Source of the DNA: Sphingomonas suaedae
GTDB lineage: Bacteria > Pseudomonadota > Alphaproteobacteria > Sphingomonadales > Sphingomonadaceae
Reading direction: 5' to 3'
Length of the DNA stretch: 64,000 bases
Assembly: GCF_007833215.1 (NCBI RefSeq)
Contig: NZ_CP042239.1
Coordinates: 372,001-436,000 of the forward strand
Below, piece by piece: positions 1 through 64,000 of this stretch. The position numbers were made by a program, and so were the translations under genes. The notes under the pieces were generated by a model. The model did not search any database. It was not told the DNA's origin and saw nothing but the letters and a program-made list of their open reading frames with translations. How positions within the stretch are numbered: the first letter of the stretch is position 1; every line of letters begins with the position of its first letter.

Positions 1-1
1 G

Positions 2-877
2 ATGTTCCACTGGCCGCAGGTGCCGCTGACCTGGGAAACGCTACGCATCATTGCGCCCTTCTCGCTGGCGATGGCCGCCGTCGGATTGCTCGAATCCCTC
101 CTGACTGCGCAGATCGTCGACGACATGACCGAGACGCGCTCCGACAAGCGCCGGGAGACGCTGGGGCAGGGGATCGCCAATTTCTTCACCGGCATGATCG
201 GCGGCATGGGCGGTTGCGCGATGATCGGCCAGTCGGTGATCAACGTGAAGTCGGGCGGGCGCCGCCGCCTGTCGACCTTCGCCGCGGGCATCCTGCTGCT
301 GATCCTGATCGTCGTGCTCGGCCGGTGGGTGGCGCAGATCCCGATGCCGGCGCTGGTCGCGGTAATGATGTTCGTGTCGGTCAGCACCTTCCGCTGGCAG
401 TCCTTTGCCGACCTGCGCGTCCACCCCTGGCAGTCGAGCGTCGTGATGCTCGCAACCGTCGTCATCGTCGTTTGGACCCACGATCTGTCGATGGGCGTGC
501 TGGCAGGCGTGTTGCTGTCGGGCATCTTCTTTGCCGGCAAGGTGCGTCAGCTCGTCACCATCGAGACCGCGCTGAGCCCTGACGGGCGCAGCCGCAGCTA
601 CACGATCGGCGGACAGATTTTCTTCGCCTCGACGGATCGGATCATGGAATCGATCGCGTTTCGTGAAGAGGCGGTGGACTCGGTGACGATTGACCTGACC
701 AAGGCGCATTTCTGGGATATTTCGGCGACCGGCGTGCTCGACAAGATCGTCCTGCGGTTGCGCGGCGAGGGCAAGGCGGTCGAGGTGATCGGCCTCAACG
801 AAGCCAGCGCGACGCTGGTCGAGAAATATGGCGAGCATGACAAACCGTTCGTGTCGCTCGGCGTGGTGGGCCACTGA
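2..877 (+). CDS. SulP family inorganic anion transporter, C-terminal part (5' truncated by window)
   Basis: This is the distal part of a SulP/SLC26 anion permease, a family that moves sulfate, bicarbonate or related anions across the inner membrane. The visible 291 residues hold the last hydrophobic segments (roughly residues 15-35, 90-125 and 140-175). A cytoplasmic STAS domain follows from about residue 195 to the end, with the typical beta-strand then a DISATGVLDK-like helix start around 240. Family members are usually about 480-560 residues, so the N-terminal half should lie upstream of base 1. The Met codon at base 2 is probably internal. The substrate cannot be told from sequence. The next gene (leuC) follows after about 70 bp. 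Confidence 0.88.
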   Translation: MFHWPQVPLTWETLRIIAPFSLAMAAVGLLESLLTAQIVDDMTETRSDKRRETLGQGIANFFTGMIGGMGGCAMIGQSVINVKSGGRRRLSTFAAGILLLILIVVLGRWVAQIPMPALVAVMMFVSVSTFRWQSFADLRVHPWQSSVVMLATVVIVVWTHDLSMGVLAGVLLSGIFFAGKVRQLVTIETALSPDGRSRSYTIGGQIFFASTDRIMESIAFREEAVDSVTIDLTKAHFWDISATGVLDKIVLRLRGEGKAVEVIGLNEASATLVEKYGEHDKPFVSLGVVGH

Positions 878-948
878 AGCAGGACTTCGCCTCAGAAAAT
901 GTCGCCTGCGCTTGCCCCTGCGTAACAAAGGCGTAAGGGGACGGCATC

Positions 949-2397
949 ATGGCCAGCAAACTTCTTACGCTCTACGAAAAAATCTGGGCTTCGCACGTCG
1001 TTGAGCGGCGCCCGGACGGCACCTGCCTCATCTATATCGATCGCCACCTCGTCCATGAGGTGACCAGCCCGCAGGCGTTCGAGGCGCTGCGCATCAACGG
1101 CCGCGGGGTGCGGCGTCCCGACCTGACGCTCGCGGTGCCGGACCACAACCTCCCCACCACCGCACGGACCGATGCGGCGGGCCACCGCCTGCCGATCGCC
1201 GATCAGGAGAGTGCGCAGCAGCTTGCCGCGCTGGAGCGCAACGTCGCCGAATTCGGCATCGATTATTTCGGCGCGACCGCGCCGGAGCAGGGTATCGTCC
1301 ATGTCGTGGGGCCGGAACAGGGCTTCACCCTGCCTGGCACGACGCTGGTCTGCGGCGACAGCCACACTTCGGCGCACGGCGCGCTTGGCGCTCTCGCCTT
1401 TGGCATCGGGACGAGCGAGGTCGAGCATGTGCTGGCGACGCAGACGTTGCTGCTCACCCAGTCGAAGACGATGGAGATCCGCGTCGATGGCACGCTCGGC
1501 TATGGCGTGTCGGCCAAGGACGTCATCCTGGCGATCATCGGCCGGATCGGCGCATCGGGGGGCACCGGCTATGTCATCGAATATACCGGCGAGGTGATTC
1601 GTGGCCTGTCGGTCGAGGGGCGGCTGACGATCAGCAATATGTCGATCGAGGGCGGCGCGCGCGCCGGCCTGATCGCGCCCGACGAGACCACCTACGCCTA
1701 TCTGAAGGGCCGTCCGATGGCGCCGAAGGGGGCGGAGTGGGAGAAGGCGCTGGCCTGGTGGCGCTCGCTGCCGACCGATCCGGGTGCGCAGTACGATCGC
1801 GTGGTGACGTTGCAGGGCAGTCACATCGCCCCCTCGCTCACCTGGGGGACCAGCCCCGAGGATGTGGTGCCGATCACCGGCAGCGTGCCCGACCCCGACA
1901 GTTTCGAGGATCCGGCCAAGCGCGTCGCCGCACGCAAATCGCTCGACTATATGGGCCTCGCCCCCGGCACGCGGATGCAGGACATTGCGGTCGAGAATAT
2001 CTTCATCGGCAGCTGCACCAACAGCCGGATCGAGGATCTGCGCGCCGCCGCCGCCGTGGTAAACGGGCGCAAGGTTGCGGACGGCGTGCGTCAGGCGCTG
2101 ATCGTTCCCGGCTCCGGGCTGGTGAAGCGCCAGGCCGAGGCCGAGGGTCTGGATCGCATCTTCACGGCCGCCGGCTTCGAATGGCGTGAGCCGGGCTGCT
2201 CCATGTGTCTCGCGATGAACCCGGACAAAGTCCCGCCGGGCGAGAGATGTGCTTCCACTTCCAACAGAAATTTCGTAGGACGGCAGGGTCCGGGAGCGCG
2301 TACCCACCTCGTCTCGCCCGCAATGGCGGCGGCGGCGGCGGTGACTGGCAGGCTCACGGACGTTCGGGACCTGATGGGGGTCCAAACGGGGGGATGA
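949..2397 (+). CDS. leuC: 3-isopropylmalate dehydratase large subunit
   Basis: Large subunit of isopropylmalate isomerase, which converts 2- to 3-isopropylmalate in leucine biosynthesis in the cytoplasm, together with LeuD. The 482 residues are full length for the family. The three 4Fe-4S ligands are visible: Cys356 in a GSCTNSR motif, and Cys417 and Cys420 in a PGCSMC motif. The N-terminal YEKIW and VPDHN motifs are also typical. The ATG has an AAGGGGA ribosome binding site about 7 nt upstream. It is followed 3 bp later by a small gene and then by leuD, so all three are probably one transcript. Confidence 0.97.
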
Positions 2398-2400
2398 CCG

Positions 2401-2529
2401 GTGAAGCGCGTATTGGTGGCATTGATCGCAGGCACGATCCTGAGCGGCGCGGCGGCGGTCTATGCGACCGCGACCTTCTCGGTTGGCGAGGCGCAGGCGA
2501 GCGCTCAGGTCAGCCCGCCCGTGCGTTGA
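2401..2529 (+). CDS. small hydrophobic or exported peptide between leuC and leuD
   Basis: A 42-residue reading frame opens with GTG 3 bp after the leuC stop and ends about 110 bp before leuD. It starts with a Lys-Arg pair, continues as a hydrophobic stretch (residues about 4-26, rich in Val, Ala, Leu, Ile and Gly), and ends in a short polar Ala/Gln/Ser tail. This is the shape of a signal peptide or single membrane anchor. A short gene in this position would be translationally coupled to leuC. I recognise no family. A competing frame begins at the ATG at 2394, but it lacks the hydrophobic logic. Function unknown. Confidence 0.45.
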   Translation: MKRVLVALIAGTILSGAAAVYATATFSVGEAQASAQVSPPVR

Positions 2530-2637
2530 GCGCGCTGCTCGGCGAACCGTTACCAATCAAATGCGAGGGACGTGGCGGGCGGCGCGATGGCGCGGTCCGC
2601 AGCGTCGCGTTCGCTGTGCATCGCTGGAGTTGAGACG

Positions 2638-3267
2638 ATGAAACCGGTCCGCAAGGTTGAAGGGCGCGCCTATCCCTGGGGCGCGAAGAATATCGACACC
2701 GACATCATCATCCCCGCCCATTGGCTCAAGACGATCAGCCGCGAAGGGCTGGGGCGCGGGGCGTTCGAGACGGTGCGGGCCGAGCCCGGTAATATCTTCG
2801 ACGATCCTGCTTATGCCGGTTCTCCGATCCTGATCGCCGGGGAGAATTTCGGGTGCGGGTCGAGCCGCGAGCACGCCGCCTGGGCGCTCAAGGACATGGG
2901 CATCATTGCGGTGATTGCGCCCAGCTATTCGGATATTTTCGCGGGCAATGCGTTCAAGAACGGCATCGTCGCGGTGGTGCTGCCTCAGGAAGCGATCGAC
3001 CGGCTGATCGAAGTCGCGAGGACCGATCAGGTCACGATTGACCTGGAGACAATGACCGTCACCACCCCGTTTCAGGACCGGTTCGCCTTCGAGATGGACC
3101 CGTTCCGCCGCGATTGCCTGATGCAGGGGCTGGACGAGGTCGGGCTGACACTGGCAAGGGATACCGTGATTTCGAAATTCGAATCGATGGTCGCCAAAGA
3201 GCGGCCCTGGATCGGTAAGGAGAGCGGTGATGCGGGCCTTGTTGTCGAAGGAAGTGGGCGGACCTGA
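2638..3267 (+). CDS. leuD: 3-isopropylmalate dehydratase small subunit
   Basis: Small (swivel-domain) subunit that pairs with LeuC in leucine biosynthesis. It has the NIDTDIIIP motif near residue 18 and the [13 protein letters not shown] signature near residue 70. At 209 residues it is the usual size. The ATG at 2638 is preferred over an in-frame upstream extension because the family begins with a short leader before the G-R-A-Y-P-W segment. The 3' end overlaps the following oxidoreductase gene by 38 bp in a different frame, which suggests coupled translation and a C-terminal tail slightly longer than the conserved domain. Confidence 0.95.
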
Positions 3268-4231
3268 AACTCTAACGCTCGACGAACTTCCCGATCCGGT
3301 TGCCAAGCCCGGCGAGGTGGTGGTCGCGATCAAGGCCTGTGCGATCAACTATCCCGACGTGCTCATCATCGAGGATAAATATCAGTTCAAGCCGCCCCGC
3401 CCCTTCGCGCCAGGCGGCGAGATTGCGGGCGTGGTGGAATCGGTAGGTGAGGGGGTCGATGACCTCAAGCCCGGCGACCGCGTGCTCGGCTCGACCGGCT
3501 GGAATGGCCTTGCCGAAAAGGCCGCGGTCGAGCGCCGCCGCCTCTATCGCCTGCCCGAGGGGAAGAGTTTCGAGCAGGGCGCATCGTTGTTGATGACCTA
3601 TGGCACCAGCATCCATGCCTTGCTCGACCGCGGGCGTTTGAAGGCGGACGATACGCTGCTCGTGCTGGGCGCGGCGGGCGGGATCGGCCTGTCGGTGATC
3701 GAATTGGGCAAGGCGTTCGGCGCACGCGTCGTCGCGGCGGTGTCGAGCGAGGAGAAGGCGGCGGCTGCCAGGGCGGCGGGCGCCGACGAGACGCTCATCT
3801 ATGGCCGGGCGCCGTTCGACAAGGACGCGTCCAAGGCGCTGGCGGAGCAGTTCAAGGCGGCGGTCGGCCCGAACGGCGCGAACGTGATCTACGACCCCGT
3901 CGGTGGCGACTATGCCGAGCCGGCGCTGCGCTCGATCGCCTGGGAGGGCCGCTATCTCGTCGTTGGCTTCCCGGCGGGCATTCCCAAGCTGCCGCTTAAC
4001 CTGACCCTGCTCAAAAGCTGCGACGTGTGCGGAGTCTTCTGGGGTGCCTTCGCCGCGCGCGATCCCAAGGCGAACGCCGCGCATGTCGATCATCTCTTCC
4101 GCCTCTGGGAAGAGGGGGCGATCAGCCCGCATGTCAGCGAAGTGTTCGCATTCGAGGATGGCGGCAAGGCAATTGCCAAGCTCGGCGCACGCGGGGCGAT
4201 CGGCAAACTGGTGGTGAAGGTGGCGGACTGA
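3230..4231 (+). CDS. zinc-independent NADPH:quinone oxidoreductase (MDR family)
   Basis: Medium-chain reductase of the quinone oxidoreductase type: a GroES-like N-terminal half (about residues 1-120) and a Rossmann fold with a GAAGGIG dinucleotide motif near residue 150. The zinc ligands of alcohol dehydrogenases are not evident, as in NADPH:quinone or acrylyl-type reductases. At 333 residues it is full length. I prefer the ATG at 3230 over the GTG just before it, because a GGAGAG ribosome binding site sits about 8 nt upstream. It overlaps leuD, so it is probably a passenger of the leu transcript. The exact substrate is unknown. Confidence 0.88.
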
Positions 4232-4243
4232 TTGCCGCGCCGC

Positions 4244-5275
4244 TCAGGGCAGGGCTGAACGCTTCACCGGATATTCGTTGGCGATCGTCTCGGCCGCGCG
4301 ACGGCGAACCTTGTCGGGTGCAGCGATCAGGCCGCGCTCGGTGAGTGGTCCGCCGGGGGCCCACATCGTCACATAGAGTTTCAGGAAATCCTCCAACTCG
4401 GGCATCGCCGCCAAATGCCGTTTCTTGACATAGAGATACAGGCTCCGCACCCCCGGATATTTGCCGTTGGCGATATCCTGATAGGTCGGCGTCACCCCGT
4501 CGATCGGGACGCCGTGCAATCGCGTGCGGTTCTTTTCGAGATAGGAAAAGCCGACCACGCCCACCGCGTTGCGGTTTGCGTACAGCCCCTCGACGATCAG
4601 GTCGTCGTCCTCGCCCTTTTCGATATAGGGGCCATCCTTGCGGATCGCGCGACAGGCGGCCTCGAACAGCGCCGGATCGGGGTTCGTCCTGAGTTCTTTG
4701 GCGGCCGGGTTTGCGGCGATGCATCCCGGTTCCAGGATCAGTTCGACAAAGGCGTCGCGCGTGCCGCTCGTCGATGGCGGCCCCAATAGGGTGATCGGCG
4801 TAGCGGGTAGCGCGGGGTTGACGTCGCTCCACATCTTCGCGGTGTTGGGCTTCCCCATCGGGTTCGCGGCGAGCGCCAGATAGATGTCCTTGCGGGTCAG
4901 CGTCAGCTTTGGCCCGTCATTGGATTCGGCAAGGGCGATGCCGTCGAGCCCGATCGGCACCTCGATGATTTCCTTCACCCCGTTCGTCTGGCACGTATCG
5001 AACTCGGTGGCCCGCATCCGCCGCGATGCGTTGACGATGTCGGGATATTTGGCGCCCACGCCCTCGCAAAAGCGGATCATGCCGCCGCCGGTGCCGGTCG
5101 ATTCGATCACCGGTGTCCGGCGCCCGTCATCCTCCGCGACAAATGCCGTCGCAACGGCCTTGGTAAAGGGTAGCACCGTCGACGAGCCGACGACATGAAT
5201 CGCGCGGAACGACGTTCCGTCGCACGATGCGAGCGCCAGTGCCGCGAATGCCAACAGACCAAACCGCCCCAGCAT
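4244..5275 (-). CDS. pstS: phosphate-binding lipoprotein, PstS-like
   Basis: Periplasmic substrate-binding protein of the phosphate ABC transporter family. The N-terminus is a lipoprotein signal with the lipobox LASC (Cys18). It is followed by the GSSTVLPF motif that contacts phosphate and by ESTGTGGG, both hallmarks of PstS-type proteins. At 343 residues it is full length. No pstC, pstA, pstB or phoU lies beside it; the upstream gene on this strand is a different kind of ABC exporter. It may feed a transporter encoded elsewhere or act as a surface-anchored phosphate binder. No Pho box was recognised. Confidence 0.85.
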   Translation of the reverse strand: MLGRFGLLAFAALALASCDGTSFRAIHVVGSSTVLPFTKAVATAFVAEDDGRRTPVIESTGTGGGMIRFCEGVGAKYPDIVNASRRMRATEFDTCQTNGVKEIIEVPIGLDGIALAESNDGPKLTLTRKDIYLALAANPMGKPNTAKMWSDVNPALPATPITLLGPPSTSGTRDAFVELILEPGCIAANPAAKELRTNPDPALFEAACRAIRKDGPYIEKGEDDDLIVEGLYANRNAVGVVGFSYLEKNRTRLHGVPIDGVTPTYQDIANGKYPGVRSLYLYVKKRHLAAMPELEDFLKLYVTMWAPGGPLTERGLIAAPDKVRRRAAETIANEYPVKRSALP

Positions 5276-5400
5276 CGCCGATCCTCCCTATCCCAAAGCG
5301 CACAGGGGGAGCGCAACTCAGATGCGTCCACCGCCCGCCTTGTCGGGCAACAGCGTTACTCGCGTGTGACATGGCCAGGGGCCGGCTAAGCCGAGTTGTG

Positions 5401-5429
5401 GCCCGTCGGCGGCGCGAATGCCGCCGGGC
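5401..5429. terminator. GC-rich hairpin between permease and pstS
   Basis: An imperfect inverted repeat (GCCCG with GGCGG pairing to CCGCC with CGGGC, 8-nt loop) lies 20 bp downstream of the ABC permease stop on the minus strand. It has no clear T tract, so termination is only suggested by position. Confidence 0.35.
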
Positions 5430-5449
5430 GCATCGTTCGTTCGCCCGGC

Positions 5450-6181
5450 CTAGCTTCCCGCCCCGACCATGTCACGGCGACCGAGATGCACGAGCATCGC
5501 CCCCAGCGCCAATAGTCCGCCCAAGCCGCCCAGCGTCAGCGCGAGCGCCGACTTGGCCGGATCGGCGGCGAGGATGTTGGTCGCCATGAGCCAAGGGAAA
5601 TACACGCCCTGCCGCGCACTCACCGCTACAATTGCGGCGAAGGTGCCGGCGATGCCGAAGACGAGCGGGGGTACGAAGCTGCGGAAGCGCAGCGCCACCC
5701 ATAGCTGAAGGATCGCCACGAGGGTCGAGGCCAGCGCCATACGCACGAGTACAGACGCCGTGCCGACGGGGTCGGGCGTGCCCTTGAACGTGCCGGGCGT
5801 GATCGCGTCGACCGCGAGGCCCGACAGATGGAGCAGTACGAACAGCCACAGGGTCATGCCCCACAACAGCGTCAGCATCACCACGGCCTTGGCGAGAAAC
5901 AGGTGAAGCCGTGCGCCGGGCAGCGCGAGCAGATGGTCCCAGGCGCGCGCGCCATGCTCCATCTGCGCGAGCAGCACGCTGAGCGCAGTGAGCGCCATCG
6001 GCAGCATCGCAAAGGCCCAGAAGGCCGAATTGCCGAGCGCGAACCCACGCCAGTCGCCGCCGCGATCAAGCGCGATCAGCGCACCGAGGACGGCGATACA
6101 AGCCGGCGCTGCGGCGCATAGCAGCAGGGCCAGCGAGCGGCGCAGTTTGAGGAACTCGACGGCAAGGAAGCGGGGGAACAT
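5450..6181 (-). CDS. ABC-2 type transporter permease
   Basis: Integral membrane subunit of a two-gene ABC exporter; the ATPase gene ends 12 bp upstream. The 243 residues contain about six hydrophobic segments (roughly 17-37, 52-75, 95-122, 145-165, 173-195 and 212-234). The opening FLAVEFLKLRRS-type amphipathic stretch is characteristic of ABC-2 permeases related to lantibiotic-immunity and multidrug exporters. The substrate is unknown. The location divergent from a YozG-like regulator pair suggests that expression is controlled from the shared intergenic dyads. Confidence 0.8.
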   Translation of the reverse strand: MFPRFLAVEFLKLRRSLALLLCAAAPACIAVLGALIALDRGGDWRGFALGNSAFWAFAMLPMALTALSVLLAQMEHGARAWDHLLALPGARLHLFLAKAVVMLTLLWGMTLWLFVLLHLSGLAVDAITPGTFKGTPDPVGTASVLVRMALASTLVAILQLWVALRFRSFVPPLVFGIAGTFAAIVAVSARQGVYFPWLMATNILAADPAKSALALTLGGLGGLLALGAMLVHLGRRDMVGAGS

Positions 6182-6193
6182 GGCAATTTCTCC

Positions 6194-7087
6194 TCAGGCG
6201 GCCTTGGCGCGCAGGTCATGATAGACCTGTTCGAGCGGGCGCCGATGGCGGGCGAGATGGGTCAGGCGGGCGCCCCGCTGATGGAGCAGGGCGGCGATAT
6301 CTGCGGGATCGGCGGCATCGACCACCAGAGCGCCGGGGAGGTCCGCGTGCGGGCACACCCCGAACCCGGCCTCGCCAAGGATCAGCGCGGCGCGGGCGCG
6401 ATCCTCGGTCGCCACTTCGACGCCGCCCTGGCTGCCGAGCAATTCGGCGAGCGGCGCCTCGGCCAACAGTCGTCCGGCATGAAGCAGCCCGACATGCGTA
6501 GCGATCGCCTCGATCTCGCCGAGCAGATGGCTGGAGATGAGCAGGGTGACGTCGCCGCCTTCGGGCAGGCACTGGAGCAGCACGCGCATGTCGCGGATGC
6601 CGTCCGGGTCGAGGCCGTTGGTCGGTTCGTCGAGGATCAGCAGCTTCGGGCTGCCGAGCAGCGCCCGTGCGATGCCGAGCCGTTGACGCATTCCGAGTGA
6701 GAATCCGCCCGTGCGGCGCTTCGCCACATCGCGCAGATCGACCAGTTCGAGTACCCGGTCGACTTCGCGTCGCGGCAAATCAAGAATGCGACGGGTGAGG
6801 TCGAGATTCTCGGCGCCGGTCAGGTGATCGTAGAGCGCGGGCGATTCCACCAGCGCGCCGATTCGCCGCGCCTTCCCGTGGCGCATGGCTTCGCCGAACA
6901 CGCGGATTTCGCCGACATGCGCACGCAGCACGCCAAGCACCATGCGGATCGTGGTCGTCTTGCCAGTGCCGTTGGCGCCCAGAAAGCCGTAGATCGCCCG
7001 ACGTGGCACGCGCATCGACAGATTGTCGATGACGGCGCGGCCGCCGAGCCGCCGACCCAGGCCTTTGATTTCCAGTGCTGCTTGCAT
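6194..7087 (-). CDS. ABC transporter ATP-binding protein
   Basis: Nucleotide-binding subunit for the adjacent permease. Walker A is GANGTGKTT (about residue 38), the signature is FSLGMRQR (about 133), and Walker B is LLILDEPTNGLDP (about 152). After the ATPase core, a C-terminal extension of about 80 residues resembles the regulatory tail seen in BcrA/CcmA-like exporters. At 297 residues it is full length. The start codon at 7087 has an AGGAG-type site just upstream. The start region lies 15 bp from an AT-rich dyad that could bind the divergently encoded regulator. Confidence 0.9.
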   Translation of the reverse strand: MQAALEIKGLGRRLGGRAVIDNLSMRVPRRAIYGFLGANGTGKTTTIRMVLGVLRAHVGEIRVFGEAMRHGKARRIGALVESPALYDHLTGAENLDLTRRILDLPRREVDRVLELVDLRDVAKRRTGGFSLGMRQRLGIARALLGSPKLLILDEPTNGLDPDGIRDMRVLLQCLPEGGDVTLLISSHLLGEIEAIATHVGLLHAGRLLAEAPLAELLGSQGGVEVATEDRARAALILGEAGFGVCPHADLPGALVVDAADPADIAALLHQRGARLTHLARHRRPLEQVYHDLRAKAA

Positions 7088-7102
7088 CAGAAGGGCTCCT
7101 TG

Positions 7103-7153
7103 ATTTATGTCTAACTTAAATCGATGCGCCGAAAATTTAAGTCAAGGTTAAAT
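7103..7153. promoter_or_regulatory. two AT-rich dyads between the ABC exporter and DUF2975/HTH genes
   Basis: Two similar palindromic sites occupy the 68-bp divergent intergenic region. Site 1 is 7103-7121 (arms ATTTA and TAAAT) and site 2 is 7135-7153 (arms ATTTAA and TTAAAT). When site 1 is read on the minus strand, both start with ATTTAAGT. Their centres are 32 bp apart, about three helical turns. They are strikingly AT-rich in a GC-rich genome. The most economical reading is an operator pair for the HTH protein at 7632; this is inference. Confidence 0.55.
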
Positions 7154-7155
7154 TT

Positions 7156-7632
7156 ATGTCTCCGAACATGACCCTCGAAACGCTGCGCGCACGGGCGCGC
7201 CTGCTGATGTGGCTGGTGACATTGCCCTTCGCGATGCTGGCGCTCGCAGTGGCGGTGCTGGCGGTCGCCTTGCTCTGGAACGGGCTGGGCCGGAGCACGG
7301 GGATGATGATTATCTTCTACGTTCCGATGTTCATCTACATCTGGGCGATCTGGATGGTGCGGCAGGCGCTCAAGGCGATCGCGGGCGGCGCCTTGTTCGG
7401 GCAGGTCGTGCCGCGGCTGTTGTTCCGGGTCGGGTCGGCCTTGTTCGTCGGCGCGCTGTTCAACGTGTTTGGCGTGCCGTTGCTGACGCGGTTGCTCTAC
7501 GAGCGTGGTGCGTATCTGGCATTTGACGGCGCTGCGATCACGCTCGGGGTCGTGGGGGCCACGCTGGTCTTGCTGTCGCAATTGCTGGCGCAGGCCGCGT
7601 CGATGCGTGACGAACTGAACGAGTTCTTCTGA
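7156..7632 (+). CDS. DUF2975 membrane protein
   Basis: A 158-residue protein with four predicted membrane segments (about 15-40, 50-68, 90-110 and 120-145), matching the DUF2975 layout. This family is almost always encoded directly before a YozG-like HTH regulator, as here, where the stop and the next start overlap by one base. Its biochemical role is not established; a membrane partner that modulates the regulator is plausible. The ATG at 7156 has an AAGG site at 7144-7147, inside dyad site 2, so a bound repressor would also cover the ribosome binding site region. Confidence 0.75.
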   Translation: MSPNMTLETLRARARLLMWLVTLPFAMLALAVAVLAVALLWNGLGRSTGMMIIFYVPMFIYIWAIWMVRQALKAIAGGALFGQVVPRLLFRVGSALFVGALFNVFGVPLLTRLLYERGAYLAFDGAAITLGVVGATLVLLSQLLAQAASMRDELNEFF

Positions 7633-7877
7633 TGCCGGTGAAAGTCACCCTCGACGCCGCACTGAGTGCGCGCGGCATCACCGGCAAGGAACTCGCCCGC
7701 CGCATCGGAGTGAGCGAGACGCAGCTTTCGCTCTTCCGTTCCGGGAAAGTGCGCGGGGTGCGGTTCTCGACGCTCGCGCGGATGTGCGCGGCGCTGGACT
7801 GTGCGCCGGGGGAGTTGCTCGATTATCTCTACGACCCGTCCGACCTGGAGGCACCGGACGAGGCAGAGGAGGGGTAA
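7632..7877 (+). CDS. YozG-like HTH (XRE/Cro) transcriptional regulator
   Basis: An 81-residue single-domain Cro/C1-type regulator. The helix-turn-helix spans about residues 15-45 (KELARRIGVSETQLS recognition region), followed by the L-A-R-M-C-A-A-L-x-C-x-P-G-E-L-L segment typical of the YozG group. The ATG overlaps the DUF2975 stop (TGATG), so the two are translationally coupled. It likely represses its own operon and possibly the divergent ABC exporter through the dyads at 7103-7153. Confidence 0.82.
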   Translation: MPVKVTLDAALSARGITGKELARRIGVSETQLSLFRSGKVRGVRFSTLARMCAALDCAPGELLDYLYDPSDLEAPDEAEEG

Positions 7878-7909
7878 CAGCCGCGCGCGCCGGCGGCCCC
7901 GGCAAGAGA

Positions 7910-8761
7910 TCAGCCCTTGGGCGCCTGCCGCCGCGCCATGAAGGCCAGCCGCTCGAACAGCATCACATCCTGTTCGTTCTTGAGCAGCGCGCCGTGGAGC
8001 GGGGGGATTGCCTTGCTGGGGTCGCGCGATTGCAGCACGTCGAGCGGCATGTCCTCGTGCAGCAGCAGTTTCAGCCAGTCGAGCAGCTCGCTGGTGCTCG
8101 GCTTTTTCTTCAGGCCAGGCACCTCGCGGATGTCGTAGAAGATATCCATCGCCTTGCTCACCAGCATCTTCTGGATGCCGGGGAAATGGACGTCGATGAT
8201 CGCCTGCATGGTGCCGCGATCGGGGAATTTGATATAGTGGAAGAAACAGCGGCGCAGGAATGCGTCGGGCAATTCCTTTTCGTTGTTCGAGGTGATGACA
8301 ACGATCGGGCGTTCGGCGGCGCGGACCGTCTCGCCGGTCTCGTAGACGTGGAATTCCATGCGATCGAGCTCGTGGAGCAGGTCGTTGGGGAATTCGATGT
8401 CGGCCTTGTCGATCTCGTCGATCAGCAGCACGGGGAGCTGGGGCGAAGTGAAGGCCTCCCACAGCTTGCCCTTGCGGATATAGTTTGAAATCTCATGCAC
8501 GCGCGGATCGCCGAGCTGGCCGTCGCGCAGTCGGGCGACCGCGTCATATTCATACAGGCCCTGATGCGCCTTGGTCGTCGATTTGACGTTCCATTCGATC
8601 AGCGGCGCGCCGACCGCCTTCGCGATTTCATAGGCAAGGACGGTCTTGCCCGTTCCCGGCTCGCCCTTGACCAGCAGCGGGCGGCGCAGCGTCACGGCGG
8701 CGTTGACCGCGACCTTCAGATCGTCGGTTGCGACATAATCCTGCGTGCCTTCGAAGCGCAT
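7910..8761 (-). CDS. MoxR-family AAA+ ATPase
   Basis: AAA+ ATPase of the MoxR/CoxD type, usually a chaperone that helps assemble metal-containing or membrane complexes. Walker A is GEPGTGKT (about residue 33) and Walker B is LLIDEIDK (about 114); the SNNEKELPDAFLRRC sensor and arginine-finger region follows. At 283 residues it is the usual size. MoxR genes are commonly followed by a VWA-domain partner, but the gene downstream on this strand is on the other side of convergent transcription, so no partner is present here. Confidence 0.88.
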   Translation of the reverse strand: MRFEGTQDYVATDDLKVAVNAAVTLRRPLLVKGEPGTGKTVLAYEIAKAVGAPLIEWNVKSTTKAHQGLYEYDAVARLRDGQLGDPRVHEISNYIRKGKLWEAFTSPQLPVLLIDEIDKADIEFPNDLLHELDRMEFHVYETGETVRAAERPIVVITSNNEKELPDAFLRRCFFHYIKFPDRGTMQAIIDVHFPGIQKMLVSKAMDIFYDIREVPGLKKKPSTSELLDWLKLLLHEDMPLDVLQSRDPSKAIPPLHGALLKNEQDVMLFERLAFMARRQAPKG

Positions 8762-8830
8762 TCCCGTCCCCGTGAAATTGGAAGATCGGGTATGGCCTAG
8801 CGGGGGAAGGGGGCGTGGCGCAAGCGGGAG

Positions 8831-9496
8831 TTAGTGGTTTTCGCGGGCCGAGGCGCGGGCGTCGAGCAGATCGAACAGGCCGCGATGCTGGGCCAGCATC
8901 TGCTGCGCGCCGAACATCATCGCCCGCTCGATCGGCAGCGAGGCGGCGAGCGCGTCGATCACCGTCGCCGTCTCGAACGCCGGAGGCAATTGGCAGGGTG
9001 TCGGGTCGATGCCGAGCCGCTCCGCCGCGATATCGAGCATGTGGCGGATCGCAGGCCAGTCGAGCGCGAGCGCGATCGCGGTGCCGTCGGCGCAGCCGGT
9101 GCGGTCCGACTGGGCGAGCATGTCGAGCGCATGGCGTTGCGCGGTGAGGCACGCTTCCGACGCGGCCTGACCCGGCGTGCTGGGCAGCGGCCCCGCTGCG
9201 GCGACGATGCGGACCAGATAGGCGCGTTCGGCGGCGAAGCCCTGGACCGCTTCGGCCAGCCAGGCAGCGGTGGCGGGTTGGCGCGAGTGATCCGCCGCGA
9301 GCTCGAAAATATCGGGATGACGCGCGTGCAGGATACAGATCTGGTGCGCGAAATCGGAAAGGTCGCGCATCAGCGCAACGCCCTGGCTCAGTCGGGCGAG
9401 ATAGGGGTGCACCGCACTGCCATCGGCAGACACGAGCGCGGTCAGCGTGCCCGATGCACCGCTCAGCCCTGCTGTCCGTACCGTTTCGAGCGCCAT
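8831..9496 (-). CDS. conserved hypothetical protein (Ala-rich, helical)
   Basis: A 221-residue soluble protein with no signal peptide and no membrane segment, rich in Ala and Leu and apparently all helical. I do not recognise a catalytic motif. The start at 9496 is chosen because the composition upstream no longer looks coding, and a compact hairpin (9517-9533) sits in what would be the leader. It lies between MoxR and a CsgG-like gene on the same strand, with gaps of about 70 and 190 bp that do not suggest tight coupling. It looks like a lineage-restricted protein. Confidence 0.6.
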   Translation of the reverse strand: MALETVRTAGLSGASGTLTALVSADGSAVHPYLARLSQGVALMRDLSDFAHQICILHARHPDIFELAADHSRQPATAAWLAEAVQGFAAERAYLVRIVAAAGPLPSTPGQAASEACLTAQRHALDMLAQSDRTGCADGTAIALALDWPAIRHMLDIAAERLGIDPTPCQLPPAFETATVIDALAASLPIERAMMFGAQQMLAQHRGLFDLLDARASARENH

Positions 9497-9516
9497 AGGT
9501 CCCCACAAAGCAACAG

Positions 9517-9533
9517 CGCCGGACCATCCGGCG
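9517..9533 (-). other. short perfect hairpin in the leader of the gene ending at 8831
   Basis: A 7-bp perfect stem (CGCCGGA / TCCGGCG) with a 3-nt loop lies 20 bp upstream of the start codon at 9496. It could be a weak terminator for the CsgG-like gene or a leader structure; no T tract follows. Confidence 0.35.
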
Positions 9534-9687
9534 TCTTGGGGTCTGCTTTGCCCGGCAGGTCTATACCGAAGCGCGTAAAGACCTGGTTGATCGCGCGTTA
9601 AGTGAGTTTTCGGAATTGGCGGGATCCCGCGACGTGGAAAGGGGGCGACGCGCAAGGGCGCCGACCCCGTTTCCCGTCTGCGCTGGA

Positions 9688-10515
9688 TCAGCGACGTGCG
9701 GGGGGCGCAGCCGCTGCGGCGTCGTCGGGCAGGCCGCCCAGTTCGTACACCAGCTTGGTATAGGCATCGAGATAGGCGAGCACGATCACCTGACCGATAT
9801 CGGTATTCTGATAGCCGCTGCCGCCCGCTGCAGCGAACCCGCCCCACCAGCCGCCACCGCCGCCGCCGCCAAAGCCGATATCGGTCTTGCGGGCATAGCC
9901 CTCGGTCAGTGCCTTTTCCTCGGTCGTGCGCGCATCGACGATCGACAGGGTGACGTTGGCCTCTTTCTTCTTGACGTTGATGCTGCCCGCGATGGCGCCG
10001 AGACCGCCCAGGCGACGGCCGAACAGTCCGGCGACGGCACCAAGGCCGCCGCCCCCCGAATCCTGGTTGCCTGAAACGATATCGGGCTGAAGGAAATAGT
10101 CAGCGGTGCGGACCTGGCCCTTGCCGATATTCTGGCCGCCCTGCATCTCGCCCTGTTCCTGCAGCGCGCGCTCCATCGCGCGGCTCTGCATCGCGCGACC
10201 GCGATTGACGATGGTGAAACAGCCCGACTGCTGGATGAAGACCTTCAGGATCGCTTCGGGGCTGCCCAGCTTGAGCTCGCGCCACCATTGATTGTCCGGT
10301 TCGACGATCGCGACAGTGCCCAGATTGCGGGTGCAGCGCGGAATCTCGCGCTGGCCGCGCTCCTGATCGCGGCGGCCCGACGATGCGCCCTTGGTGGTGC
10401 CGTCCTTATAGGTCTTGCCCGACGAGCTGGTCGCGGTCTGGGCCGATGCGGCGATCGGCCCGGCGGCCATCGAGACCAGAGCCGTTGCGGCGATGAGATT
10501 GCGGACGACACGCAT
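9688..10515 (-). CDS. CsgG/HfaB-family secreted protein
   Basis: A 275-residue exported protein with a Sec signal peptide (cleavage near ASAQ, residue about 26). The body resembles the CsgG fold: an RNLGTVAI-like strand, a VFIQQSGCFTIVNRG segment and a DYFLQPDIV segment are characteristic of this curli-secretion and holdfast-anchor family. The lipobox Cys of classical CsgG is absent, so it may be soluble or periplasmic. A Gly-rich patch (about residue 220) and an Ala/Pro tail are unusual. No curli subunit genes are nearby, so the role is unclear. Confidence 0.75.
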   Translation of the reverse strand: MRVVRNLIAATALVSMAAGPIAASAQTATSSSGKTYKDGTTKGASSGRRDQERGQREIPRCTRNLGTVAIVEPDNQWWRELKLGSPEAILKVFIQQSGCFTIVNRGRAMQSRAMERALQEQGEMQGGQNIGKGQVRTADYFLQPDIVSGNQDSGGGGLGAVAGLFGRRLGGLGAIAGSINVKKKEANVTLSIVDARTTEEKALTEGYARKTDIGFGGGGGGGWWGGFAAAGGSGYQNTDIGQVIVLAYLDAYTKLVYELGGLPDDAAAAAPPARR

Positions 10516-10688
10516 GAAATAATCCTCCCTTGCAGGGGCGTTCTACCCCGAAAAGCTGGCGGCGACGGTGCCGTGCGGCATGGTCGCATACAACTGATAC
10601 GCTCTGACAATGAGGGTACCCCTCCGGGGCTAGGTCATACCGCAACCGTTCCGAACGTGCATCGGAAAAAGGCAGGCGAGGGTCCCGG

Positions 10689-11168
10689 TTATGGGGATGA
10701 GGGGGCGATCGTCGCGTGCGTCGTCCTGCCGCCCTCGATCGTCCAGATATCGCCGAAATCCTCATGCGCGAGATCGGCGGGCCGCGTGCCGCCCAGTTGC
10801 GCGACGATGTCCGGTACGGTGTTGCTGTGCCCCACGATCAGCACCGGACAGGCCGATGCCCTGGCGCGGGCCACCACGCCCGGCGTGTCGCGCGGATCAT
10901 AGGTCTGCACCGCGATGCTGCGACCTGCCGCCAGCGGCGCTGCGGTCTGGCGCGTGCGCTTGTAATCGCTGACCAGAATCGCGCACAGCCGCTTCCCCCG
11001 AAACCAGCGCCCCAGCGCCTCCGCGCGCGCTACGCCCTGCGGCAACAGGTCCGGGTCCTTCTCCCCGGCAGGCGTATCGAAATGCCGGACGACATGGATG
11101 GTTTGCGGAGCCGTGCCAGCCAGCGCGGGGCCGGCGAGGCAGGCGAGGGCGAGGATCAGGCGACGCAT
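10689..11168 (-). CDS. exported histidine phosphatase (SixA-like)
   Basis: A 159-residue member of the histidine phosphatase superfamily with a signal peptide (residues 1-18, AxA cleavage). The catalytic RH pair is in VVRHFDT (about residue 29) in place of the more usual RHG. The second catalytic His is in IVGHSNT (about 113), and an acidic residue occurs in the HEDFG region. SixA-type proteins dephosphorylate phosphohistidine or small phosphate esters, but the signal peptide puts this one outside the cytoplasm. It is divergent from lepA. Confidence 0.83.
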   Translation of the reverse strand: MRRLILALACLAGPALAGTAPQTIHVVRHFDTPAGEKDPDLLPQGVARAEALGRWFRGKRLCAILVSDYKRTRQTAAPLAAGRSIAVQTYDPRDTPGVVARARASACPVLIVGHSNTVPDIVAQLGGTRPADLAHEDFGDIWTIEGGRTTHATIAPSSP

Positions 11169-11233
11169 CCCGCTACACTGATCCTACGGGGCATCTTCCG
11201 CAACCCCGCCACCCCTGCTAACGCGCGCGGTCT

Positions 11234-13042
11234 ATGGCAACCGACCTTTCCCGTATCCGCAATTTTTCGATCATCGCGCATATCGACCATGGCAAGTCGA
11301 CGCTGGCCGATCGGCTGATCCAGCGCACCGGCGGGCTTACCGCGCGCGAGATGAGCGAGCAGGTGCTCGACAATATGGAGATCGAAAAGGAGCGCGGCAT
11401 CACCATCAAGGCGCAGACCGTGCGCCTCGACTGGAAGGGGCCGGACGGGCTCGATTACGTCCTCAACCTGATGGACACGCCGGGGCATGTCGATTTCGCC
11501 TATGAGGTGAGCCGGAGCCTGGCGGCGTGCGAGGGCGCGCTGCTGGTGGTGGATGCCGCGCAGGGGGTCGAGGCGCAGACCCTCGCCAATGTCTATCAGT
11601 CGATCGAGCACGACCATGAGATCGTGCCGGTGATCAACAAGATCGATCTGCCCAGCGCCGAACCCGAAAAGGTGCGCAACGAGATTGAGGAGGTGATCGG
11701 CATCGACGCATCGGGCGCGGTGCTCGCCTCGGCCAAGTCGGGCATTGGCATCGACGAGATCCTGAACGCAGTGGTGGAGCGCATCCCGGCGCCAAAGGGT
11801 AATCCGGATGCCCCGCTCAAGGCAATGCTGGTCGACAGCTGGTACGACCCCTATCTGGGCGTCGTCATCCTCGTCCGCGTGATCGACGGCACGCTGAAAA
11901 AGGGCCAGCAGGTCAAGTTCATGCAGAGCGGCACCACGCATCTGGTGGACCGCGTCGGCTGTTTCCGGCCGAAGATCGAACAGCTTGCGGACCTTGGCCC
12001 CGGCGAGATCGGCTTCATCACCGCTCAGATCAAGGAAGTGGCGCAGGCGCGCGTCGGCGACACGCTGACCGATGCGAAGAAGCCCGCAGTCGAAGCATTG
12101 CCAGGCTTCAAGGAAGTCCAGCCAGTGGTGTTCTGCGGCCTGTTCCCGGTCGATGCCAATGATTTCGAGAAATTGCGCGAAAGCATCAGCAAGCTGCGGC
12201 TGAACGATGCCAGCTTCAGCTTCGAGATGGAGACATCGGCGGCGCTCGGTTTCGGCTTCCGTTGTGGGTTCCTCGGCCTGCTGCACCTGGAGATCATCCA
12301 GGAACGGCTGATGCGCGAGTACGACCTCGACCTGATCACTACCGCGCCGTCGGTGGTGTACCAGATCGAGCTGACGCATGGCGGCGGGCATATCGAACTG
12401 CACAATCCCGCCGACATGCCCGAGCCGAACAAGATCGAGAGCATCGCCGAACCGTGGATTCAGGCGGTGATCTATGTCCCCGACGAATATCTCGGATCGA
12501 TCCTGAAACTGTGCCAGGACCGGCGCGGGATCCAGAAGAACCTGACCTATGTCGGCGGGCGCGCGCAGGTGACCTATGAACTGCCGCTCAATGAGGTGGT
12601 GTTCGATTTTTACGATCGGCTGAAATCGCTCTCCAAGGGCTATGCCAGCTTCGATTATGAACAGATCGGCTATCGCGAGGGCGATCTGGTCAAGATGGGC
12701 ATCCTCGTCAACGAAGAGCCGGTCGATGCGCTGAGCATGATCGTCCACCGCGCCACTGCGGAAGTGCGCGGCCGCGGCATGGTCGAGCGATTGAAGGAAC
12801 TGATCCCGCGCCATCTGTTCAAAATCCCGATCCAGGCGGCGATCGGCGGCAAGGTGATCGCGCGCGAGACGATCAGCGCGATGCGCAAGGACGTGACCGC
12901 CAAATGCTATGGCGGCGACGCAACGCGCAAGCGCAAGCTGCTGGACAAGCAGAAAAAGGGCAAGGCGAAGATGCGCGAGTACGGTTCGGTCAGCATCCCG
13001 CAGGAAGCGTTCATCGCTGCGCTGCGGATGGGCGAGGAATAG
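11234..13042 (+). CDS. lepA: elongation factor 4 (ribosomal back-translocase)
   Basis: LepA/EF4 is a translational GTPase that acts on stalled or mistranslocated ribosomes. At 602 residues it is standard length. G1 is AHIDHGKST (about residue 17), G3 is DTPGHVDF (about 81) and G4 is NKID (about 135). The family-specific C-terminal domain ends with a Lys-rich stretch ([15 protein letters not shown]) and the SIPQEAF motif. A structured RNA with a strong terminator follows immediately, so transcription probably ends at about 13,176. Confidence 0.98.
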
Positions 13043-13052
13043 GAAAAAAAGG

Positions 13053-13176
13053 GCGCGTCAGAAAGCGACCGTGGAACGCATCGGCGAACCCGGGCATTCA
13101 ATGGCCATGCGGTGACGCATCATCCCCTGAGCCTTTACGGGGCGCCGGGCCGAACAGGCCCGGCGCCCCCTTTTTT
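13053..13176 (+). ncRNA. candidate structured RNA, copy A (3'UTR sRNA or leader)
   Basis: About 124 nt starting 10 nt after the lepA stop. The outer stem GCGTC (13055-13059) / GACGC (13114-13118) and inner ACC/GGT pairs (13068-13070 with 13111-13113) enclose a variable middle. A C-rich linker (CATCCCCTGA) then leads to a perfect 13-bp terminator stem and a T tract. The same layout, with the two GCGTC/GACGC halves spanning exactly 64 nt, recurs at 15712-15839 despite a different interior. I read it as a repeated sRNA or regulatory RNA family. I cannot name an Rfam family. Confidence 0.6.
13139..13176 (+). terminator. strong Rho-independent terminator after lepA
   Basis: A perfect 13-bp GC stem (13139-13151 with 13157-13169), a 5-nt loop GAACA and six T residues at 13171-13176. 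It terminates lepA and RNA copy A. Confidence 0.93.
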
Positions 13177-13257
13177 GTTCGGCGCGGCAGGGATATGCGT
13201 GGAACCTGCGCGAATGCTGGGGCATTTGTCCGCCCAAGGGGGCATTTTCGTTTCACC

Positions 13258-15087
13258 ATGCCGGACCAGGCTTTTGCAATCGCGCTGATCGGGGCGCTCG
13301 GAATCGGCGCACAATGGGTTGCATGGCGCACCGGCTGGCCGGCGATCGCGCTAATGCTTGCTGCCGGCGTGATCGCCGGGCCGGTCACGGGATTGATCGA
13401 TCCCGAGCATGTCTTCGGCGAACTGCTGGAGCCGATGGTCTCCATCGCCGTCGCGCTGATCCTGTTCGAAGGCGGGCTCAGCCTCAACCTGCGCGAGTTG
13501 CGCAAGACCGAGGGCGCGGTGACACGCCTCGTCGTGCTGGGCGTGCCGATCGGTTGGGCGCTTGGTGCGCTCGCCTGCTATTATGTCGCAGGACTGGTCT
13601 GGCCGGTCGCGATCCTGTTCGGCGGGATTCTCGTGGTCACCGGTCCCACGGTAGTGATTCCCTTGCTGCGCCAGAGCAATGTCGCGGCCCGGCCGCGAGC
13701 GATCCTCAAATGGGAAGGCATCGTCAACGACCCCTTCGGGGCGCTGTGCGCGGTGCTGACCTACGAGTATCTTCGCCGGGCGGGCGAAGGCGCGACCCTG
13801 TTCGAGGTGACTCTCGCGCTGGTCGGGGCGGTCGTGATCGCCGGACTGATCGGATATGGCGCCGCGCGCGCGGTGGCCTGGGCCTTTCCGCGCGGATATG
13901 TCCCGGAATATCTCAAGGCGCCGATCCTGGTCGTCGCGGTGATCGGCACATTTGTCGGATCGAATGCCATCCAGTCGGAAACCGGGCTGTTCGCAGTCAC
14001 CCTGTTCGGCATCGCGCTCGCCAACATGCACCTCGACAGCCTGCGCGACATCCATCCGTTCAAGGAGAATGTGACCGTCCTGTTGATTTCGGGCGTGTTC
14101 GTTATCCTGTCCGCGTCGCTCGATTTCGATGCCGTGCGTCAGTTCGAATGGCGCTTCCTCGCCTTCCTCGCGGCGATCCTGTTCCTCGTCCGCCCCGCGA
14201 CGGTGTTGCTCAGCCTCGCCTTCAGCCGCATTCCGTGGAACGAGCGGCTGCTGATCGCATGGATCGCGCCGCGCGGCATCGTCGCGGTCGCGATCTCGGG
14301 CCTGTTCGCGCTGCATCTGCGGGAGTTGGGCTATAGCGACGGCGGCATCCTGGTCAGCCTGTCGTTCCTGATCGTCACCGGCACCATCCTCGCGCACGGG
14401 TTCAGTATTCGCCACGTGGCGCGCTGGCTCAAGGTGACGGGCGCCGAGAAACAGGGGCTGCTGCTGGTCGGCAGCACCAGCTGGAGCCTCAAGCTCGCGG
14501 AGCAGCTTCGCCAGCTCGAGGTGCCGGTGACCATCGCAGACGCGAGCTGGCAGCGGCTGACCCCTGCGCGTCAGGCCGGTATCCCGACCTTCCATGGCGA
14601 AATCCTCGCCGAAACGACCGAGGATCAGCTCGACATGAGCCAGTTTCAGGTGCTCGCCGCGACCTCGACGAACGAGGCTTATAACGCCCTGGTCTGCACC
14701 GAGTTCGCGCCCGAGATCGGCCGCGATTCGGTCTATCAGCTGGGGGATGCGAGCGACGACGATCCGCGCAGCCTGCCCGAAAGTCTGCGCGGGCGCGCGA
14801 TGTTCGCGTCCGGCCTGGGCGTCGAGGAAATTCTGGAGCGCGAGGCGCAGGGCTGGGAATTTCGCAAGACCAAGATCGGCGAGCATTATGATTTCGAGAG
14901 CGCCAAGGCGGCGCTTCCGGAGGGCGGTGACATGCTGATGCTTGTGCGCAAGAATGGCAGTCTGCGGTTCTTCACTCATGCGTCGCGACCGACGCCACAG
15001 CCGGGCGACACCGCGATTTCCTTTGGCCCGCCGCGAAAGCGCGCGGCCCGGAAGAAGAAGGAAGAGGTGACAGGGGAAGCGGCATGA
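13258..15087 (+). CDS. cation:proton antiporter, CPA1/NhaP-type with cytoplasmic nucleotide-binding-like domain
   Basis: Inner-membrane Na+(K+)/H+ exchanger. About twelve hydrophobic segments fill residues 1-400. The antiporter signature regions GGLSLNLREL (about 75), KWEGIVNDPFG (about 155, with the essential Asp) and WIAPRGIVAVA (about 335) are visible. A TrkA-N-like cytoplasmic domain occupies residues 400-590 (LLLVGSTSWSLKLAEQL), followed by a Lys/Arg-rich tail. At 609 residues it suits this subclass. The ATG at 13258 is chosen because everything upstream in frame is the terminator region. It overlaps the OmpA gene by 4 bp. Confidence 0.9.
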   Translation: MPDQAFAIALIGALGIGAQWVAWRTGWPAIALMLAAGVIAGPVTGLIDPEHVFGELLEPMVSIAVALILFEGGLSLNLRELRKTEGAVTRLVVLGVPIGWALGALACYYVAGLVWPVAILFGGILVVTGPTVVIPLLRQSNVAARPRAILKWEGIVNDPFGALCAVLTYEYLRRAGEGATLFEVTLALVGAVVIAGLIGYGAARAVAWAFPRGYVPEYLKAPILVVAVIGTFVGSNAIQSETGLFAVTLFGIALANMHLDSLRDIHPFKENVTVLLISGVFVILSASLDFDAVRQFEWRFLAFLAAILFLVRPATVLLSLAFSRIPWNERLLIAWIAPRGIVAVAISGLFALHLRELGYSDGGILVSLSFLIVTGTILAHGFSIRHVARWLKVTGAEKQGLLLVGSTSWSLKLAEQLRQLEVPVTIADASWQRLTPARQAGIPTFHGEILAETTEDQLDMSQFQVLAATSTNEAYNALVCTEFAPEIGRDSVYQLGDASDDDPRSLPESLRGRAMFASGLGVEEILEREAQGWEFRKTKIGEHYDFESAKAALPEGGDMLMLVRKNGSLRFFTHASRPTPQPGDTAISFGPPRKRAARKKKEEVTGEAA

Positions 15088-15710
15088 AGCGATTGGCGAG
15101 GACTGCTATTATCCTGGGGGCGACCGCGCTGCTGACCGCGTGCGACCCGCCGGCGGGAAATGCGATCGCGGTAAACGAAGTGACGGCGCCGGAACGCGCC
15201 GACGATACCGTAGCAAACAGGGCAGATGCCGATGCGGCAAAGTCGATCCTGCGCCCGGTCGAGGATGAGGTCGCGCCACCCGAACCGCCCCCGGTCGAGC
15301 CGGTCTCGCTCACGATTTCCTTTGCCGATCGCGGTATAACGCTCTCCGATGATGCCAAAACCGCGCTTGATGGCCTGATCGCGGCACCGGCTATGGTCAC
15401 AGGCGGAGCGATCACGCTGCGCGGCCATAGCGACAGCCGCGGCCATGATGGCGACAATCTGGTGGCGTCACGTCGCCGCGCCGAGGCGGTCGCCGACTAT
15501 CTGCTCGAAAAGGGCGTGCCGCGTGAGCGCATGACGGTGATCGCGCTCGGCGAGAACCGGCCGGTCGCGCCCAATGCGAAGCCCGATGGCTCCGACGATC
15601 CCGAAGGACGCGCCCGCAACCGCCGGGTGGAAGTGGAGGTCCAGCCGCCGCCCGTTCTCGAGGCCGGGGAAGACGCACCAATCTCCAACGCCGCGACGGC
15701 GGAGGAGTGA
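15084..15710 (+). CDS. OmpA-family outer-membrane lipoprotein
   Basis: A 208-residue lipoprotein with lipobox LTAC (Cys20), an acidic and Pro-rich linker (about 50-75), and a C-terminal OmpA-like peptidoglycan-binding domain (about 80-190). That domain carries the signature region from GHSDSRG through N-x-x-x-S-x-x-R-A to the N-R-R-V-E-V-E-V ending. This is the Pal/YiaD pattern: anchored in the outer membrane and bound to the wall. The ATG overlaps the antiporter stop (ATGA), so the two are co-translated. RNA copy B begins one base after its stop. Confidence 0.88.
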   Translation: MKRLARTAIILGATALLTACDPPAGNAIAVNEVTAPERADDTVANRADADAAKSILRPVEDEVAPPEPPPVEPVSLTISFADRGITLSDDAKTALDGLIAAPAMVTGGAITLRGHSDSRGHDGDNLVASRRRAEAVADYLLEKGVPRERMTVIALGENRPVAPNAKPDGSDDPEGRARNRRVEVEVQPPPVLEAGEDAPISNAATAEE

Positions 15711-15711
15711 T

Positions 15712-15839
15712 GCGCGTCAGAGTCTGACCGTGGCGGCGCGGGCGCAACCTTCCCACAAACGGGGCGTGCGGAGACGCATTCATCCCCTCCTGAACTCCAC
15801 GGGGCGCCCCGGGCTTTAGGCTCGCGGCGCCCCGCTTTT
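15712..15839 (+). ncRNA. candidate structured RNA, copy B (3'UTR sRNA or leader)
   Basis: About 128 nt directly after the OmpA stop. It begins with the same GCGCGTCAGA as copy A and has GCGTC (15714-15718) pairing with GACGC (15773-15777), again spanning 64 nt. CCG (15728-15730) can pair with CGG (15769-15771). The interior differs from copy A. The C-rich linker here is CATCCCCTCCTGAA, which includes an anti-Shine-Dalgarno-like CCCCTCCT. A GGGGCGCC-based terminator closes it. The promoter is unknown; it may be processed from the upstream mRNA. Confidence 0.6.
15800..15839 (+). terminator. Rho-independent terminator after the OmpA gene
   Basis: A 9-bp perfect outer stem (15800-15808 with 15826-15834), an inner GC helix around a TTTA loop, and a short T tract at 15836-15839. 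Confidence 0.85.
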
Positions 15840-15944
15840 CATGTGCCTGTCCCCTAGGTGCATGAGAAGCGGGCGTTAACCCTTTTACCTGGCCTTAACC
15901 CTGTAGGCGTAGGCGGGGGGAAGGCTGATTGAGGGGACTTCGCC

Positions 15945-17840
15945 TTGCGCATTCTGATCGTGGACGATGAGCCGGGGATGCACGACTCCTACCGCCAGTG
16001 CTTCAAGAGCCGGGGCGCGGGGGGCGGGCAGGGTGCCGCACTGGACGCAATGGCGGCTGAATTGTTTGGCGACGATGACGCGGCGCCGGTTGCCGAGAGC
16101 GAGACGGTCGCGTTCGAGCCTGTCCATTGTATGCAGGGCCTCGACGGCGTCGAGGCCGTGGCGCGCTCGATCGAGCGCGGCGAGCGGTTCGCCGTCGCCT
16201 TTATCGATGTGCGGATGCCGCCGGGCATCGATGGCAAGGAAACCGCCAAGCGCATCCGCGCGCTCGATCCCGATATCAATCTGGTGATCGTCACCGGCTA
16301 TTCCGATTTCTCCCCGCTCGAAATCAGCCGCGACGCCGGTCCCGCCGACAAGATCTTCTACATCGCCAAGCCGTTCCAGGTCGAAGAGGTCGTCCAGACC
16401 GCGACCGCGCTGGGCAAGCGCTGGCAGGTCGATCTCGAACTCGCCCAGGCGATGGCCCTGCTTGAGGAGCAGAAGGCCGAACTGGCCGCGAATGAGAGCA
16501 AGGCGACGCATCTCGCCAATCACGACAGCCTGACCGATGCGCCCAACCGGCTCGCCTTCATGCGCGCGTTGACCGATCATGTCCGCGGCCCCGAGACGTT
16601 CGCGATGGCGATGATGGATCTCGACCGGTTCAAGCTGGTCAACGACACGTTCGGCCATCTCGCCGGCGACGAGCTGATCCGCATGGTGTGCGACACGATC
16701 GAGGGCGCAGTGCCGCCGGGCGGCTTCGTCGCGCGGCTGGGCGGCGACGAGTTCGCGGTGCTGATGAAGGTTCCGGGCGAAGGCGCAGCGGTCGAGGCGG
16801 TCGAGAAGCTGCTGAGAGCCTGCGCCACCACCTTTACCGTATTCGGCCATTCGGTTCAGGGGTCGGCTTCGGCTGGGCTGGTCGTTGTCCCGCCGGGAAT
16901 GCAGCATGATCCGATCGACGTAATGCGCCGCGCCGATCTGGCGCTCAATGAGTCGAAGAAATCGGGTCGCGGCGTGGTGCGCGTGTTCGATGAGAGCATG
17001 GACGAATCGATCCGCTTCCGGCGCCAGATCGAGGGCGGCCTGTCCAAGGCGATCGCCAATGGCGAACTGCGGCTGGTGTTTCAGCCGATCGTCGCGCGCG
17101 AAAAGCTGGAAATCGTCGCTTTCGAGGCGCTGTTGCGCTGGAAGAGCCCCGAATATGGCAACATCTCGCCCGCCATGTTCATTCCGATCGCCGAGGAATC
17201 GAACCTGATCCACGAGCTGGGCGACTGGGTGATCGACGAGGCGCTTGAGATGCTCCAGCAATGGCCGGGGCAATATGTCTCGGTCAATTTCTCGCCGCGC
17301 CAGTTTCGCCGCCAGAATTTTGTCGGCCATGTCGTCGAGCGGGTGCAGCGCGCCGGGATCGAGCCGCACCGCGTGCAGATCGAAATCACGGAGACCGCGA
17401 TCTTCGACAATGCCGAGCGCGCCGCCGACACCCTCTATCGCCTGCGCCAGATGGGCTTTCGCATCGCGCTCGACGATTTCGGTACCGGCTATTCGTCGCT
17501 CTACAATATCCGCAAATTCGCGCTGGATTGCCTCAAGATCGACCGCAGCTTCATCGACGGGATGGGCAAGGAGCGCGAGAGCGCAGCGATCGTCCATTCG
17601 ATCATCCATCTCGGCCGTGCGCTGGGGCTGGAGGTCGTCGCCGAGGGCGTCGAGACCGAAGCGCATCTCCAGGCGCTCCGCCTCGCCGGATGCAGCCATT
17701 ATCAGGGCTATTATCTCGCCCGCCCGCTGGAAGCCGATGTCGCGACCGAAGTCGCGCATGAGCGCTATATGGCGCCGGACGAGATCGAACCGGCCGCCGA
17801 ACCGCTCGTCGCGATGGCAGGCAACGGCACGCAAGGGTGA
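15945..17840 (+). CDS. REC-GGDEF-EAL response regulator (cyclic-di-GMP signalling)
   Basis: A 631-residue cytoplasmic regulator. A receiver domain with acidic pair D7-D8 and likely phospho-acceptor Asp88 is followed by a GGDEF domain (intact GGDEF at 266-270) and an EAL domain (EAL at 394-396, with the DDFGTGYSS and E-x-V-A-E-G-V-E motifs intact). Both synthesis and hydrolysis of c-di-GMP look chemically possible. The receiver carries an insertion of about 30 residues before the phospho-Asp. Start: a TTG with GAGGGG 9 nt upstream; no closer ATG exists. It overlaps the kinase gene by 4 bp, so the two form a cognate pair. Confidence 0.9.
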   Translation: MRILIVDDEPGMHDSYRQCFKSRGAGGGQGAALDAMAAELFGDDDAAPVAESETVAFEPVHCMQGLDGVEAVARSIERGERFAVAFIDVRMPPGIDGKETAKRIRALDPDINLVIVTGYSDFSPLEISRDAGPADKIFYIAKPFQVEEVVQTATALGKRWQVDLELAQAMALLEEQKAELAANESKATHLANHDSLTDAPNRLAFMRALTDHVRGPETFAMAMMDLDRFKLVNDTFGHLAGDELIRMVCDTIEGAVPPGGFVARLGGDEFAVLMKVPGEGAAVEAVEKLLRACATTFTVFGHSVQGSASAGLVVVPPGMQHDPIDVMRRADLALNESKKSGRGVVRVFDESMDESIRFRRQIEGGLSKAIANGELRLVFQPIVAREKLEIVAFEALLRWKSPEYGNISPAMFIPIAEESNLIHELGDWVIDEALEMLQQWPGQYVSVNFSPRQFRRQNFVGHVVERVQRAGIEPHRVQIEITETAIFDNAERAADTLYRLRQMGFRIALDDFGTGYSSLYNIRKFALDCLKIDRSFIDGMGKERESAAIVHSIIHLGRALGLEVVAEGVETEAHLQALRLAGCSHYQGYYLARPLEADVATEVAHERYMAPDEIEPAAEPLVAMAGNGTQG

Positions 17841-19702
17841 CGCCCGCGCGATCCATGTTCACGCGAGTCCAGGCCCGTATTCCGCGCTCGCTGGGCGCCA
17901 AGCTGGTCGCGATCCTAACGGGAATCGCGTTGGTCGGCGCGGCCAGCGTTACCCTGCTCCTCGCGCTCGTCATCACCCCCAGCTTCGACCGGCTGGAGGC
18001 GCAGGCGATCGAGGGGCATGTCGAGCGGACCCGCGCCGCGCTGAGCGAATATGCCTCGAAGGTCGAGGCGTCGGTGCGCGACTATGGCGACTGGAACGAG
18101 AGCTACGACTATATGGGCGCGCCCAATCGCGCGTTCGAGGAAGACAGTTTCGCCACGTCGGCGATGGTCAATCTGGGCGTCAACGGCATGGCCTATGTCC
18201 GCCCCGATGGCGGGGTCGTCATCGCGCGCTGGCTCGATATCGAGACCGGGCGCGACCGACCGGAAATGCGCGCGCAGATGCTCGCCGCGATTGGCCGGAT
18301 CGACGTTGCCCGCGCGTTGGCGAAGGACAACAGCGCCAGCTTCTACGCCCGGCTGGGTGACCGGATCGCCGCGATCGGCATTGCCCGCGTCCGCCGTACC
18401 GATGGCAGCGGCGCGCCACGCGGAACGGTGGTGATGGCGCGTCTCATTTCGTCCGAACAGCTGAGCACGCTGCTCCAGCTGCGCGCCGACATCGACGTTG
18501 CACATCGCCTGGATGCACCGCGGATCGTGTCGGGCGAGCGCGACATCGCCGTCGCCGTGCCCGTGCTGGGCGAGGGGGGGCGACCGGTTGCGAGTGCCAC
18601 CTTCACCGTTCCGCGTGACCTGTCCGCGCTCGGCCGCAACATGCTCAAGCTCGCGGCGATCGGTACCACCGCACTGCTGCTGCTGGTGATGGCGGTGCTC
18701 AGCCTGATGATCGTGCGCCTCGTGCTACGTCCGCTCCACCGCGTCGAGCGCCATATGGGCGTCGTGCGCAGCTCGGGGAATCTGGTGCCGCTGACCGAAG
18801 CACCTCGCCGCGATGAGATCGGTAGCCTGGTCGGCAGCTTCAACGCGATGCTGAGTCAGCTCAAGGACTTGCGCGAAAAGGTTGAGGCGCAGTCGTTCAA
18901 GCTGGGTCAGTCGGAAAGCGCGGTCGCGGTGATGCACAATGTCCGCAACGCGCTCAATCCGATCAGTACGATCCTGAGCCAGGGTCTGGGCGAGGCGCCC
19001 GCTGCCGATCGCGCGCTGACCGACCGGGCGCTGGCGGAACTGGCCGACGAGGTCATTCCGGTCGCTCGCCGTCAGAAACTCGCCGCGTTCATCGCCGCAG
19101 TGCTGACGCGCGAAGCGGAGGCGCGGCAGGAGCGCAAGGAGCAACTCGGCATCGGCCGCGACGCGCTGCACAATGTGCTCGAGATCATCGGCTGTCAGCA
19201 GGAACAGGCGCATGAACGCCCGCCACTCGATACCTGCGACGCGACCGATCTGGTTGCGCGCAACGCCACAATCGCGCGCTATTCGGGTGCGAACTCCATC
19301 GCTTTCCACTTCCCGTCGAAGCCCCACTGGGTGCTCGCCAATCGTGTGCTGCTGAGCCAGGTGATCGGCAATCTCTTCTCCAACGCGGCGGAGGCGATTG
19401 TCGCGACCGGGCGGGACAGCGGAAGTATCGCGGTGACGATCCGCGAACGCGCAGACAAAGTGGAAATCCGCATCCGCGACGATGGCGAGGGCTTCGACCC
19501 GGCCGCCGCGCCGCAGTTGTTCCAGCGCGGCTTCTCGACCCGTGAGCACAAATCCGGCGGCCTTGGCCTCCATTGGTGCGCCAATTCGATGGTCGCGATG
19601 GGCGGCAGCCTGACGCTGCTCAGCGAGGGAAAAGGGCAGGGCGCCTGCGCGGTGCTGGAACTCGCGCATTCCGACGTGATGCGGGAGGATGTCGCTGCCT
19701 GA
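17837..19702 (+). CDS. membrane sensor histidine kinase with CHASE4-like periplasmic domain
   Basis: A 621-residue kinase. A TM segment (about 25-50) precedes a periplasmic region whose DWNESYDYM motif is typical of CHASE4 sensors. A second TM (about 270-295), HAMP, and a dimerisation domain with an unusual MHNVRNALNPI H-box (His367) follow. A HATPase domain has N-box LFSNAAEA, G1 DDGEGFDP and G2 GGLGLHW. The HNVRNxLNP box is unlike the classical HExRTPL and belongs to a smaller kinase subgroup. The GTG at 17837 overlaps the upstream stop; an ATG at 17855 is an alternative. Its partner is the REC-GGDEF-EAL protein. Confidence 0.88.
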   Translation: MTPARSMFTRVQARIPRSLGAKLVAILTGIALVGAASVTLLLALVITPSFDRLEAQAIEGHVERTRAALSEYASKVEASVRDYGDWNESYDYMGAPNRAFEEDSFATSAMVNLGVNGMAYVRPDGGVVIARWLDIETGRDRPEMRAQMLAAIGRIDVARALAKDNSASFYARLGDRIAAIGIARVRRTDGSGAPRGTVVMARLISSEQLSTLLQLRADIDVAHRLDAPRIVSGERDIAVAVPVLGEGGRPVASATFTVPRDLSALGRNMLKLAAIGTTALLLLVMAVLSLMIVRLVLRPLHRVERHMGVVRSSGNLVPLTEAPRRDEIGSLVGSFNAMLSQLKDLREKVEAQSFKLGQSESAVAVMHNVRNALNPISTILSQGLGEAPAADRALTDRALAELADEVIPVARRQKLAAFIAAVLTREAEARQERKEQLGIGRDALHNVLEIIGCQQEQAHERPPLDTCDATDLVARNATIARYSGANSIAFHFPSKPHWVLANRVLLSQVIGNLFSNAAEAIVATGRDSGSIAVTIRERADKVEIRIRDDGEGFDPAAAPQLFQRGFSTREHKSGGLGLHWCANSMVAMGGSLTLLSEGKGQGACAVLELAHSDVMREDVAA

Positions 19703-19750
19703 CGGTTTGCCTCACTCGCCAATTGCGCCGCGATCGATTAGCCGGGCTCG

Positions 19751-20398
19751 ATGTTCACCCGCGTTGCCCTCGCCGCGTGCCTTATCGTTACCCCGGCATG
19801 GGCCTGTTCCGTCCGGCCGGGATATCGCGTTCCCAATACGCTGCAGCTTGCGCAGGCCGCCGATCTGATCGTGCTGGCGCGCGTTGATGACGCGCAGCCT
19901 GGGGATTCCCCATCCGACTCCCACCTCATGGTCAGGCCGACGCACTTGTTGAAAGGGGATGCTCTTCCGGAAGCGCTGATGCTGGACGGTTGGCTCGAAG
20001 GCACTGGCGCGGAGGGAGAGAAGATCCTGGCGGCTACCCGAAGCGACCCTGCCGAACTGGCGCGGCCCAATCCCGATGCCCTGACCGGCGGCTGCACCCG
20101 CTATATCTTTGCCCGTGGCATGACCCTGTTGCTTTTCTATGCGCGGGGCGAGACGGGCTGGCGTTTCATGGGCTATCCGTTTGCGCGTGTGTCGGAAGAT
20201 GTGGCTACGCCGGACAGCCGCTGGGTGCAGGCCGTGCGCGAATATATTGAAATCGCGAAGTTACCCGCGTCCGCGCGTCGCGATGCGATGCGTGAACGGG
20301 CGACCGAATTGGCCAAGGGCGACGCCGATCAGCGTGCCATCGCCGCCGACATGCGCCGGTTGATGGATGACAAGGGTGCGTTCACGCTGATCGAATAG
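19751..20398 (+). CDS. secreted hypothetical protein
   Basis: A 215-residue protein with a clear signal peptide (residues about 1-19, ending in AWA before CSV). The mature part begins with Cys at once and has a second Cys in a GGCTRYIF segment (about 116), so a disulfide is possible. An amphipathic helical C-terminus follows. The layout (exported, N-terminal CSxRP, a strand-rich core) recalls small periplasmic or TIMP/netrin-like folds, but I have no firm family match. It stands alone after the kinase gene and is convergent with the next gene. Confidence 0.65.
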   Translation: MFTRVALAACLIVTPAWACSVRPGYRVPNTLQLAQAADLIVLARVDDAQPGDSPSDSHLMVRPTHLLKGDALPEALMLDGWLEGTGAEGEKILAATRSDPAELARPNPDALTGGCTRYIFARGMTLLLFYARGETGWRFMGYPFARVSEDVATPDSRWVQAVREYIEIAKLPASARRDAMRERATELAKGDADQRAIAADMRRLMDDKGAFTLIE

Positions 20399-20400
20399 CA

Positions 20401-20832
20401 TCAGTCCGGTGCGGGGAGCGGCTCGCGACGCAGCCGACCCGCCTCCAGAATCGGCAGGCCGCCTTCCGTCGGAACATAGATGATTTGACCTTTCGACTGC
20501 TCCAGATTCTGGATGTAGAGGTAGCGCAGATAACCCTCCGGTCCGCCCAGGCTGTTGGCAACGATCCGGTTCGCCTCGGCCAGCCCTTTGGCGCGGGCGA
20601 TTTCGGCATTCGCCTCCAGCGAGGCGGAGTCCATTCGCGCCTGCGCCTCCAGTACCTTGATCTTCCGGTTCTGCGTTGCCTGTGCCAGTTCGGCCTCACC
20701 TGCGGTTTCCGCATTCCATACGCGGACCGAGTTATAGGCCGCGCAAGATCCAAGCCCGCCACCGACGATCACGAGCAGCAGGATCGCGATTGATGCCGCT
20801 AGCTTGAGGATGGTGCCGCTCGTCGAGTCCAT
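20401..20832 (-). CDS. membrane-anchored protein resembling the C-terminal tail of SPFH/prohibitin proteins
   Basis: A 143-residue protein: one N-terminal TM segment (about 8-32), an Ala/Glu-rich coiled coil (about 40-85: repeated A-E-A-x-x-A type turns), then a conserved LRYLYIQNLEQ and IIYVPTEGGLPIL end. That coiled coil plus the Q-x-I-Y-V-P-T ending is what closes many prohibitin-like proteins, but the SPFH domain that should lie between membrane and coil is missing. It is either a natural mini-protein or a shortened derivative. The upstream neighbour on the same strand is the SET fusion. Confidence 0.65.
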   Translation of the reverse strand: MDSTSGTILKLAASIAILLLVIVGGGLGSCAAYNSVRVWNAETAGEAELAQATQNRKIKVLEAQARMDSASLEANAEIARAKGLAEANRIVANSLGGPEGYLRYLYIQNLEQSKGQIIYVPTEGGLPILEAGRLRREPLPAPD

Positions 20833-20852
20833 TGTCGTTTCCTTTCAGACGA

Positions 20853-21995
20853 TCAGCCCGCCCGGCGTACCGGCACAACCGCGTCCCTGCGCCGCAGATA
20901 GGGTGCAACAAGGTTGCGGGCGCGGAAATATTCCTGCCGGTCGGGGTCGAGCGTATCGAAATTGCCGATCACCCGGCGGCATCCTTCGGACCGGCATTGG
21001 CAGATCATGTGCCAGTTCGATTGCGCCAGCGTGGTCGAATAGTCCCAGGTCACCTCGTCGCCCGCCGCGATCGGCCGGATCGCGACAAGGATTACCCCAT
21101 CTTCGGTGAAGCGTAGCCCGGCATTGGGGGCGCAGCTATGGTTCACCAGATCGTCGAGCTGCCCCGACGGACCCATATAATGGTCCGGCGTCACCTGGAC
21201 GAAGCGGTCGTCGCTGCCCCGCATCAGGCTGGGGATCTCATCGACATGGAAGCGGCGTCCGGTGAATCGCATGAGCTCCGCCCCCTCGGCGAAGCGGCAG
21301 CTGGCATAGACCGCCTTGCCGAGATGATTCTCGCCCACTTCGAACAGGTTGCGCGGGTGGCGGTAGCGGTCGAGCACGAGCAGCCCGCCACGGCTCCAGC
21401 CCAGTGAGCGTAGAGGATTGATCGTCGTAAGTCCGATCATGAACCAGATGCTGGCATGGCACGCCAGTTCGACGAAGATATAGGCAAACCCGTCCACCCC
21501 GGCGCCGCCTGCGCGCGCGGCGACCAGCAATGTGGCGAGATCGCCGAGTGTCCACAGCCCCCAGGCGGGCGAGCGCTCGGCGCTGCGGTCCTTCCACACG
21601 CTCACCCATGTTGGCCAGAAACTCACCGGCACCGCTGCGACCACGAGCATATGCGCCCAGAAAGTCTCGCGAAACGCGACCCAGATCAGCAGCGCGACCA
21701 GACATGCAGCCATGCTGAATGCTTCGATATTGGTGGGGGGCGCCCAGTTCGACCGGCGCCAGAGGGAAGCGGTAACGATCAGGCAGCACGCGGCAGACAC
21801 GACGAAGACCCAGCTTTGCGGCGATCCGGGATTGACCGCATGATAGGTCAGCGCCTCGGCGGCGGCGGATGCGCTCCAGATCAGCCAGGAGGCGCGGTTG
21901 GGACGCACGATCGCGCGGCGCAGGCCCAGCAGATAGACGCCATAGGCAGCGAAGCTCAGGCTCATCGCAATCAGAAACCAGGCATCGCCGACCAT
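20853..21995 (-). CDS. polytopic membrane protein fused to a SET domain
   Basis: A 380-residue protein. Residues 1-195 carry about seven hydrophobic segments with Trp-rich loops, resembling PQ-loop/SWEET-like small membrane proteins. Residues about 215-350 match a SET methyltransferase: substrate and cofactor region GKAVYASCRFAEGAELM, then the NHSCAPNAG pseudoknot motif, GDEVTWDYST and a post-SET-like CQCRSEGCR. SET proteins methylate lysines using S-adenosylmethionine; bacterial SET proteins are usually soluble. The membrane anchor is unusual. The start at 21995 is the only one that keeps the first TM. Confidence 0.75.
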   Translation of the reverse strand: MVGDAWFLIAMSLSFAAYGVYLLGLRRAIVRPNRASWLIWSASAAAEALTYHAVNPGSPQSWVFVVSAACCLIVTASLWRRSNWAPPTNIEAFSMAACLVALLIWVAFRETFWAHMLVVAAVPVSFWPTWVSVWKDRSAERSPAWGLWTLGDLATLLVAARAGGAGVDGFAYIFVELACHASIWFMIGLTTINPLRSLGWSRGGLLVLDRYRHPRNLFEVGENHLGKAVYASCRFAEGAELMRFTGRRFHVDEIPSLMRGSDDRFVQVTPDHYMGPSGQLDDLVNHSCAPNAGLRFTEDGVILVAIRPIAAGDEVTWDYSTTLAQSNWHMICQCRSEGCRRVIGNFDTLDPDRQEYFRARNLVAPYLRRRDAVVPVRRAG

Positions 21996-22546
21996 ATTCC
22001 CCCCTCGAACCGGCGATCTGTTTACCGTGTTCGATAAGGTTCGTCAAAGCGCGACTCGTGGAGAATCCACGAGTCGCGGGGATTCCATCCTAGTAACTGG
22101 CGGCTCAGCCTCAGTCGCTACGACCCCGCGCCCGAAGGTTCGTGGACGCCTTCAGCGCCGGTGCATACCCCGACATTGCCTGCCTCTCGGCGGCGCAAAG
22201 CGTGCAGGACATATGACAATAAAAAAGGCCGCCTTCCAATGGGATAGCAGCCGACTTTCAGAGGAGAACAGCCCGGGCAGGTCGTACGAAGCGGGTTATC
22301 CGCAGCGCCGCTCACCCGGGCCGAAAGGATTTACCAGGGGCGAAGATCTTCGCCGTGGCCGTCCCGAAAAAGCATCGCGAACATATCATTTTCTCCCAAC
22401 GTGCACTCGAAAGCGCACCCATTTTGGTTAAATTAAAATTCATCCTTAATCAATCGTTAGGGTTACCGTAGATTCACTTAGGGTTGTCCCGCAGTGGGGC
22501 GGGGTCCTTAAACCTTCCTTCAGCACTGGCTGGTACGCGGGGTCTG
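21996..22546. other. 551-bp intergenic region with hairpin and repeated box
   Basis: The gap between the divergent SET-fusion gene and the EAL gene holds no convincing coding frame. It contains a perfect 11-bp inverted repeat (22051-22077, loop AGAAT). An AT-rich stretch (about 22430-22460) is followed by two copies of TTAGGGTT (22457-22464 and 22478-22485), 21 bp apart. The latter lie about 60 bp before the EAL start and look like a tandem binding site near its promoter. An unannotated small RNA ending at the hairpin is possible. Confidence 0.5.
22051..22077. terminator. perfect 11-bp inverted repeat, hairpin
   Basis: GCGACTCGTGG and its exact complement flank a 5-nt loop. Neither strand has a strong T tract after it, so it may be an operator or RNA hairpin and not a terminator. 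Confidence 0.45.
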
Positions 22547-23917
22547 ATGTCCGATCCTGTCGATCAGCCCGGATTCCCTGGCTCGCCCTTTTCGGCGGCG
22601 CGCGGCGCTGTGGCCGGCGGTGTCGGAGCCGCTGCCGATGGCGGTGGGCACGCAGGCCGAAATGGCGGTGCAGGGCGCGATCGGTGGCGCGCGCTCGCCT
22701 TGTGCGAGATCGCCAACTTCCAGTCGCTGCGCCGCCATCTGGGGCGTCCGCGCTCGGACACGCTGATCCACGATCTTGCGGACCATGTCGCGCGGCTCCA
22801 GACTGGGCTGCGTATCGCGCCCGCGGGTCGCGCGCTGCTCGAAGTGGCGTTCGAATCCGAGAACCCGGAAGACGCGACTGCACTGATCGATCGGCTCGCA
22901 CAATCCTTTGCGCGCTCGGTGGACCTCGACGGCGAGCGGCACCTGATCCAGCTGATCTGGGGTGTCGCCGTTGCTCCGGCGGGGGAGGACGACGATGTCC
23001 GGTTGACCGAGGGCGCCGAAGCCGCGCTTGAACAGGCACGCAGCGAGGCAGGGATCGTCACGCTTGACCTGTCGCAGACCCATGTCGCGTTCGACGGTTC
23101 GGCATTGGCGCGCGAACTGCCGCGTGCAATCGCCGCCGGGCAGTTGTTCCTGCAATATCAGCCCAAGGTGAATGTGCGCCAGGAGGCAGTGACCGGTGCC
23201 GAGGCGCTGGTGCGCTGGCATCATCCGGTGCGCGGCCTGATTCTTCCGGGCGAGTTCATCAGTGCCGCCGAAGACGGGGGCGAAATCGTCGGTCTGACGC
23301 TGTGGACCCTGCGTCAGGTGATTGCCGACCAGCAGGTGATGCGCGCGCACGGCCACGACATGCCGGTCTTCATCAATATCTCCGGCGTGCTGCTTGCCGA
23401 TGACGGCTTCGTCGCCGAGGCTTGCCGTATCGTGCGGGACAGCGGCGCGCGGATCGGCTTCGAGATCACCGAGACGGCGGTGATCCGCGATCCCGAAAGC
23501 GCGATCCGGCACCTTCAGACCTTCGCCGCGATCGGTATCCCGCTCGCGATCGACGACTATGGCGCAGGCCTGTCCTCGCTCGCGTATCTGAAGCAGCTGC
23601 CTGCCAGCGAGCTCAAGATCGACAAGATGTTCGTGATGCAGCTGACCAGCAGCAATCGCGATCCGCTGATCGTCCGCTCGACGATCGACCTTGCCCATGC
23701 GCTGGAGATGGAAGTGACCGCCGAGGGGGTGGAAACCCCGGCGGCGCTGGCGCTGCTCAGCGTGATGGGCTGCGACATGGTTCAGGGCTATCTCATCAGC
23801 CGTCCGATCGCGCTCGATGCGTTCGTCCGCTATCTGGACGAGGAAAGCTACAAGTCGGTCGCGACGATGCGCAGCAGCTTCGCGCGACCCGAGGCCTTCT
23901 GGCGCAAGAGCGGCTGA
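22547..23917 (+). CDS. degenerate GGDEF plus EAL-domain phosphodiesterase
   Basis: A 456-residue protein. The N-terminal 50 residues are Gly-rich and low complexity. Residues about 55-180 look like a GGDEF fold without the GGDEF residues. Residues about 190-440 are an EAL domain with EALVRW (EAL at 219-221), the INISG, ITETAVI and DDYGAGLSS motifs, and the E-G-V-E loop. This suggests hydrolysis of c-di-GMP with a regulatory N-terminus. The ATG at 22547 is preferred over a GTG 63 bp upstream. Its stop overlaps the next start by one base (TGATG). Confidence 0.85.
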   Translation: MSDPVDQPGFPGSPFSAARGAVAGGVGAAADGGGHAGRNGGAGRDRWRALALCEIANFQSLRRHLGRPRSDTLIHDLADHVARLQTGLRIAPAGRALLEVAFESENPEDATALIDRLAQSFARSVDLDGERHLIQLIWGVAVAPAGEDDDVRLTEGAEAALEQARSEAGIVTLDLSQTHVAFDGSALARELPRAIAAGQLFLQYQPKVNVRQEAVTGAEALVRWHHPVRGLILPGEFISAAEDGGEIVGLTLWTLRQVIADQQVMRAHGHDMPVFINISGVLLADDGFVAEACRIVRDSGARIGFEITETAVIRDPESAIRHLQTFAAIGIPLAIDDYGAGLSSLAYLKQLPASELKIDKMFVMQLTSSNRDPLIVRSTIDLAHALEMEVTAEGVETPAALALLSVMGCDMVQGYLISRPIALDAFVRYLDEESYKSVATMRSSFARPEAFWRKSG

Positions 23918-26340
23918 TGCGGAGGGCGTTCGCCGTCCTGCTTTGCTGGCTGGCCCTGAGTACCGCGCTCCCGGCCGTCGCGCAGCAGCGCGAGAGTGAA
24001 GCGCTGGTCGAACGCGCTAAATCGGCGATGATTGCCGAGCCGTCCGAGGCGCTGCGCCTCGCGACGGACGCGCAGCGGCGTGCAAAAGCGATCCCCGATC
24101 CTGTCAAGCGTGCACAAGGCGAGGCGACCGCATTGTGGATTCAGGCCGAGGCGTTGATCCGCGTCCGCCGCGCGCAAGAAGCGACCGCACGGATTACACG
24201 CGCGCTCCAGCTGATCAGCGGCGATCAGGCCCCCACCAAGCTGCGCGGCGACTTGCTGATTGCCCGCGCCGGGGTGCAGGAGTCGGATCTGCGCTTCGCC
24301 GAGGCGCTGACTTCCCTGCAGGAGGCCCACAATATCTTTGCGACGCTGGGCGAGAAGCGCACCCAGTCCATCGCCCTCCAAATGATCGCGTCGCTCTATG
24401 CCCAGGCCAACGACCTTGCTAGCGCCGAAAAATACTATGAGCAGGCGGCCGAGCTGTACACGGGCGACGCCCGGTTTCAGATGATCCTGCTGAACAACCG
24501 CGGGAACGTCCTTCTGAAGCTCGATCAGCCGAAGCGCGCCGAGATCGAGTATCGCAAGGCGCTGGTTTTGGCCCGACGAGAGAATTACTCGAACCTCCCC
24601 CAAATGCTGACCAACCTGGCGCGTGCCCTTGTCGACCAGCGGGACTTTGCAGGAGCCGATGCTGCGGTGGGGGAAGCCCTGAGGATCGCCCAGGCTGATC
24701 CTGCACGGCGCGGGGAGGCGCCCGCGCTCGCGGTCGCAGCTGAGTCCGCGCGCCTGCAAGGCAATCTCGCCCGCGCCGCGCAACTGATCGAGCGCAGCTT
24801 TGCGGGTGTGACGCTCGCGAAAACCTCGTTCGCGCTGCGCGATGCGCACATCACTGCTTATCACGTCTTCAGCGCGCAGGGACGGAGTGGCCTCGCGCTG
24901 GCGCATCTGGAGCGGGTCCGCGCGCTGGGCGACGATGCGGCAAAACTCGCGACATCGGCAAATACGGCGCTGATGGCGGCGCGGTTCGATTATGCGAACC
25001 AGGAATTGCGGATCGCAAACCTGAAGGCCGAGGAGCTGCGGCGCGAGGCTGCGTTTCAGCGTACCCTGTTTCTGGGGTTCGGAGGCGCGGCGCTCGCGAT
25101 CGTCATTTTGCTCAGCATCGGCCTGTTCACCATCCGCCGCAGCCGCAATCAGGTACGCGAGGCGAATGCCGTCCTTGCCGACACCAATGTGGCGCTCGAA
25201 AAGGCGCTGAAGGCAAAGACCGAGTTTCTCGCGACCACCAGCCACGAGATCCGCACCCCGCTCAACGGCATCCTTGGCATGACCCAGATCATGCTGCGCG
25301 ATCCCGCCGTGCCCGACGCGACGCGCGACCGCATCAATATCGTTCATGGTGCGGGCATGACCATGCGGGCGCTGGTCGACGATATTCTCGACGTCGCCAA
25401 GATGGAGACGGGAAACATGACGGTCGAACTGGCCCCGACCGATCTCCACGCCACGTTGCGCGACGTGACCCGGATGTGGGAGGAGCAGGCGCGCGCCAAA
25501 GGGCTCGATTTCAAACTCGATTTCGCATCCGCGCCGCGCTGGGTGGAAACCGATCCGGGCCGGTTGCGGCAGATCGTCTTCAATCTGCTCTCCAACGCGG
25601 TCAAGTTTACCGAGCGCGGCGCCCTCACGCTCACCGCGTCGTCGGCGAACGATCGACTGATCTTCGCGGTCGCGGACACCGGGATCGGTATTCCAAGCGA
25701 AAAGCTTGAAGAGGTGTTCGAATCCTTCCGTCAGGTCGATGCGGGAACGACGCGCCAGTTCGGCGGCACGGGCCTGGGGCTTACCATCGTCCGCAATCTG
25801 GCGCGTGCATTGGGCGGCGATGTGTCGGTACGCAGCGTCGTCGGCGAAGGATCGGTCTTCACCGTCGACCTGCCCCTGCGCCTTGCCCCGGCCCCGGATG
25901 CAGCGCCGCCGCAGGACGGGACGGGGGAGGCGATCGTCATCCTCGACCGCAATCCGATCGTCCGCGGGATGCTTCGCACGCTGTTCGCACCGAAATTCGC
26001 GTCGGTGCAGTTTGCGTCGACCCCGGACGAGGCGGTGACACTCGCGCGCGATGCGATCCCCACGCTGCTCCTGGCGGACGAAGCCACGCTGGCTGCCACG
26101 GGTGTCGATGCGATCGATGCACTGGCGGCGCTCTCCGCCTCCGTGCCCGAAGGCGTGCGCACTGCGGCGCTGTGGAGCAAACCCGACCCCGAGGCCGAAG
26201 CACGGCTGAAGAAAACCGGTGTCGGTCTGATCGTCGTCAAGCCGGTAAAGGGACCCGCTCTGGTGGCAGCGCTGGTTGAGGTTCGTAAAGATTTTTGTGC
26301 GACAGGCGAAACGACGCTGCTTGTTTCGCAGGCGGCTTAG
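23917..26340 (+). CDS. TPR-containing hybrid sensor histidine kinase
   Basis: An 807-residue kinase. It has a signal peptide (1-22), a periplasmic TPR-like helical array (about 30-370), a TM helix (about 382-402), a short coiled coil, HisKA with TSHEIRTPLNG (His443), and HATPase_c with N-box NLLSNAVKF, DTGIGIP and GGTGLGL. The C-terminal receiver-like domain (about 665-790) keeps the central Asp (LLLAD) and K-P, but only one of the usual paired acidic residues, so phosphotransfer is uncertain. It is coupled to the EAL gene upstream. A lone receiver follows 62 bp later. Confidence 0.9.
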   Translation: MRRAFAVLLCWLALSTALPAVAQQRESEALVERAKSAMIAEPSEALRLATDAQRRAKAIPDPVKRAQGEATALWIQAEALIRVRRAQEATARITRALQLISGDQAPTKLRGDLLIARAGVQESDLRFAEALTSLQEAHNIFATLGEKRTQSIALQMIASLYAQANDLASAEKYYEQAAELYTGDARFQMILLNNRGNVLLKLDQPKRAEIEYRKALVLARRENYSNLPQMLTNLARALVDQRDFAGADAAVGEALRIAQADPARRGEAPALAVAAESARLQGNLARAAQLIERSFAGVTLAKTSFALRDAHITAYHVFSAQGRSGLALAHLERVRALGDDAAKLATSANTALMAARFDYANQELRIANLKAEELRREAAFQRTLFLGFGGAALAIVILLSIGLFTIRRSRNQVREANAVLADTNVALEKALKAKTEFLATTSHEIRTPLNGILGMTQIMLRDPAVPDATRDRINIVHGAGMTMRALVDDILDVAKMETGNMTVELAPTDLHATLRDVTRMWEEQARAKGLDFKLDFASAPRWVETDPGRLRQIVFNLLSNAVKFTERGALTLTASSANDRLIFAVADTGIGIPSEKLEEVFESFRQVDAGTTRQFGGTGLGLTIVRNLARALGGDVSVRSVVGEGSVFTVDLPLRLAPAPDAAPPQDGTGEAIVILDRNPIVRGMLRTLFAPKFASVQFASTPDEAVTLARDAIPTLLLADEATLAATGVDAIDALAALSASVPEGVRTAALWSKPDPEAEARLKKTGVGLIVVKPVKGPALVAALVEVRKDFCATGETTLLVSQAA

Positions 26341-26402
26341 GACGATAGCACAGTTATGATTGCCACCTATCGGATCGCTTACGCCATGTTCACGACTGCC
26401 CC

Positions 26403-26792
26403 ATGAACATTCTGTTCATCGAAGACGATCCGATGAACCGCCGGGTCGTTCGCGACATGCTGAATGTCGCCGGCGCCAGCATGGAAGAGGCCGAGGATGC
26501 CGAAGCCGGGCTGCGCAAGGTCGACGAAGGGGACTATGACGTCATTCTGGTCGATCTGCGGATGCCTGGCATGGACGGGATCGAGGCGATTACGCATATT
26601 CGAGCCCGCGGCGACGCCAAGGCGAACCTGCCGATCATCGTCGTGACTGCGGATACGGCGATCGATCTGCGCGAGCGCTGCCTGGCGGCGGGTGCGGACG
26701 AGGTGTTGTTCAAGCCGGTCGCGATGGACGCGCTGTTCGATACGATCGGCCGCGTTCTGGCATTGCGCGGCGGGGACGACATGATTTTGTGA
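26403..26792 (+). CDS. single-domain response regulator (DivK/CheY-like)
   Basis: A 129-residue stand-alone receiver. Acidic residues E7-D8-D9, phospho-acceptor Asp51 in VDLRMPGMDG, Thr82 and Lys104 (FKP) are all present, so it should accept phosphate. With no output domain it probably acts through protein contacts, as DivK does. Its position behind the hybrid kinase makes it the likely recipient, and it could bypass the partly degenerate receiver of that kinase. Confidence 0.92.
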   Translation: MNILFIEDDPMNRRVVRDMLNVAGASMEEAEDAEAGLRKVDEGDYDVILVDLRMPGMDGIEAITHIRARGDAKANLPIIVVTADTAIDLRERCLAAGADEVLFKPVAMDALFDTIGRVLALRGGDDMIL

Positions 26793-26901
26793 TGCGCGCT
26801 TTGCGCCAGGCGACACCGGCCCGTTCCCCCACCCGACCGCCTAACGACAGTCTATTCTGTGGATGGCCGGGTGGCGGAGAGGGCCAGTGCCGCGCGTCCG
26901 A

Positions 26902-27600
26902 TCAATAAGTTCGTATCGGCATGTTGATCCAGGGGTGCTCGCGAAACCATTTGGTGATGATGTATTTGACGCCCTGCACCACCGGCGTCCCTTCATGCAG
27001 CGTGCCCAGATTGGGTGATCCGTCGGGCTTCATATTGTTCCAGGCGAGCAGCAGCCCGCGCTTTGGCGCGACGCGCACGCCCGCCTGTGGGAACCAGGTC
27101 GCGCCACCCTCCTCGACATCGTTGAGATAGATCATCGCCGTCCAGGTACGCTGGCCGCCCGATGCCTTCATCGCGGGCCAATAATCCTGCTGTTCGTTGA
27201 ACCAGTCATAATGGGCGCGGAACTGCTGCCCCGGCGCATAACGCTGGCCCTGCATCGTCTCGCCATGTTCGGGCGGGATGTCGAGCAGCGCCGCCATCCG
27301 TTCGTCGATCGGGCGGACGTCGGGCGACCAGCGGTCGAGATCGCAGCTTTCGCTGGTGCGGAACTCGGGGTCCTCCGATGCGGCGAGAAGGGTCGAGGGG
27401 CGACGGTTGGCGTCGATCATCGCGATCAGCTTGTCGCATTCCGCATCGCTCAGAAAACCCGGATGATAATAGATCTCCGCCTGCTCGACCCTGGCGCGGC
27501 GGATGGCCGGATTGGCGCCAAGCCGTTCGGTTACCTTCTTGCTCGTGCGGGCGCGGACGATCGATCCTGCGGGGGTTTTGGGTCGCGAAAAGATGCTCAT
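26902..27600 (-). CDS. prolyl 4-hydroxylase-like 2OG-Fe(II) oxygenase
   Basis: A 232-residue non-heme iron dioxygenase. The iron-binding H-x-D is in FRAHYDWF (about residue 133), the distal His is in LHEG (about 204), and the 2-oxoglutarate Lys/Arg lies in the following YIITKWFRE. The P4Hc architecture with EIYYHPGFLSDAECD at the start matches bacterial prolyl hydroxylases. It is cytoplasmic and the target is unknown. I choose the ATG at 27600 over a TTG three codons upstream. Confidence 0.87.
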   Translation of the reverse strand: MSIFSRPKTPAGSIVRARTSKKVTERLGANPAIRRARVEQAEIYYHPGFLSDAECDKLIAMIDANRRPSTLLAASEDPEFRTSESCDLDRWSPDVRPIDERMAALLDIPPEHGETMQGQRYAPGQQFRAHYDWFNEQQDYWPAMKASGGQRTWTAMIYLNDVEEGGATWFPQAGVRVAPKRGLLLAWNNMKPDGSPNLGTLHEGTPVVQGVKYIITKWFREHPWINMPIRTY

Positions 27601-27635
27601 GCCGCGCAATTTGCCGCCCGGGCGATGAAACGCAA

Positions 27636-27663
27636 GAGGCCCGGCCGTTTCCGACCGGGCCTC
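27636..27663 (-). terminator. terminator downstream of the RcnB-like gene
   Basis: A GC-rich inverted repeat (GAGGCCCGG / CCGGGCCTC) with a small internal loop, 25 bp past the stop at 27688 in the minus direction and followed by a short T-containing stretch (TTGCGTTTC). Confidence 0.65.
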
Positions 27664-27687
27664 CGCGCGTGACGACGTGCGAACCGC

Positions 27688-28581
27688 TTACCAGAAGATG
27701 TCGTAGATCACGTCGACGACATAGCCGGTCCGGATATCGACGAGCAGCGCATCATTGTAGTAGCGCACCCAGCGATACGGGCCGTAAGCTGGCGGCAAGC
27801 GGTAGTAGAAGGGATCGTTGATCCAGTAGCTCGGTGCGAACAGCATCGAACCAATGGTCAGGCCGATCGAGAAGCGGCGATAGCCATAGCGATATCCCGC
27901 AGGGGCGTAATAGCGCGGCAGGCGATAGACGTGGCGGTTGCGGGTGCGATAGCTGCCCCAGTCATAGCGGCGATCACCGCGCCAGCTGCGGTTCCAGCGC
28001 CGCGAATCGTCCCAGCCGCGGCGATATTGCTGCTGGTCGCGCCAGTCGCCATAGCGGCGTTGCTGACGATAGTCCTGACGCCCGTCGCGCTGGTCGCGAC
28101 GGAAATCCTGCCGATCGTCACGGCGGTCGCGGCGGAAATCCTGACGATCATCGCGCCGATCGCGGCGGAAGTCCTGCCGGTCGTCGCGGCGGTCCTGCCG
28201 GAATTGCGGCGGAGTCACCTGACCCTGGCGAAGGTCGCGACGGTCCTCACGGCGCTCCTGCCGGAAATCCTGGCGATCGTCGCGGCGTTCCTGGCGAAAT
28301 CCCTGGCGGTCGTCGCGTCGTTCCTGACGGAACTCGCGACGCGGCGGCTGCTGCTGCGCGCGTTGCGCTGGGGCCTGGCGCTGCTGCACCACCGGACGCT
28401 CGGCCTGAGGCCGCTGGGCACGATAGGTCTGGCGCTGTTCCTGGCGTTGCGCGCGAACCTGCTGGCGCTGCTCGCGTGCTTCCGCACGACGTCCGTCGCG
28501 ATTTCCGCGGTCCTGCGCAATGGCCGCGGCGGGGGTCAGAATGGTAGCGCCGATCAACGCCGCCAAGATGAGCTTCTTCAT
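27688..28581 (-). CDS. RcnB-family periplasmic protein with Arg/Asp/Gln decapeptide repeats
   Basis: A 297-residue exported protein with a signal peptide (1-22, AIAQ). A very basic, low-complexity stretch (about 30-190) consists of iterations of R-x-D-R-x-D-x-R-Q-E-like decapeptides built on RRDDRQDFR. The C-terminal 90 residues (PRYYAPAGYRYGYRRF, PPAYGPYRWVRY) match the RcnB domain, a family linked to metal homeostasis. The ATG at 28581 is preferred over upstream starts because GGAGGAAC sits in front of it and the signal peptide begins there. The repeat number probably varies between strains. Confidence 0.82.
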   Translation of the reverse strand: MKKLILAALIGATILTPAAAIAQDRGNRDGRRAEAREQRQQVRAQRQEQRQTYRAQRPQAERPVVQQRQAPAQRAQQQPPRREFRQERRDDRQGFRQERRDDRQDFRQERREDRRDLRQGQVTPPQFRQDRRDDRQDFRRDRRDDRQDFRRDRRDDRQDFRRDQRDGRQDYRQQRRYGDWRDQQQYRRGWDDSRRWNRSWRGDRRYDWGSYRTRNRHVYRLPRYYAPAGYRYGYRRFSIGLTIGSMLFAPSYWINDPFYYRLPPAYGPYRWVRYYNDALLVDIRTGYVVDVIYDIFW

Positions 28582-28705
28582 GTCGTTCCTCCGCTCCCGG
28601 CCCATCGCCGGCGTTCAGAATAGCGTGAAACTAGAGCAGTTCATCTGACACGCTTCTGAATTGTCCTGACAGCATATTGAAAGAAACGGTGCCAGCATCC
28701 GTGCC

Positions 28706-29221
28706 CTAGTCCTGTGCAGGTTCCTCGGATGCGGCGGTTTCGCGCCGGTCCAGCACGATCTCTTCCTCGCCACGCGCCACCCGCGCCGCGCGCCCGATCG
28801 CCTCGACCAGGCGGGGGTAGATGCCACAGCGACACAAATTGGTGATCGCCCCCGCAATTTCCTCGTCCGAAGGGTTGCGATTCTTGCGGAGCAGCGCGGC
28901 CGCGCTCATCACGATGCCGGGGATGCAATAGCCGCACTGGACCACGTTCCCCGCGATCAGCGCCTGCTGGACGGGATGATTGCTCTCCTGCGCCAGCCCC
29001 TCGATCGTCGTCACGAACGTCCCTTCGGCCTGCGCGATCGTCATCTGGCAGGAACGCACCGCCGCGCCATCGATATCGACCGTACAGGCCCCGCAATCAC
29101 CGGTGCCGCAACCATATTTGGTGCCCGTCAGGTTTGAAGCGTCGCGCAGCGCCCAGAGCAGGGGGGTGCGCGGATCGAGCTTGTATTCGACAGGCTGATT
29201 ATTGACGGTGAAACGGGTCAT
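28706..29221 (-). CDS. 2Fe-2S subunit of a molybdenum hydroxylase (IorA/CoxS-like)
   Basis: A 171-residue iron-sulfur subunit of the xanthine oxidase family. Plant-type 2Fe-2S ligands are in CGTGDCGAC with a later C (about 38-58). The second all-helical 2Fe-2S cluster is in CGYCIPG and CRCGIYPR (about 98-135). Such subunits pass electrons from a molybdopterin subunit. No molybdopterin-binding large subunit lies beside it in this window, which is unusual; it would need a partner encoded elsewhere. It overlaps the small gene upstream by 23 bp. Confidence 0.88.
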   Translation of the reverse strand: MTRFTVNNQPVEYKLDPRTPLLWALRDASNLTGTKYGCGTGDCGACTVDIDGAAVRSCQMTIAQAEGTFVTTIEGLAQESNHPVQQALIAGNVVQCGYCIPGIVMSAAALLRKNRNPSDEEIAGAITNLCRCGIYPRLVEAIGRAARVARGEEEIVLDRRETAASEEPAQD

Positions 29222-29474
29222 GGCGGCGCTTCTTAGCGCGCAATGTACGGCTTGCCCATGTCAGGAGCCGGTGCAGTCGGCTTCGTGCGGGTTTCCGCTC
29301 GCTACCCTCCAGCAGGCTGGCGGCGGCGTCGTAATGCCCCGCCATCTCGGCGCGCACGATGCGCACCCGCGCGCTCGCCGCGCGGATCGCATGGCGCCGC
29401 TCTTCCTCCGCACGCTGGCGCAGCATCGGCGCGTCGGCCGCCGCATCGATCCCCGAACCCCCGCGCTCGCGCAT
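29199..29474 (-). CDS. small hypothetical protein upstream of the 2Fe-2S subunit
   Basis: A 91-residue, Arg/Ala-rich soluble protein. The central part (AEEERRHAIRAASARVRIVRAEMAGHYD) looks like a charged helix of the kind found in several short sphingomonad proteins. The C-terminus is basic. Its end overlaps the start of the 2Fe-2S gene by 23 bp, which would couple the two. The case rests on that coupling and helix-like composition; a high-GC spurious frame cannot be excluded. Confidence 0.4.
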   Translation of the reverse strand: MRERGGSGIDAAADAPMLRQRAEEERRHAIRAASARVRIVRAEMAGHYDAAASLLEGSERKPARSRLHRLLTWASRTLRAKKRRHDPFHRQ

Positions 29475-29564
29475 TGCGTCTCCCCCTGCCGATGCCTCCG
29501 CTATCGACCGGCCAGGGTTAAGGGGCGGAAATCAAATGGGCAGATTAAATCCGTTTCGGATCAA

Positions 29565-30023
29565 TCAGTCCTTGCCCGGCACCGAATGGAGTAATGCGCT
29601 TCTCAGGCACGAACAAACGATCTCGTCGCGCTGGTTGAGCATGATGTGGCGGAAGGTGACGATGCCCTGTCCTGGCCGCGACTTGGACGGGCGCAGTTCG
29701 ACCACCTCGCTCTCGGCACGCAGCGTGTCGCCGATAAACACCGGGCTCGGCATCCGCACCTCGTCATAGCCCAGATTGGCGACCAGCGTGCCCAGCGTCG
29801 TATCGCCCACCGAAATCCCGACCATCAGCGCAAAGGTGAAGGTGCCATTGACCAGGATCCGCCCAAACTCACTTGCCCCGGCGGCTTCGGCATCCAGATG
29901 CAGCGGCTGCGGATTATGGGTGAGGGTGGAGATCAGCAGATTGTCCGTCTCGGTCACCGTGCGGCGCAGCTCGTGCACGATCCGGTCACCCACCTGCCAT
30001 TCGTTGAAATAGCGCCCCGCCAT
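29565..30023 (-). CDS. MaoC-family dehydratase
   Basis: A 152-residue hot-dog-fold protein of the MaoC type, which hydrates or dehydrates acyl-CoA thioesters. The catalytic D/H region lies in HNPQPLHLDAEAA (about 37-50) and is followed by GRILVNGTFTFALMVG. The start at 30023 has GGAG upstream (GAGGAGACGGTG). It sits 7 kb from the leucine-degradation genes, so a link to acyl-CoA catabolism is possible but not shown. A repeat element lies 58 bp upstream. Confidence 0.88.
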   Translation of the reverse strand: MAGRYFNEWQVGDRIVHELRRTVTETDNLLISTLTHNPQPLHLDAEAAGASEFGRILVNGTFTFALMVGISVGDTTLGTLVANLGYDEVRMPSPVFIGDTLRAESEVVELRPSKSRPGQGIVTFRHIMLNQRDEIVCSCLRSALLHSVPGKD

Positions 30024-30381
30024 CACCGTCTCCTCTGCCGCCCCACTTAACGCGCGAACCGGGTTTGTCAGTCCCAAATCATCCCTCCCCTGAGCTTGCT
30101 CAGGGGAGGGGGACCGCCCGCGAAGCGGGTGGTGGAGGGGCGGCCGCGCAGACAGCCGTAAACAGCTCGGCAAAGTTCCGCCGTCTGCGCGGCGGCCCCT
30201 CCGTCGCCTTCGGCCCCACCTCCCCTGCGAAGCAGGGGAGGGATTAGGCTGGGTCGGAGACGCGCGAAAGCCGATTGTCCGCATGCCAGCCCCATTGCGG
30301 TCATTGCCCGTCGTGCAACTCTGATTGATAAGCTGCAACAGGTGCGCCAATATAGCAGGATAGCATGACACGGGGGCGAAG
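30024..30381. other. 358-bp intergenic region carrying repeat copy 1
   Basis: Between the MaoC gene and the unknown gene at 30382. Half of the space is the repeat element at 30081-30244. The remaining 137 bp before the TTG start show no obvious hairpin; a GGGGG tract (30372-30376) may serve as ribosome binding site. Confidence 0.6.
30081..30244. repeat. hairpin-tipped terminal-inverted-repeat element, copy 1
   Basis: A 164-bp element with perfect 12-bp terminal inverted repeats (ATCCCTCCCCTG at 30081-30092, complement at 30233-30244). Each end is itself a hairpin (CTCCCCTGAGC/TT/GCTCAGGGGAG and TCCCCTGC/GAA/GCAGGGGA). The core carries GGACC, a GTGGTGGAGGGGC block and a GGCCCCTCCGTCGCC block, which are shared with copies 2 and 3. 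No coding frame. It resembles the short palindromic intergenic repeats of alphaproteobacteria. Confidence 0.85.
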
Positions 30382-31218
30382 TTGCGGGAGTTCGAAACCT
30401 TAGGGCAGTACCATGACAATTGGGCATGGTTGCTGCTTTCTGCTCCCGATCGGTTTAAATGCCCCCTTACAAGTCGTTTGGAAGTCGATCAGCGTCGCGC
30501 ACTACTAGAGGCCTTCGAGCAGCTTCGTTCTGGGTTCCACTTCGTGGAGCGTAAGCTAAAGGACCAGCGGCTGGCGAGAGTGGCTGCCGAACTGATCGAA
30601 ATGTCGCTGGAAGCGTATTTGGCAGGAGACGCCAAAACAGGCTCGCACATGCTTCAGGAATGTGAAGGCCTCATATGGCCTAGCCAGCGACGGAACGCAA
30701 AATATGCCATTGAGGCCGAGAGGCGGGCCTTTGGAACGAACATGATTTACGCGGGTATGGCCCCGTCGCCCTTTCCATACGAAGGCACGGCAGCTGATCT
30801 GAGCCCCAATCAGGCCAAGCTATTAGCTTTGGCAATGAAATGGAGCCGAGCCTGGCAGGAGCAGGGAAAAGAATTCAGTTCTATGTCCTGGGTAATCGAC
30901 ATGGATGGGGTCGTGCGACGTACTTCAGCCCAACCAAAGGAAGACGAACATCCTGCTCTTCAGCCTGTGCAACGTTCGTGGGGTTACAAGCGGCTGAAGG
31001 AACTCGGAGAAAATGGTCAAATCCAAGCCTGTGTTCTGATGGAGATTGTAGGTCCACAAGGAGATGGGCTCGTTGGCTACGATCTTGAGGAGCGAGGGCT
31101 GCCGCGGGTCAGTGCTGTGCAACTATTCAAGCAAAAGGTCGGCGGCATCCAATACGATCAGATGCGCTTCCATCTCCACGAACCGCAATTTTTCCCGCCC
31201 GAAGCGGAGCATGCTTAG
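30382..31218 (+). CDS. hypothetical protein of atypical composition
   Basis: A 278-residue cytoplasmic protein with no signal peptide or TM segment and no motif I recognise. The N-terminal half is helical and charged (EAFEQLRSGFHFVERKLK). The C-terminal half contains alternating strands. The base composition is visibly less GC-rich than its neighbours, and it sits directly beside repeat copy 1, suggesting acquisition. The only in-frame start near the 5' end is a TTG at 30382, preceded by a GGGGG tract. The start is uncertain. Confidence 0.6.
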   Translation: MREFETLGQYHDNWAWLLLSAPDRFKCPLTSRLEVDQRRALLEAFEQLRSGFHFVERKLKDQRLARVAAELIEMSLEAYLAGDAKTGSHMLQECEGLIWPSQRRNAKYAIEAERRAFGTNMIYAGMAPSPFPYEGTAADLSPNQAKLLALAMKWSRAWQEQGKEFSSMSWVIDMDGVVRRTSAQPKEDEHPALQPVQRSWGYKRLKELGENGQIQACVLMEIVGPQGDGLVGYDLEERGLPRVSAVQLFKQKVGGIQYDQMRFHLHEPQFFPPEAEHA

Positions 31219-31250
31219 CAGCAGTCTTACACCCTATAACAGACACAGAA

Positions 31251-32126
31251 TCACACCCCGTCAGCCCCACTCCCGCCAAACACCCCCCGCAGCGCGTCCA
31301 CAACCGCCGCCATCCCCTCGCGCGCATCCTCCCCCCGCACCAGCACCAAAGTCCGCCGCAGATCGAACCCGATCAGCGCCGGGTTGGCCACCCCCGCATG
31401 CCGATGCGACGCGGGCACCACCGTCGCGCCCAGCCCCGCCGCGACCATCGCCAGCGCGCGGTCATCGTTCGGCGTGCGCAGCGCAAAGCTCGGGCGGATG
31501 CCGCGCCGGGTGAAATAGCGGCTCGTCTCCGGCAGCGCCTCACAGCTGCGCCGCACGATCATTGTCTCGCCCGCCAGTGCCTCGCCCGGCAGCGCCGCTT
31601 CCCCGGCCAGTCGATGCCCGACCGGCAGCGCGAGCAGATAGGGTTCACTGCGCAGCGCCTCGCCATCGCCCGTCGCGTCGCCCTGCACCGCGGTCAGCGC
31701 CAGATCGACCCGCCCGCGCGCGAGTTGCTGCGCCAGCACCGTCGCATTGCCCTCGACCAGCTCGACCGCCAGCCCCGGCGCCTCGGCGGAAATCCGCGCG
31801 ACCAACCCCGCCAGCTCGCCACTCGCGATCGTCGTCAGTACCCCCAGCCGGAGCGTCGCGGGTTGCGCGATCCCGCCCACCGCCGCCGTCGCCAGGTTAA
31901 ACTCGCGCTCGATCCGCCGCGCATGGACCGCGAATTGCGACCCCGCTTCGGTCAGCTCGATGCGCTGGCTCGACCGCCGCAGCAGCTTCGCGCCCACCTC
32001 GCGCTCCAGCTTGGCGATCCCCGCCGACAGCGTGGGTTGCGACACCGCCATCTGCGCGGCGGCGGCGGTGAACGTCCCGCTATCGATGACGGCGAGGAAA
32101 TAGCGCAGCAAATAGCGTTCGATCAT
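31251..32126 (-). CDS. LysR-family transcriptional regulator
   Basis: A 291-residue LysR regulator: winged HTH at residues about 1-60 (FTAAAAQMAVSQPTLSAGIAKLERE), a linker helix, and a co-inducer domain (about 90-290). It is divergent from isovaleryl-CoA dehydrogenase, 92 bp away. It is therefore a candidate regulator of leucine/isovalerate catabolism, although the usual regulator of liu genes elsewhere is MerR-type. A perfect T-N11-A dyad overlaps its start codon (32124-32140). The ATG at 32126 is favoured over a GTG two codons upstream. Confidence 0.9.
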   Translation of the reverse strand: MIERYLLRYFLAVIDSGTFTAAAAQMAVSQPTLSAGIAKLEREVGAKLLRRSSQRIELTEAGSQFAVHARRIEREFNLATAAVGGIAQPATLRLGVLTTIASGELAGLVARISAEAPGLAVELVEGNATVLAQQLARGRVDLALTAVQGDATGDGEALRSEPYLLALPVGHRLAGEAALPGEALAGETMIVRRSCEALPETSRYFTRRGIRPSFALRTPNDDRALAMVAAGLGATVVPASHRHAGVANPALIGFDLRRTLVLVRGEDAREGMAAVVDALRGVFGGSGADGV

Positions 32127-32140
32127 AGACACCGTCTATG
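32124..32140. promoter_or_regulatory. LysR-type binding dyad
   Basis: CATAGAC-ACC-GTCTATG is a perfect palindrome with 7-bp arms and satisfies the T-N11-A rule. It covers the regulator's own start codon and lies 79 bp upstream of the isovaleryl-CoA dehydrogenase start, fitting autorepression plus divergent control. Confidence 0.65.
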
Positions 32141-32218
32141 CTGTCCCGCGCTGCCTTTCAATTTCCCGCAGCGCGCATCGGGCGCTAGAGTGGCGCAAAA
32201 TAAGTTCAGGAGAGCGCC

Positions 32219-33376
32219 ATGAGCCTGCCCCAGATGGATTTCGCGCTGGGCGAGACCGCGGACATGATCCGCGAAACCACCGAACGCTTCGCCCGCGAAC
32301 AGATCGCGCCGCTCGCCGCAAGGATCGACGCCGACGACTGGTTCCCGCGCGACGAACTCTGGGCACCGATGGGCGAACTGGGCCTGCACGGCATCACCAT
32401 CGCGGAGGAGGATGGCGGCCTCGGCCTCGGCTATCTCGAACATGTCATCGCGTGTGAGGAAGTCAGCCGCGCCTCGGCCTCGATCGGCCTGTCCTACGGC
32501 GCGCACTCCAACCTCTGCGTCAACCAGATCGGCCGCTGGGCGAACGCCGAGCAAAAGGCGAAATATCTGCCCAAGCTGATCAGCGGCGAACATGTCGGCA
32601 GCCTCGCCATGTCCGAAGCCGGCGCGGGTAGCGACGTGGTCGGCATGAAGCTGCGCGCCGAGCATCGCGGCGACCGTTACGTCCTCAACGGCACCAAATT
32701 CTGGATCACCAACGCCGCCTATGCCGATGTCCTGGTCGTCTACGCCAAGACCGGCGAAGGGTCGCGCGGCATCACCACCTTCATCATCGAAAAGGGGATG
32801 AAGGGGTTCGAGATCGGGCAGAAGATCGACAAGATGGGGATGCGCGGCAGCCCCACCGCCGAACTCGTCTTCACCGATTGTGAAGTTCCGCAAGAAAACG
32901 TCATGGGCCCGCTCAACGGCGGCGTCGGCGTCCTCATGAGCGGCCTCGATTACGAGCGCACCGTGCTGTCGGGCATTCAGCTCGGTATCATGCAGGCCTG
33001 CCTCGACGTCGTCCTGCCCTATCTGCGCGAGCGCAAGCAGTTCGGCCAGGCGATCGGCAGCTTCCAGCTGATGCAGGCCAAGGTCGCCGACATGTATGTC
33101 GCGCTCAATTCCGCCCGCGCCTATGTCTATGCCGTCGCCAAGGCGTGCGACGCGGGCAAGACCACCCGCTTCGACGCCGCCGGCGCGATCCTGCTGGCGT
33201 CCGAAAACGCCTTCAAGGTCGCGGGGGAGGCGGTGCAGGCCCTGGGCGGTGCGGGCTATACCAGGGACTGGCCGGTCGAACGCTTCCTCCGCGACGCCAA
33301 GCTGCTGGACATCGGCGCCGGGACCAACGAAATTCGCCGGATGCTGATCGGGCGTGAACTGGTGGGGGCCGCTTGA
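32219..33376 (+). CDS. liuA: isovaleryl-CoA dehydrogenase
   Basis: An FAD-dependent acyl-CoA dehydrogenase that converts isovaleryl-CoA to 3-methylcrotonyl-CoA in leucine degradation. At 385 residues it is typical. It has MSEAGAGSD (about residue 130, FAD/substrate loop) and WITNA (about 162). The probable catalytic base is Glu246 in [10 protein letters not shown], the helix-G position used by isovaleryl-CoA dehydrogenases rather than the C-terminal Glu of other family members. Its context upstream of both methylcrotonyl-CoA carboxylase subunits supports this assignment. An AGGAG site precedes the ATG. Confidence 0.94.
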
Positions 33377-33377
33377 T

Positions 33378-33716
33378 CTATTTCCCGACGAACAGGAAGG
33401 CGACCGCGGCCATGATGCACGCGAACGCGGCGAAATGGCGCCAGTGCAGCGCCTCGCCCAGTATCGTGACCATGAACACGCCGAACACGGTCAGCGCGAT
33501 CGCCTCCTGCGCGATCTTGAGCTGTCCCGGCGTCCAGCCGGTGGCAAAGCCGATCCGGTTGGCCGGAACGGCAAAGCAATATTCGACTCCGGCGATGGCC
33601 CAGGACAGCAGGATCACGCCGAGCAGCGGCTTGCTCATCCCGCTTTTGGTCAGATGCCAATACCAGGCGATCGTCATGAAGATGTTCGAAAGGGTCAGGA
33701 GCAGGATGGTTGGCAT
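33378..33716 (-). CDS. DUF486 small membrane protein (DMT-like)
   Basis: A 112-residue protein with four predicted TM helices (about 1-20, 28-48, 65-88 and 92-112), including the highly conserved WYWHLT and VEYCFAVPANRIG segments of DUF486. Function is unknown; it is related in size to small drug/metabolite transporters. It is encoded on the opposite strand inside the liu gene group, ending 2 bp from the dehydrogenase stop. It interrupts what would be a single + strand operon. Confidence 0.88.
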   Translation of the reverse strand: MPTILLLTLSNIFMTIAWYWHLTKSGMSKPLLGVILLSWAIAGVEYCFAVPANRIGFATGWTPGQLKIAQEAIALTVFGVFMVTILGEALHWRHFAAFACIMAAVAFLFVGK

Positions 33717-33773
33717 GATCGGTCCCGGATCGGCATCGCGCGCGCTGTGCGTCAGCGGCGGGGCGCTGGCAAG

Positions 33774-34619
33774 ATGAGCAGTGGTGATGAGGCCATTGCG
33801 CCCATGGGTCCGACGGATGCCCAGATCGGGCTTTACCAGGTTCCGATCTTCGCGCCGCGTTACGCCCTTCGCGAATATGGGGCGTGGCGGGTCGGGGAGG
33901 CGAAGGTGCTGATGACTCCCGGCTATTGGTCGCCGCTGATGCTGGTGGAGAATGTGGCCGCGCTGCATCGTGGCACGGAAACCTGGATGTCGACGATTCC
34001 GATGGAGATCGAGAGCCAGGAGATCGGGGTGCGGCTGGCGCGGGGACATGTCGTGATCTTCGGCCTGGGCATGGGCTGGTCCGCAGGCGCGAGCGCGCTA
34101 CAGCCTGAAGTAACCGCGGTGACCGTCGTAGAGCGCGATCCTGAGGTTCTCGAGCTGCATCGGCAGCTCGATATCTTTGCACAGCTTCCCGACGAAGCGC
34201 GGGCGAAAATCCGGATCGAACAGGGGGATGCCTTTGACTGGAAGCCTTGCGAGCCGGTTGACCTGCTGATGCCCGACATCTGGCTGCCGTTGATGTCGGA
34301 CGGACGCGTCGAAGAGGTTCGGGCGATGCAGGCGAATGTCCAGGCAAAGGCCATCTATTTCTGGGGGCAGGAACTGGAGATCGCGCGCCATGCGATCGCC
34401 GCGGGACGCGCACTCGACGATGCCGGGATCGCGGCGACGATCGCGGCGTTCGACCTCCCGCTGATTGGCGCGGAATATCCCGACTATGCGGGCAAGCTGC
34501 GCAGCGCTGCGGCAAACTGGATGCGCGATCGCTGGCTTCCGGGGAGCGTGCCGCCAGACCTGACCGGCGCGACCGGAGCGCTACGCGCGATATCTATGCA
34601 AGGAGAGATGCCGGAATGA
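33774..34619 (+). CDS. methyltransferase/spermidine-synthase-like Rossmann protein
   Basis: A 281-residue soluble protein. Residues about 85-150 read as a class I methyltransferase nucleotide-binding core: [14 protein letters not shown] (a G-x-G-x-G-type loop) then [13 protein letters not shown], where the acidic residue should bind the ribose of S-adenosylmethionine. An acidic D-A-F-D strand follows. This is the layout of spermidine-synthase-like enzymes, but the residues binding aminopropyl acceptors are not evident. Its stop overlaps the carboxylase beta-subunit start (ATGA), so it is translationally coupled to leucine catabolism. Role unknown. Confidence 0.65.
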
Positions 34620-36217
34620 GCGGTCCCGTCCTCAAGTCGATCCTCTCCCCCGAAGACGAGACCTTCCGCACCAACGCCGCGCACAACCGCGCGCTTGTCG
34701 AGAAGCTCCGCGCCGATGTCGCGCAGGCGGCGCTCGGCGGCAGTGAAAAGTCGCGTGAAAGGCATACGTCACGCGGCAAGCTGCTCCCGCGCGAGCGCGT
34801 CGAGCGCCTGCTCGACCCCGGCGCCCCCTTCCTCGAGATCGGCCAGCTCGCCGCCTGCGACATGTATGAGGGCGAGGTCCCCGGCGCCGGCATGATCGCC
34901 GGCATCGGCCGCGTCTCGGGCCGGACCTGCATGATCGTGTGCAACGACGCGACGGTGAAGGGCGGCACCTATTACCCGATGACGGTCAAGAAGCATCTGC
35001 GCGCGCAGGAGATTGCCGAGGCCAACCGGCTGCCGTGCATCTACCTCGTCGACAGCGGCGGCGCGAACCTCCCGCATCAGGCCGAGGTCTTCCCCGACCG
35101 CGACCATTTCGGCCGCATCTTCTTCAATCAGGCGAACATGTCCGCCAAGGGCATCCCCCAGATCGCCTGCGTCATGGGCAGCTGCACCGCGGGCGGCGCC
35201 TATGTCCCCGCCATGTCCGACGAAAGCGTGATCGTGCGCGAACAGGGCACGATCTTCCTCGCCGGCCCGCCGCTGGTGAAGGCCGCGACGGGCGAGGAAA
35301 TCAGCGCCGAGGATCTGGGCGGCGGCGACCTGCACGGCCGCAAATCGGGCGTGGTCGATCATGTCGCCGACAATGACGAACACGCGCTGACCATCGTCCG
35401 CGACATCGTCAGCCACCTCCCCGCCGACCGCAAGCCCGACATCGAAATCCGCGACCCGCGCCCGCCCAAATTCGACGCGGAGGATCTCTACGGCATCGTC
35501 CCCACCGACGTCCGCGCGCCCTATGACGTCCACGAAGTCATCGCGCGGCTGGTCGACGGCAGCGAGTTTCACGAGTTCAAGGCGCTGTACGGCACCACCC
35601 TCGTCTGCGGTTTCGCGCACATCTGGGGCATCCCGGTCGCGGTCCTCGCCAATAACGGCGTGCTGTTCAGCGAAAGCGCGCTCAAGGGCGCGCACTTCAT
35701 CGAACTCGCCTGCCAGCGCCGCATTCCGCTGCTCTTCCTTCAGAATATCAGTGGCTTCATGGTCGGCGGGAAGTACGAGGCAGAGGGCATCGCCAAGCAC
35801 GGCGCCAAGCTCGTGACGGCGGTGGCCACCGCCAGCGTCCCCAAGATCACCGTCCTGATCGGCGGGTCGTTCGGGGCCGGGAATTACGGGATGTGCGGGC
35901 GAGCCTATTCGCCAAGGTTCCTGTTCAGCTGGCCCAACAGCCGCATCAGCGTGATGGGCGGCGAACAAGCGGCAAGCGTGCTGGCCACCGTCCACCGCGA
36001 CGCCGCGAACTGGACGCCGGAGGAGGCCGAAGCCTTCAAGCAACCGATCCGCGACGATTACGAAGCGCAAGGCAACCCCTGGCACGCGACGGCGCGGCTA
36101 TGGGACGACGGCATCATCGATCCGGCCCAGACGCGCGACGTGCTGGGCCTCGCGTTCGCCGCGACGCTGAACGCGCCGGTGGAAGAGGGGACACGCTTCG
36201 GCGTGTTTCGGATGTGA
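34616..36217 (+). CDS. liuB: methylcrotonyl-CoA carboxylase, carboxyltransferase (beta) subunit
   Basis: The 533-residue carboxyltransferase half of 3-methylcrotonyl-CoA carboxylase. It has an N-terminal acyl-CoA binding region with [15 protein letters not shown] (about 53) and [14 protein letters not shown] (about 195), and a C-terminal biotin-binding region with [15 protein letters not shown] (about 415) and [12 protein letters not shown]. Together with the alpha subunit at 37416 it makes 3-methylglutaconyl-CoA. Two unrelated genes and two repeat copies lie between the subunits, which are normally adjacent or close. Confidence 0.95.
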
Positions 36218-36227
36218 GGGAAATTCG

Positions 36228-36593
36228 ATGGGCTATGACTTGCACATACACCGGCGAAAAGACTGGTTAGACGAAGGTGACGACATTGAGTTGACCGAAT
36301 GGGAAGCGCTTTGTCGATCCGACGCGTCGCTTGAGATTACGGGTGAGGCAACCGCCACGATACCGCAGACCGGAGATGTCATTCGCTTAAGCCGTCCCGG
36401 AATGGCTGTATGGACGGCGGCTACCGGTTCGACGTGGTTCTGGTTAGATAGAGGTGAGGTGACAACTTCCGGTGCCGACAGCGTCGTCATCGCCAAATCC
36501 TGCGAGATTGCAGAAGCACTTGGTGCTCGGGTCCAAGGGGACGACGGCGAGTTTTATCGGCCGGATGGTTCGTACTTCCATGATGATGACTAG
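36228..36593 (+). CDS. hypothetical protein with MGYDLHI-type N-terminus
   Basis: A 121-residue acidic cytoplasmic protein. The opening MGYDLHIHRRKDW followed by DIELTEWEAL is a pattern I have seen in widely scattered small proteins that sometimes sit next to toxins or other polymorphic loci. The central part is strand-rich (SRPGMAVWTAAT, STWFWLDRGEVT). The ATG at 36228 follows a GAGGG site. It is lower in GC than the flanking carboxylase genes and sits just before repeat copy 2, so a horizontally acquired insert is likely. No function is assigned. Confidence 0.65.
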   Translation: MGYDLHIHRRKDWLDEGDDIELTEWEALCRSDASLEITGEATATIPQTGDVIRLSRPGMAVWTAATGSTWFWLDRGEVTTSGADSVVIAKSCEIAEALGARVQGDDGEFYRPDGSYFHDDD

Positions 36594-36646
36594 ACCGCTT
36601 CGTCCCGCGAGCGCCGTGTAAATGCGCTACCGCCGTCGCACCGCAC

Positions 36647-36802
36647 AAATCCTCCCCGGAACGGGGAGGGGGACCATGCGTAGCATGGTGGAGGGGCCCC
36701 ACCTCAAGGCCGCTCCTTTGGCCGATGGCTGGGCCCCCTCCGTCAGCGCTGCGCGCTGCCACCTCCCTCCCCGCCTTCGCGGGGACAGGCTGGGGAGGAT
36801 TT
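36647..36802. repeat. hairpin-tipped terminal-inverted-repeat element, copy 2
   Basis: A 156-bp element with perfect 11-bp terminal inverted repeats (AAATCCTCCCC at 36647-36657; complement at 36792-36802). The left tip is a CTCCCCG/GAA/CGGGGAG hairpin; the right half carries TTCGCGGGG and GGGGAGG hairpin segments. The first 30 bp are identical to copy 3 when counted from the preceding C. The right end stops two bases before the ATG of the DUF559 gene, so GGGGAGGA becomes that gene's ribosome binding site. Confidence 0.88.
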
Positions 36803-36803
36803 G

Positions 36804-37238
36804 ATGGACGCGCCCACACCGAAAAAGCTGCAGCCGCCCGCGCTTCGCCAACCGATCAAACAGGTGCGCCGCGCCCGCGACCAGCGCAAGAAACTCAGCC
36901 TCCCCGGAGTGCTACTCTGGCAGCAACTCCAGAAGCGTCCCGGCGGCTACCGCTTCCGCAAGCAATTCCCGCTGACGCCATACACCGCCGATTTCGCCTG
37001 CCTCTCGTCGCGCCTGCTGATCGAAATCGATGGCGAGTCGCATGAATATGGCGATCAGCCTCAACGCGACGAAGCCCGCGACGCCTTCACCGCCGCGAAG
37101 GGTTTTCGAACCCTCCGCCTGCTCGCCGTCGAAGTCCTGAACAACATGGAAGGGTGCCTGACCGCGATCGTGATCGCGTGCCGCGAGGCTGGGCCCCCTC
37201 CTGCTTCCCGCGCCGGGAAGGAACGAAACCAATCATGA
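36804..37238 (+). CDS. DUF559/Vsr-like endonuclease-fold protein
   Basis: A 144-residue protein of the DUF559 family, predicted to have the PD-(D/E)XK nuclease fold of very-short-patch-repair endonucleases. Asp63 (YTADFA), Glu74 and Asp76 (LLIEIDG), Glu78 and His80 form the catalytic-looking cluster; the preceding LWQQLQ and FRKQFP segments are typical. The gene lies between repeat copies 2 and 3. Its ribosome binding site is repeat DNA, and its last ~17 residues (from EAGPPP) are encoded by a partial repeat whose GGCTGGGCCCCCTCC at 37187-37201 matches copy 2. Activity and targets are unknown. Confidence 0.8.
   Translation: MDAPTPKKLQPPALRQPIKQVRRARDQRKKLSLPGVLLWQQLQKRPGGYRFRKQFPLTPYTADFACLSSRLLIEIDGESHEYGDQPQRDEARDAFTAAKGFRTLRLLAVEVLNNMEGCLTAIVIACREAGPPPASRAGKERNQS
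37187..37222. repeat. partial copy of the repeat element inside the 3' end of the DUF559 gene
   Basis: Fifteen bases at 37187-37201 match copy 2 (36727-36741) exactly, and a TTCCCG/CGC/CGGGAA hairpin (37205-37219) follows in the place of the right-end hairpin. It looks like the decayed right half of another copy, now partly coding. Confidence 0.55.
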
Positions 37239-37259
37239 CCGACGGCATTCACACCACCC

Positions 37260-37400
37260 AAATCCTCCCCGGAACGGGGAGGGGGACCGCGACGCGAAGC
37301 GGCGTGGTGGAGGGGGCCCACCTCAAGGCAAACCCTGCCGCCGCGAGCGGGGCCCCCTCCGTCTCGCCTTCGGCGATCCACCTCCCCGTTCCGGGGAGGA
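37260..37400. repeat. hairpin-tipped terminal-inverted-repeat element, copy 3
   Basis: A 141-bp element starting AAATCCTCCCC (37260-37270) and ending in GGGGAGGA (37393-37400); the terminal repeat is 8 bp perfect, with the last 3 bp of the right end diverged. The left 30 bp are identical to copy 2. The core has the GTGGTGGAGGGGGCCCACCTCAAGG block and a GGGGCCCCCTCCGTC block. The right end lies 15 bp before the carboxylase alpha-subunit start. Confidence 0.85.
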
Positions 37401-37415
37401 ACTGAGAAAGAACGC

Positions 37416-39296
37416 ATGATCCAATCCCTCCTCATCGCCAACCGCGGCGAGATCGCCTGCCGCATCATCCGCACCGCGCGCAAACTCGGCATTCGCACCG
37501 TCGCGGTCTATTCCGACGCCGATGCCAGCGCGCTCCATGTCCGTAGCGCCGACGAAGCGGTGCACATCGGCGCATCCCCCGCGCGCGAATCCTATCTTGT
37601 CGGCGAGCGCATCATCGCCGCCGCCAAACAGACCGGCGCACAGGCCATCCACCCCGGCTACGGCTTTCTCTCCGAAAATGCCGAGTTTGCCGAAGCGGTC
37701 CAGGCCGCCGGCCTGATCTGGGTCGGCCCCGACCCCGACAGCATCCGCGCCATGGGCCTCAAGGACGCGGCCAAGAAGCTGATGCAGGACGCCCGCGTCC
37801 CCGTCACCCCCGGCTATCTCGGCGAAGACCAGTCGCCCGAACGCCTCCAGGCCGAAGCCGATCGTATCGGCTACCCCGTGCTGATCAAGGCGGTCGCGGG
37901 CGGCGGCGGCAAGGGGATGCGGCGCGTCGACGCCGCCGCCGACTTCGCCGACGCGCTGGCCAGCTGCCAGCGCGAGGCCGCCTCCTCGTTCGGCAACACC
38001 CAGGTACTGATCGAAAAATACATCCTCGCTCCGCGTCATATCGAGGTGCAGGTATTCGGCGACAGTCACGGCAACATCGTCCACCTGTTCGAACGCGACT
38101 GTTCGATGCAGCGCCGCCACCAAAAGGTGATCGAGGAAGCCCCCGCGCCGGGCATGGACAAGGCGGCGCGCTTCGCGGTGTGCGAGGCCGCGGTCAAGGC
38201 CGCGCGCGCGGCCAACTATGTCGGCGCGGGCACGATCGAATTCATCGCCGACGCGTCGCACGGCCTCCATGCCGACCGCATCTGGTTCATGGAAATGAAC
38301 ACGCGGCTTCAGGTCGAACATCCGGTGACCGAGGCGATCACAGGGGTCGACCTGGTCGAATGGCAGCTGCGCGTTGCATCGGGCGAACCGCTCCCGCTGC
38401 GGCAGGAAGAACTGTCGATCAACGGCCATGCGATCGAAGCGCGGCTCTATGCGGAAGATCCGGCCAAGGGGTTCCTGCCGAGCACCGGCAAGCTCGAAGT
38501 GCTCGATTTTCCGACCAATTCGCGCGTCGATACCGGGGTCGAGGCGGGATCGACCATCTCGCCCTTCTACGATCCGATGGTTGCCAAGCTGATCACCCAT
38601 GGCGACACACGCGAGGACGCGATCGCGCTGCTCCGCGCCGACCTGTCCTACCTAACCGTCTGGCCGGTGCGCACCAATGCTGGCTTCCTGTTCCGCCTCC
38701 TTGGCGACAGTGATTTCCGTGCCGCTCAGCTCGATACCGGGCTGATCGAGCGGCGTGGCGAAACGCTGCTGATCGACCCGCTCCCCGGCGCGGCGGACCT
38801 GACCCATGCGCTCTACTGGCTCGACAGCGATCCGTCCGCCGAAACTTATCTCATCGCGCGCGGGCTGGAAGGCTTCCGCCTCAACCGCGCCCCCGCCACC
38901 CAGCGCGCGGTCAGCGTCAGCGGCACCCGCGTCGCATTCGACGCGACCGAGGGCGAACTGTCCTCCCACTTCTTCCGCCACCCCCGCGACGGCGCGGCGC
39001 TATTGGTGTTCGAAGGCGCAACCTTCCGCGTCACCGCCGACCGCACCGAGGGCGGCGCAGGGGGCGCGGCGGGCGACGGCGCGATCCTCGCCCCGATGCC
39101 CGGCCGCATCGTCTCGGTCGAGGTCAGCGAAGGGCAGGCGGTCACCGCAGGACAAAAGCTGCTGGTGCTTGAGGCGATGAAGATGGAGCAGGCCCTGCTC
39201 GCCCCGTTCGACGGGGTCGTCGAAACCCTCGCCGCAACTCCCGGCGCGCAGGTCCAGGTCGACGCGCTGCTGGTGAAGGTGGCGAAGGCAGAATAG
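37416..39296 (+). CDS. liuD: methylcrotonyl-CoA carboxylase, biotin carboxylase/carrier (alpha) subunit
   Basis: A 626-residue biotin-dependent subunit: a biotin carboxylase domain (about 1-450) with the ATP-grasp Gly-rich loop AVAGGGGKGMRRV (about 158) and EMNTRLQVEHPVTE (about 290), a middle domain, and a C-terminal biotinyl carrier domain with the acceptor Lys589 in EAMKMEQ. It works with the beta subunit at 34616. Enoyl-CoA hydratase and HMG-CoA lyase genes, often in the same cluster, do not follow. The window shows a class II aldolase on the other strand instead. Confidence 0.95.
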   Translation: MIQSLLIANRGEIACRIIRTARKLGIRTVAVYSDADASALHVRSADEAVHIGASPARESYLVGERIIAAAKQTGAQAIHPGYGFLSENAEFAEAVQAAGLIWVGPDPDSIRAMGLKDAAKKLMQDARVPVTPGYLGEDQSPERLQAEADRIGYPVLIKAVAGGGGKGMRRVDAAADFADALASCQREAASSFGNTQVLIEKYILAPRHIEVQVFGDSHGNIVHLFERDCSMQRRHQKVIEEAPAPGMDKAARFAVCEAAVKAARAANYVGAGTIEFIADASHGLHADRIWFMEMNTRLQVEHPVTEAITGVDLVEWQLRVASGEPLPLRQEELSINGHAIEARLYAEDPAKGFLPSTGKLEVLDFPTNSRVDTGVEAGSTISPFYDPMVAKLITHGDTREDAIALLRADLSYLTVWPVRTNAGFLFRLLGDSDFRAAQLDTGLIERRGETLLIDPLPGAADLTHALYWLDSDPSAETYLIARGLEGFRLNRAPATQRAVSVSGTRVAFDATEGELSSHFFRHPRDGAALLVFEGATFRVTADRTEGGAGGAAGDGAILAPMPGRIVSVEVSEGQAVTAGQKLLVLEAMKMEQALLAPFDGVVETLAATPGAQVQVDALLVKVAKAE

Positions 39297-39523
39297 CGCA
39301 GTCGCGTCCAGACTCGATAAACCGCTTTCCTACAGCACCCGATACGGCATATCTGACGGGTCCGATGGCGAACAAGGGACCCCGCGCTGCGCGAACGCGC
39401 AACCATCATGACACCGCCTCCGCGACGATGGCGGCCAAATTGTCAGTTTTGTCAGGCGGCAAAACTTACAGGATACAGCGCGTTCCGCGTAACTTCGTCA
39501 GTTTCACCGTGGCCCGCGTCCCG

Positions 39524-40285
39524 TCATTCCCGCCAGCTGGTATCCACCCGATCCACCAGCCGCACCATCGCCGCGAAATCCGCCGCGCCCGGCCCGCCCG
39601 GCACCTGCGCCATGTGCAGATCGCGCTGGTGCACCGCGACCACCTCCGGCGACACGGTCAGCGGCTTGCCCATCGACAGCGTCGCCAGCTGGATCTCGCA
39701 CGCGCGCTGCAGTGACCAATGCTTGATGAACGCCTCGGGCAAGGTCCGTCCCATCGCGACGATGCCATGGTTGCGCAGCAGCAACATGCGCTTGTCGCCG
39801 AGATTGGCGACCAGCCGCTCGCCCTCCTCGTCGCGAACAGTCACCCCCTCGAAATCATGATAGGCGATCTGCCCCGCGAAATTGCACGCATAGAAATTGA
39901 TCGGCTGCAACCCGCCTTCGAGGCTCGAAACTGCCATCCCCGCCGTGGTGTGCGTGTGCATGATGCAATGCACATCGGGCAAATTGCGGTGGAACACCGC
40001 ATGCTGGACGAACCCCGCGCGGTTGACCGGATAGGGGCTGTCGCCGAGCTTGTTGCCGTCAATGTCGATCTTGACCAGGTTCGACGCCTTCACCTCGCTG
40101 AAATGCAGTCCGAACGGGTTGATCAGGAACGCGTGATCCTCCCCCGGCACCTTCAGCGTGATGTGGTTGTAGATCATCTCGGACCAGCCGAGGTGATCGA
40201 ACACGCGATAGGCGGCGGCAAGCTGCTGGCGCGCCTCCCACTCGGCGTCATTCATCGTGCGGGGTGCGACAGCGGCGGTGGCCAT
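39524..40285 (-). CDS. class II aldolase/adducin-family protein
   Basis: A 253-residue member of the class II aldolase/adducin family. It shows YNHITLKVPG (about 38), HTHTTAG (about 113, zinc His pair) and LLRNHGIVAMG (about 176, third His), so metal binding looks intact. Family members include fuculose-phosphate aldolase; the relatives with this layout are uncharacterised. GGAGAGG lies before the ATG at 40285. The gene is convergent with the carboxylase alpha gene, and the 227 bp between them hold only a TTGTCAGTTTTGTCAG tandem heptamer that I can see. Confidence 0.85.
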   Translation of the reverse strand: MATAAVAPRTMNDAEWEARQQLAAAYRVFDHLGWSEMIYNHITLKVPGEDHAFLINPFGLHFSEVKASNLVKIDIDGNKLGDSPYPVNRAGFVQHAVFHRNLPDVHCIMHTHTTAGMAVSSLEGGLQPINFYACNFAGQIAYHDFEGVTVRDEEGERLVANLGDKRMLLLRNHGIVAMGRTLPEAFIKHWSLQRACEIQLATLSMGKPLTVSPEVVAVHQRDLHMAQVPGGPGAADFAAMVRLVDRVDTSWRE

Positions 40286-40383
40286 GATCCTCTCCATTTT
40301 TCGTGGTTGCGGTATGTATGCCATGAGGTGGCGGGGGTCGGCAACTTGCGTTGCGCGGAGAGGCAGGCTAGGGGCCGTGCCAG

Positions 40384-40498
40384 TCATCTGGGGAGTAGCC
40401 AGCCGTCTTCGGACGGGCCTTCGCGTCAACATACTTGGTCGAGAGGCCATGGCGCGAAGGGGATGCCGCACATCGCGGTGCTCGGGCGAGACCAATGG
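40384..40498 (+). promoter_or_regulatory. yybP-ykoY manganese riboswitch
   Basis: The three conserved blocks of this Mn2+-sensing riboswitch are present in order: GGGGAGTAGCC (40390-40400), GTCAACATACTTGG (40425-40438) and GAGACC (40488-40493), with helices in between. The next protein gene in this direction is a TMEM165/GDT1 family transporter, a known target class for Mn efflux. A GC-rich hairpin (about 40500-40540) between aptamer and start may be the expression platform. It has no T tract, so translational control is likelier than termination. Confidence 0.92.
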
Positions 40499-40574
40499 CG
40501 CCACGCTTTCCGTCCGGCCGGGCGGGAAGGTGTGGTGTCGTTGGAGTTTCGCATCGCCCGGCCCGGAGACTATC

Positions 40575-41144
40575 TTGGAACCCTTCCTCACCTCCACCGC
40601 CGTGGTCGCGCTCGCCGAAATCGGCGACAAGACGCAGCTGCTCGCGATCCTGCTGGCGACGCGGTTCAAGCGGCCGCTGCCGATCGTCGCGGGCATCCTC
40701 GTCGCGACGCTCGCCAATCATTTCCTCGCGGCGCTGGTCGGGCAACAGGCCGCTGCGCTGCTGGAGGGGACGTGGTTCCGCTACCTGATCGCCGCATCCT
40801 TCATCGCGATGGCGGCATGGACCCTGGTCCCCGACAAGATCGACGATCTGGAGCACAAGCCCGCCCGCTTCGGGCCGTTCCTGACCACCACCATCGCTTT
40901 CTTCCTGGTCGAAATGGGCGACAAGACCCAGATCGCGACCGTCGCGCTCGGCGCGCGCTTTGTAGAGGTCGGTTGGGTTACGCTCGGTACGACGCTGGGA
41001 ATGATGCTCGCCAACGTGCCTGCCGTGTATCTGGGCAATGAGCTGGTACGGCGCGTGCCGATGCGCACCGTGCGGATCGTTGCCGCGTCGCTGTTCCTCG
41101 CCCTTGGCATCTGGCTACTCGTCCAGACGCTTTCGGGCGGCTAG
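40575..41144 (+). CDS. TMEM165/GDT1 (UPF0016) family manganese exporter
   Basis: A 189-residue inner-membrane protein with six TM helices and the two signature motifs of the family: ALAEIGDKTQLL (about residue 13) and LVEMGDKTQIA (about 112). Family members export Mn2+ or exchange Ca2+/Mn2+ for protons. I choose the TTG at 40575, with GGAG 7-10 bp upstream, because the first TM begins right after it and the sequence upstream is riboswitch. The riboswitch makes Mn induction likely. Confidence 0.9.
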   Translation: MEPFLTSTAVVALAEIGDKTQLLAILLATRFKRPLPIVAGILVATLANHFLAALVGQQAAALLEGTWFRYLIAASFIAMAAWTLVPDKIDDLEHKPARFGPFLTTTIAFFLVEMGDKTQIATVALGARFVEVGWVTLGTTLGMMLANVPAVYLGNELVRRVPMRTVRIVAASLFLALGIWLLVQTLSGG

Positions 41145-41153
41145 GCTGGCGTG

Positions 41154-42017
41154 ATGCCCAACCCGATTTACCTCGCGATCGAAACCGGCGGGACCAAGCT
41201 GCTCGCGCGGCTGGTCCGCGGCAACGCGACCCTTGCCGAAGGGCGCTGGCCGACGACCACGCCTGGTGAGGCGATTGCGGCCCTGCTCGCCTTTGTCGAG
41301 GGCGTACCGGTCGCGGCGGTGGGCATCGCCGCCTTTGGCCCGATCGTCGTCGATCCCGCCGCGGCCAATCATGGCGAGGTGCTGGCCACGCCCAAGCCGG
41401 GCTGGACGGGCGCCAATCTGCGCGCGGCGCTAGCGCGGCAGCTCGGCGTATCGGTGACGGTCGATACCGACGTCAACGCCGCCGCGCTGGCCGAAGCGGC
41501 GATCGGGGCGGGACGGGGGTGCGCAAGCGTCGCCTATGTTACCGTCGGCACCGGCATCGGCGCTGGGCTGGCCCGCGACGGCCGCACGCTCGGCGGCGCG
41601 TTGCACCCGGAGATGGGGCATGTGCCGGTGCTGCGGGTCGCTGGGGACGATGCGCCGAGCAGCTGTCCTTTTCATCCGAGCTGCGTCGAGGGACTGGCGG
41701 CCGGGCCTGCGGTGCAACGTCGGCTGAACGGCGCGGCGCTGCAGGACCAGCCCGAGACCTTTGCGGCAGTCGCCGACTATCTCGGCCAGCTGTTCGCCAC
41801 GATCGTCCTTGCCTGGTCGCCCCACCGCATTGTTGCGGGCGGCGGCGTGCTTGGCGTTCCAGGCCTGCGCGCCCGAGCAGCGGAACGGATGCTGGCCGCG
41901 CTCGGCGGCTACGGTGTCGGAGCGGCGGCCGGTAGCTCCGAATTTATCGCCGCGCCCGCGCTCGAGAATGCGGGGCTGGAGGGCGCGCTGCTGCTTGCCC
42001 GCCGAGCTTTGGGCTAG
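41154..42017 (+). CDS. ROK-family sugar kinase (fructokinase-like)
   Basis: A 287-residue ROK kinase. The N-terminal phosphate loop is ETGGTKLL (about residue 10), DTDVNAAA (about 103) and the VTVGTGIGAGL region (about 127) bind ATP and sugar, and HPEMGHVPVLR plus CPFHPSCVEG (about 155-180) supply the His and Cys zinc ligands typical of fructokinase-like members. It lies 9 bp after the exporter, perhaps co-transcribed. The sugar is not determined. I prefer the ATG at 41154 over the GTG one codon before. Confidence 0.87.
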   Translation: MPNPIYLAIETGGTKLLARLVRGNATLAEGRWPTTTPGEAIAALLAFVEGVPVAAVGIAAFGPIVVDPAAANHGEVLATPKPGWTGANLRAALARQLGVSVTVDTDVNAAALAEAAIGAGRGCASVAYVTVGTGIGAGLARDGRTLGGALHPEMGHVPVLRVAGDDAPSSCPFHPSCVEGLAAGPAVQRRLNGAALQDQPETFAAVADYLGQLFATIVLAWSPHRIVAGGGVLGVPGLRARAAERMLAALGGYGVGAAAGSSEFIAAPALENAGLEGALLLARRALG

Positions 42018-42025
42018 GGTCCGAT

Positions 42026-43408
42026 TCAGGTCCGCCGCATCGCGGGACTGGCCCGCTCCCCACCCGTTTCAGCTTTGCTGAAATTCTCGCGTCGCGCGAA
42101 CGGGTCCTCGCGCATCGAACGTCCCGCCGTCTCGGGCATGTAGCGCAGCGTGATCAGCCCGATCACACAGGCCAGCATCATGTAGAATGCCGGCATCAGC
42201 TCGTTTCCGGTCCAGCTGATCAGCCCGCTGCCGATCGCCGGAGCGGTTCCGCCGAAGATCGAGGTCGAGACGTTGTAGGCGATGGCGAACCCGGCGAACC
42301 GCACGCTGGTCGGGAACAATGCCGGAAAGGTCGCGGTGATCGTCGCGAGCTGGGGGACGTAGAGCAGGCCGAGCAGCACGAAGCCCACAATCGCCCCGGC
42401 CAGACCGGTACCCATAAGCAGGTAGAGCGGAACGGCAAAGACCAGCAGGCCGATCAGCGACCAGCGCCACATCGGTCGCCGCCCGATCCGGTCGGACAGC
42501 GCCCCGGCATAGGGAAGAAAGACCATCATCATCAACATGCCGATGATCGGCACCACCAGCGCCTGATCGGTGGTCAGCCCGATGCGCCGCGAGAGGTAGG
42601 TCGGCATGTAGCTGAGCAACGTATAGTTGACCACGTTGAGCGCGATCACCAGCCCGCCGACGACGAGCAGGGGACGCCAGTAATTGCGGGCAATGGCGCC
42701 AAGGCCGGGCGCCGCGCGTCCTTCCGCCACCACCTGCTCCTCAAGAAATACCGGCGTATCTTCGAGCTTCGAGCGCAGATACATGCCCACCAGTCCCATT
42801 GGTGCTGCCACCAGGAACGGGATGCGCCACCCCCAGTCGTGCATCACCGCATCACCCAGTAGCAGCGAGAAGGCGAGCATCAGCGCGGCGCCGAAGGAAA
42901 AGCCCGCCAGCGTCCCGAATTCAAGGAAGCTGCCATAGAAACCACGCCGGTCGTCGGGCGCATATTCGGCCATAAAGGTCGCCGCCCCGCCATATTCGCC
43001 ACCGGTCGAAAAACCCTGGATCATTCGCAATGCGATCAGCAGCGCGGGTGCCCACCAGCCGATCGTCGCATAGGACGGTATCAGTCCGACGCCCAGCGTC
43101 GCGCCTGCCATCAGCAATATGGTAAGCGCCAGCACCGACTTGCGCCCGATCCGATCGCCCAGCGGCCCCCAGAACAGGCCCCCGAGCGGGCGGATCAGGA
43201 AGGAGATGGCAAAGGTGGCGAGCGCGAACAACACGGCCTCATCCGTCTCGCCCGGGAACAGCGCGGCAGAGATATAGGTCACGCCATAGGCATAGATGCC
43301 GTAATCGAACCACTCGGTCGCATTGCCCAGCGCGGATGCGGTGATCGCGCGGCGCAGCGTCGAGGGATCGGACACGGTATCGGCGGGGGTGAGCATGGCC
43401 TGGGTCAT
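42026..43408 (-). CDS. ProP-like MFS osmolyte:H+ symporter
   Basis: A 460-residue MFS transporter of the metabolite:H+ symporter family. The opening ASALGNATEWFDYGIYAYG, the IRPLGGLFWGPLGDRIGRK loop and FSTGGEYGGA are very close to ProP, the proline/betaine/ectoine symporter. Unlike E. coli ProP it ends soon after TM12 and lacks the C-terminal coiled coil that tunes osmotic activation. It is the last gene of the apparent ectoine operon, which fits recapture of leaked compatible solute. Only 2 bp separate it from the gene upstream. Confidence 0.87.
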   Translation of the reverse strand: MTQAMLTPADTVSDPSTLRRAITASALGNATEWFDYGIYAYGVTYISAALFPGETDEAVLFALATFAISFLIRPLGGLFWGPLGDRIGRKSVLALTILLMAGATLGVGLIPSYATIGWWAPALLIALRMIQGFSTGGEYGGAATFMAEYAPDDRRGFYGSFLEFGTLAGFSFGAALMLAFSLLLGDAVMHDWGWRIPFLVAAPMGLVGMYLRSKLEDTPVFLEEQVVAEGRAAPGLGAIARNYWRPLLVVGGLVIALNVVNYTLLSYMPTYLSRRIGLTTDQALVVPIIGMLMMMVFLPYAGALSDRIGRRPMWRWSLIGLLVFAVPLYLLMGTGLAGAIVGFVLLGLLYVPQLATITATFPALFPTSVRFAGFAIAYNVSTSIFGGTAPAIGSGLISWTGNELMPAFYMMLACVIGLITLRYMPETAGRSMREDPFARRENFSKAETGGERASPAMRRT

Positions 43409-43410
43409 GA

Positions 43411-44658
43411 TTAGCCTTTCTGCGGCTGGGGCTGGGCGTCATCGGACGATGCCGGGTCGAGCAGCGCGGCGACGGGGGTCGTGCGGGGCAGGATCTGAAA
43501 ATCCTGCTGCGCGGCGTCGGGCACCGGCTGGGTCGCGGCAAGGCGCCACAGGCCAAAGCCAAGCATCGCAGCGGTGCAGAGCGCGATGAACAGGAACAAC
43601 CCGCCTGGCCCGGCAAGCGTCATCGCCGATGCCGCTCCCATCGGCCCGAGTGCGGCGCCGACCGAATAGAGCAGCACCAGCTGGCCACTGGCGCTTACGC
43701 GCTCGGACGGCAGCAGGCGGTCGTTGGCGTGCGCCACGCAAAGCGGATAGAGCGCAAAGCTCAGTCCGCCGAAGCCGAACCCGAGCACCAGCAGCGCGAG
43801 ACCGCGCATCTCCGTCGCAAGGGCGGCGGAAATCGCCAGCGTGACGGCGAAGCAGCCGATGATGACGCGGCGACGGTCGTAGCGATCCGACAGTCGCCCA
43901 AGCGGCCATTGCAGCGCCACGCCGCCGAGGATGACGACCATCATGAATGTGCCCGTATCGGCGAGGCTCAGCCCCAGCCGCCGCGCATAGATTGCCGCCA
44001 GCCCGTAAAAGGCGCCGAGTGCAAGGCCGGTGACCCCGGCCCCCGCAACCCCCAGAGGCGATGCGATGAACAGGCGGCGCAGCGATAGCGGCTCGACTTC
44101 GCCGAGCATCGGCGCGGCGCTGCGGGTCAGGCAGATCGGGATGATCGCAAGCGAGATCAGGATCGACGCGAGTTCGAACGGCACCGCCGGTACCGTCTTG
44201 CCGGTCTGGAGCAGCAATTGGCCCAGTGCCTGACCGGAATAGAGCGCGACCATGTAGAAGGCGAGCACCGACCCGCGCGTTTCGGGTTCCGCCCGGTCGT
44301 TCAGCCAGCTTTCCAGACAGATGAAGACGCCCGCGATGCAGATCCCGTCGACAAGACGCAACGCGGCCCAAAGCAGCGGGTGCTGGAGCAACGCATAGGT
44401 CAGCGTGCTGGCCGACAGCAGCGCGACAAAGGCGGCAAAGGCGCGGATATGGCCGACCCGGCGGACGATCTCCCCGGAGCGCAACGCGCCAAGGACCAGC
44501 CCGCCAAAATAGGCGGTCGCGACCAGGCCGATGACCATGGTTCCGCTGCCCGCACGCTCGAGCCGCAGCCCGATCAGCGTGGACAGAAAGCCGCTGCCGG
44601 CCATCATCACGAAGATCGCCAGCAGCAGGCTCTGGACGGGGCGGGTCGCCGCGAACAT
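43411..44658 (-). CDS. YcaD-like MFS transporter in the ectoine operon
   Basis: A 415-residue, 12-TM major facilitator with G-x-L-R-x-G-E-I-V-R-R-V-G-H-style loop 2-3 and a GRLSDRYDRRR loop 8-9. It resembles the YcaD/sugar-efflux-like MFS branch. The C-terminal ~30 residues are a Pro/Gln/Ala-rich cytoplasmic tail. The ATG at 44658 is chosen because the upstream extension is not membrane-like. It lies 8 bp after ask and 2 bp before the ProP-like gene. Export of ectoine or a related osmolyte is a reasonable guess only. Confidence 0.78.
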   Translation of the reverse strand: MFAATRPVQSLLLAIFVMMAGSGFLSTLIGLRLERAGSGTMVIGLVATAYFGGLVLGALRSGEIVRRVGHIRAFAAFVALLSASTLTYALLQHPLLWAALRLVDGICIAGVFICLESWLNDRAEPETRGSVLAFYMVALYSGQALGQLLLQTGKTVPAVPFELASILISLAIIPICLTRSAAPMLGEVEPLSLRRLFIASPLGVAGAGVTGLALGAFYGLAAIYARRLGLSLADTGTFMMVVILGGVALQWPLGRLSDRYDRRRVIIGCFAVTLAISAALATEMRGLALLVLGFGFGGLSFALYPLCVAHANDRLLPSERVSASGQLVLLYSVGAALGPMGAASAMTLAGPGGLFLFIALCTAAMLGFGLWRLAATQPVPDAAQQDFQILPRTTPVAALLDPASSDDAQPQPQKG

Positions 44659-44666
44659 CGAAGGGG

Positions 44667-46133
44667 TCAGGCCGCTCGACGGCCTGACGCCGTATCCTCC
44701 GCGTCGCGAACATCCTCGATCAGCGCATTGTGCAGCACGCACACTGCCCGTTCGAAGTCCGGGGATTCGACGATGAACTGCACATCGACGTTGCGGATCT
44801 GGTGCTGGATCGCGATCACGCCGATCCCGGCATCGTCGAGTGCACGCAGCGCGTCGCCGACCAGGCCGGGCCGCGAGATGTCGCTGCCGATCGCCGCGAC
44901 CATCGCCACCGGATGCGCCGAGATCGCCGCGTCGGGATAGCGTTCTTCCAGGTCGGTAATCACCTTCTTCACCGCCCCGGCGCTCGCCGAGAGATAGTGA
45001 GTGATCGTGTTCGCGTTGGAGGACTTGCTGACGATCCAGATCCCGTGCCGCGTCAATACGTCGAGGATCGTGGCGTCATAGCCCTTCACCCCGACCATAT
45101 CCTGTTCGAAGAATTGCAGCGCCTGCATCTGGCGGATGCCGGTGATGATCTCGACGCGCGGCTCTTCCGAGACATAGTCCCCGCGCACCAGCGTGCCCGC
45201 ATCCTGGCGATCGAACGTGTTGCGCACGCGTAGGGGAATATCGGTCTGGCGCAGCCCGCGCCCGGCACCCGGGTGGATCGCCTCCATGCCCAGATTGGCG
45301 AGCTGGTCGGCAACGTCGTAATTGGTGCGGCCGATCTTGCGCGCCTTGTCGACGCCGACCAGCTTGGGGTCGGCGCTGGAGAGATGGAACTCCTTGTGGA
45401 TGATCGCCTCGCGCGCACCGGTCATGACGGCGATGCGCGAGAAGGTCATCTCGGTATAGCCGCGCGCATAGCGCCGCACCATGCCGCCGGTGCAGCCCGC
45501 ATAGCCGGTGACGATCGGCAGCGTGGTGGCGAGATCAATCTCGGCAAACGCCTCCGTGACCCGCTCGTCCAGCGTGCGCGGGTCTTCCTCGTTCCAGAGG
45601 GTGAGGTCGACGAAGCGCGCATTGACGTCGCGGTCGCGCAGCAACAGCGCGGTGCTATGTGCGCTATGGGCCTCCCCCAGCCCGGCGAGCAATTCGCGCA
45701 CCGTAACCAGCTGTTCCTTCACGCAGAAGCGCCCATGGCTGCGCAGTCGTGCAAGATCGTCGAGACAGGCGGTCACCGCGTCCAGACGTTCGTCGACGAA
45801 CGCGTCCGCCTCAGCCCGGCTCGCGGGCCGCACGAACATCTCGGCGTTGCGCTCCCGCATCGCGGTGCGGACCGCTTCCATCGCCGCGCGCCAGCCGTCA
45901 TTGCTCTCGTCATCGGCGACGAAACGGCCATAGACGCCCGGCTCGCCGGTTTTCTTGTTCTCCAGTAGCAAATTGGTCATCCCGGCATAGGCCGAGACGA
46001 CGAAAATGCGATTGTACAGATCCGGACCCGATCGGCCCGCGATCAAGACATTGTCGAACAATGTCGCGGTCGCGGCCATCGACGTGCCGCCGATCTTCTC
46101 GACGCTGTGCGTCCCCTTTTCGGCCATGCTCAT
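44667..46133 (-). CDS. ask: ectoine-cluster aspartate kinase
   Basis: A 488-residue aspartokinase of the Ask_Ect type. It starts with VEKIGGTSM (about residue 11), where most aspartokinases have KFGGTS. TGYAGCTGG, FSRIAVMTGA and two ACT domains (about 335-475) follow. It supplies aspartyl phosphate and hence aspartate semialdehyde for ectoine, and this class is usually relieved of normal feedback control. Its start overlaps the ectD stop (ATGA). Position after ectD is the common gene order. Confidence 0.93.
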   Translation of the reverse strand: MSMAEKGTHSVEKIGGTSMAATATLFDNVLIAGRSGPDLYNRIFVVSAYAGMTNLLLENKKTGEPGVYGRFVADDESNDGWRAAMEAVRTAMRERNAEMFVRPASRAEADAFVDERLDAVTACLDDLARLRSHGRFCVKEQLVTVRELLAGLGEAHSAHSTALLLRDRDVNARFVDLTLWNEEDPRTLDERVTEAFAEIDLATTLPIVTGYAGCTGGMVRRYARGYTEMTFSRIAVMTGAREAIIHKEFHLSSADPKLVGVDKARKIGRTNYDVADQLANLGMEAIHPGAGRGLRQTDIPLRVRNTFDRQDAGTLVRGDYVSEEPRVEIITGIRQMQALQFFEQDMVGVKGYDATILDVLTRHGIWIVSKSSNANTITHYLSASAGAVKKVITDLEERYPDAAISAHPVAMVAAIGSDISRPGLVGDALRALDDAGIGVIAIQHQIRNVDVQFIVESPDFERAVCVLHNALIEDVRDAEDTASGRRAA

Positions 46134-47050
46134 GCCGCCACCCGTTCGATCAGATCGCCATGCGCGGGCTCGATCGCGGTCGGCTCGCCGCGATCGGCGA
46201 GGAACCAGGGTCGTGGCTTTTCGACCCCGAAGGGCGCCTCGAGCCGATTGCTGACGGCGTTATAGACCATGAAGGCGTTGGCGCGCGGGAAGGGCGTGAT
46301 GTTGCCGTTCGACCCATGCATCATGTTGCAGTCGAAGATCACCACGGTACCCGGCGCGCCGGTCGGCGCGACGATGCCGTGCTTGTGCGCCAGTTCGGCC
46401 AGGCTGTCCGCGTCGGGGACACCATATTCCTGTTTCTTGAGCGAACTGAGATAATGGTCGTCGGGCGTCTCGCCCACACAGGTCAGATAGGTGCGGTGTG
46501 ACCCCGGAATCAGCATCAGCGGACCGTTGTGCTGGGTATTCTCCGCCAGCAGCACCGACATGGACAGCGCACGCATCCGCGGCATTCCGTCCTCGACATG
46601 CCAGGTTTCGAAATCGCTGTGCCAGTAGAACTCCTTGCCCTTGAACCCGGGTTTGTAGTTCAGCCGCGACTGGTGGATGTAGACTTGGTCGCCGAGCAGG
46701 AAGCTGGCAACATCGGCCAGCCGCGCATCGGCGGCGAGGCGCGCGATCACATCGCTCTGGCGATGGACTTCGAAGATCGACCGAATCTCGTTGCTCTGCG
46801 GCTCGGCGATGATCGTCTCGGCGTCGAGCGCGTCCGGGTCGGCCAGCAACGTCCCTGCGGCGCGCTGGAGATAGGCGACCTCGTCCTCGGAGAAGATGTT
46901 TTCGAGGACGATATAGCCGTCGCGATCAAATTGTTCGGTCTGCGCGCGCGTCAGCGGCGCATCGGGCGTCCATGTCGAATGGACGACAGGGTCCTGCCGC
47001 GGCCGCATCTCAGCAGCGGCCGCGTGACGGGACGGGTAGATGTCTTGCAT
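46130..47050 (-). CDS. ectD: ectoine 5-hydroxylase
   Basis: A 306-residue Fe(II)/2-oxoglutarate oxygenase that makes 5-hydroxyectoine. The strict EctD signature WHSDFETWHVEDGMPRMR is present (about 150), supplying the first His and the Asp of the iron triad; the distal His lies in MMHGSNGN (about 250). The ATG at 47050 is preferred over upstream starts and has GGGGGAAG before it. It lies 28 bp after ectC and overlaps ask by 4 bp. Confidence 0.95.
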   Translation of the reverse strand: MQDIYPSRHAAAAEMRPRQDPVVHSTWTPDAPLTRAQTEQFDRDGYIVLENIFSEDEVAYLQRAAGTLLADPDALDAETIIAEPQSNEIRSIFEVHRQSDVIARLAADARLADVASFLLGDQVYIHQSRLNYKPGFKGKEFYWHSDFETWHVEDGMPRMRALSMSVLLAENTQHNGPLMLIPGSHRTYLTCVGETPDDHYLSSLKKQEYGVPDADSLAELAHKHGIVAPTGAPGTVVIFDCNMMHGSNGNITPFPRANAFMVYNAVSNRLEAPFGVEKPRPWFLADRGEPTAIEPAHGDLIERVAA

Positions 47051-47078
47051 GGGACTTCCCCCTTGGATGTCGTGGAAT

Positions 47079-47495
47079 TCAGTCGGCGGGCGCGGGCTCG
47101 CGCACGAAGTCGGCCTCGGCCGGATAGGCGCCGGTCTCGTCATGGATTTCGCGACCGGTGACCGGCGGATTGAAGACGCAGGCAGTGAGGATGTCTGTCT
47201 CGGGCCGGACGATGTGCCGGTCATGCTCGTTGAGCGCGTACATCACGCCGGGCTTCAGCTCATGCGTCTCGCCGGTACCCAGATCCTCGATCGTTCCCGT
47301 GCCCTTGAGCACGAATACCGATTCGAGGTGGTTCTGATAATGCATCTTGAGTTCCGTCCCCGCATTCAGCGTGGTGATGTGGAACGAGAAGCCCATCCCG
47401 TCATCCTTGAGCAGCATCCGGGCGCTGGCCCAGCCATCGGACGAGCGAACATTGCGGTCGGACTTGCGGACTTCGTTGAGGTTGCGGACGATCAT
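47079..47495 (-). CDS. ectC: L-ectoine synthase
   Basis: A 138-residue cupin-fold lyase that closes N-gamma-acetyl-diaminobutyrate to ectoine. It is the standard length, with [16 protein letters not shown] at the start and the catalytic region [18 protein letters not shown] (about 50-67) with conserved Tyr, His and Glu. [11 protein letters not shown] follows. It is 20 bp downstream of ectB. Confidence 0.96.
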
Positions 47496-47515
47496 ATTGA
47501 TTTCCTTCGCTATTG

Positions 47516-49326
<1,811 letters not shown>

Positions 49327-49596
49327 CGCGGCGTCCGGAGCCGGTAAGTCGTTAGAATTTCTCCCCGAAGGTGATGCCTCCTCGTCGGCTTGCCGATCGA
49401 ATATTTTTCATCTCCCAAAATAAATAGCCCGCCCACTGATCCGTGGCCCGGCTTCAACACGGCAAGAAATATAAGGTTCCGGTCTCGGATCGCAACCCAT
49501 TGGCGGGAAAATGCTTCGGATGATGAAATATCAAAGCCCGACAGCCGAAGCCGCCGGGCGATTGGGAAAACTGCGCTCGCCCGCTAACAGAGAAGG
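49327..49596. promoter_or_regulatory. divergent control region between ectA and the MarR regulator
   Basis: A 270-bp, locally AT-rich region. Near ectA lies GAATATTTTTCATC (49399-49412), and near the regulator lies GATGAAATATC (49522-49532), an approximate inverted copy. The pair could be half-sites for the regulator or parts of two promoters. A 19-codon frame (49352-49411, minus strand) with ATG after GGGAG overlaps the ectA leader. Confidence 0.45.
49352..49411 (-). CDS. possible leader peptide upstream of ectA
   Basis: A 19-residue basic peptide frame begins with ATG at 49411, directly after a GGGAG tract, and stops 25 bp before the ectA TTG. The ribosome binding tract abuts the ATG more closely than usual, and the peptide (Arg/Lys-rich, ITFGEKF end) resembles nothing I know. 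It matters mainly because ectA lacks a good start of its own, so translation could be passed on from here. Weak evidence. Confidence 0.2.
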   Translation of the reverse strand: MKNIRSASRRGGITFGEKF

Positions 49597-50100
49597 ATGG
49601 ACTCAGAGATTGCACGTTCGACGCTACGCGGTCTTCGGCGTATCCTCCGCGCGACCGAGACAGGGAATCGGCGCCTCGCCGCCGCCACCGGCCTCACTCC
49701 GTCACAACTGCTTGTGCTGCGCGAGATTGATGCCACCGCTGGCGTGACGCCGAGTGCGGTGGCGCATCGCCTGCAGTTCAGCCATGCGACGATCACGGCG
49801 ATCGTCGATCAGCTGGTTGCGCGTGGCTTCGTCACCCGCGCGCGCGGCGAGCGCGACAAGCGCCAGTCGTTGCTGACGTCAACGCCGGAAGGCGCGCGGA
49901 GCCTGTCCGAGGCGCCCGACATGTTGCAGGAACGATTTGCCGAAGGGTTCGACCGGCTGCCGGAATGGGAGAAGGCGATGATCCTGGCCGCCATCGAGAG
50001 GTTGTCGATCATACTGGGCGTGGAGGCCAGCGATGCTGCACCGCTGCTCGACAGCGGCGCGATCGACCGCGTGGGAAGTGGGCCGATTCAGCAAGGCTGA
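49597..50100 (+). CDS. ectR: MarR-family regulator, probable EctR
   Basis: A 167-residue winged-helix MarR regulator: recognition region VAHRLQFSHATITAIVDQLVARGFVTR (about 52-78) and the wing D-K-R-Q-S-L-L (about 87). Divergent MarR regulators (EctR) repress ectoine operons in several halophilic and methylotrophic proteobacteria, so position and family together suggest the same role. The identity is inferred from neighbourhood. An AGAAGG tract abuts the ATG. Confidence 0.85.
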   Translation: MDSEIARSTLRGLRRILRATETGNRRLAAATGLTPSQLLVLREIDATAGVTPSAVAHRLQFSHATITAIVDQLVARGFVTRARGERDKRQSLLTSTPEGARSLSEAPDMLQERFAEGFDRLPEWEKAMILAAIERLSIILGVEASDAAPLLDSGAIDRVGSGPIQQG

Positions 50101-50115
50101 TCCCAGCGCAAATAA

Positions 50116-50143
50116 AAAGGGCGCCCCCGAAGGGACGCCCTTT
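50116..50143. terminator. bidirectional terminator
   Basis: AAAGGGCG ... CGCCCTTT pair with a GC-rich internal part and a CGAAG loop. A- and T-rich flanks on both sides suit termination of both the regulator gene (+) and the small lipoprotein gene (-). Confidence 0.85.
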
Positions 50144-50189
50144 CAATTCGACCGGGTTCGGAAAGAACCCAGGAAGAACGGGTGCGAGA

Positions 50190-50426
50190 TTACTCGACCG
50201 CGTTGCCAGCCGCGTCAGCAGCTTCTTCCATGTTGTCGGCAGCGTTCTCAAGCGCGTCCTCGGCGACTTCGTTGGTCGCGTTGTCGGCCATCATTTCCAT
50301 GTTGTCGGCGCTCTCTTCCAGAGCTTCGGCAACGTTCTCGGCAGTGTTGTTGGCGGTCGGCGCGGTCTCGCAGGCGGCGAGCGACATCAGGCCGGTCGCG
50401 GCAGCGACGATGAGGACCTTCTTCAT
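50190..50426 (-). CDS. small acidic lipoprotein with Asn-Met/Ala repeats
   Basis: A 78-residue lipoprotein: lipobox LAAC (Cys19), then a strongly acidic helical tail with imperfect repeats of the type A-D-N-M-E-x-x-A-D (about 45-75). It resembles entericidin-like and Ala/Glu-rich cell-envelope proteins of sphingomonads. The start at 50426 is chosen because the signal peptide begins there; an upstream Met adds only five polar residues. Probably outer-membrane anchored; role unknown. Confidence 0.72.
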   Translation of the reverse strand: MKKVLIVAAATGLMSLAACETAPTANNTAENVAEALEESADNMEMMADNATNEVAEDALENAADNMEEAADAAGNAVE

Positions 50427-50566
50427 TCGATTGCTCCCAAGCAAATTATTCGGTTCGCCCCGGCCCGATTGCCGTGCGAGTTAGTCGGAATAACGCCCGT
50501 TACGCGCCCGTCAATGGAAATTCATCTGACAGCAAGGTTTGACGCGGGCGAAAATGGTGCGGTGCG

Positions 50567-51937
50567 TCACTTGGTCGATCCGATTTCCTCGGGCGCATTG
50601 GCGACCACCGCGAGCATCGCGGTCCAGGCGGCGACATTCTGGCGCAGCTGCACCGGATCCACCTTGTCCAGCGTGTCGTCGGGCGTGTGGTGGAGGTCGA
50701 AATAGCGGGTGCCGTCCTGTTGCAGGTCGATGCCTGCGACGCCTGATGCGATCAGGGCGGCGATATCCGCGCCACCGCCTGCCGGGGTGCGCCCGCGGGC
50801 GATGCCGAGCGGGGCAAGCGCGGAGGCGACCCGCTCGCTCACCGCCTTTGCGCTGTCCGGCAGCTTGAAATCGACCCGCCAGACGCGGTCCGCGCCGAAA
50901 TCCGACTCGGCGGCGAGGGCGTGCTTTTCGCCCTGGTGCGCATCGAAATAGGCCTTGCCGCCAAATATCCCCACTTCCTCCGCCCCAGCCCAGAGGATGC
51001 GAATCGTGCGGCGCGGCGTTCCGGCCTCCATGACCCGTTTCGCGGCGGCGGCGACGATGCCGCATCCGGTGGCGTCGTCGAACGCACCGGTGCCGAGATC
51101 CCAGCTGTCGAGATGACAGGCGACCACCACCAGCCCTGCCGCAGGGTCGCTGCCCGGTACTTCGGCGATGACATTGCCCGATTTGGTGGTGCCGATTTGG
51201 CGCGGGGTGAGGGTGAGCCTGACCTTTACCGGCTGACCGCGCTTCAGGATCCGCTCGAGCTGTTCGGCATCGGGGATGGAGAGCGCCGCGGCGGGGATCG
51301 GCTTAACGCCATCAGGGAAGCCGGTGCCGCCCGCATGGGGATTGCGATGATAATCAGTGCCGACCGAACGAATCAGAATGCCCGCAGCGCCCTTCGCGGC
51401 TGCCGTGGCGGGGCCGCTGCGGCGTACCGCGCCATAGGCGCCATATTGCGACCCGTCCTGGGTGCGGGTCATCGCATGGCTGACAAAGGCGATCTTGCCC
51501 TTGAGGCTGCCTTCGGAGGCGGCCTGCAATGCGGCGAGGTCGGTGAAATAGACGATCTCGCCCTCAAGTCCCGTCGCGGGGGTTGCGCCGGAATTGCCGA
51601 GCGCGGTGAGCCGCAGCGGCTGGGGGAAGGGGGCGAGCACTTCCAGGGTTTCCGCACCCCGGACCCAGGTTTTCATGTCGAATGGCTCGTCGCGGACATT
51701 GCTGAAGCCGAGTGCTGTGAGCTTCTTCACCGCCCATGCCCGCGCGCGGGCTTCCGCTTCAGTTCCTGCCAGGCGAGGGCCGACCTCTGTCGTCAGCCCT
51801 TCGGTAATGTCCCATGCGAGCTCGTCCTTGAGCGCGGCATCGCGCAACGCGGCGACGTCGATCGTCTGCGCGAACGCTGTGGCGGGAAGCGCGATCAGGG
51901 CGGTCGCGACGGCGAAGTGAGTGAGATTAGGCATCAT
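50567..51937 (-). CDS. secreted M28-family metallopeptidase
   Basis: A 456-residue exported zinc peptidase. Signal peptide at 1-23 (ATAFAQ). A PA-like insert (about 130-260) sits before the M28 catalytic core: ACHLDSWDLGTGAFDDATG (about 272, His and bridging Asp), WAGAEEVGIFG (about 320, catalytic Glu-Glu), AESDFGA (about 345) and YFDLHHTPDDTLD (about 420, final His). All dinuclear zinc ligands appear present. Likely an aminopeptidase or carboxypeptidase of the periplasm. The ATG at 51937 is preferred because the signal peptide starts there. Confidence 0.88.
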   Translation of the reverse strand: MMPNLTHFAVATALIALPATAFAQTIDVAALRDAALKDELAWDITEGLTTEVGPRLAGTEAEARARAWAVKKLTALGFSNVRDEPFDMKTWVRGAETLEVLAPFPQPLRLTALGNSGATPATGLEGEIVYFTDLAALQAASEGSLKGKIAFVSHAMTRTQDGSQYGAYGAVRRSGPATAAAKGAAGILIRSVGTDYHRNPHAGGTGFPDGVKPIPAAALSIPDAEQLERILKRGQPVKVRLTLTPRQIGTTKSGNVIAEVPGSDPAAGLVVVACHLDSWDLGTGAFDDATGCGIVAAAAKRVMEAGTPRRTIRILWAGAEEVGIFGGKAYFDAHQGEKHALAAESDFGADRVWRVDFKLPDSAKAVSERVASALAPLGIARGRTPAGGGADIAALIASGVAGIDLQQDGTRYFDLHHTPDDTLDKVDPVQLRQNVAAWTAMLAVVANAPEEIGSTK

Positions 51938-52013
51938 TCGGCCAGTCCTACGCATTGAAATTGCATTCGTCACGACCGTTGCCGTCGGACGATGCGGATT
52001 TTACGCTTGCCGG

Positions 52014-52493
52014 GTGGATGATGATTCAGAACTGTTCGACCGGATCGTTGCGTTCGTGCGCGGGGTCGGGATTTCGGTAACGACCGGGCAGGTGGCGCCC
52101 GATTCCTTCCTGCCCGCCATTGCGGTGGTCGATGGCAGACTGGTCATCGACCGGGCGCGCCTGCAATGGCCGGGCGATATCCTGCACGAGGCGGGGCATA
52201 TCGCGGTTACGGAAGCGGCGGCGCGCGCCACCCTGAATGCCGTGCCGGACGATGGCGGAGAGGAACTCGCGGCGATCGCCTGGTCCTATGCAGCGGCGCG
52301 GGCGATCGGGCTCGACTCGCGAACGCTGTTCCACGCGCAGGGCTATCGCGGCGACGGCGACTGGCTGGCGGAAACGTTCGACGGCGGGACCTATATCGGC
52401 CTGCCGATGCTGGTGTGGATGGGGATGGCCGGCGACCCGTCCGATGCGAGTGACGGGCCGACCTATCCGACGATGCGCCGCTGGCTGCGCTAG
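52014..52493 (+). CDS. hypothetical protein with HExxH zinc motif
   Basis: A 159-residue cytoplasmic protein with HEAGH at about residue 59 inside a helix (DILHEAGHIAVTE), the zincin signature. A third ligand, perhaps a Glu in GGEELAAIAWSYA (about 82), could complete the site. No signal peptide from this start. The frame is open upstream to 51921, but that would overlap the divergent peptidase start, so I take the GTG at 52014. A small metalloprotease or metal-binding protein; substrate unknown. Confidence 0.65.
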   Translation: MDDDSELFDRIVAFVRGVGISVTTGQVAPDSFLPAIAVVDGRLVIDRARLQWPGDILHEAGHIAVTEAAARATLNAVPDDGGEELAAIAWSYAAARAIGLDSRTLFHAQGYRGDGDWLAETFDGGTYIGLPMLVWMGMAGDPSDASDGPTYPTMRRWLR

Positions 52494-52570
52494 GTTTGCC
52501 ATAACCGGGCGCCGTCGCTACATCGCGCTTCAAATCCAGACCCACAAATTCGATCGATCGGAGACCCCAG

Positions 52571-54250
52571 TTGGCCGCCCAATATGCTTTCGTCATGAAG
52601 GACATGACCAAGACCTTCCCCGGCGCGCAGAAGCCGGTGCTGAGCAATATCAACCTGCAATTCTATCAAGGTGCCAAGATCGGCATCGTCGGCCCAAACG
52701 GCGCGGGCAAATCGACCCTGATCAAGATCATGGCCGGGATCGACAAGGATTTCACCGGCGAGGCGTGGCCGGGCGAAAACATTACCGTCGGGTATCTGGA
52801 GCAGGAGCCGCAGCTCGACCCCAGCAAGTCGGTGCTGGAGAATGTCAAGGACGGCGCTCGCGAGACCGCCGACCTGGTCGAGCGGTTCAACGCCATCTCC
52901 GCCGAAATGGGCGATCCTCAGGAGGATACCGATTTCGACGCGCTGATGGAGGAGATGGGGACGCTTCAGGAAAAGATCGACGCGGTCGATGGCTGGACGC
53001 TCGACAATCAACTCGAGGTCGCGATGGAAGCGCTGCGCTGCCCGCCGGGCGACTGGAGCGTCGACAATCTGTCGGGCGGTGAAAAGCGCCGCGTCGCGCT
53101 CACCCGGCTGCTCATCCAGAAGCCGTCGATCCTGCTGCTCGACGAGCCGACCAACCATCTCGATGCGGAAAGCGTCGAATGGCTCGAAAAGCATCTCAAG
53201 GATTATCACGGCGCCGTGCTGATGATCACCCACGATCGCTATTTCCTCGACAATGTCGTGGAGTGGATTCTGGAGCTCGATCGCGGGAAATATTTCCCTT
53301 ATGAAGGCAATTACTCGACCTATCTGGAGAAGAAGGCCAAGCGCCTGGAGCAGGAGGATCGCGAGGCAACCGGTCGCCAGAAGGCGATCAAGGACGAGCT
53401 GGAGTGGATCCGCGCCGGCACCAAGGGCCGCCAGACCAAGTCCAAAGCCCGTATCGCCAAGTTCGACCAGCTCGTTGCGGCGCAGGAGAACCGCACGCCA
53501 GGCAAGGCGCAGATCGTCATCCAGGTGCCTGAGCGGCTGGGCGGCAAAGTGATCGAGGTCAACAATGTCTCCAAGGCCTATGGCGACAAATTGCTGTTCG
53601 AGAATCTGTCCTTCACGCTGCCCGCAGGCGGCATCGTCGGGGTGATCGGCCCGAACGGCGCGGGTAAATCGACGCTGTTCAAGCTGATCACCGGGCAAGA
53701 GACGCCCGACAGCGGCACGATCGAAATGGGCACGACGGTGCGTCTCGGCTATGTCGACCAGAGCCGCGATCACCTCGACCCGACAAAGAATGTCTGGGAG
53801 GAAATCTCCGACGGGCTCGATTACATGAAGGTCAATGGCCACGACCAGTCGACCCGCGCCTATGTCGGCGCGTTCAACTTCAAGGGGCAGGACCAGCAGA
53901 AGAATGTCGGTAAGCTGTCGGGTGGTGAGCGCAACCGCGTCAACATCGCCAAGATGCTGAAAAAGGGCGGCAACGTGCTGCTGCTCGACGAACCGACCAA
54001 CGATCTCGACGTCGAAACGCTGGGCGCGCTCGAAGAGGCGATCGAGAATTTCGCGGGCTGCGCGGTGGTCATCAGCCACGACCGCTTCTTCCTCGACCGT
54101 CTCGCCACCCACATCCTCGCCTTCGAAGGCAACAGCCATGTCGAATGGTTCGAGGGCAATTTCGAGGCCTATGAAGAGGACAAGCGTCGCCGCCTGGGCG
54201 ATGCGGCGGATCGTCCGACGCGGCTGGCCTACAAGAAGCTGACGCGGTAA
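52571..54250 (+). CDS. ettA: energy-dependent translational throttle protein (ABC-F)
   Basis: A 559-residue ABC-F protein with two ATPase domains and no TM segment. Walker A GPNGAGKST occurs twice (about residues 40 and 365), LSGGE signatures twice, and LLLDEPTNHLD / LLLDEPTNDLD. The arm and linker between domains are of EttA type. EttA gates ribosome entry into elongation according to ATP/ADP. The TTG at 52571 with GGAG upstream gives the expected MAAQYAF beginning. Confidence 0.96.
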   Translation: MAAQYAFVMKDMTKTFPGAQKPVLSNINLQFYQGAKIGIVGPNGAGKSTLIKIMAGIDKDFTGEAWPGENITVGYLEQEPQLDPSKSVLENVKDGARETADLVERFNAISAEMGDPQEDTDFDALMEEMGTLQEKIDAVDGWTLDNQLEVAMEALRCPPGDWSVDNLSGGEKRRVALTRLLIQKPSILLLDEPTNHLDAESVEWLEKHLKDYHGAVLMITHDRYFLDNVVEWILELDRGKYFPYEGNYSTYLEKKAKRLEQEDREATGRQKAIKDELEWIRAGTKGRQTKSKARIAKFDQLVAAQENRTPGKAQIVIQVPERLGGKVIEVNNVSKAYGDKLLFENLSFTLPAGGIVGVIGPNGAGKSTLFKLITGQETPDSGTIEMGTTVRLGYVDQSRDHLDPTKNVWEEISDGLDYMKVNGHDQSTRAYVGAFNFKGQDQQKNVGKLSGGERNRVNIAKMLKKGGNVLLLDEPTNDLDVETLGALEEAIENFAGCAVVISHDRFFLDRLATHILAFEGNSHVEWFEGNFEAYEEDKRRRLGDAADRPTRLAYKKLTR

Positions 54251-54296
54251 ATCGCGCCTCTTGACGCGCATCGCCGTCGCCGGGAAGGTGGCGGCG

Positions 54297-55283
54297 ATGC
54301 GGAGCTCCATCGATCTTTGTACACTCCGCGGCTTCGAGACGCTTTGGGCGCAATTGACGTTCCGGGAACCGCGTGCCGTCCCTCGCGACCAGCGTGAGCG
54401 GATGCTGCTCGACGCGCTGGGGCTGGGGATCGAGCAGGCGACCCTATATCTGGGGCGTGAGCGGCCCGATCTGGTAACGTTCGCGGCATGGGTTCTGGCG
54501 ACGGCGGGGCCGCCGGACCCGGTCGCCATCGCCCGCTATCATGCCTGGCTGGACGGCGTGCCGCCGCCGCCCGCGGCGCAGGTGCGGATCGATGCGATCG
54601 CGGCGGCGCCCGATGTGCTCGATGCCGACGATCTGGCACATTGGGACCGTGAAGGATGGGTGATCCTTCGCAACGCAGTCAATCGACAGGAGGCTGCGGC
54701 CGCGGAGGCGCTGTTGTGGCGCATTCTGGATGCCGATCCGGATGACCCGGCGACCTGGTACGGCCATGAACTCAACGGTATCATGGTCCAGCATTTCCAG
54801 GATGCGGCGCTAGACGTCGCCCGCCGCTCGCCGCGCATCCACAAGGCGTTCGCGCAGCTCTGGGGCAGGGCTGATCTATGGAGCGCGGTGGACCGGATGA
54901 GCTTCAACCCGCCGGAAATCGCGGGACGCCCGTTTCAGGGACCACGAATGCACTGGGACGTCAGCCTGTCGCTGCCGATCCCGTTCGCGACGCAGGGCAT
55001 CCTCTATCTGACCGATACGGCAGCGGATCAGGGCGCGTTCGCGCTCCTTCCCGGATTTCACCACCGGCTCGAAGCATGGCTGGAGCAAATCGGCGACGCC
55101 GATCCGCGCCTGATCCATCTCGACCCGCAGGCGATTCCGATCGCGGCGGGGGCGGGGGACCTGGTGATCTGGCGCCAGGACCTGCCGCACGGCGCCAGCC
55201 CCAACCGCTCGACGCGGCCGCGGATGGCGCAATATGTGAACTTCTATTCGCCGGAGCTGAAGGTCCACCGCGACTGGCGGTAA
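54297..55283 (+). CDS. phytanoyl-CoA dioxygenase (PhyH) family protein
   Basis: A 328-residue Fe(II)/2OG oxygenase. The iron ligands are visible as MHWDVSLS (H-x-D, about 219) and LPHGASPN (distal His, about 300). DREGWVILRNAV (about 117) is the usual N-terminal strand. The first 100 residues form a helical region not typical of the core. The ATG at 54297 with AAGGTGG upstream is favoured over a TTG 36 bp earlier. It could act on a lipid, amino acid or secondary metabolite; unknown. Confidence 0.8.
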   Translation: MRSSIDLCTLRGFETLWAQLTFREPRAVPRDQRERMLLDALGLGIEQATLYLGRERPDLVTFAAWVLATAGPPDPVAIARYHAWLDGVPPPPAAQVRIDAIAAAPDVLDADDLAHWDREGWVILRNAVNRQEAAAAEALLWRILDADPDDPATWYGHELNGIMVQHFQDAALDVARRSPRIHKAFAQLWGRADLWSAVDRMSFNPPEIAGRPFQGPRMHWDVSLSLPIPFATQGILYLTDTAADQGAFALLPGFHHRLEAWLEQIGDADPRLIHLDPQAIPIAAGAGDLVIWRQDLPHGASPNRSTRPRMAQYVNFYSPELKVHRDWR

Positions 55284-55289
55284 GCGGAG

Positions 55290-55856
55290 TCAGAGCGTCG
55301 CGGTGGCGACGGTCAGTCCGGCAATCGTTGCTGCGGTGATCGCGTCGCCAAAGGCGATCTCCCGTTGCTCGGCGTAGCTACCGTCGATGGGCGACCACAT
55401 CTGGTGAATCGTGCGATCGTCAACATCGGCGACCCAATATTCCGGGATTTCGTGCCCGGCATAAAGCTCGGCCTTCAAACCCTTGTCCGTCGCGGACGTG
55501 CTGCTCGACACTTCCACCAGCAATCGAACCGAAGCCAGGGGGATCGGCCCATCGCCGCGCGGCTCATCCGTCACGATGATGTCCGGACGCGGCATGTCAT
55601 TGTCGGACAGCGCCACACTGCCTTCATCGCCGGAAAACAACCTGCTGCCTGACAGTTCGAGCGACTTGCGGAGTTGGTAGCCAAGTTCGGACTTCGCGTA
55701 CCAATGCGGTCGGAATTCCGGACTCATCACTATGACATCCCCCGCGATCAGCTCAGTCTGCATTCCTTCGAACGCGCCCGACTTCGCCAAAGCGAGATAG
55801 TCCGCGACACGGAGCCGATATCGATGCGGTGACTGAAGGACATCCTGCGCGGTCAT
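55290..55856 (-). CDS. Uma2-family (DUF820) endonuclease-fold protein
   Basis: A 188-residue protein of the Uma2/DUF820 family, which has a PD-(D/E)XK-like fold. The catalytic-like acidic residues lie in MPRPDIIVTD (about 93) and VRLLVEVSSST (about 110), with a Lys/Glu-containing strand following (KGLKAELYA). These genes are abundant in cyanobacteria and scattered in other bacteria, and no activity has been settled. It stands alone between PhyH and nadA. Confidence 0.85.
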   Translation of the reverse strand: MTAQDVLQSPHRYRLRVADYLALAKSGAFEGMQTELIAGDVIVMSPEFRPHWYAKSELGYQLRKSLELSGSRLFSGDEGSVALSDNDMPRPDIIVTDEPRGDGPIPLASVRLLVEVSSSTSATDKGLKAELYAGHEIPEYWVADVDDRTIHQMWSPIDGSYAEQREIAFGDAITAATIAGLTVATATL

Positions 55857-55887
55857 GGGTGCTATCCTACCACAGCCGTGCTGGCCC

Positions 55888-56889
55888 TCAATCCCCCGTC
55901 ACGCGCAGCGGCCCCAAGTCGCCGAGACCGACCGTGCCGCTCGCCATCGCCAGCATCCGGTCGAGGCTCTTCTTGGCCTTGAGGCGGATATCCTCGGCGA
56001 TCTCGATCCGCGGCTCCAGGTCGCGGAGCGCGATGTAGAGCTTCTCCAGCGTGTTGAGCGCCATGTACGGGCAGATATTGCAGTTGCAGTTGCCGTCCGC
56101 TCCAGGGGCGCCGATGAATGTCTTTTCCGGAACCGCCTTTTCCATCTGGTGAATGATATGCGGTTCGGTCGCGACGATCATCGTGTCGCCGTCGAAATCC
56201 TTGGCATAGGCGAGGATGCCGCTGGTCGACCCGACATAATCGGCATGGTCGAGCACATGCGGCGGGCATTCGGGATGCGCGGCGACGGGGGCGTCGGGAT
56301 ATTGCGCCTTGAGCTTGAGCAACTCGGTTTCGCTGAACGCTTCGTGCACGATGCACACGCCCGGCCAGAGCAGCATGTCGCGCCCCATCTTGCGGTTGAT
56401 ATAGCCGCCGAGATGCTTGTCGGGGCCGAAGATGATCTTCTGGCTTTGCGGGATCTGGCTGAGGATCTTCTCGGCCGACGAACTGGTGACGATGATATCG
56501 CTGAGCGCCTTAACCTCTACCGAGCAGTTGATATAGGTCAGCGCGATATGATCGGGATGCTGCGCGCGGAACGCGGCGAACTGGTCGGGCGGGCAGCTGT
56601 CTTCCAGGCTGCATCCGGCGTTCATGTCGGGCAGCACGACGACCTTGTCGGGGGAGAGGATCTTGGCGGTTTCGGCCATGAAGCGGACGCCGCAGAACGC
56701 GATCACATCGGCATCAGTCTCCGCCGCCTTGCGCGATAGTTCGAGGCTGTCGCCCACGAAATCGGCCAGGTCCTGGATTTCCGGCTTCTGGTAGTAATGC
56801 GCCAGGATCACCGCGTTGCGCTCCTTGCGCAAACGGTCGATCTCGGCGCGGACGTCGATGCCGGAGAGGCTTGTGGGTGCGTTCATCAT
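55888..56889 (-). CDS. nadA: quinolinate synthase
   Basis: A 333-residue 4Fe-4S enzyme that condenses iminoaspartate and dihydroxyacetone phosphate to quinolinate in NAD synthesis. AHYYQKPEIQDLADFVGDS (about 30) begins the substrate region; cluster ligands lie in NAGCSLEDSC (about 89), HPECPP (about 200) and CNCNICPYMALN (about 268). Full length. nadB and nadC are not adjacent in this window. Confidence 0.96.
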   Translation of the reverse strand: MMNAPTSLSGIDVRAEIDRLRKERNAVILAHYYQKPEIQDLADFVGDSLELSRKAAETDADVIAFCGVRFMAETAKILSPDKVVVLPDMNAGCSLEDSCPPDQFAAFRAQHPDHIALTYINCSVEVKALSDIIVTSSSAEKILSQIPQSQKIIFGPDKHLGGYINRKMGRDMLLWPGVCIVHEAFSETELLKLKAQYPDAPVAAHPECPPHVLDHADYVGSTSGILAYAKDFDGDTMIVATEPHIIHQMEKAVPEKTFIGAPGADGNCNCNICPYMALNTLEKLYIALRDLEPRIEIAEDIRLKAKKSLDRMLAMASGTVGLGDLGPLRVTGD

Positions 56890-56936
56890 GAGGCCCTCTG
56901 ATTCGAGCGCTCACATGGCCTTGTGAAGGCGCGGGT

Positions 56937-57713
56937 TCAACCCATTGGCGGCATCGGACCAAACTCCAGCGGCGCGACATTGGCGCCCGGCGTGCCGGCG
57001 GTGACCCAGGCGAAGATCGCATCGCCCAGCGGGGAGTAGACGAGCAGTTCCGTGGCGATCATGACTCCGACGATCGCACCCGTTCCCCAAAGCCATGCCG
57101 GATGCACGCGCCCGGTACGCCGCCAGTCGACCATCATTCCGACCAGCGGGAAGATCAGGCCGAGCGCGGAGGCGATCTGGAACGCCCAGGGGATCAGCAG
57201 CGGCATGGGGATCAGGCGCCCGAATCCCGGGCCAAGGATCGCTGCCATCGCGCACAGGTGCAGACGGCGGTGCCAGTCGGTCCTGCGGCGGCGCGCCACC
57301 GCGGCCGTGGTGAGCGCGGCGAACAGCGCCAGGGCGAGCGGATTGGCGATCAGGAAATGCTGTGGCTGAAAGAAAAAAGGCGTCAGCCCGGACTGGGTGC
57401 GCGCGACGATGACCCACAGGCCAGCGGCGATCATCGCGACAACCCATCCCACGGCAATCCAGCCCAGACGGCGGTGAAGCGCCAGCGGCCCGCGCGTTGC
57501 GAGAAAGGTCTGGAGGACGTAGATCACGACCCAGCCGAAGAAAATCACGCCATGGGCATGGACGTAGACCGGTGACGCGAAGGTCGATCGGCCCATCGCC
57601 AGATTGAGACTGAACCCTGCGACGAGAACCAGTCCCATCAGCAGGGCGCTGATTTCGAAGAAGCGCGAATCCCCCGCGTGCCCTACCGTTTCCGTACCTG
57701 CGACCGTTGCCAT
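56937..57713 (-). CDS. hypothetical membrane protein (seven TM segments)
   Basis: A 258-residue integral membrane protein with about seven hydrophobic segments. Conserved-looking His residues sit in YVHAHGVIFFGW (about 51-62), LHRRLGW and HFLIANPL, an arrangement seen in small heme- or quinone-associated membrane proteins such as CtaG- or DUF2306-like proteins. I cannot assign a family firmly. The ATG at 57713 has GGGGG upstream. Its end lies 47 bp before the start of nadA on the same strand. Confidence 0.68.
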   Translation of the reverse strand: MATVAGTETVGHAGDSRFFEISALLMGLVLVAGFSLNLAMGRSTFASPVYVHAHGVIFFGWVVIYVLQTFLATRGPLALHRRLGWIAVGWVVAMIAAGLWVIVARTQSGLTPFFFQPQHFLIANPLALALFAALTTAAVARRRRTDWHRRLHLCAMAAILGPGFGRLIPMPLLIPWAFQIASALGLIFPLVGMMVDWRRTGRVHPAWLWGTGAIVGVMIATELLVYSPLGDAIFAWVTAGTPGANVAPLEFGPMPPMG

Positions 57714-57775
57714 GGATGCCCCCGCATATCTGTTGCGGATGCGCCTCATATCACATCACGTTATCGAAACGAATG

Positions 57776-58522
57776 TTAGTTTTCGCTGGCTTCGCGCGCC
57801 GCGCGGTCCTTCATCACCTGTTCGATCGACCTCGACACGTCCCAGCGTTCATTGTCCTGCGGCGTGCGTTCATCGGGGAACAGCGCCTCCACCGTTACGT
57901 CCATGCCGGTGGCGCGGAGTGGCATCGAAAAGCTGCGCTCGACCGCGCGGCGGGTCGCGTCGCGGGCGAGACGCATCGGGGTCGCCTCGCGCGCCTGCCG
58001 GATCAGTTCCTTTTGACCTGCGGCGCGGTTTGCGGCGTCCAGTCGATCCTCGCTGTCGGTCAGCGCCATCAGCATACCGCCCTCGCCATATTCGCGGATA
58101 GCGTTGAGATCGACTTCGGGACCGACCACCTCCAGCGGGGGGAGGGCAATGCTGAGCTTTCGGGTTGCCGGGTCCCAGATCACGTCGCGCTGGCTGAGCT
58201 TGCCCAGATCGACTTCGTAGCGGACCGATCCGGGCATGATGAGCGTCTTCTGCGCGGTGAGACCGAGCCGGGTCTGCGTCGTGGTCACCACCGCGACATA
58301 GCGGGCGGCGAAGGCGGAGAGCCGGTTCTGTTCGCGCAACCCCTGCAGGCTGGCGCTTGCCACGGTGACGGGATCGGGGCCGCCGGTCAGCCGGTCGAAT
58401 GCGCTGCGTCCGACGAAATAGGCCGTTGCCCCGGCGGCGAGCGCCATGGCGAGGATCACACCCAACGCGATCACGCACCCCTGCGCGATGCCACCGCGCT
58501 GTCTTATGCCGCCCTGGTCCAT
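57776..58522 (-). CDS. DUF4230 membrane-anchored protein
   Basis: A 248-residue protein with one N-terminal TM helix (about 16-38) and a periplasmic DUF4230-like domain: LSAFAARYVAVVTTTQTR (about 70), PGSVRYEVDLGKL (about 98), then a helical Arg/Ala-rich C-terminal region. Function is unknown. It overlaps the MBL-hydrolase gene by 19 bp (58504-58522) and probably shares its transcript. Confidence 0.8.
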   Translation of the reverse strand: MDQGGIRQRGGIAQGCVIALGVILAMALAAGATAYFVGRSAFDRLTGGPDPVTVASASLQGLREQNRLSAFAARYVAVVTTTQTRLGLTAQKTLIMPGSVRYEVDLGKLSQRDVIWDPATRKLSIALPPLEVVGPEVDLNAIREYGEGGMLMALTDSEDRLDAANRAAGQKELIRQAREATPMRLARDATRRAVERSFSMPLRATGMDVTVEALFPDERTPQDNERWDVSRSIEQVMKDRAAREASEN

Positions 58523-59361
58523 ATCTCTCCTTCCGCGCGGACCAGGCCGCGATTGCCGAGGTCGATCAGATGCGCCAGCACCGAGCGGCCCGCCGCCCCG
58601 GTCAGGCGTGGGTCGAGCCCCACATACATGCGCGCCACCATATCCGGGATCGCGCCGACCCGTTGATCGAGCAGCCGCAATATCTGTCCCTCGCGCTGCC
58701 GGCGATGCCCCATCATCCCGCGGACCAGGCGACGCGGGGTCGTTACTTCGGGACCGTGCGCCGGATAGAAGACGCGGTCTTCGCGACCCAGCAGCTTGTC
58801 AAGGCTCGCCATATAGGCACCCATATCGCCATCGGGCGGCGCGACGACGCTGGTGGACCAGCCCATGATATGGTCGCCCGTGAACAGCGCGCCGCTCTCC
58901 TGCAACGCGAAGCAGAGATGGTTGGACGTGTGGCCTGGCGTCGCGATGGCCTCCAGCGTCCAGCCCTCGCCCGCAACCGTATCGCCATCGGCGAGAACGC
59001 GGTCGGGGGCGTAGTCGCGGTCGAAGGCGGCGTCGGCGCGCGGGCCGTCATCGTCGATCGTCAGCGGCGCGCAGCCGATGATCGGCGCACCGGTCACGGC
59101 CTGAAGCGGGCGGCTCGCCGGGCTGTGGTCGCGATGGGTGTGAGTGCAGAGGATCGCGCGCACCGGTCTCCCGGCGATGGCGGTGCGCAGTGCGTCGAGA
59201 TGATCGGGCAAATCGGGGCCGGGATCGATTACCGCGAGATCGGTGGAGCCGACCAGATAGGTCTGGGTGCCGGTATAGGTGAAGGGCGAGGGATTCGCGG
59301 CCAGCACCCGCGCGACCAGCGGTTCGAGCCGGATCGCTTCGCCGGTTGGAGCTTCGCTCAT
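58504..59361 (-). CDS. metallo-beta-lactamase-fold hydrolase
   Basis: A 285-residue MBL-fold hydrolase with zinc motif THTHRDHS (about 93), a GHTSNHLCF His (about 162), GDHIMGW Asp (about 182) and an AHGPEV His (about 227). The C-terminal winged-helix region (GMMGHRRQREGQILRLL) matches the LACTB2/RNase-like or glyoxalase-II-like branch. Cytoplasmic. The ATG at 59361 lies just behind a GGAGG; an in-frame GTG 33 bp upstream is possible. Confidence 0.87.
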   Translation of the reverse strand: MSEAPTGEAIRLEPLVARVLAANPSPFTYTGTQTYLVGSTDLAVIDPGPDLPDHLDALRTAIAGRPVRAILCTHTHRDHSPASRPLQAVTGAPIIGCAPLTIDDDGPRADAAFDRDYAPDRVLADGDTVAGEGWTLEAIATPGHTSNHLCFALQESGALFTGDHIMGWSTSVVAPPDGDMGAYMASLDKLLGREDRVFYPAHGPEVTTPRRLVRGMMGHRRQREGQILRLLDQRVGAIPDMVARMYVGLDPRLTGAAGRSVLAHLIDLGNRGLVRAEGEIWTRAA

Positions 59362-59423
59362 TGCCTCCAGATGGCGGTTCGCGACGCTCGACACAAGCCC
59401 GCACCCGCCGGACGGGGAAGAAA

Positions 59424-59456
59424 CGGCCGACCGCGTTGAAGGGACGCGGTCGGCCG
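59424..59456 (-). terminator. terminator downstream of the BlaR1-like gene
   Basis: A perfect 13-bp stem (CGGCCGACCGCGT and its complement) with a 7-nt loop, 53 bp past the stop at 59510 in the minus direction, followed by TTTCTTCC. Confidence 0.88.
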
Positions 59457-59509
59457 GGCCGGAACCTCCGCGCGGCGATGGGCGTGTCGCGCGAAGGTCC
59501 AGTTCGGGT

Positions 59510-61141
59510 TCAGTCGATATCGGCAGTTTCGATTTCGCGGATCGCGTCGTCGATGCCCTTGAGCGCGGCGGACTTCTGCTCCGCGCTCAACTCGTCCTGC
59601 ATCTCGACCGATTTGCGGGCCATTTTCAGGCCCATCAGCGCGTGGCGGGTCCCCATGCGGGCGCTGGCGATCGCGACGGTTTCGGCGCGGCGGGCAATGG
59701 CTTCGACGTCCTTCGCCTTGTCGGCAGCGGCGGCGGCGCGCATTTCGATCCGGTCGGTGCAGATCACGATCTTGCGCTTGTCGCCATCGCGGGTCTCGAC
59801 CTTGACCTCATCGTCCTTCGATCCGCCGCACTTGATCGCCTTCACGTCGATCTTCGTGTCGCCCGACCAGGTGAAGTTGCTGCCGTCGCCCTTGATGACG
59901 ACTTTGGTTTCGGTCCGCGCCCTTTTGTCGCCCTTCTTGCCATCATCGACGAAGACGTAGCGATATTCGCGCTTCGCTTTTGGAACTTCGGGTGCCTCTG
60001 GCGCACCGGGAGCTTCCGGAGCCTCTGCGGCGAGAGGGGGTTCCGGCGCATCCGGAGCAATCGTGGCATCCGCCTGCGGCGGGAGTGGGGGGCGGGGCGC
60101 GGTTGGCGCGACCGGCGCTTCGGGCAGGCTGGCGGCGGCGCCGGTTCCGGACGCGGTGAGCGCCAGTGCGCCGAGCGAGAGCGCGAGCGCGCCGGTGACG
60201 CCCGCAGTAATCCGGGTGCGCGATTTGGGATTGTGTTTCGAGAGCATCTTCAGCCTCCCCTTCAATTCGTTGACGGTGTGTAGGTGACATGCCGCCGAGA
60301 CCGCACCCCCATGCGCGGACTTGACGATGGCGCGGCCATAGGCATGGCGCAGCGCCGGTGCGCGGCCCGAGAGCACAAGGGCGTCACAGGCCATTTCCTG
60401 GTCGGCGCGGAAGGCGCGGAACGCCCGCCATGCGACCGGGTTGAACCAATGGAGCGCGAGCACCACCAGCGCGATCCAGTTGGCGATCAGGTCACCACGC
60501 ACATGGTGCCCGAGTTCGTGGGCGAGCGCGAGATTGCGCTCGAGCGGGTCATAGCGTTCCGCAAAATCGCGCGGAAAGGCGACATATTTGCGCCAGATGC
60601 CAAAGGCGAGCGGTCCGGTCGCGGCATCGGTCTCGATGACATGGACGCGTCCTTCCGCGACGGTGCGACGCGCTTCGGCCTTGCGCAGCAGGCTGGCGCA
60701 GAACCGTCGATGGGCGATCAGATGATAGCCGAGAAAGACAAGCGCGCCGATCACCCAGATGCCGATCAGCAAAGTCGCGATATTCGGTCCGCCCTCCACC
60801 ACCGTCGGCGGCACGATCGCGATATCGGCCTGTCGCCCGGCAAGCTCGACCTGCGCCTGGATCAGCGCATTGTCGATGATCGCCTGTGGCGCCCGGTCGG
60901 CATTCAGCACGCCGAAGGTGACGCCGGGGCCGGTTTCGGCGCTTTGCGTCAACGCCGCGAGCCAGTCGGTGAAGGACCATGTTCCGGGCATTGGCGGCAT
61001 CACCATGCGGAGCACCGGCAGCACCCACAGCGCATAGGCGATATTGGGTCCGAAAGTCCGGCCGACCTGCTTGCGGAGTGCGAGTACCAGCAGCATCAGC
61101 AGCGTGGTGGCGATGACGGTTTCGATGATCCAGGCGATCAT
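59510..61141 (-). CDS. BlaR1/M56-family membrane metallopeptidase
   Basis: A 543-residue protein coupled to a BlaI-type repressor. Four TM segments (about 4-22, 35-50, 105-130 and 225-245) surround a cytosolic zinc protease with HELGH at 208-212 and a downstream acidic ligand near DQEMACD (about 257). BlaR1 proteases cleave BlaI after sensing a signal. Here the C-terminus is not a penicillin-binding domain: it has a Pro/Ala/Glu linker (about 345-400) and a beta-rich then helical periplasmic domain. The signal is therefore probably not a beta-lactam. The start overlaps the BlaI stop (ATGA). Confidence 0.85.
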   Translation of the reverse strand: MIAWIIETVIATTLLMLLVLALRKQVGRTFGPNIAYALWVLPVLRMVMPPMPGTWSFTDWLAALTQSAETGPGVTFGVLNADRAPQAIIDNALIQAQVELAGRQADIAIVPPTVVEGGPNIATLLIGIWVIGALVFLGYHLIAHRRFCASLLRKAEARRTVAEGRVHVIETDAATGPLAFGIWRKYVAFPRDFAERYDPLERNLALAHELGHHVRGDLIANWIALVVLALHWFNPVAWRAFRAFRADQEMACDALVLSGRAPALRHAYGRAIVKSAHGGAVSAACHLHTVNELKGRLKMLSKHNPKSRTRITAGVTGALALSLGALALTASGTGAAASLPEAPVAPTAPRPPLPPQADATIAPDAPEPPLAAEAPEAPGAPEAPEVPKAKREYRYVFVDDGKKGDKRARTETKVVIKGDGSNFTWSGDTKIDVKAIKCGGSKDDEVKVETRDGDKRKIVICTDRIEMRAAAAADKAKDVEAIARRAETVAIASARMGTRHALMGLKMARKSVEMQDELSAEQKSAALKGIDDAIREIETADID

Positions 61142-61506
61142 TGCTTGATCTCCTTCAGCAGCGCTTCGATCTCGGCAATGTCCTGATCGGTCAGTGCGTC
61201 GCGTTCGGCGAGGTGGGCGACCAGCGGAGTGAGCTTGCCGCCGAACAGCCGGTCGATCAGTCGCCGCGACTCGCCTTCGACATAATCGCCGCGCGCGACC
61301 AGCGGGCGATATTGGTAGCGGCGGCCATCCTCGTCCGCTGCGATCACATTTTTGGCGAGTAAGCGGCCGAGCAGCGTCTTGACCGTGTTCGCGCTCCATC
61401 CCCGCGCAGGGGCGACGCGCTCGGCAACATCCTGAGCCGTGAGCGGGGCTTCATCCCACAGCACTTCCATCACCGCATGTTCGGCATCGCTGATTCGTTC
61501 GGTCAT
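61138..61506 (-). CDS. BlaI/MecI/CopY-family repressor
   Basis: A 122-residue winged-helix repressor with HAVMEVLWDEAPLTAQDVAERV (about 9-30) and GWSANTVKTLLGRLLAKNV (about 36-54), followed by the dimerisation region ending in EIEALLKEIKQ. It likely autorepresses through two dyads at 61520-61556, 14 bp upstream of its start, and is inactivated by the coupled M56 protease. Confidence 0.93.
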   Translation of the reverse strand: MTERISDAEHAVMEVLWDEAPLTAQDVAERVAPARGWSANTVKTLLGRLLAKNVIAADEDGRRYQYRPLVARGDYVEGESRRLIDRLFGGKLTPLVAHLAERDALTDQDIAEIEALLKEIKQ

Positions 61507-61519
61507 CGAATTCCCTCTC

Positions 61520-61556
61520 GACTACGGGTGTAATCGTCGCGATCACATCTGTAGTC
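61520..61556 (-). promoter_or_regulatory. paired BlaI-type operators
   Basis: Two facing dyads, GACTACGGGTGTAATC (61520-61535) and GATCACATCTGTAGTC (61541-61556). Each has the TAC/GTA-type arms of BlaI/MecI operators, and their centres are 21 bp apart, two helical turns. They are near mirror images of each other (10 of 12 outer positions). Confidence 0.75.
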
Positions 61557-61714
61557 AAGGGGCTGAACGGTCGATGAACGTTTCGGGTGCATCGTGGAGG
61601 TGTCGGCCAATTTGACACCCGGGCGAGAGGTTAACCCACGCTAACCATGAAAATGGCGGAAAACCGCAATTCGGGCGAATTGGCACGCACGATGCACCCT
61701 AAGGGGCAATGCGT

Positions 61715-63088
61715 TCACCCCATGTGTGACGCTTCAGGGGCGGGCGATGGAACCAAGCGGTTCGATCGTCCGCCCCGTCCCGTTTCGGGCGGGGCGTAAT
61801 CGACCAGACCCCCGTCGCTCCGGCGGCGGCGGCGGAACAGCTTCACGCCGTCCTCCTCCAGCCGTTCCGCAGCGCGGGCCATCGCTTGAGGATAGATGGT
61901 GCCGAACAGCCGGTCGAAGGTGCGGTCCCAGCCATAATGGTCGACCACCATGGCCCGCGCCCTGGCGCCGACCAGTTCGGCGCCATCTTCCCATAGCCGG
62001 ACGACATTGGCCGCCATTGCGCTGCTATCGTCGACCGGGCCGAGCAGGCCGAGGCCGGGCGGAACGCGATCCGGCATCGCCCCGCTGGCCACGCCGACCA
62101 CGGGAAGGCCGCTCGCCTGCGCCTCCAGGACCGAGATGCCGAACGTCTCGTCCGCCATCGCCGATACATAGATGTCCGATGAGGCAAGCGCACGGGCAAG
62201 GCCGGCGCGGTCCTGTTCAAAGCCGGTGAAGACGATCGGCAGATCCGCAGACTCGCGCGCCAGCCGGTCGCGCAGCTTGCCGTCGCCGATCATTACCATC
62301 GCCGCGCCCAGACCGGGCGGGAGCTTGCGGAACATCTCGACCAGCCGGTCGGCGCGCTTTTCGTTGTCGATCCGCCCCGCATAGACCAGCAAAGGGCCAT
62401 CGCCTGGCAGTCCCAGGGCGGCGCGATATCCGGGATCGCGGCGGGCGGGGGAGAACAGGCTGGTGTCCACGCCGAGCGGCATCACGTCGGTACGCGTGAT
62501 CGTCTTGCGCGCGAGCGTCGCGCGGGCATCTTCGCTTAGCGTATAGACCCGGTCGAACTCGCGATAGGTGATCTCGGCATAGCCATAAGCGAGCATCCGC
62601 ATGAAGTTCGCTGCGATGCGCCCGGCCTTTGCTTCCACGACGCGGTGAACATGCGCATTGGGGAAATCGGTCCGATAACCCGCGACCAGCGCGGTTTCCG
62701 GGAAATCGCGCCGATGCTGGATCGCGGTCCAGGGCAGCACCCAGGGACACAGGGACTCGACGATGTCGGGCCGGTAGTGGGCGAGCAGGTCGCGCACCAC
62801 GTTGGTGCGCAGGATGAAGCGGTAATTGGGACTTCCGCGCACCGGTTCCGCGCCCACTTCGGCAAAGATGTGGCGGCCGTTGATCGTGATCCGGTCCTCA
62901 GGGCCGGGAACAATCTGAAGCAGCTGATGCGGCGTGCGGTTGAGCACATAGTCGCGCTTCTCGCGCAGATAGGTGCTGATCCCCCCGCCGCCCGCGGGCG
63001 AATAGCTCTGGGTCAGATCGCAGATCAGCAGGGACGAATCGTCCCGCACCGCCGCGCCAGGCGCGGCAGCGAAAGAGGGTACGAACAT
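61715..63088 (-). CDS. GT4-family glycosyltransferase
   Basis: A 457-residue GT-B glycosyltransferase. The N-terminal domain starts with the glycine-rich acceptor loop SPAGGGGISTYL (about 31). The C-terminal half has LLVYAGRIDNEKR (about 234), VMIGDGKLRD (about 262) and the E-x7-E motif in SAMADETFGISVLEAQASGLPVVG (about 308), which bind the nucleotide sugar. The Arg-rich C-terminal tail may bind membrane. Sugar and acceptor are unknown; it may build envelope glycolipid or polysaccharide. No other glycan genes are adjacent. Confidence 0.85.
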   Translation of the reverse strand: MFVPSFAAAPGAAVRDDSSLLICDLTQSYSPAGGGGISTYLREKRDYVLNRTPHQLLQIVPGPEDRITINGRHIFAEVGAEPVRGSPNYRFILRTNVVRDLLAHYRPDIVESLCPWVLPWTAIQHRRDFPETALVAGYRTDFPNAHVHRVVEAKAGRIAANFMRMLAYGYAEITYREFDRVYTLSEDARATLARKTITRTDVMPLGVDTSLFSPARRDPGYRAALGLPGDGPLLVYAGRIDNEKRADRLVEMFRKLPPGLGAAMVMIGDGKLRDRLARESADLPIVFTGFEQDRAGLARALASSDIYVSAMADETFGISVLEAQASGLPVVGVASGAMPDRVPPGLGLLGPVDDSSAMAANVVRLWEDGAELVGARARAMVVDHYGWDRTFDRLFGTIYPQAMARAAERLEEDGVKLFRRRRRSDGGLVDYAPPETGRGGRSNRLVPSPAPEASHMG

Positions 63089-63117
63089 AAGCTCTACTCG
63101 CGGTTCTAGGGACCCCG

Positions 63118-63447
63118 TTACGAGGCCGTAACGCCCCGTTCTTCGAGAAGTTGCGAGAGCTCTCCGCTCTCATACATCTCCATCATAATGTCCGATCCTC
63201 CGATGAACTCGCCCTTTACGTAGAGCTGCGGAATGGTCGGCCAGTCGGAAAACGCCTTGATGCCCTGGCGCACTTCCTGGTCCTGGAGCACGTCGACGCT
63301 CTCGAATTCCACGCCCAGATGGGTGAGGATCGAAATTGCGCGGTTAGAAAAGCCGCATTGCGGGAACAGGGGCGTTCCCTTCATGAACAGGACGACGGCG
63401 TTGTCATCGACCAGCTTGCGGATGCGGGCCTGGGTATCTTCGGTCAT
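63118..63447 (-). CDS. grxD: monothiol glutaredoxin (Grx4 type)
   Basis: A 109-residue CGFS-type glutaredoxin: active site CGFS at about residue 31 (FPQCGFSNRA), then WPTIPQLYVKGEFIGGSDI (about 69). Such proteins carry or deliver 2Fe-2S clusters, commonly with BolA as partner. The bolA gene is immediately upstream, ending 1 bp before this start. The ATG at 63447 is favoured by the GGGAGCGAG site in front. Confidence 0.96.
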   Translation of the reverse strand: MTEDTQARIRKLVDDNAVVLFMKGTPLFPQCGFSNRAISILTHLGVEFESVDVLQDQEVRQGIKAFSDWPTIPQLYVKGEFIGGSDIMMEMYESGELSQLLEERGVTAS

Positions 63448-63448
63448 T

Positions 63449-63691
63449 TCACTCGCTCCCTGCCGGAACGGCGGTGGTGAGCTGGAGCGCGTGAAGCACG
63501 CCACCCATCCGCCCGCCGAGTGCGGCATAGACTGCCTGATGCTGCTTGATACGGGGCAGCCCCCGGAAACTTTCGCTGACGACGCGCGCGGCATAATGAT
63601 CGCCGTCCCCGGCCAGGTCGGTGATCTCGACCTGCGCGTCGGGAATGCCGCTGCGGATCAGCGTTTCGATCTCGTCCGCCGCCATCGACAT
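63449..63691 (-). CDS. bolA: BolA-family protein
   Basis: An 80-residue BolA-like protein with the class-II KH-like fold: VEITDLAGDGDHYAARVVSESF (about 20-41), then the invariant His in RIKQHQAVYAALGG (about 48). It likely forms a 2Fe-2S-bridged complex with the adjacent Grx4. The Met at 63691 is taken as start; a second Met two codons later is possible. Confidence 0.93.
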   Translation of the reverse strand: MSMAADEIETLIRSGIPDAQVEITDLAGDGDHYAARVVSESFRGLPRIKQHQAVYAALGGRMGGVLHALQLTTAVPAGSE

Positions 63692-63693
63692 GG

Positions 63694-64000
63694 CTATTGC
63701 GCCTCGATCAGCTGGCGGCGCGCTTCGACGGTCATGTCCTCGACCGCCTTGCGCACTGCGGCGTCGTCGATCTCCACTCCCGCAGCAGTGAGGTCGCCGA
63801 ACAGCTTGCGGATCACGTCTTCGTCGCCCGATTCCTCGAAATCGGCCTGGACGACCGCCTTGGCATAGGCGTCGGTTTCCTCCGGCGTCAGGTTCATCTT
63901 CGCTGCCGCCCATTGACCGAGCAGCCGATTGCGGCGCGCCGTCACGCGAAACGCCATTTCCTCGTCCCGCGCAAATTTGGTTTCGAACGCGCGCTCGCGA
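63694..64000 (-). CDS. DUF1476 protein, F1-ATPase zeta-subunit-like inhibitor (5' truncated by window end)
   Basis: At least 102 residues are visible. The frame remains open through base 64000 (RERAFETKFARDEEMAFRVTARR), matching the DUF1476 family. That family includes the alphaproteobacterial F1F0-ATPase inhibitory zeta subunit, and the N-terminal helix is the inhibitory part. Its true start lies just outside the window. The stop at 63694 is 2 bp from bolA. The bolA-grxD-DUF1476 arrangement is common in alphaproteobacteria. Confidence 0.9.
   Translation of the reverse strand, partial: RERAFETKFARDEEMAFRVTARRNRLLGQWAAAKMNLTPEETDAYAKAVVQADFEESGDEDVIRKLFGDLTAAGVEIDDAAVRKAVEDMTVEARRQLIEAQ

Follow-up and report, generated by a model that had tools for sequence, protein, structure and literature searches.

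Two related terminator-ended elements of Sphingomonas suaedae as candidate members of a lineage-specific small RNA family

Two related elements, copy A and copy B, lie in the 64,000-nt stretch of the Sphingomonas suaedae genome analysed here (the window). Their features and neighbouring genes are as follows; bit scores of the copies are from a first covariance model and from a rebuilt one, both of which were trained on A and B.

11234..13042, + strand: lepA (EF-4), upstream of copy A (TIGR01393, 954.1 bits)
13053..13176, + strand: copy A, with the short linker UCCCCUGA (first model 110.3 bits, rebuilt model 100.6 bits)
13057..13069, + strand: GUC-N7-GAC of copy A, possible 5′ hairpin H1 (paired in 93.9% of cells across the 11 copies, without covariation)
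13107..13120, + strand: AUGCG-GUGA-CGCAU of copy A, possible local GNRA-type hairpin H2 (core pairable in 11 of 11 copies, no covariation)
13123..13130, + strand: C-rich linker UCCCCUGA of copy A, anti-Shine-Dalgarno-like (TCCCCT invariant over 11 copies)
13139..13176, + strand: intrinsic terminator of copy A, a 13-bp stem and U tract (consensus scan, stem 13139-13169 and tail)
13258..15087, + strand: Na_H_Exchanger antiporter gene between the copies, ATG start (PF00999, 122.6 bits; TrkA_N match slightly below cut-off)
15084..15710, + strand: gene for an OmpA-like protein, upstream of copy B (PF00691, 55.5 bits)
15712..15839, + strand: copy B, with the long linker UCCCCUCCUGA (first model 123.5 bits, rebuilt model 108.8 bits)
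15716..15728, + strand: GTCAGAGTCTGAC of copy B, read from the sequence (H1, also a DNA dyad)
15766..15779, + strand: GUGCG-GAGA-CGCAU of copy B, possible local GNRA-type hairpin H2 (sequence, folds, 11-copy alignment)
15783..15793, + strand: linker UCCCCUCCUGA of copy B, anti-Shine-Dalgarno-like (read from the sequence)
15801..15839, + strand: terminator stem GGGGCGCC/GGCGCCCC of copy B with the short tail GCTTTT (missed by the consensus scan; two compensatory cells in relatives)
15875..15908, + strand: promoter-like block GTTAACCCTTTTACC..CTTAACCCTG between copy B and the next gene, outside the RNA (also in element-less relatives, by eye)
15945..17840, + strand: gene for a Response_reg-GGDEF-EAL protein, downstream of copy B, TTG start (PF00072, PF00990, PF00563)

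A preliminary description had presented A and B as related copies with a common 5′ end, and direct reading bears this out: both open with GCGCGTCAGA, and the second common block, GACCGTGG, begins 14 nt after the first base in each. The 64-nt span given for the stem halves is likewise right, from GCGTC (13055) to the end of GACGC (13118) in copy A and equal in copy B, as is the order of a C-rich linker (CATCCCCT in A, CATCCCCTCCT in B) and a terminator based on GGGGCGCC/GGCGCCCC. Copy A starts 10 nt after the lepA stop codon and copy B 1 nt after that of the OmpA-like gene, within the 10 nt reported earlier, and the next genes, put at 80-110 nt, lie 81 nt past A (antiporter) and 105 nt past B (GGDEF-EAL). 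The naming of antiporter, OmpA and c-di-GMP genes around the copies agrees with the matches to PF00999, PF00691, PF00990 and PF00563. The linker of copy B was also said to be able to pair with ribosome binding sites, and an anti-Shine-Dalgarno-like stretch is indeed present. A small reading frame in copy B (ATG CGC GTC AGA GTC TGA) was considered and rejected, since that ATG is absent from all other copies.

The first covariance model was built on five copies and searched against 295 genus genomes. It found 11 copies in nine of them at 61-127 bits (the five training copies and six new), with the next best match at 35 bits; stricter Infernal filters were used and 11 candidates were scored per genome, and weak copies may thus be missed in 255 of the 295 genomes. 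The rebuilt model, run on 40 genomes, recovered the same 11 copies at 88.5-125.5 bits (next best 36) and none beyond them. This search of relatives, which the preliminary description had envisaged, leaves a clear score gap, and the likeness of A and B therefore exceeds chance. Six matches of at most 36 bits were read as possible extra copies and are all terminators only, and a third match in the window genome (1852475, 28.3 bits) is a terminator without the conserved blocks. When 61 genomes were searched at the plain DNA level, with up to 14 candidates scored in each, long foreign matches were found only in G030 and G026 and short partial ones in G032, G042 and G050, that in G032 not being the element. 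A search for the core pattern in 397 family genomes, 11 same-genus ones included, matched four, namely the window genome (G000), G234, G404 and G579; the remainder of the element is, by eye, absent from the last two, which were rejected. The close relatives G257 and G114 are without the element, which is thus dispensable.

Eight of the 11 copies lie 5′ of a response-regulator GGDEF-EAL gene and two 5′ of an antiporter gene. The remaining one, G280b, adjoins MFS_3 and ScfRs genes at an unrelated locus, so the element is not bound to the GGDEF-EAL gene. The earlier view was that both a 3′-UTR-derived sRNA and a cis leader were possible, and of these the latter has lost ground. If the element acted in cis, as a leader or attenuator for the GGDEF-EAL or antiporter gene that follows, it would be well placed in 10 of the 11 copies, with its terminator ahead of the gene. 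However, the promoter-like block follows the terminator, separates the element from the GGDEF-EAL gene and is common (by eye) to element-less relatives, G274 has ~205 nt more spacer between the element and this gene than G273, neither gene lies downstream of G280b, and there is no conserved competing antiterminator pairing; we regard a cis role as very improbable. A CCCC/GGGG antiterminator was tried and rejected: the terminator of G280b lacks GGGG while the C-rich linker is still kept, so that the CCCC is not retained solely as an antiterminator partner.

Conservation is at the level of sequence, notably in UGCGGWGACGCA and the C-rich UCCCCU(CCU)GA. TCCCCT and UGCGG.GACGCA are invariant in all 11 copies, and GACCGTGG is exact in nine. 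The claim that the kept pairing positions reveal a fold was not confirmed, as the GCGUC/GACGC stem has no pairs changed on both sides and its covariation score equals the shuffle mean. In copy A, the GACGC half (13114-13118) falls inside H2; the core of this rival local UGCG-GNRA-CGCA hairpin can form in every copy, yet it does not covary. Over the 11 copies, none of the long-range stem, H1 and H2 scores above its own shuffles, some slid controls score higher, and no pair upstream of the terminator covaries. Single-sequence folds place GACGC in the local UGCG-GWGA-CGCA hairpin in six copies and prefer the long-range pairing in three, copy A included. With the terminator removed, neither A (z +0.50) nor B (z +0.87) folds better than its shuffles. 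The proposed check for covariation among homologues is thus positive in the terminator only, where two of the 8 pairs each show one compensatory cell, and negative for the GCGUC/GACGC stem and everything else upstream. All 11 copies have a terminator-like stem with a T-rich end, the T tract of B being short; the consensus scan called the terminator of A and not that of B, with two hits in the region against a shuffle mean of 1.9.

One alternative is a conserved 3′-UTR or terminator cassette that would terminate and stabilise the mRNA upstream of it without any function in trans. The confinement of compensatory changes to the terminator agrees with it, and so does the position of the copies: seven have a same-strand gene upstream, and their start lies from 2 nt ahead of to 10 nt past the end of its stop codon in six cases and 139 nt past it in G280b. 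It is also consistent with the promoter scorer, which gives 4.3 for A and 4.2 for B, under the background median of 4.65, and puts five of the 11 copies above the median, with no copy reaching past the 90th percentile (5.45); the test is weak, however, as genuine SuhB scores only 5.1-5.45, and a real promoter at the elements could be missed. On the other side, a plain terminator needs no invariant UGCGG.GACGCA or UCCCCU and no near-invariant GACCGUGG, and four of the 11 copies have no same-strand upstream gene. We consider the cassette unlikely, though by no means negligible. At those four loci the upstream reading frame is divergent, so a 3′-UTR origin fails there, while for A and B in the window it is perhaps correct.

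Action at the level of DNA, as by a dyad operator or a duplicated repeat, was also considered, since GTCAGA-N-TCTGAC is a perfect dyad in six of the 11 copies. The dyad is lost in A, G234, G280a, G280b and G289, and a terminator is attached in every case. In the window genome, GTCAGAGTCTGAC plus the following CG of copy B is the sole exact site; each of the five element-bearing genomes tested has a single copy of the exact 15-mer, and G257 and G114 have none. It is thus not a dispersed operator, and this alternative is extremely improbable.

As for known families, the Rfam scan proposed earlier brings no family to its gathering cut-off on either copy, and, apart from a SuhB match on A below threshold, a permissive search of the elements gave nothing above chance level. 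The elements could nevertheless be divergent alpha-R8 (SuhB/MmgR, RF00519) members, that is, homologous sibling sRNAs, of which several per genome are found in many genera (SisA-D in Caulobacter; excerpt of PMC12559287). They resemble this family in having a hairpin, a C-rich anti-Shine-Dalgarno single strand and an intrinsic terminator, with the same 3′ layout by eye (hairpin, ~17-nt C-rich stretch, terminator), and all 11 copies end in a Rho-independent terminator. RF00519 lists eight of the 11 at E<=1, and the element is the third-best place in its own genome for G000A (copy A), G234 and G289. However, the best score is 28.9 bits (A 27.2) against a cut-off of 41, a value also typical of other weak places in the same genomes and of control genomes (13 of 14 control genomes ring, one over the cut-off), and G000B (copy B), G026 and G280b are not listed at that E-value. 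The core 10-mer that the excerpt of PMC12559287 places downstream of the hairpin, UUUCCUCCCU, is absent from the elements, which read like CAUUCAUCCCCU(CCU)GA; the genome's own SuhB deviates from it as well (CAUCCUCUCCUAAAC). Alpha-R8 sRNAs are further marked by an independent promoter and Hfq-associated pairing in trans; no promoter was recognised at A or B by the weak scorer described above, which does not single out the SuhB promoter either. Moreover, the 5′ half of the elements is their own, most copies sit tight behind stop codons, and genuine SuhB is present in 16 of 16 genomes examined, the window genome's copy lying elsewhere (49.4 bits). We therefore hold such a sibling relationship to be improbable.

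The genome also has a second SuhB-like RNA (G000:C1:2505073-2505151, 38.9 bits). It resembles the elements in its hairpin, UCUCCUCCCUGAACCUU and terminator, and CCUGAAC is common to it and copy B, which speaks for the sibling reading; it differs in a TTGAAG-17-TATACT promoter match and a different 5′ part. The alpha-r14 or ‘cuckoo’ RNAs (e.g. NfeR1) have, in the excerpt of PMC10746234, CCUCCUCCC in every one of three hairpins. Unpaired anti-Shine-Dalgarno motifs are a shared trait, but A and B carry one UCCCCU(CCU)GA stretch instead, and RF02344 (ar14) gives only 15.3 bits on the minus strand (15615-15725). Our search of open-licence papers found no description of the element, and the only sphingomonad sRNA found described there was SuhB of Sphingopyxis.

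Possible targets were approached through the linkers. The 13-mer AGGGGATGAATGC matches 154 places with no more than 2 mismatches and its reversed control 12, but it amounts to a Shine-Dalgarno sequence plus start codon, so the excess is generic. The 12-mer complement of the B linker has 15 one-mismatch places besides itself (control 5). Over 48 predicted window ORFs, the antiporter start being left out, median duplex energies at start regions versus coding interiors are -14.45 versus -12.2 kcal/mol for A and -13.5 versus -11.4 kcal/mol for B, with shuffled linkers at -13.3 and -13.2 (sd 0.9); the start-region preference is small and generic. The GGDEF-EAL start (15945) ranks 4th of 48 for the B linker and 25th for the A linker.

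Taken from sequence evidence, A and B probably, if with some reserve, belong to an undescribed family of terminator-ended sRNAs of ~125 nt that is lineage-specific and found in a few Sphingomonas species. We infer a discrete RNA that at seven of the 11 loci would be the 3′ end of the upstream transcript, here that of lepA (A) and of antiporter-ompA (B), and that would arise by processing or from an unrecognised promoter. Its C-rich UCCCCU(CCU)GA may pair in trans with purine-rich Shine-Dalgarno sequences and block translation, in the manner of alphaproteobacterial SuhB/MmgR-type sRNAs; judged by the linker, the action is probably the masking of ribosome-binding sites on other messages, with any chaperone equally putative.

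A bolder version, which we find distinctly doubtful, is a mobile-like 3′-end sRNA cassette that would land or duplicate behind stop codons and make host 3′ UTRs into anti-Shine-Dalgarno regulators, paired copies serving as recombination points at which antiporter-ompA is gained or deleted. G030 may be compared here: its order is lepA, one copy, GGDEF-EAL, and that copy resembles A in its middle part and B at the 5′ end and past the linker. The gene tree is too weak to order gains and losses.

If the sRNA family is real, the genome would hold, beside SuhB and a second SuhB-like RNA, a young family that is confined to one clade and has two linker types, and would illustrate how sRNAs of the anti-Shine-Dalgarno kind increase in number and become specialised.

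The two copies of the element, a candidate lineage-specific small RNA of about 125 nt that ends in a terminator, were read directly in the sequence and are just as the preliminary description gave them. The genome, here called G000, is a single contig of 4.15 Mb, of which the window is G000:C1:372001-436000. The following features of the window are considered:

13053-13176: copy A, between lepA and the Na/H-exchanger-type antiporter gene
15712-15839: copy B, between the OmpA-like protein gene and the Response_reg-GGDEF-EAL gene
15875-15908: block GTTAACCCTTTTACC..CTTAACCCTG, between copy B and the Response_reg-GGDEF-EAL gene
40375-40555, + strand: Mn2+ (yybP-ykoY) riboswitch, 53.9 bits

At copies A and B no Rfam family reaches its cut-off, and RF00519 (SuhB/MmgR) scores 27.2 bits on copy A, compared to a cut-off of 41. 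The riboswitch lies ahead of or within an ORF (frame 40257-41144) reading AEIGDKTQ...EMGDKTQ, which we take to be UPF0016/GDT1-like.

A covariance model, R1, was trained on five copies (A, B and those of the related genomes G030, G026 and G274) and searched with stricter filters in 295 genus genomes. It yielded 11 places of at least 61 bits in nine genomes, consisting of the training copies and six new ones, and the next-best place has 35 bits. At E<=0.01, again with the stricter filters, 63 of the 295 genomes have some match, nearly all of this weak kind. The model rebuilt from the 11 copies, R2, recovered these places in 40 genus genomes with scores of 88.5-125.5 bits, and found nothing else above 36 bits; as these matches are its own training set, the informative part is the score gap and the absence of further copies. 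All nine carriers are found among the 11 genomes with the nearest GGDEF-EAL proteins (at least 84% identity), and the element is absent from two of these, G257 and G114. A strict core pattern matched four of 397 family genomes, with the genuine element in G000 and G234 only, in a set that holds just 11 genomes of the same genus and leaves out most of the known carriers.

The 64-nt GCGUC/GACGC stem, previously suggested to be a conserved fold, pairs in 97.3% of cells when its inner helix is included, but has not one covarying pair, and is thus not upheld. The RNAalifold consensus of the 11 copies has a short GUC/GAC hairpin at the 5' end, a local one of the form [G/A]UGCG-GWGA-CGCA[U], and the terminator. 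Every lettered cell pairs in the last two and 93.9% do in the 5' hairpin; the missing bases are the outermost of the local hairpin in G241 and two of the terminator in G280b, one of two copies in G280. The local hairpin varies between A and U at the second loop position, which a GNRA loop permits. Outside the terminator no pair is changed on both sides in the 11 copies, and inside it the covariation comes down to two pairs, each supported by a single sequence. When folded singly, six copies (B, G026, G241, G234, G280a and G289) adopt the local hairpin, three (A, G273 and G280b) the long-range pairing, and two (G030 and G274) neither; the z-scores of the 11 folds minus the terminator range from +0.87 to -2.07. 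Considering the lack of covariation outside the terminator and the mixed single-sequence folds, what is conserved in the element is its primary sequence and terminator, with candidate folds only in the 5' half.

Eight of the 11 copies are located 5' of a GGDEF-EAL gene (G000B, G030, G274, G273, G026, G241, G280a and G289) and two 5' of an antiporter gene (G000A and G234, the antiporter start in the latter being identified from its DNA), while G280b is 3' of an MFS_3 gene, facing a ScfRs-type regulator gene. The upstream gene is on the same strand in seven cases (lepA twice, and genes for an OmpA-like protein, a TPR protein, a globin-like protein, a 270-aa ORF without Pfam match, and MFS_3), and the upstream ORF is divergent in G274, G273, G026 and G289. 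The linker, a C-rich stretch just before the terminator, is of a long type, UCCCCUCCUGA, in seven copies and of a short one, UCCCCUGA, in four (G000A, G234, G280b and G289).

The block downstream of copy B, a putative promoter, was also recognized by eye in G257, G114 and G234, all of which lack the element at that place, and similar blocks precede the GGDEF-EAL gene in more distant relatives (30 loci compared by eye). In G274 the spacer from the element to the GGDEF-EAL gene exceeds that of G273 by ca 205 nt and contains palindromes. Since the intervening block occurs also without the element, and since the G274 spacer is longer, the element is probably not a leader of the GGDEF-EAL gene. The extra length is accounted for by a palindrome-rich, possibly REP/MITE-like stretch (L022:5700-5890).

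In G030, the gene order is lepA, one copy, GGDEF-EAL. This copy is closer to A in its middle (23/32 identical vs 11/32 to B) and hairpin-linker segment (21/21 vs 18/22), and closer to B at the 5' end (22/22 vs 18/22 to A) and past the linker (8/13 vs 4/11). This pattern would fit a recombination of two flanking copies that removed the antiporter-ompA genes, a tentative reading given that the sequences are only 125 nt long and the gene tree is weak.

SuhB is above the Rfam cut-off in all 16 genomes searched (in G000 at 3103019-3103094, 49.4 bits). A second SuhB-like place, G000:C1:2505073-2505151 (locus L183), falls below it with 38.9 vs 41 bits, and is one of ten such loci that look alike by eye. 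In both RNAs the 3' half consists of a hairpin, CAUCCUCUCCUAAACCUUU or GUCUCCUCCCUGAACCUUGG, and a terminator, resembling the CAUUCAUCCCCUCCUGAACUC and terminator of the element. Sphingopyxis SuhB reduces thnR translation with Hfq (PMC6563040), and Caulobacter SisA-D are alpha-R8 members, of which SisA represses mRNAs, including those of TonB-dependent receptors, via an anti-Shine-Dalgarno 10-mer (PMC12559287). The element is like these sRNAs in anatomy, but on score and on the 10-mer it falls outside alpha-R8.

Promoter scoring placed none of the 11 copies above the background 90th percentile, with A and B under the median and five others over it. The same scorer gives a strong match for the second SuhB-like RNA (TTGAAG-17-TATACT, 6.85 vs a 95th percentile of 5.75); genuine SuhB reaches only 5.1-5.45 and is not picked out, so that silence on the element copies is weak evidence. 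As no promoter stands out at A or B, we infer that a 3'-UTR origin of the element in G000 is plausible.

Among the 48 predicted ORFs of the window, no specific target was found for the A and B linkers. Their pairing is slightly stronger at start regions than inside coding sequences, as it would be for any anti-Shine-Dalgarno string, and the pairing medians differ from those of shuffled linkers by no more than ca 1.3 sd. Of the 48, the GGDEF-EAL gene, scored with a misplaced start, comes 4th with the linker of B and 25th with that of A. In G274, the start region (L022 5380-5420) of a divergent TonB-type receptor gene (L119:1870-4905) reads CTCCAGGGGGGATG, complementary to the CAUCCCC of the element, and may be a candidate target. 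The element is most likely an sRNA, whose UCCCCU(CCU)GA stretch would act by pairing with Shine-Dalgarno regions.
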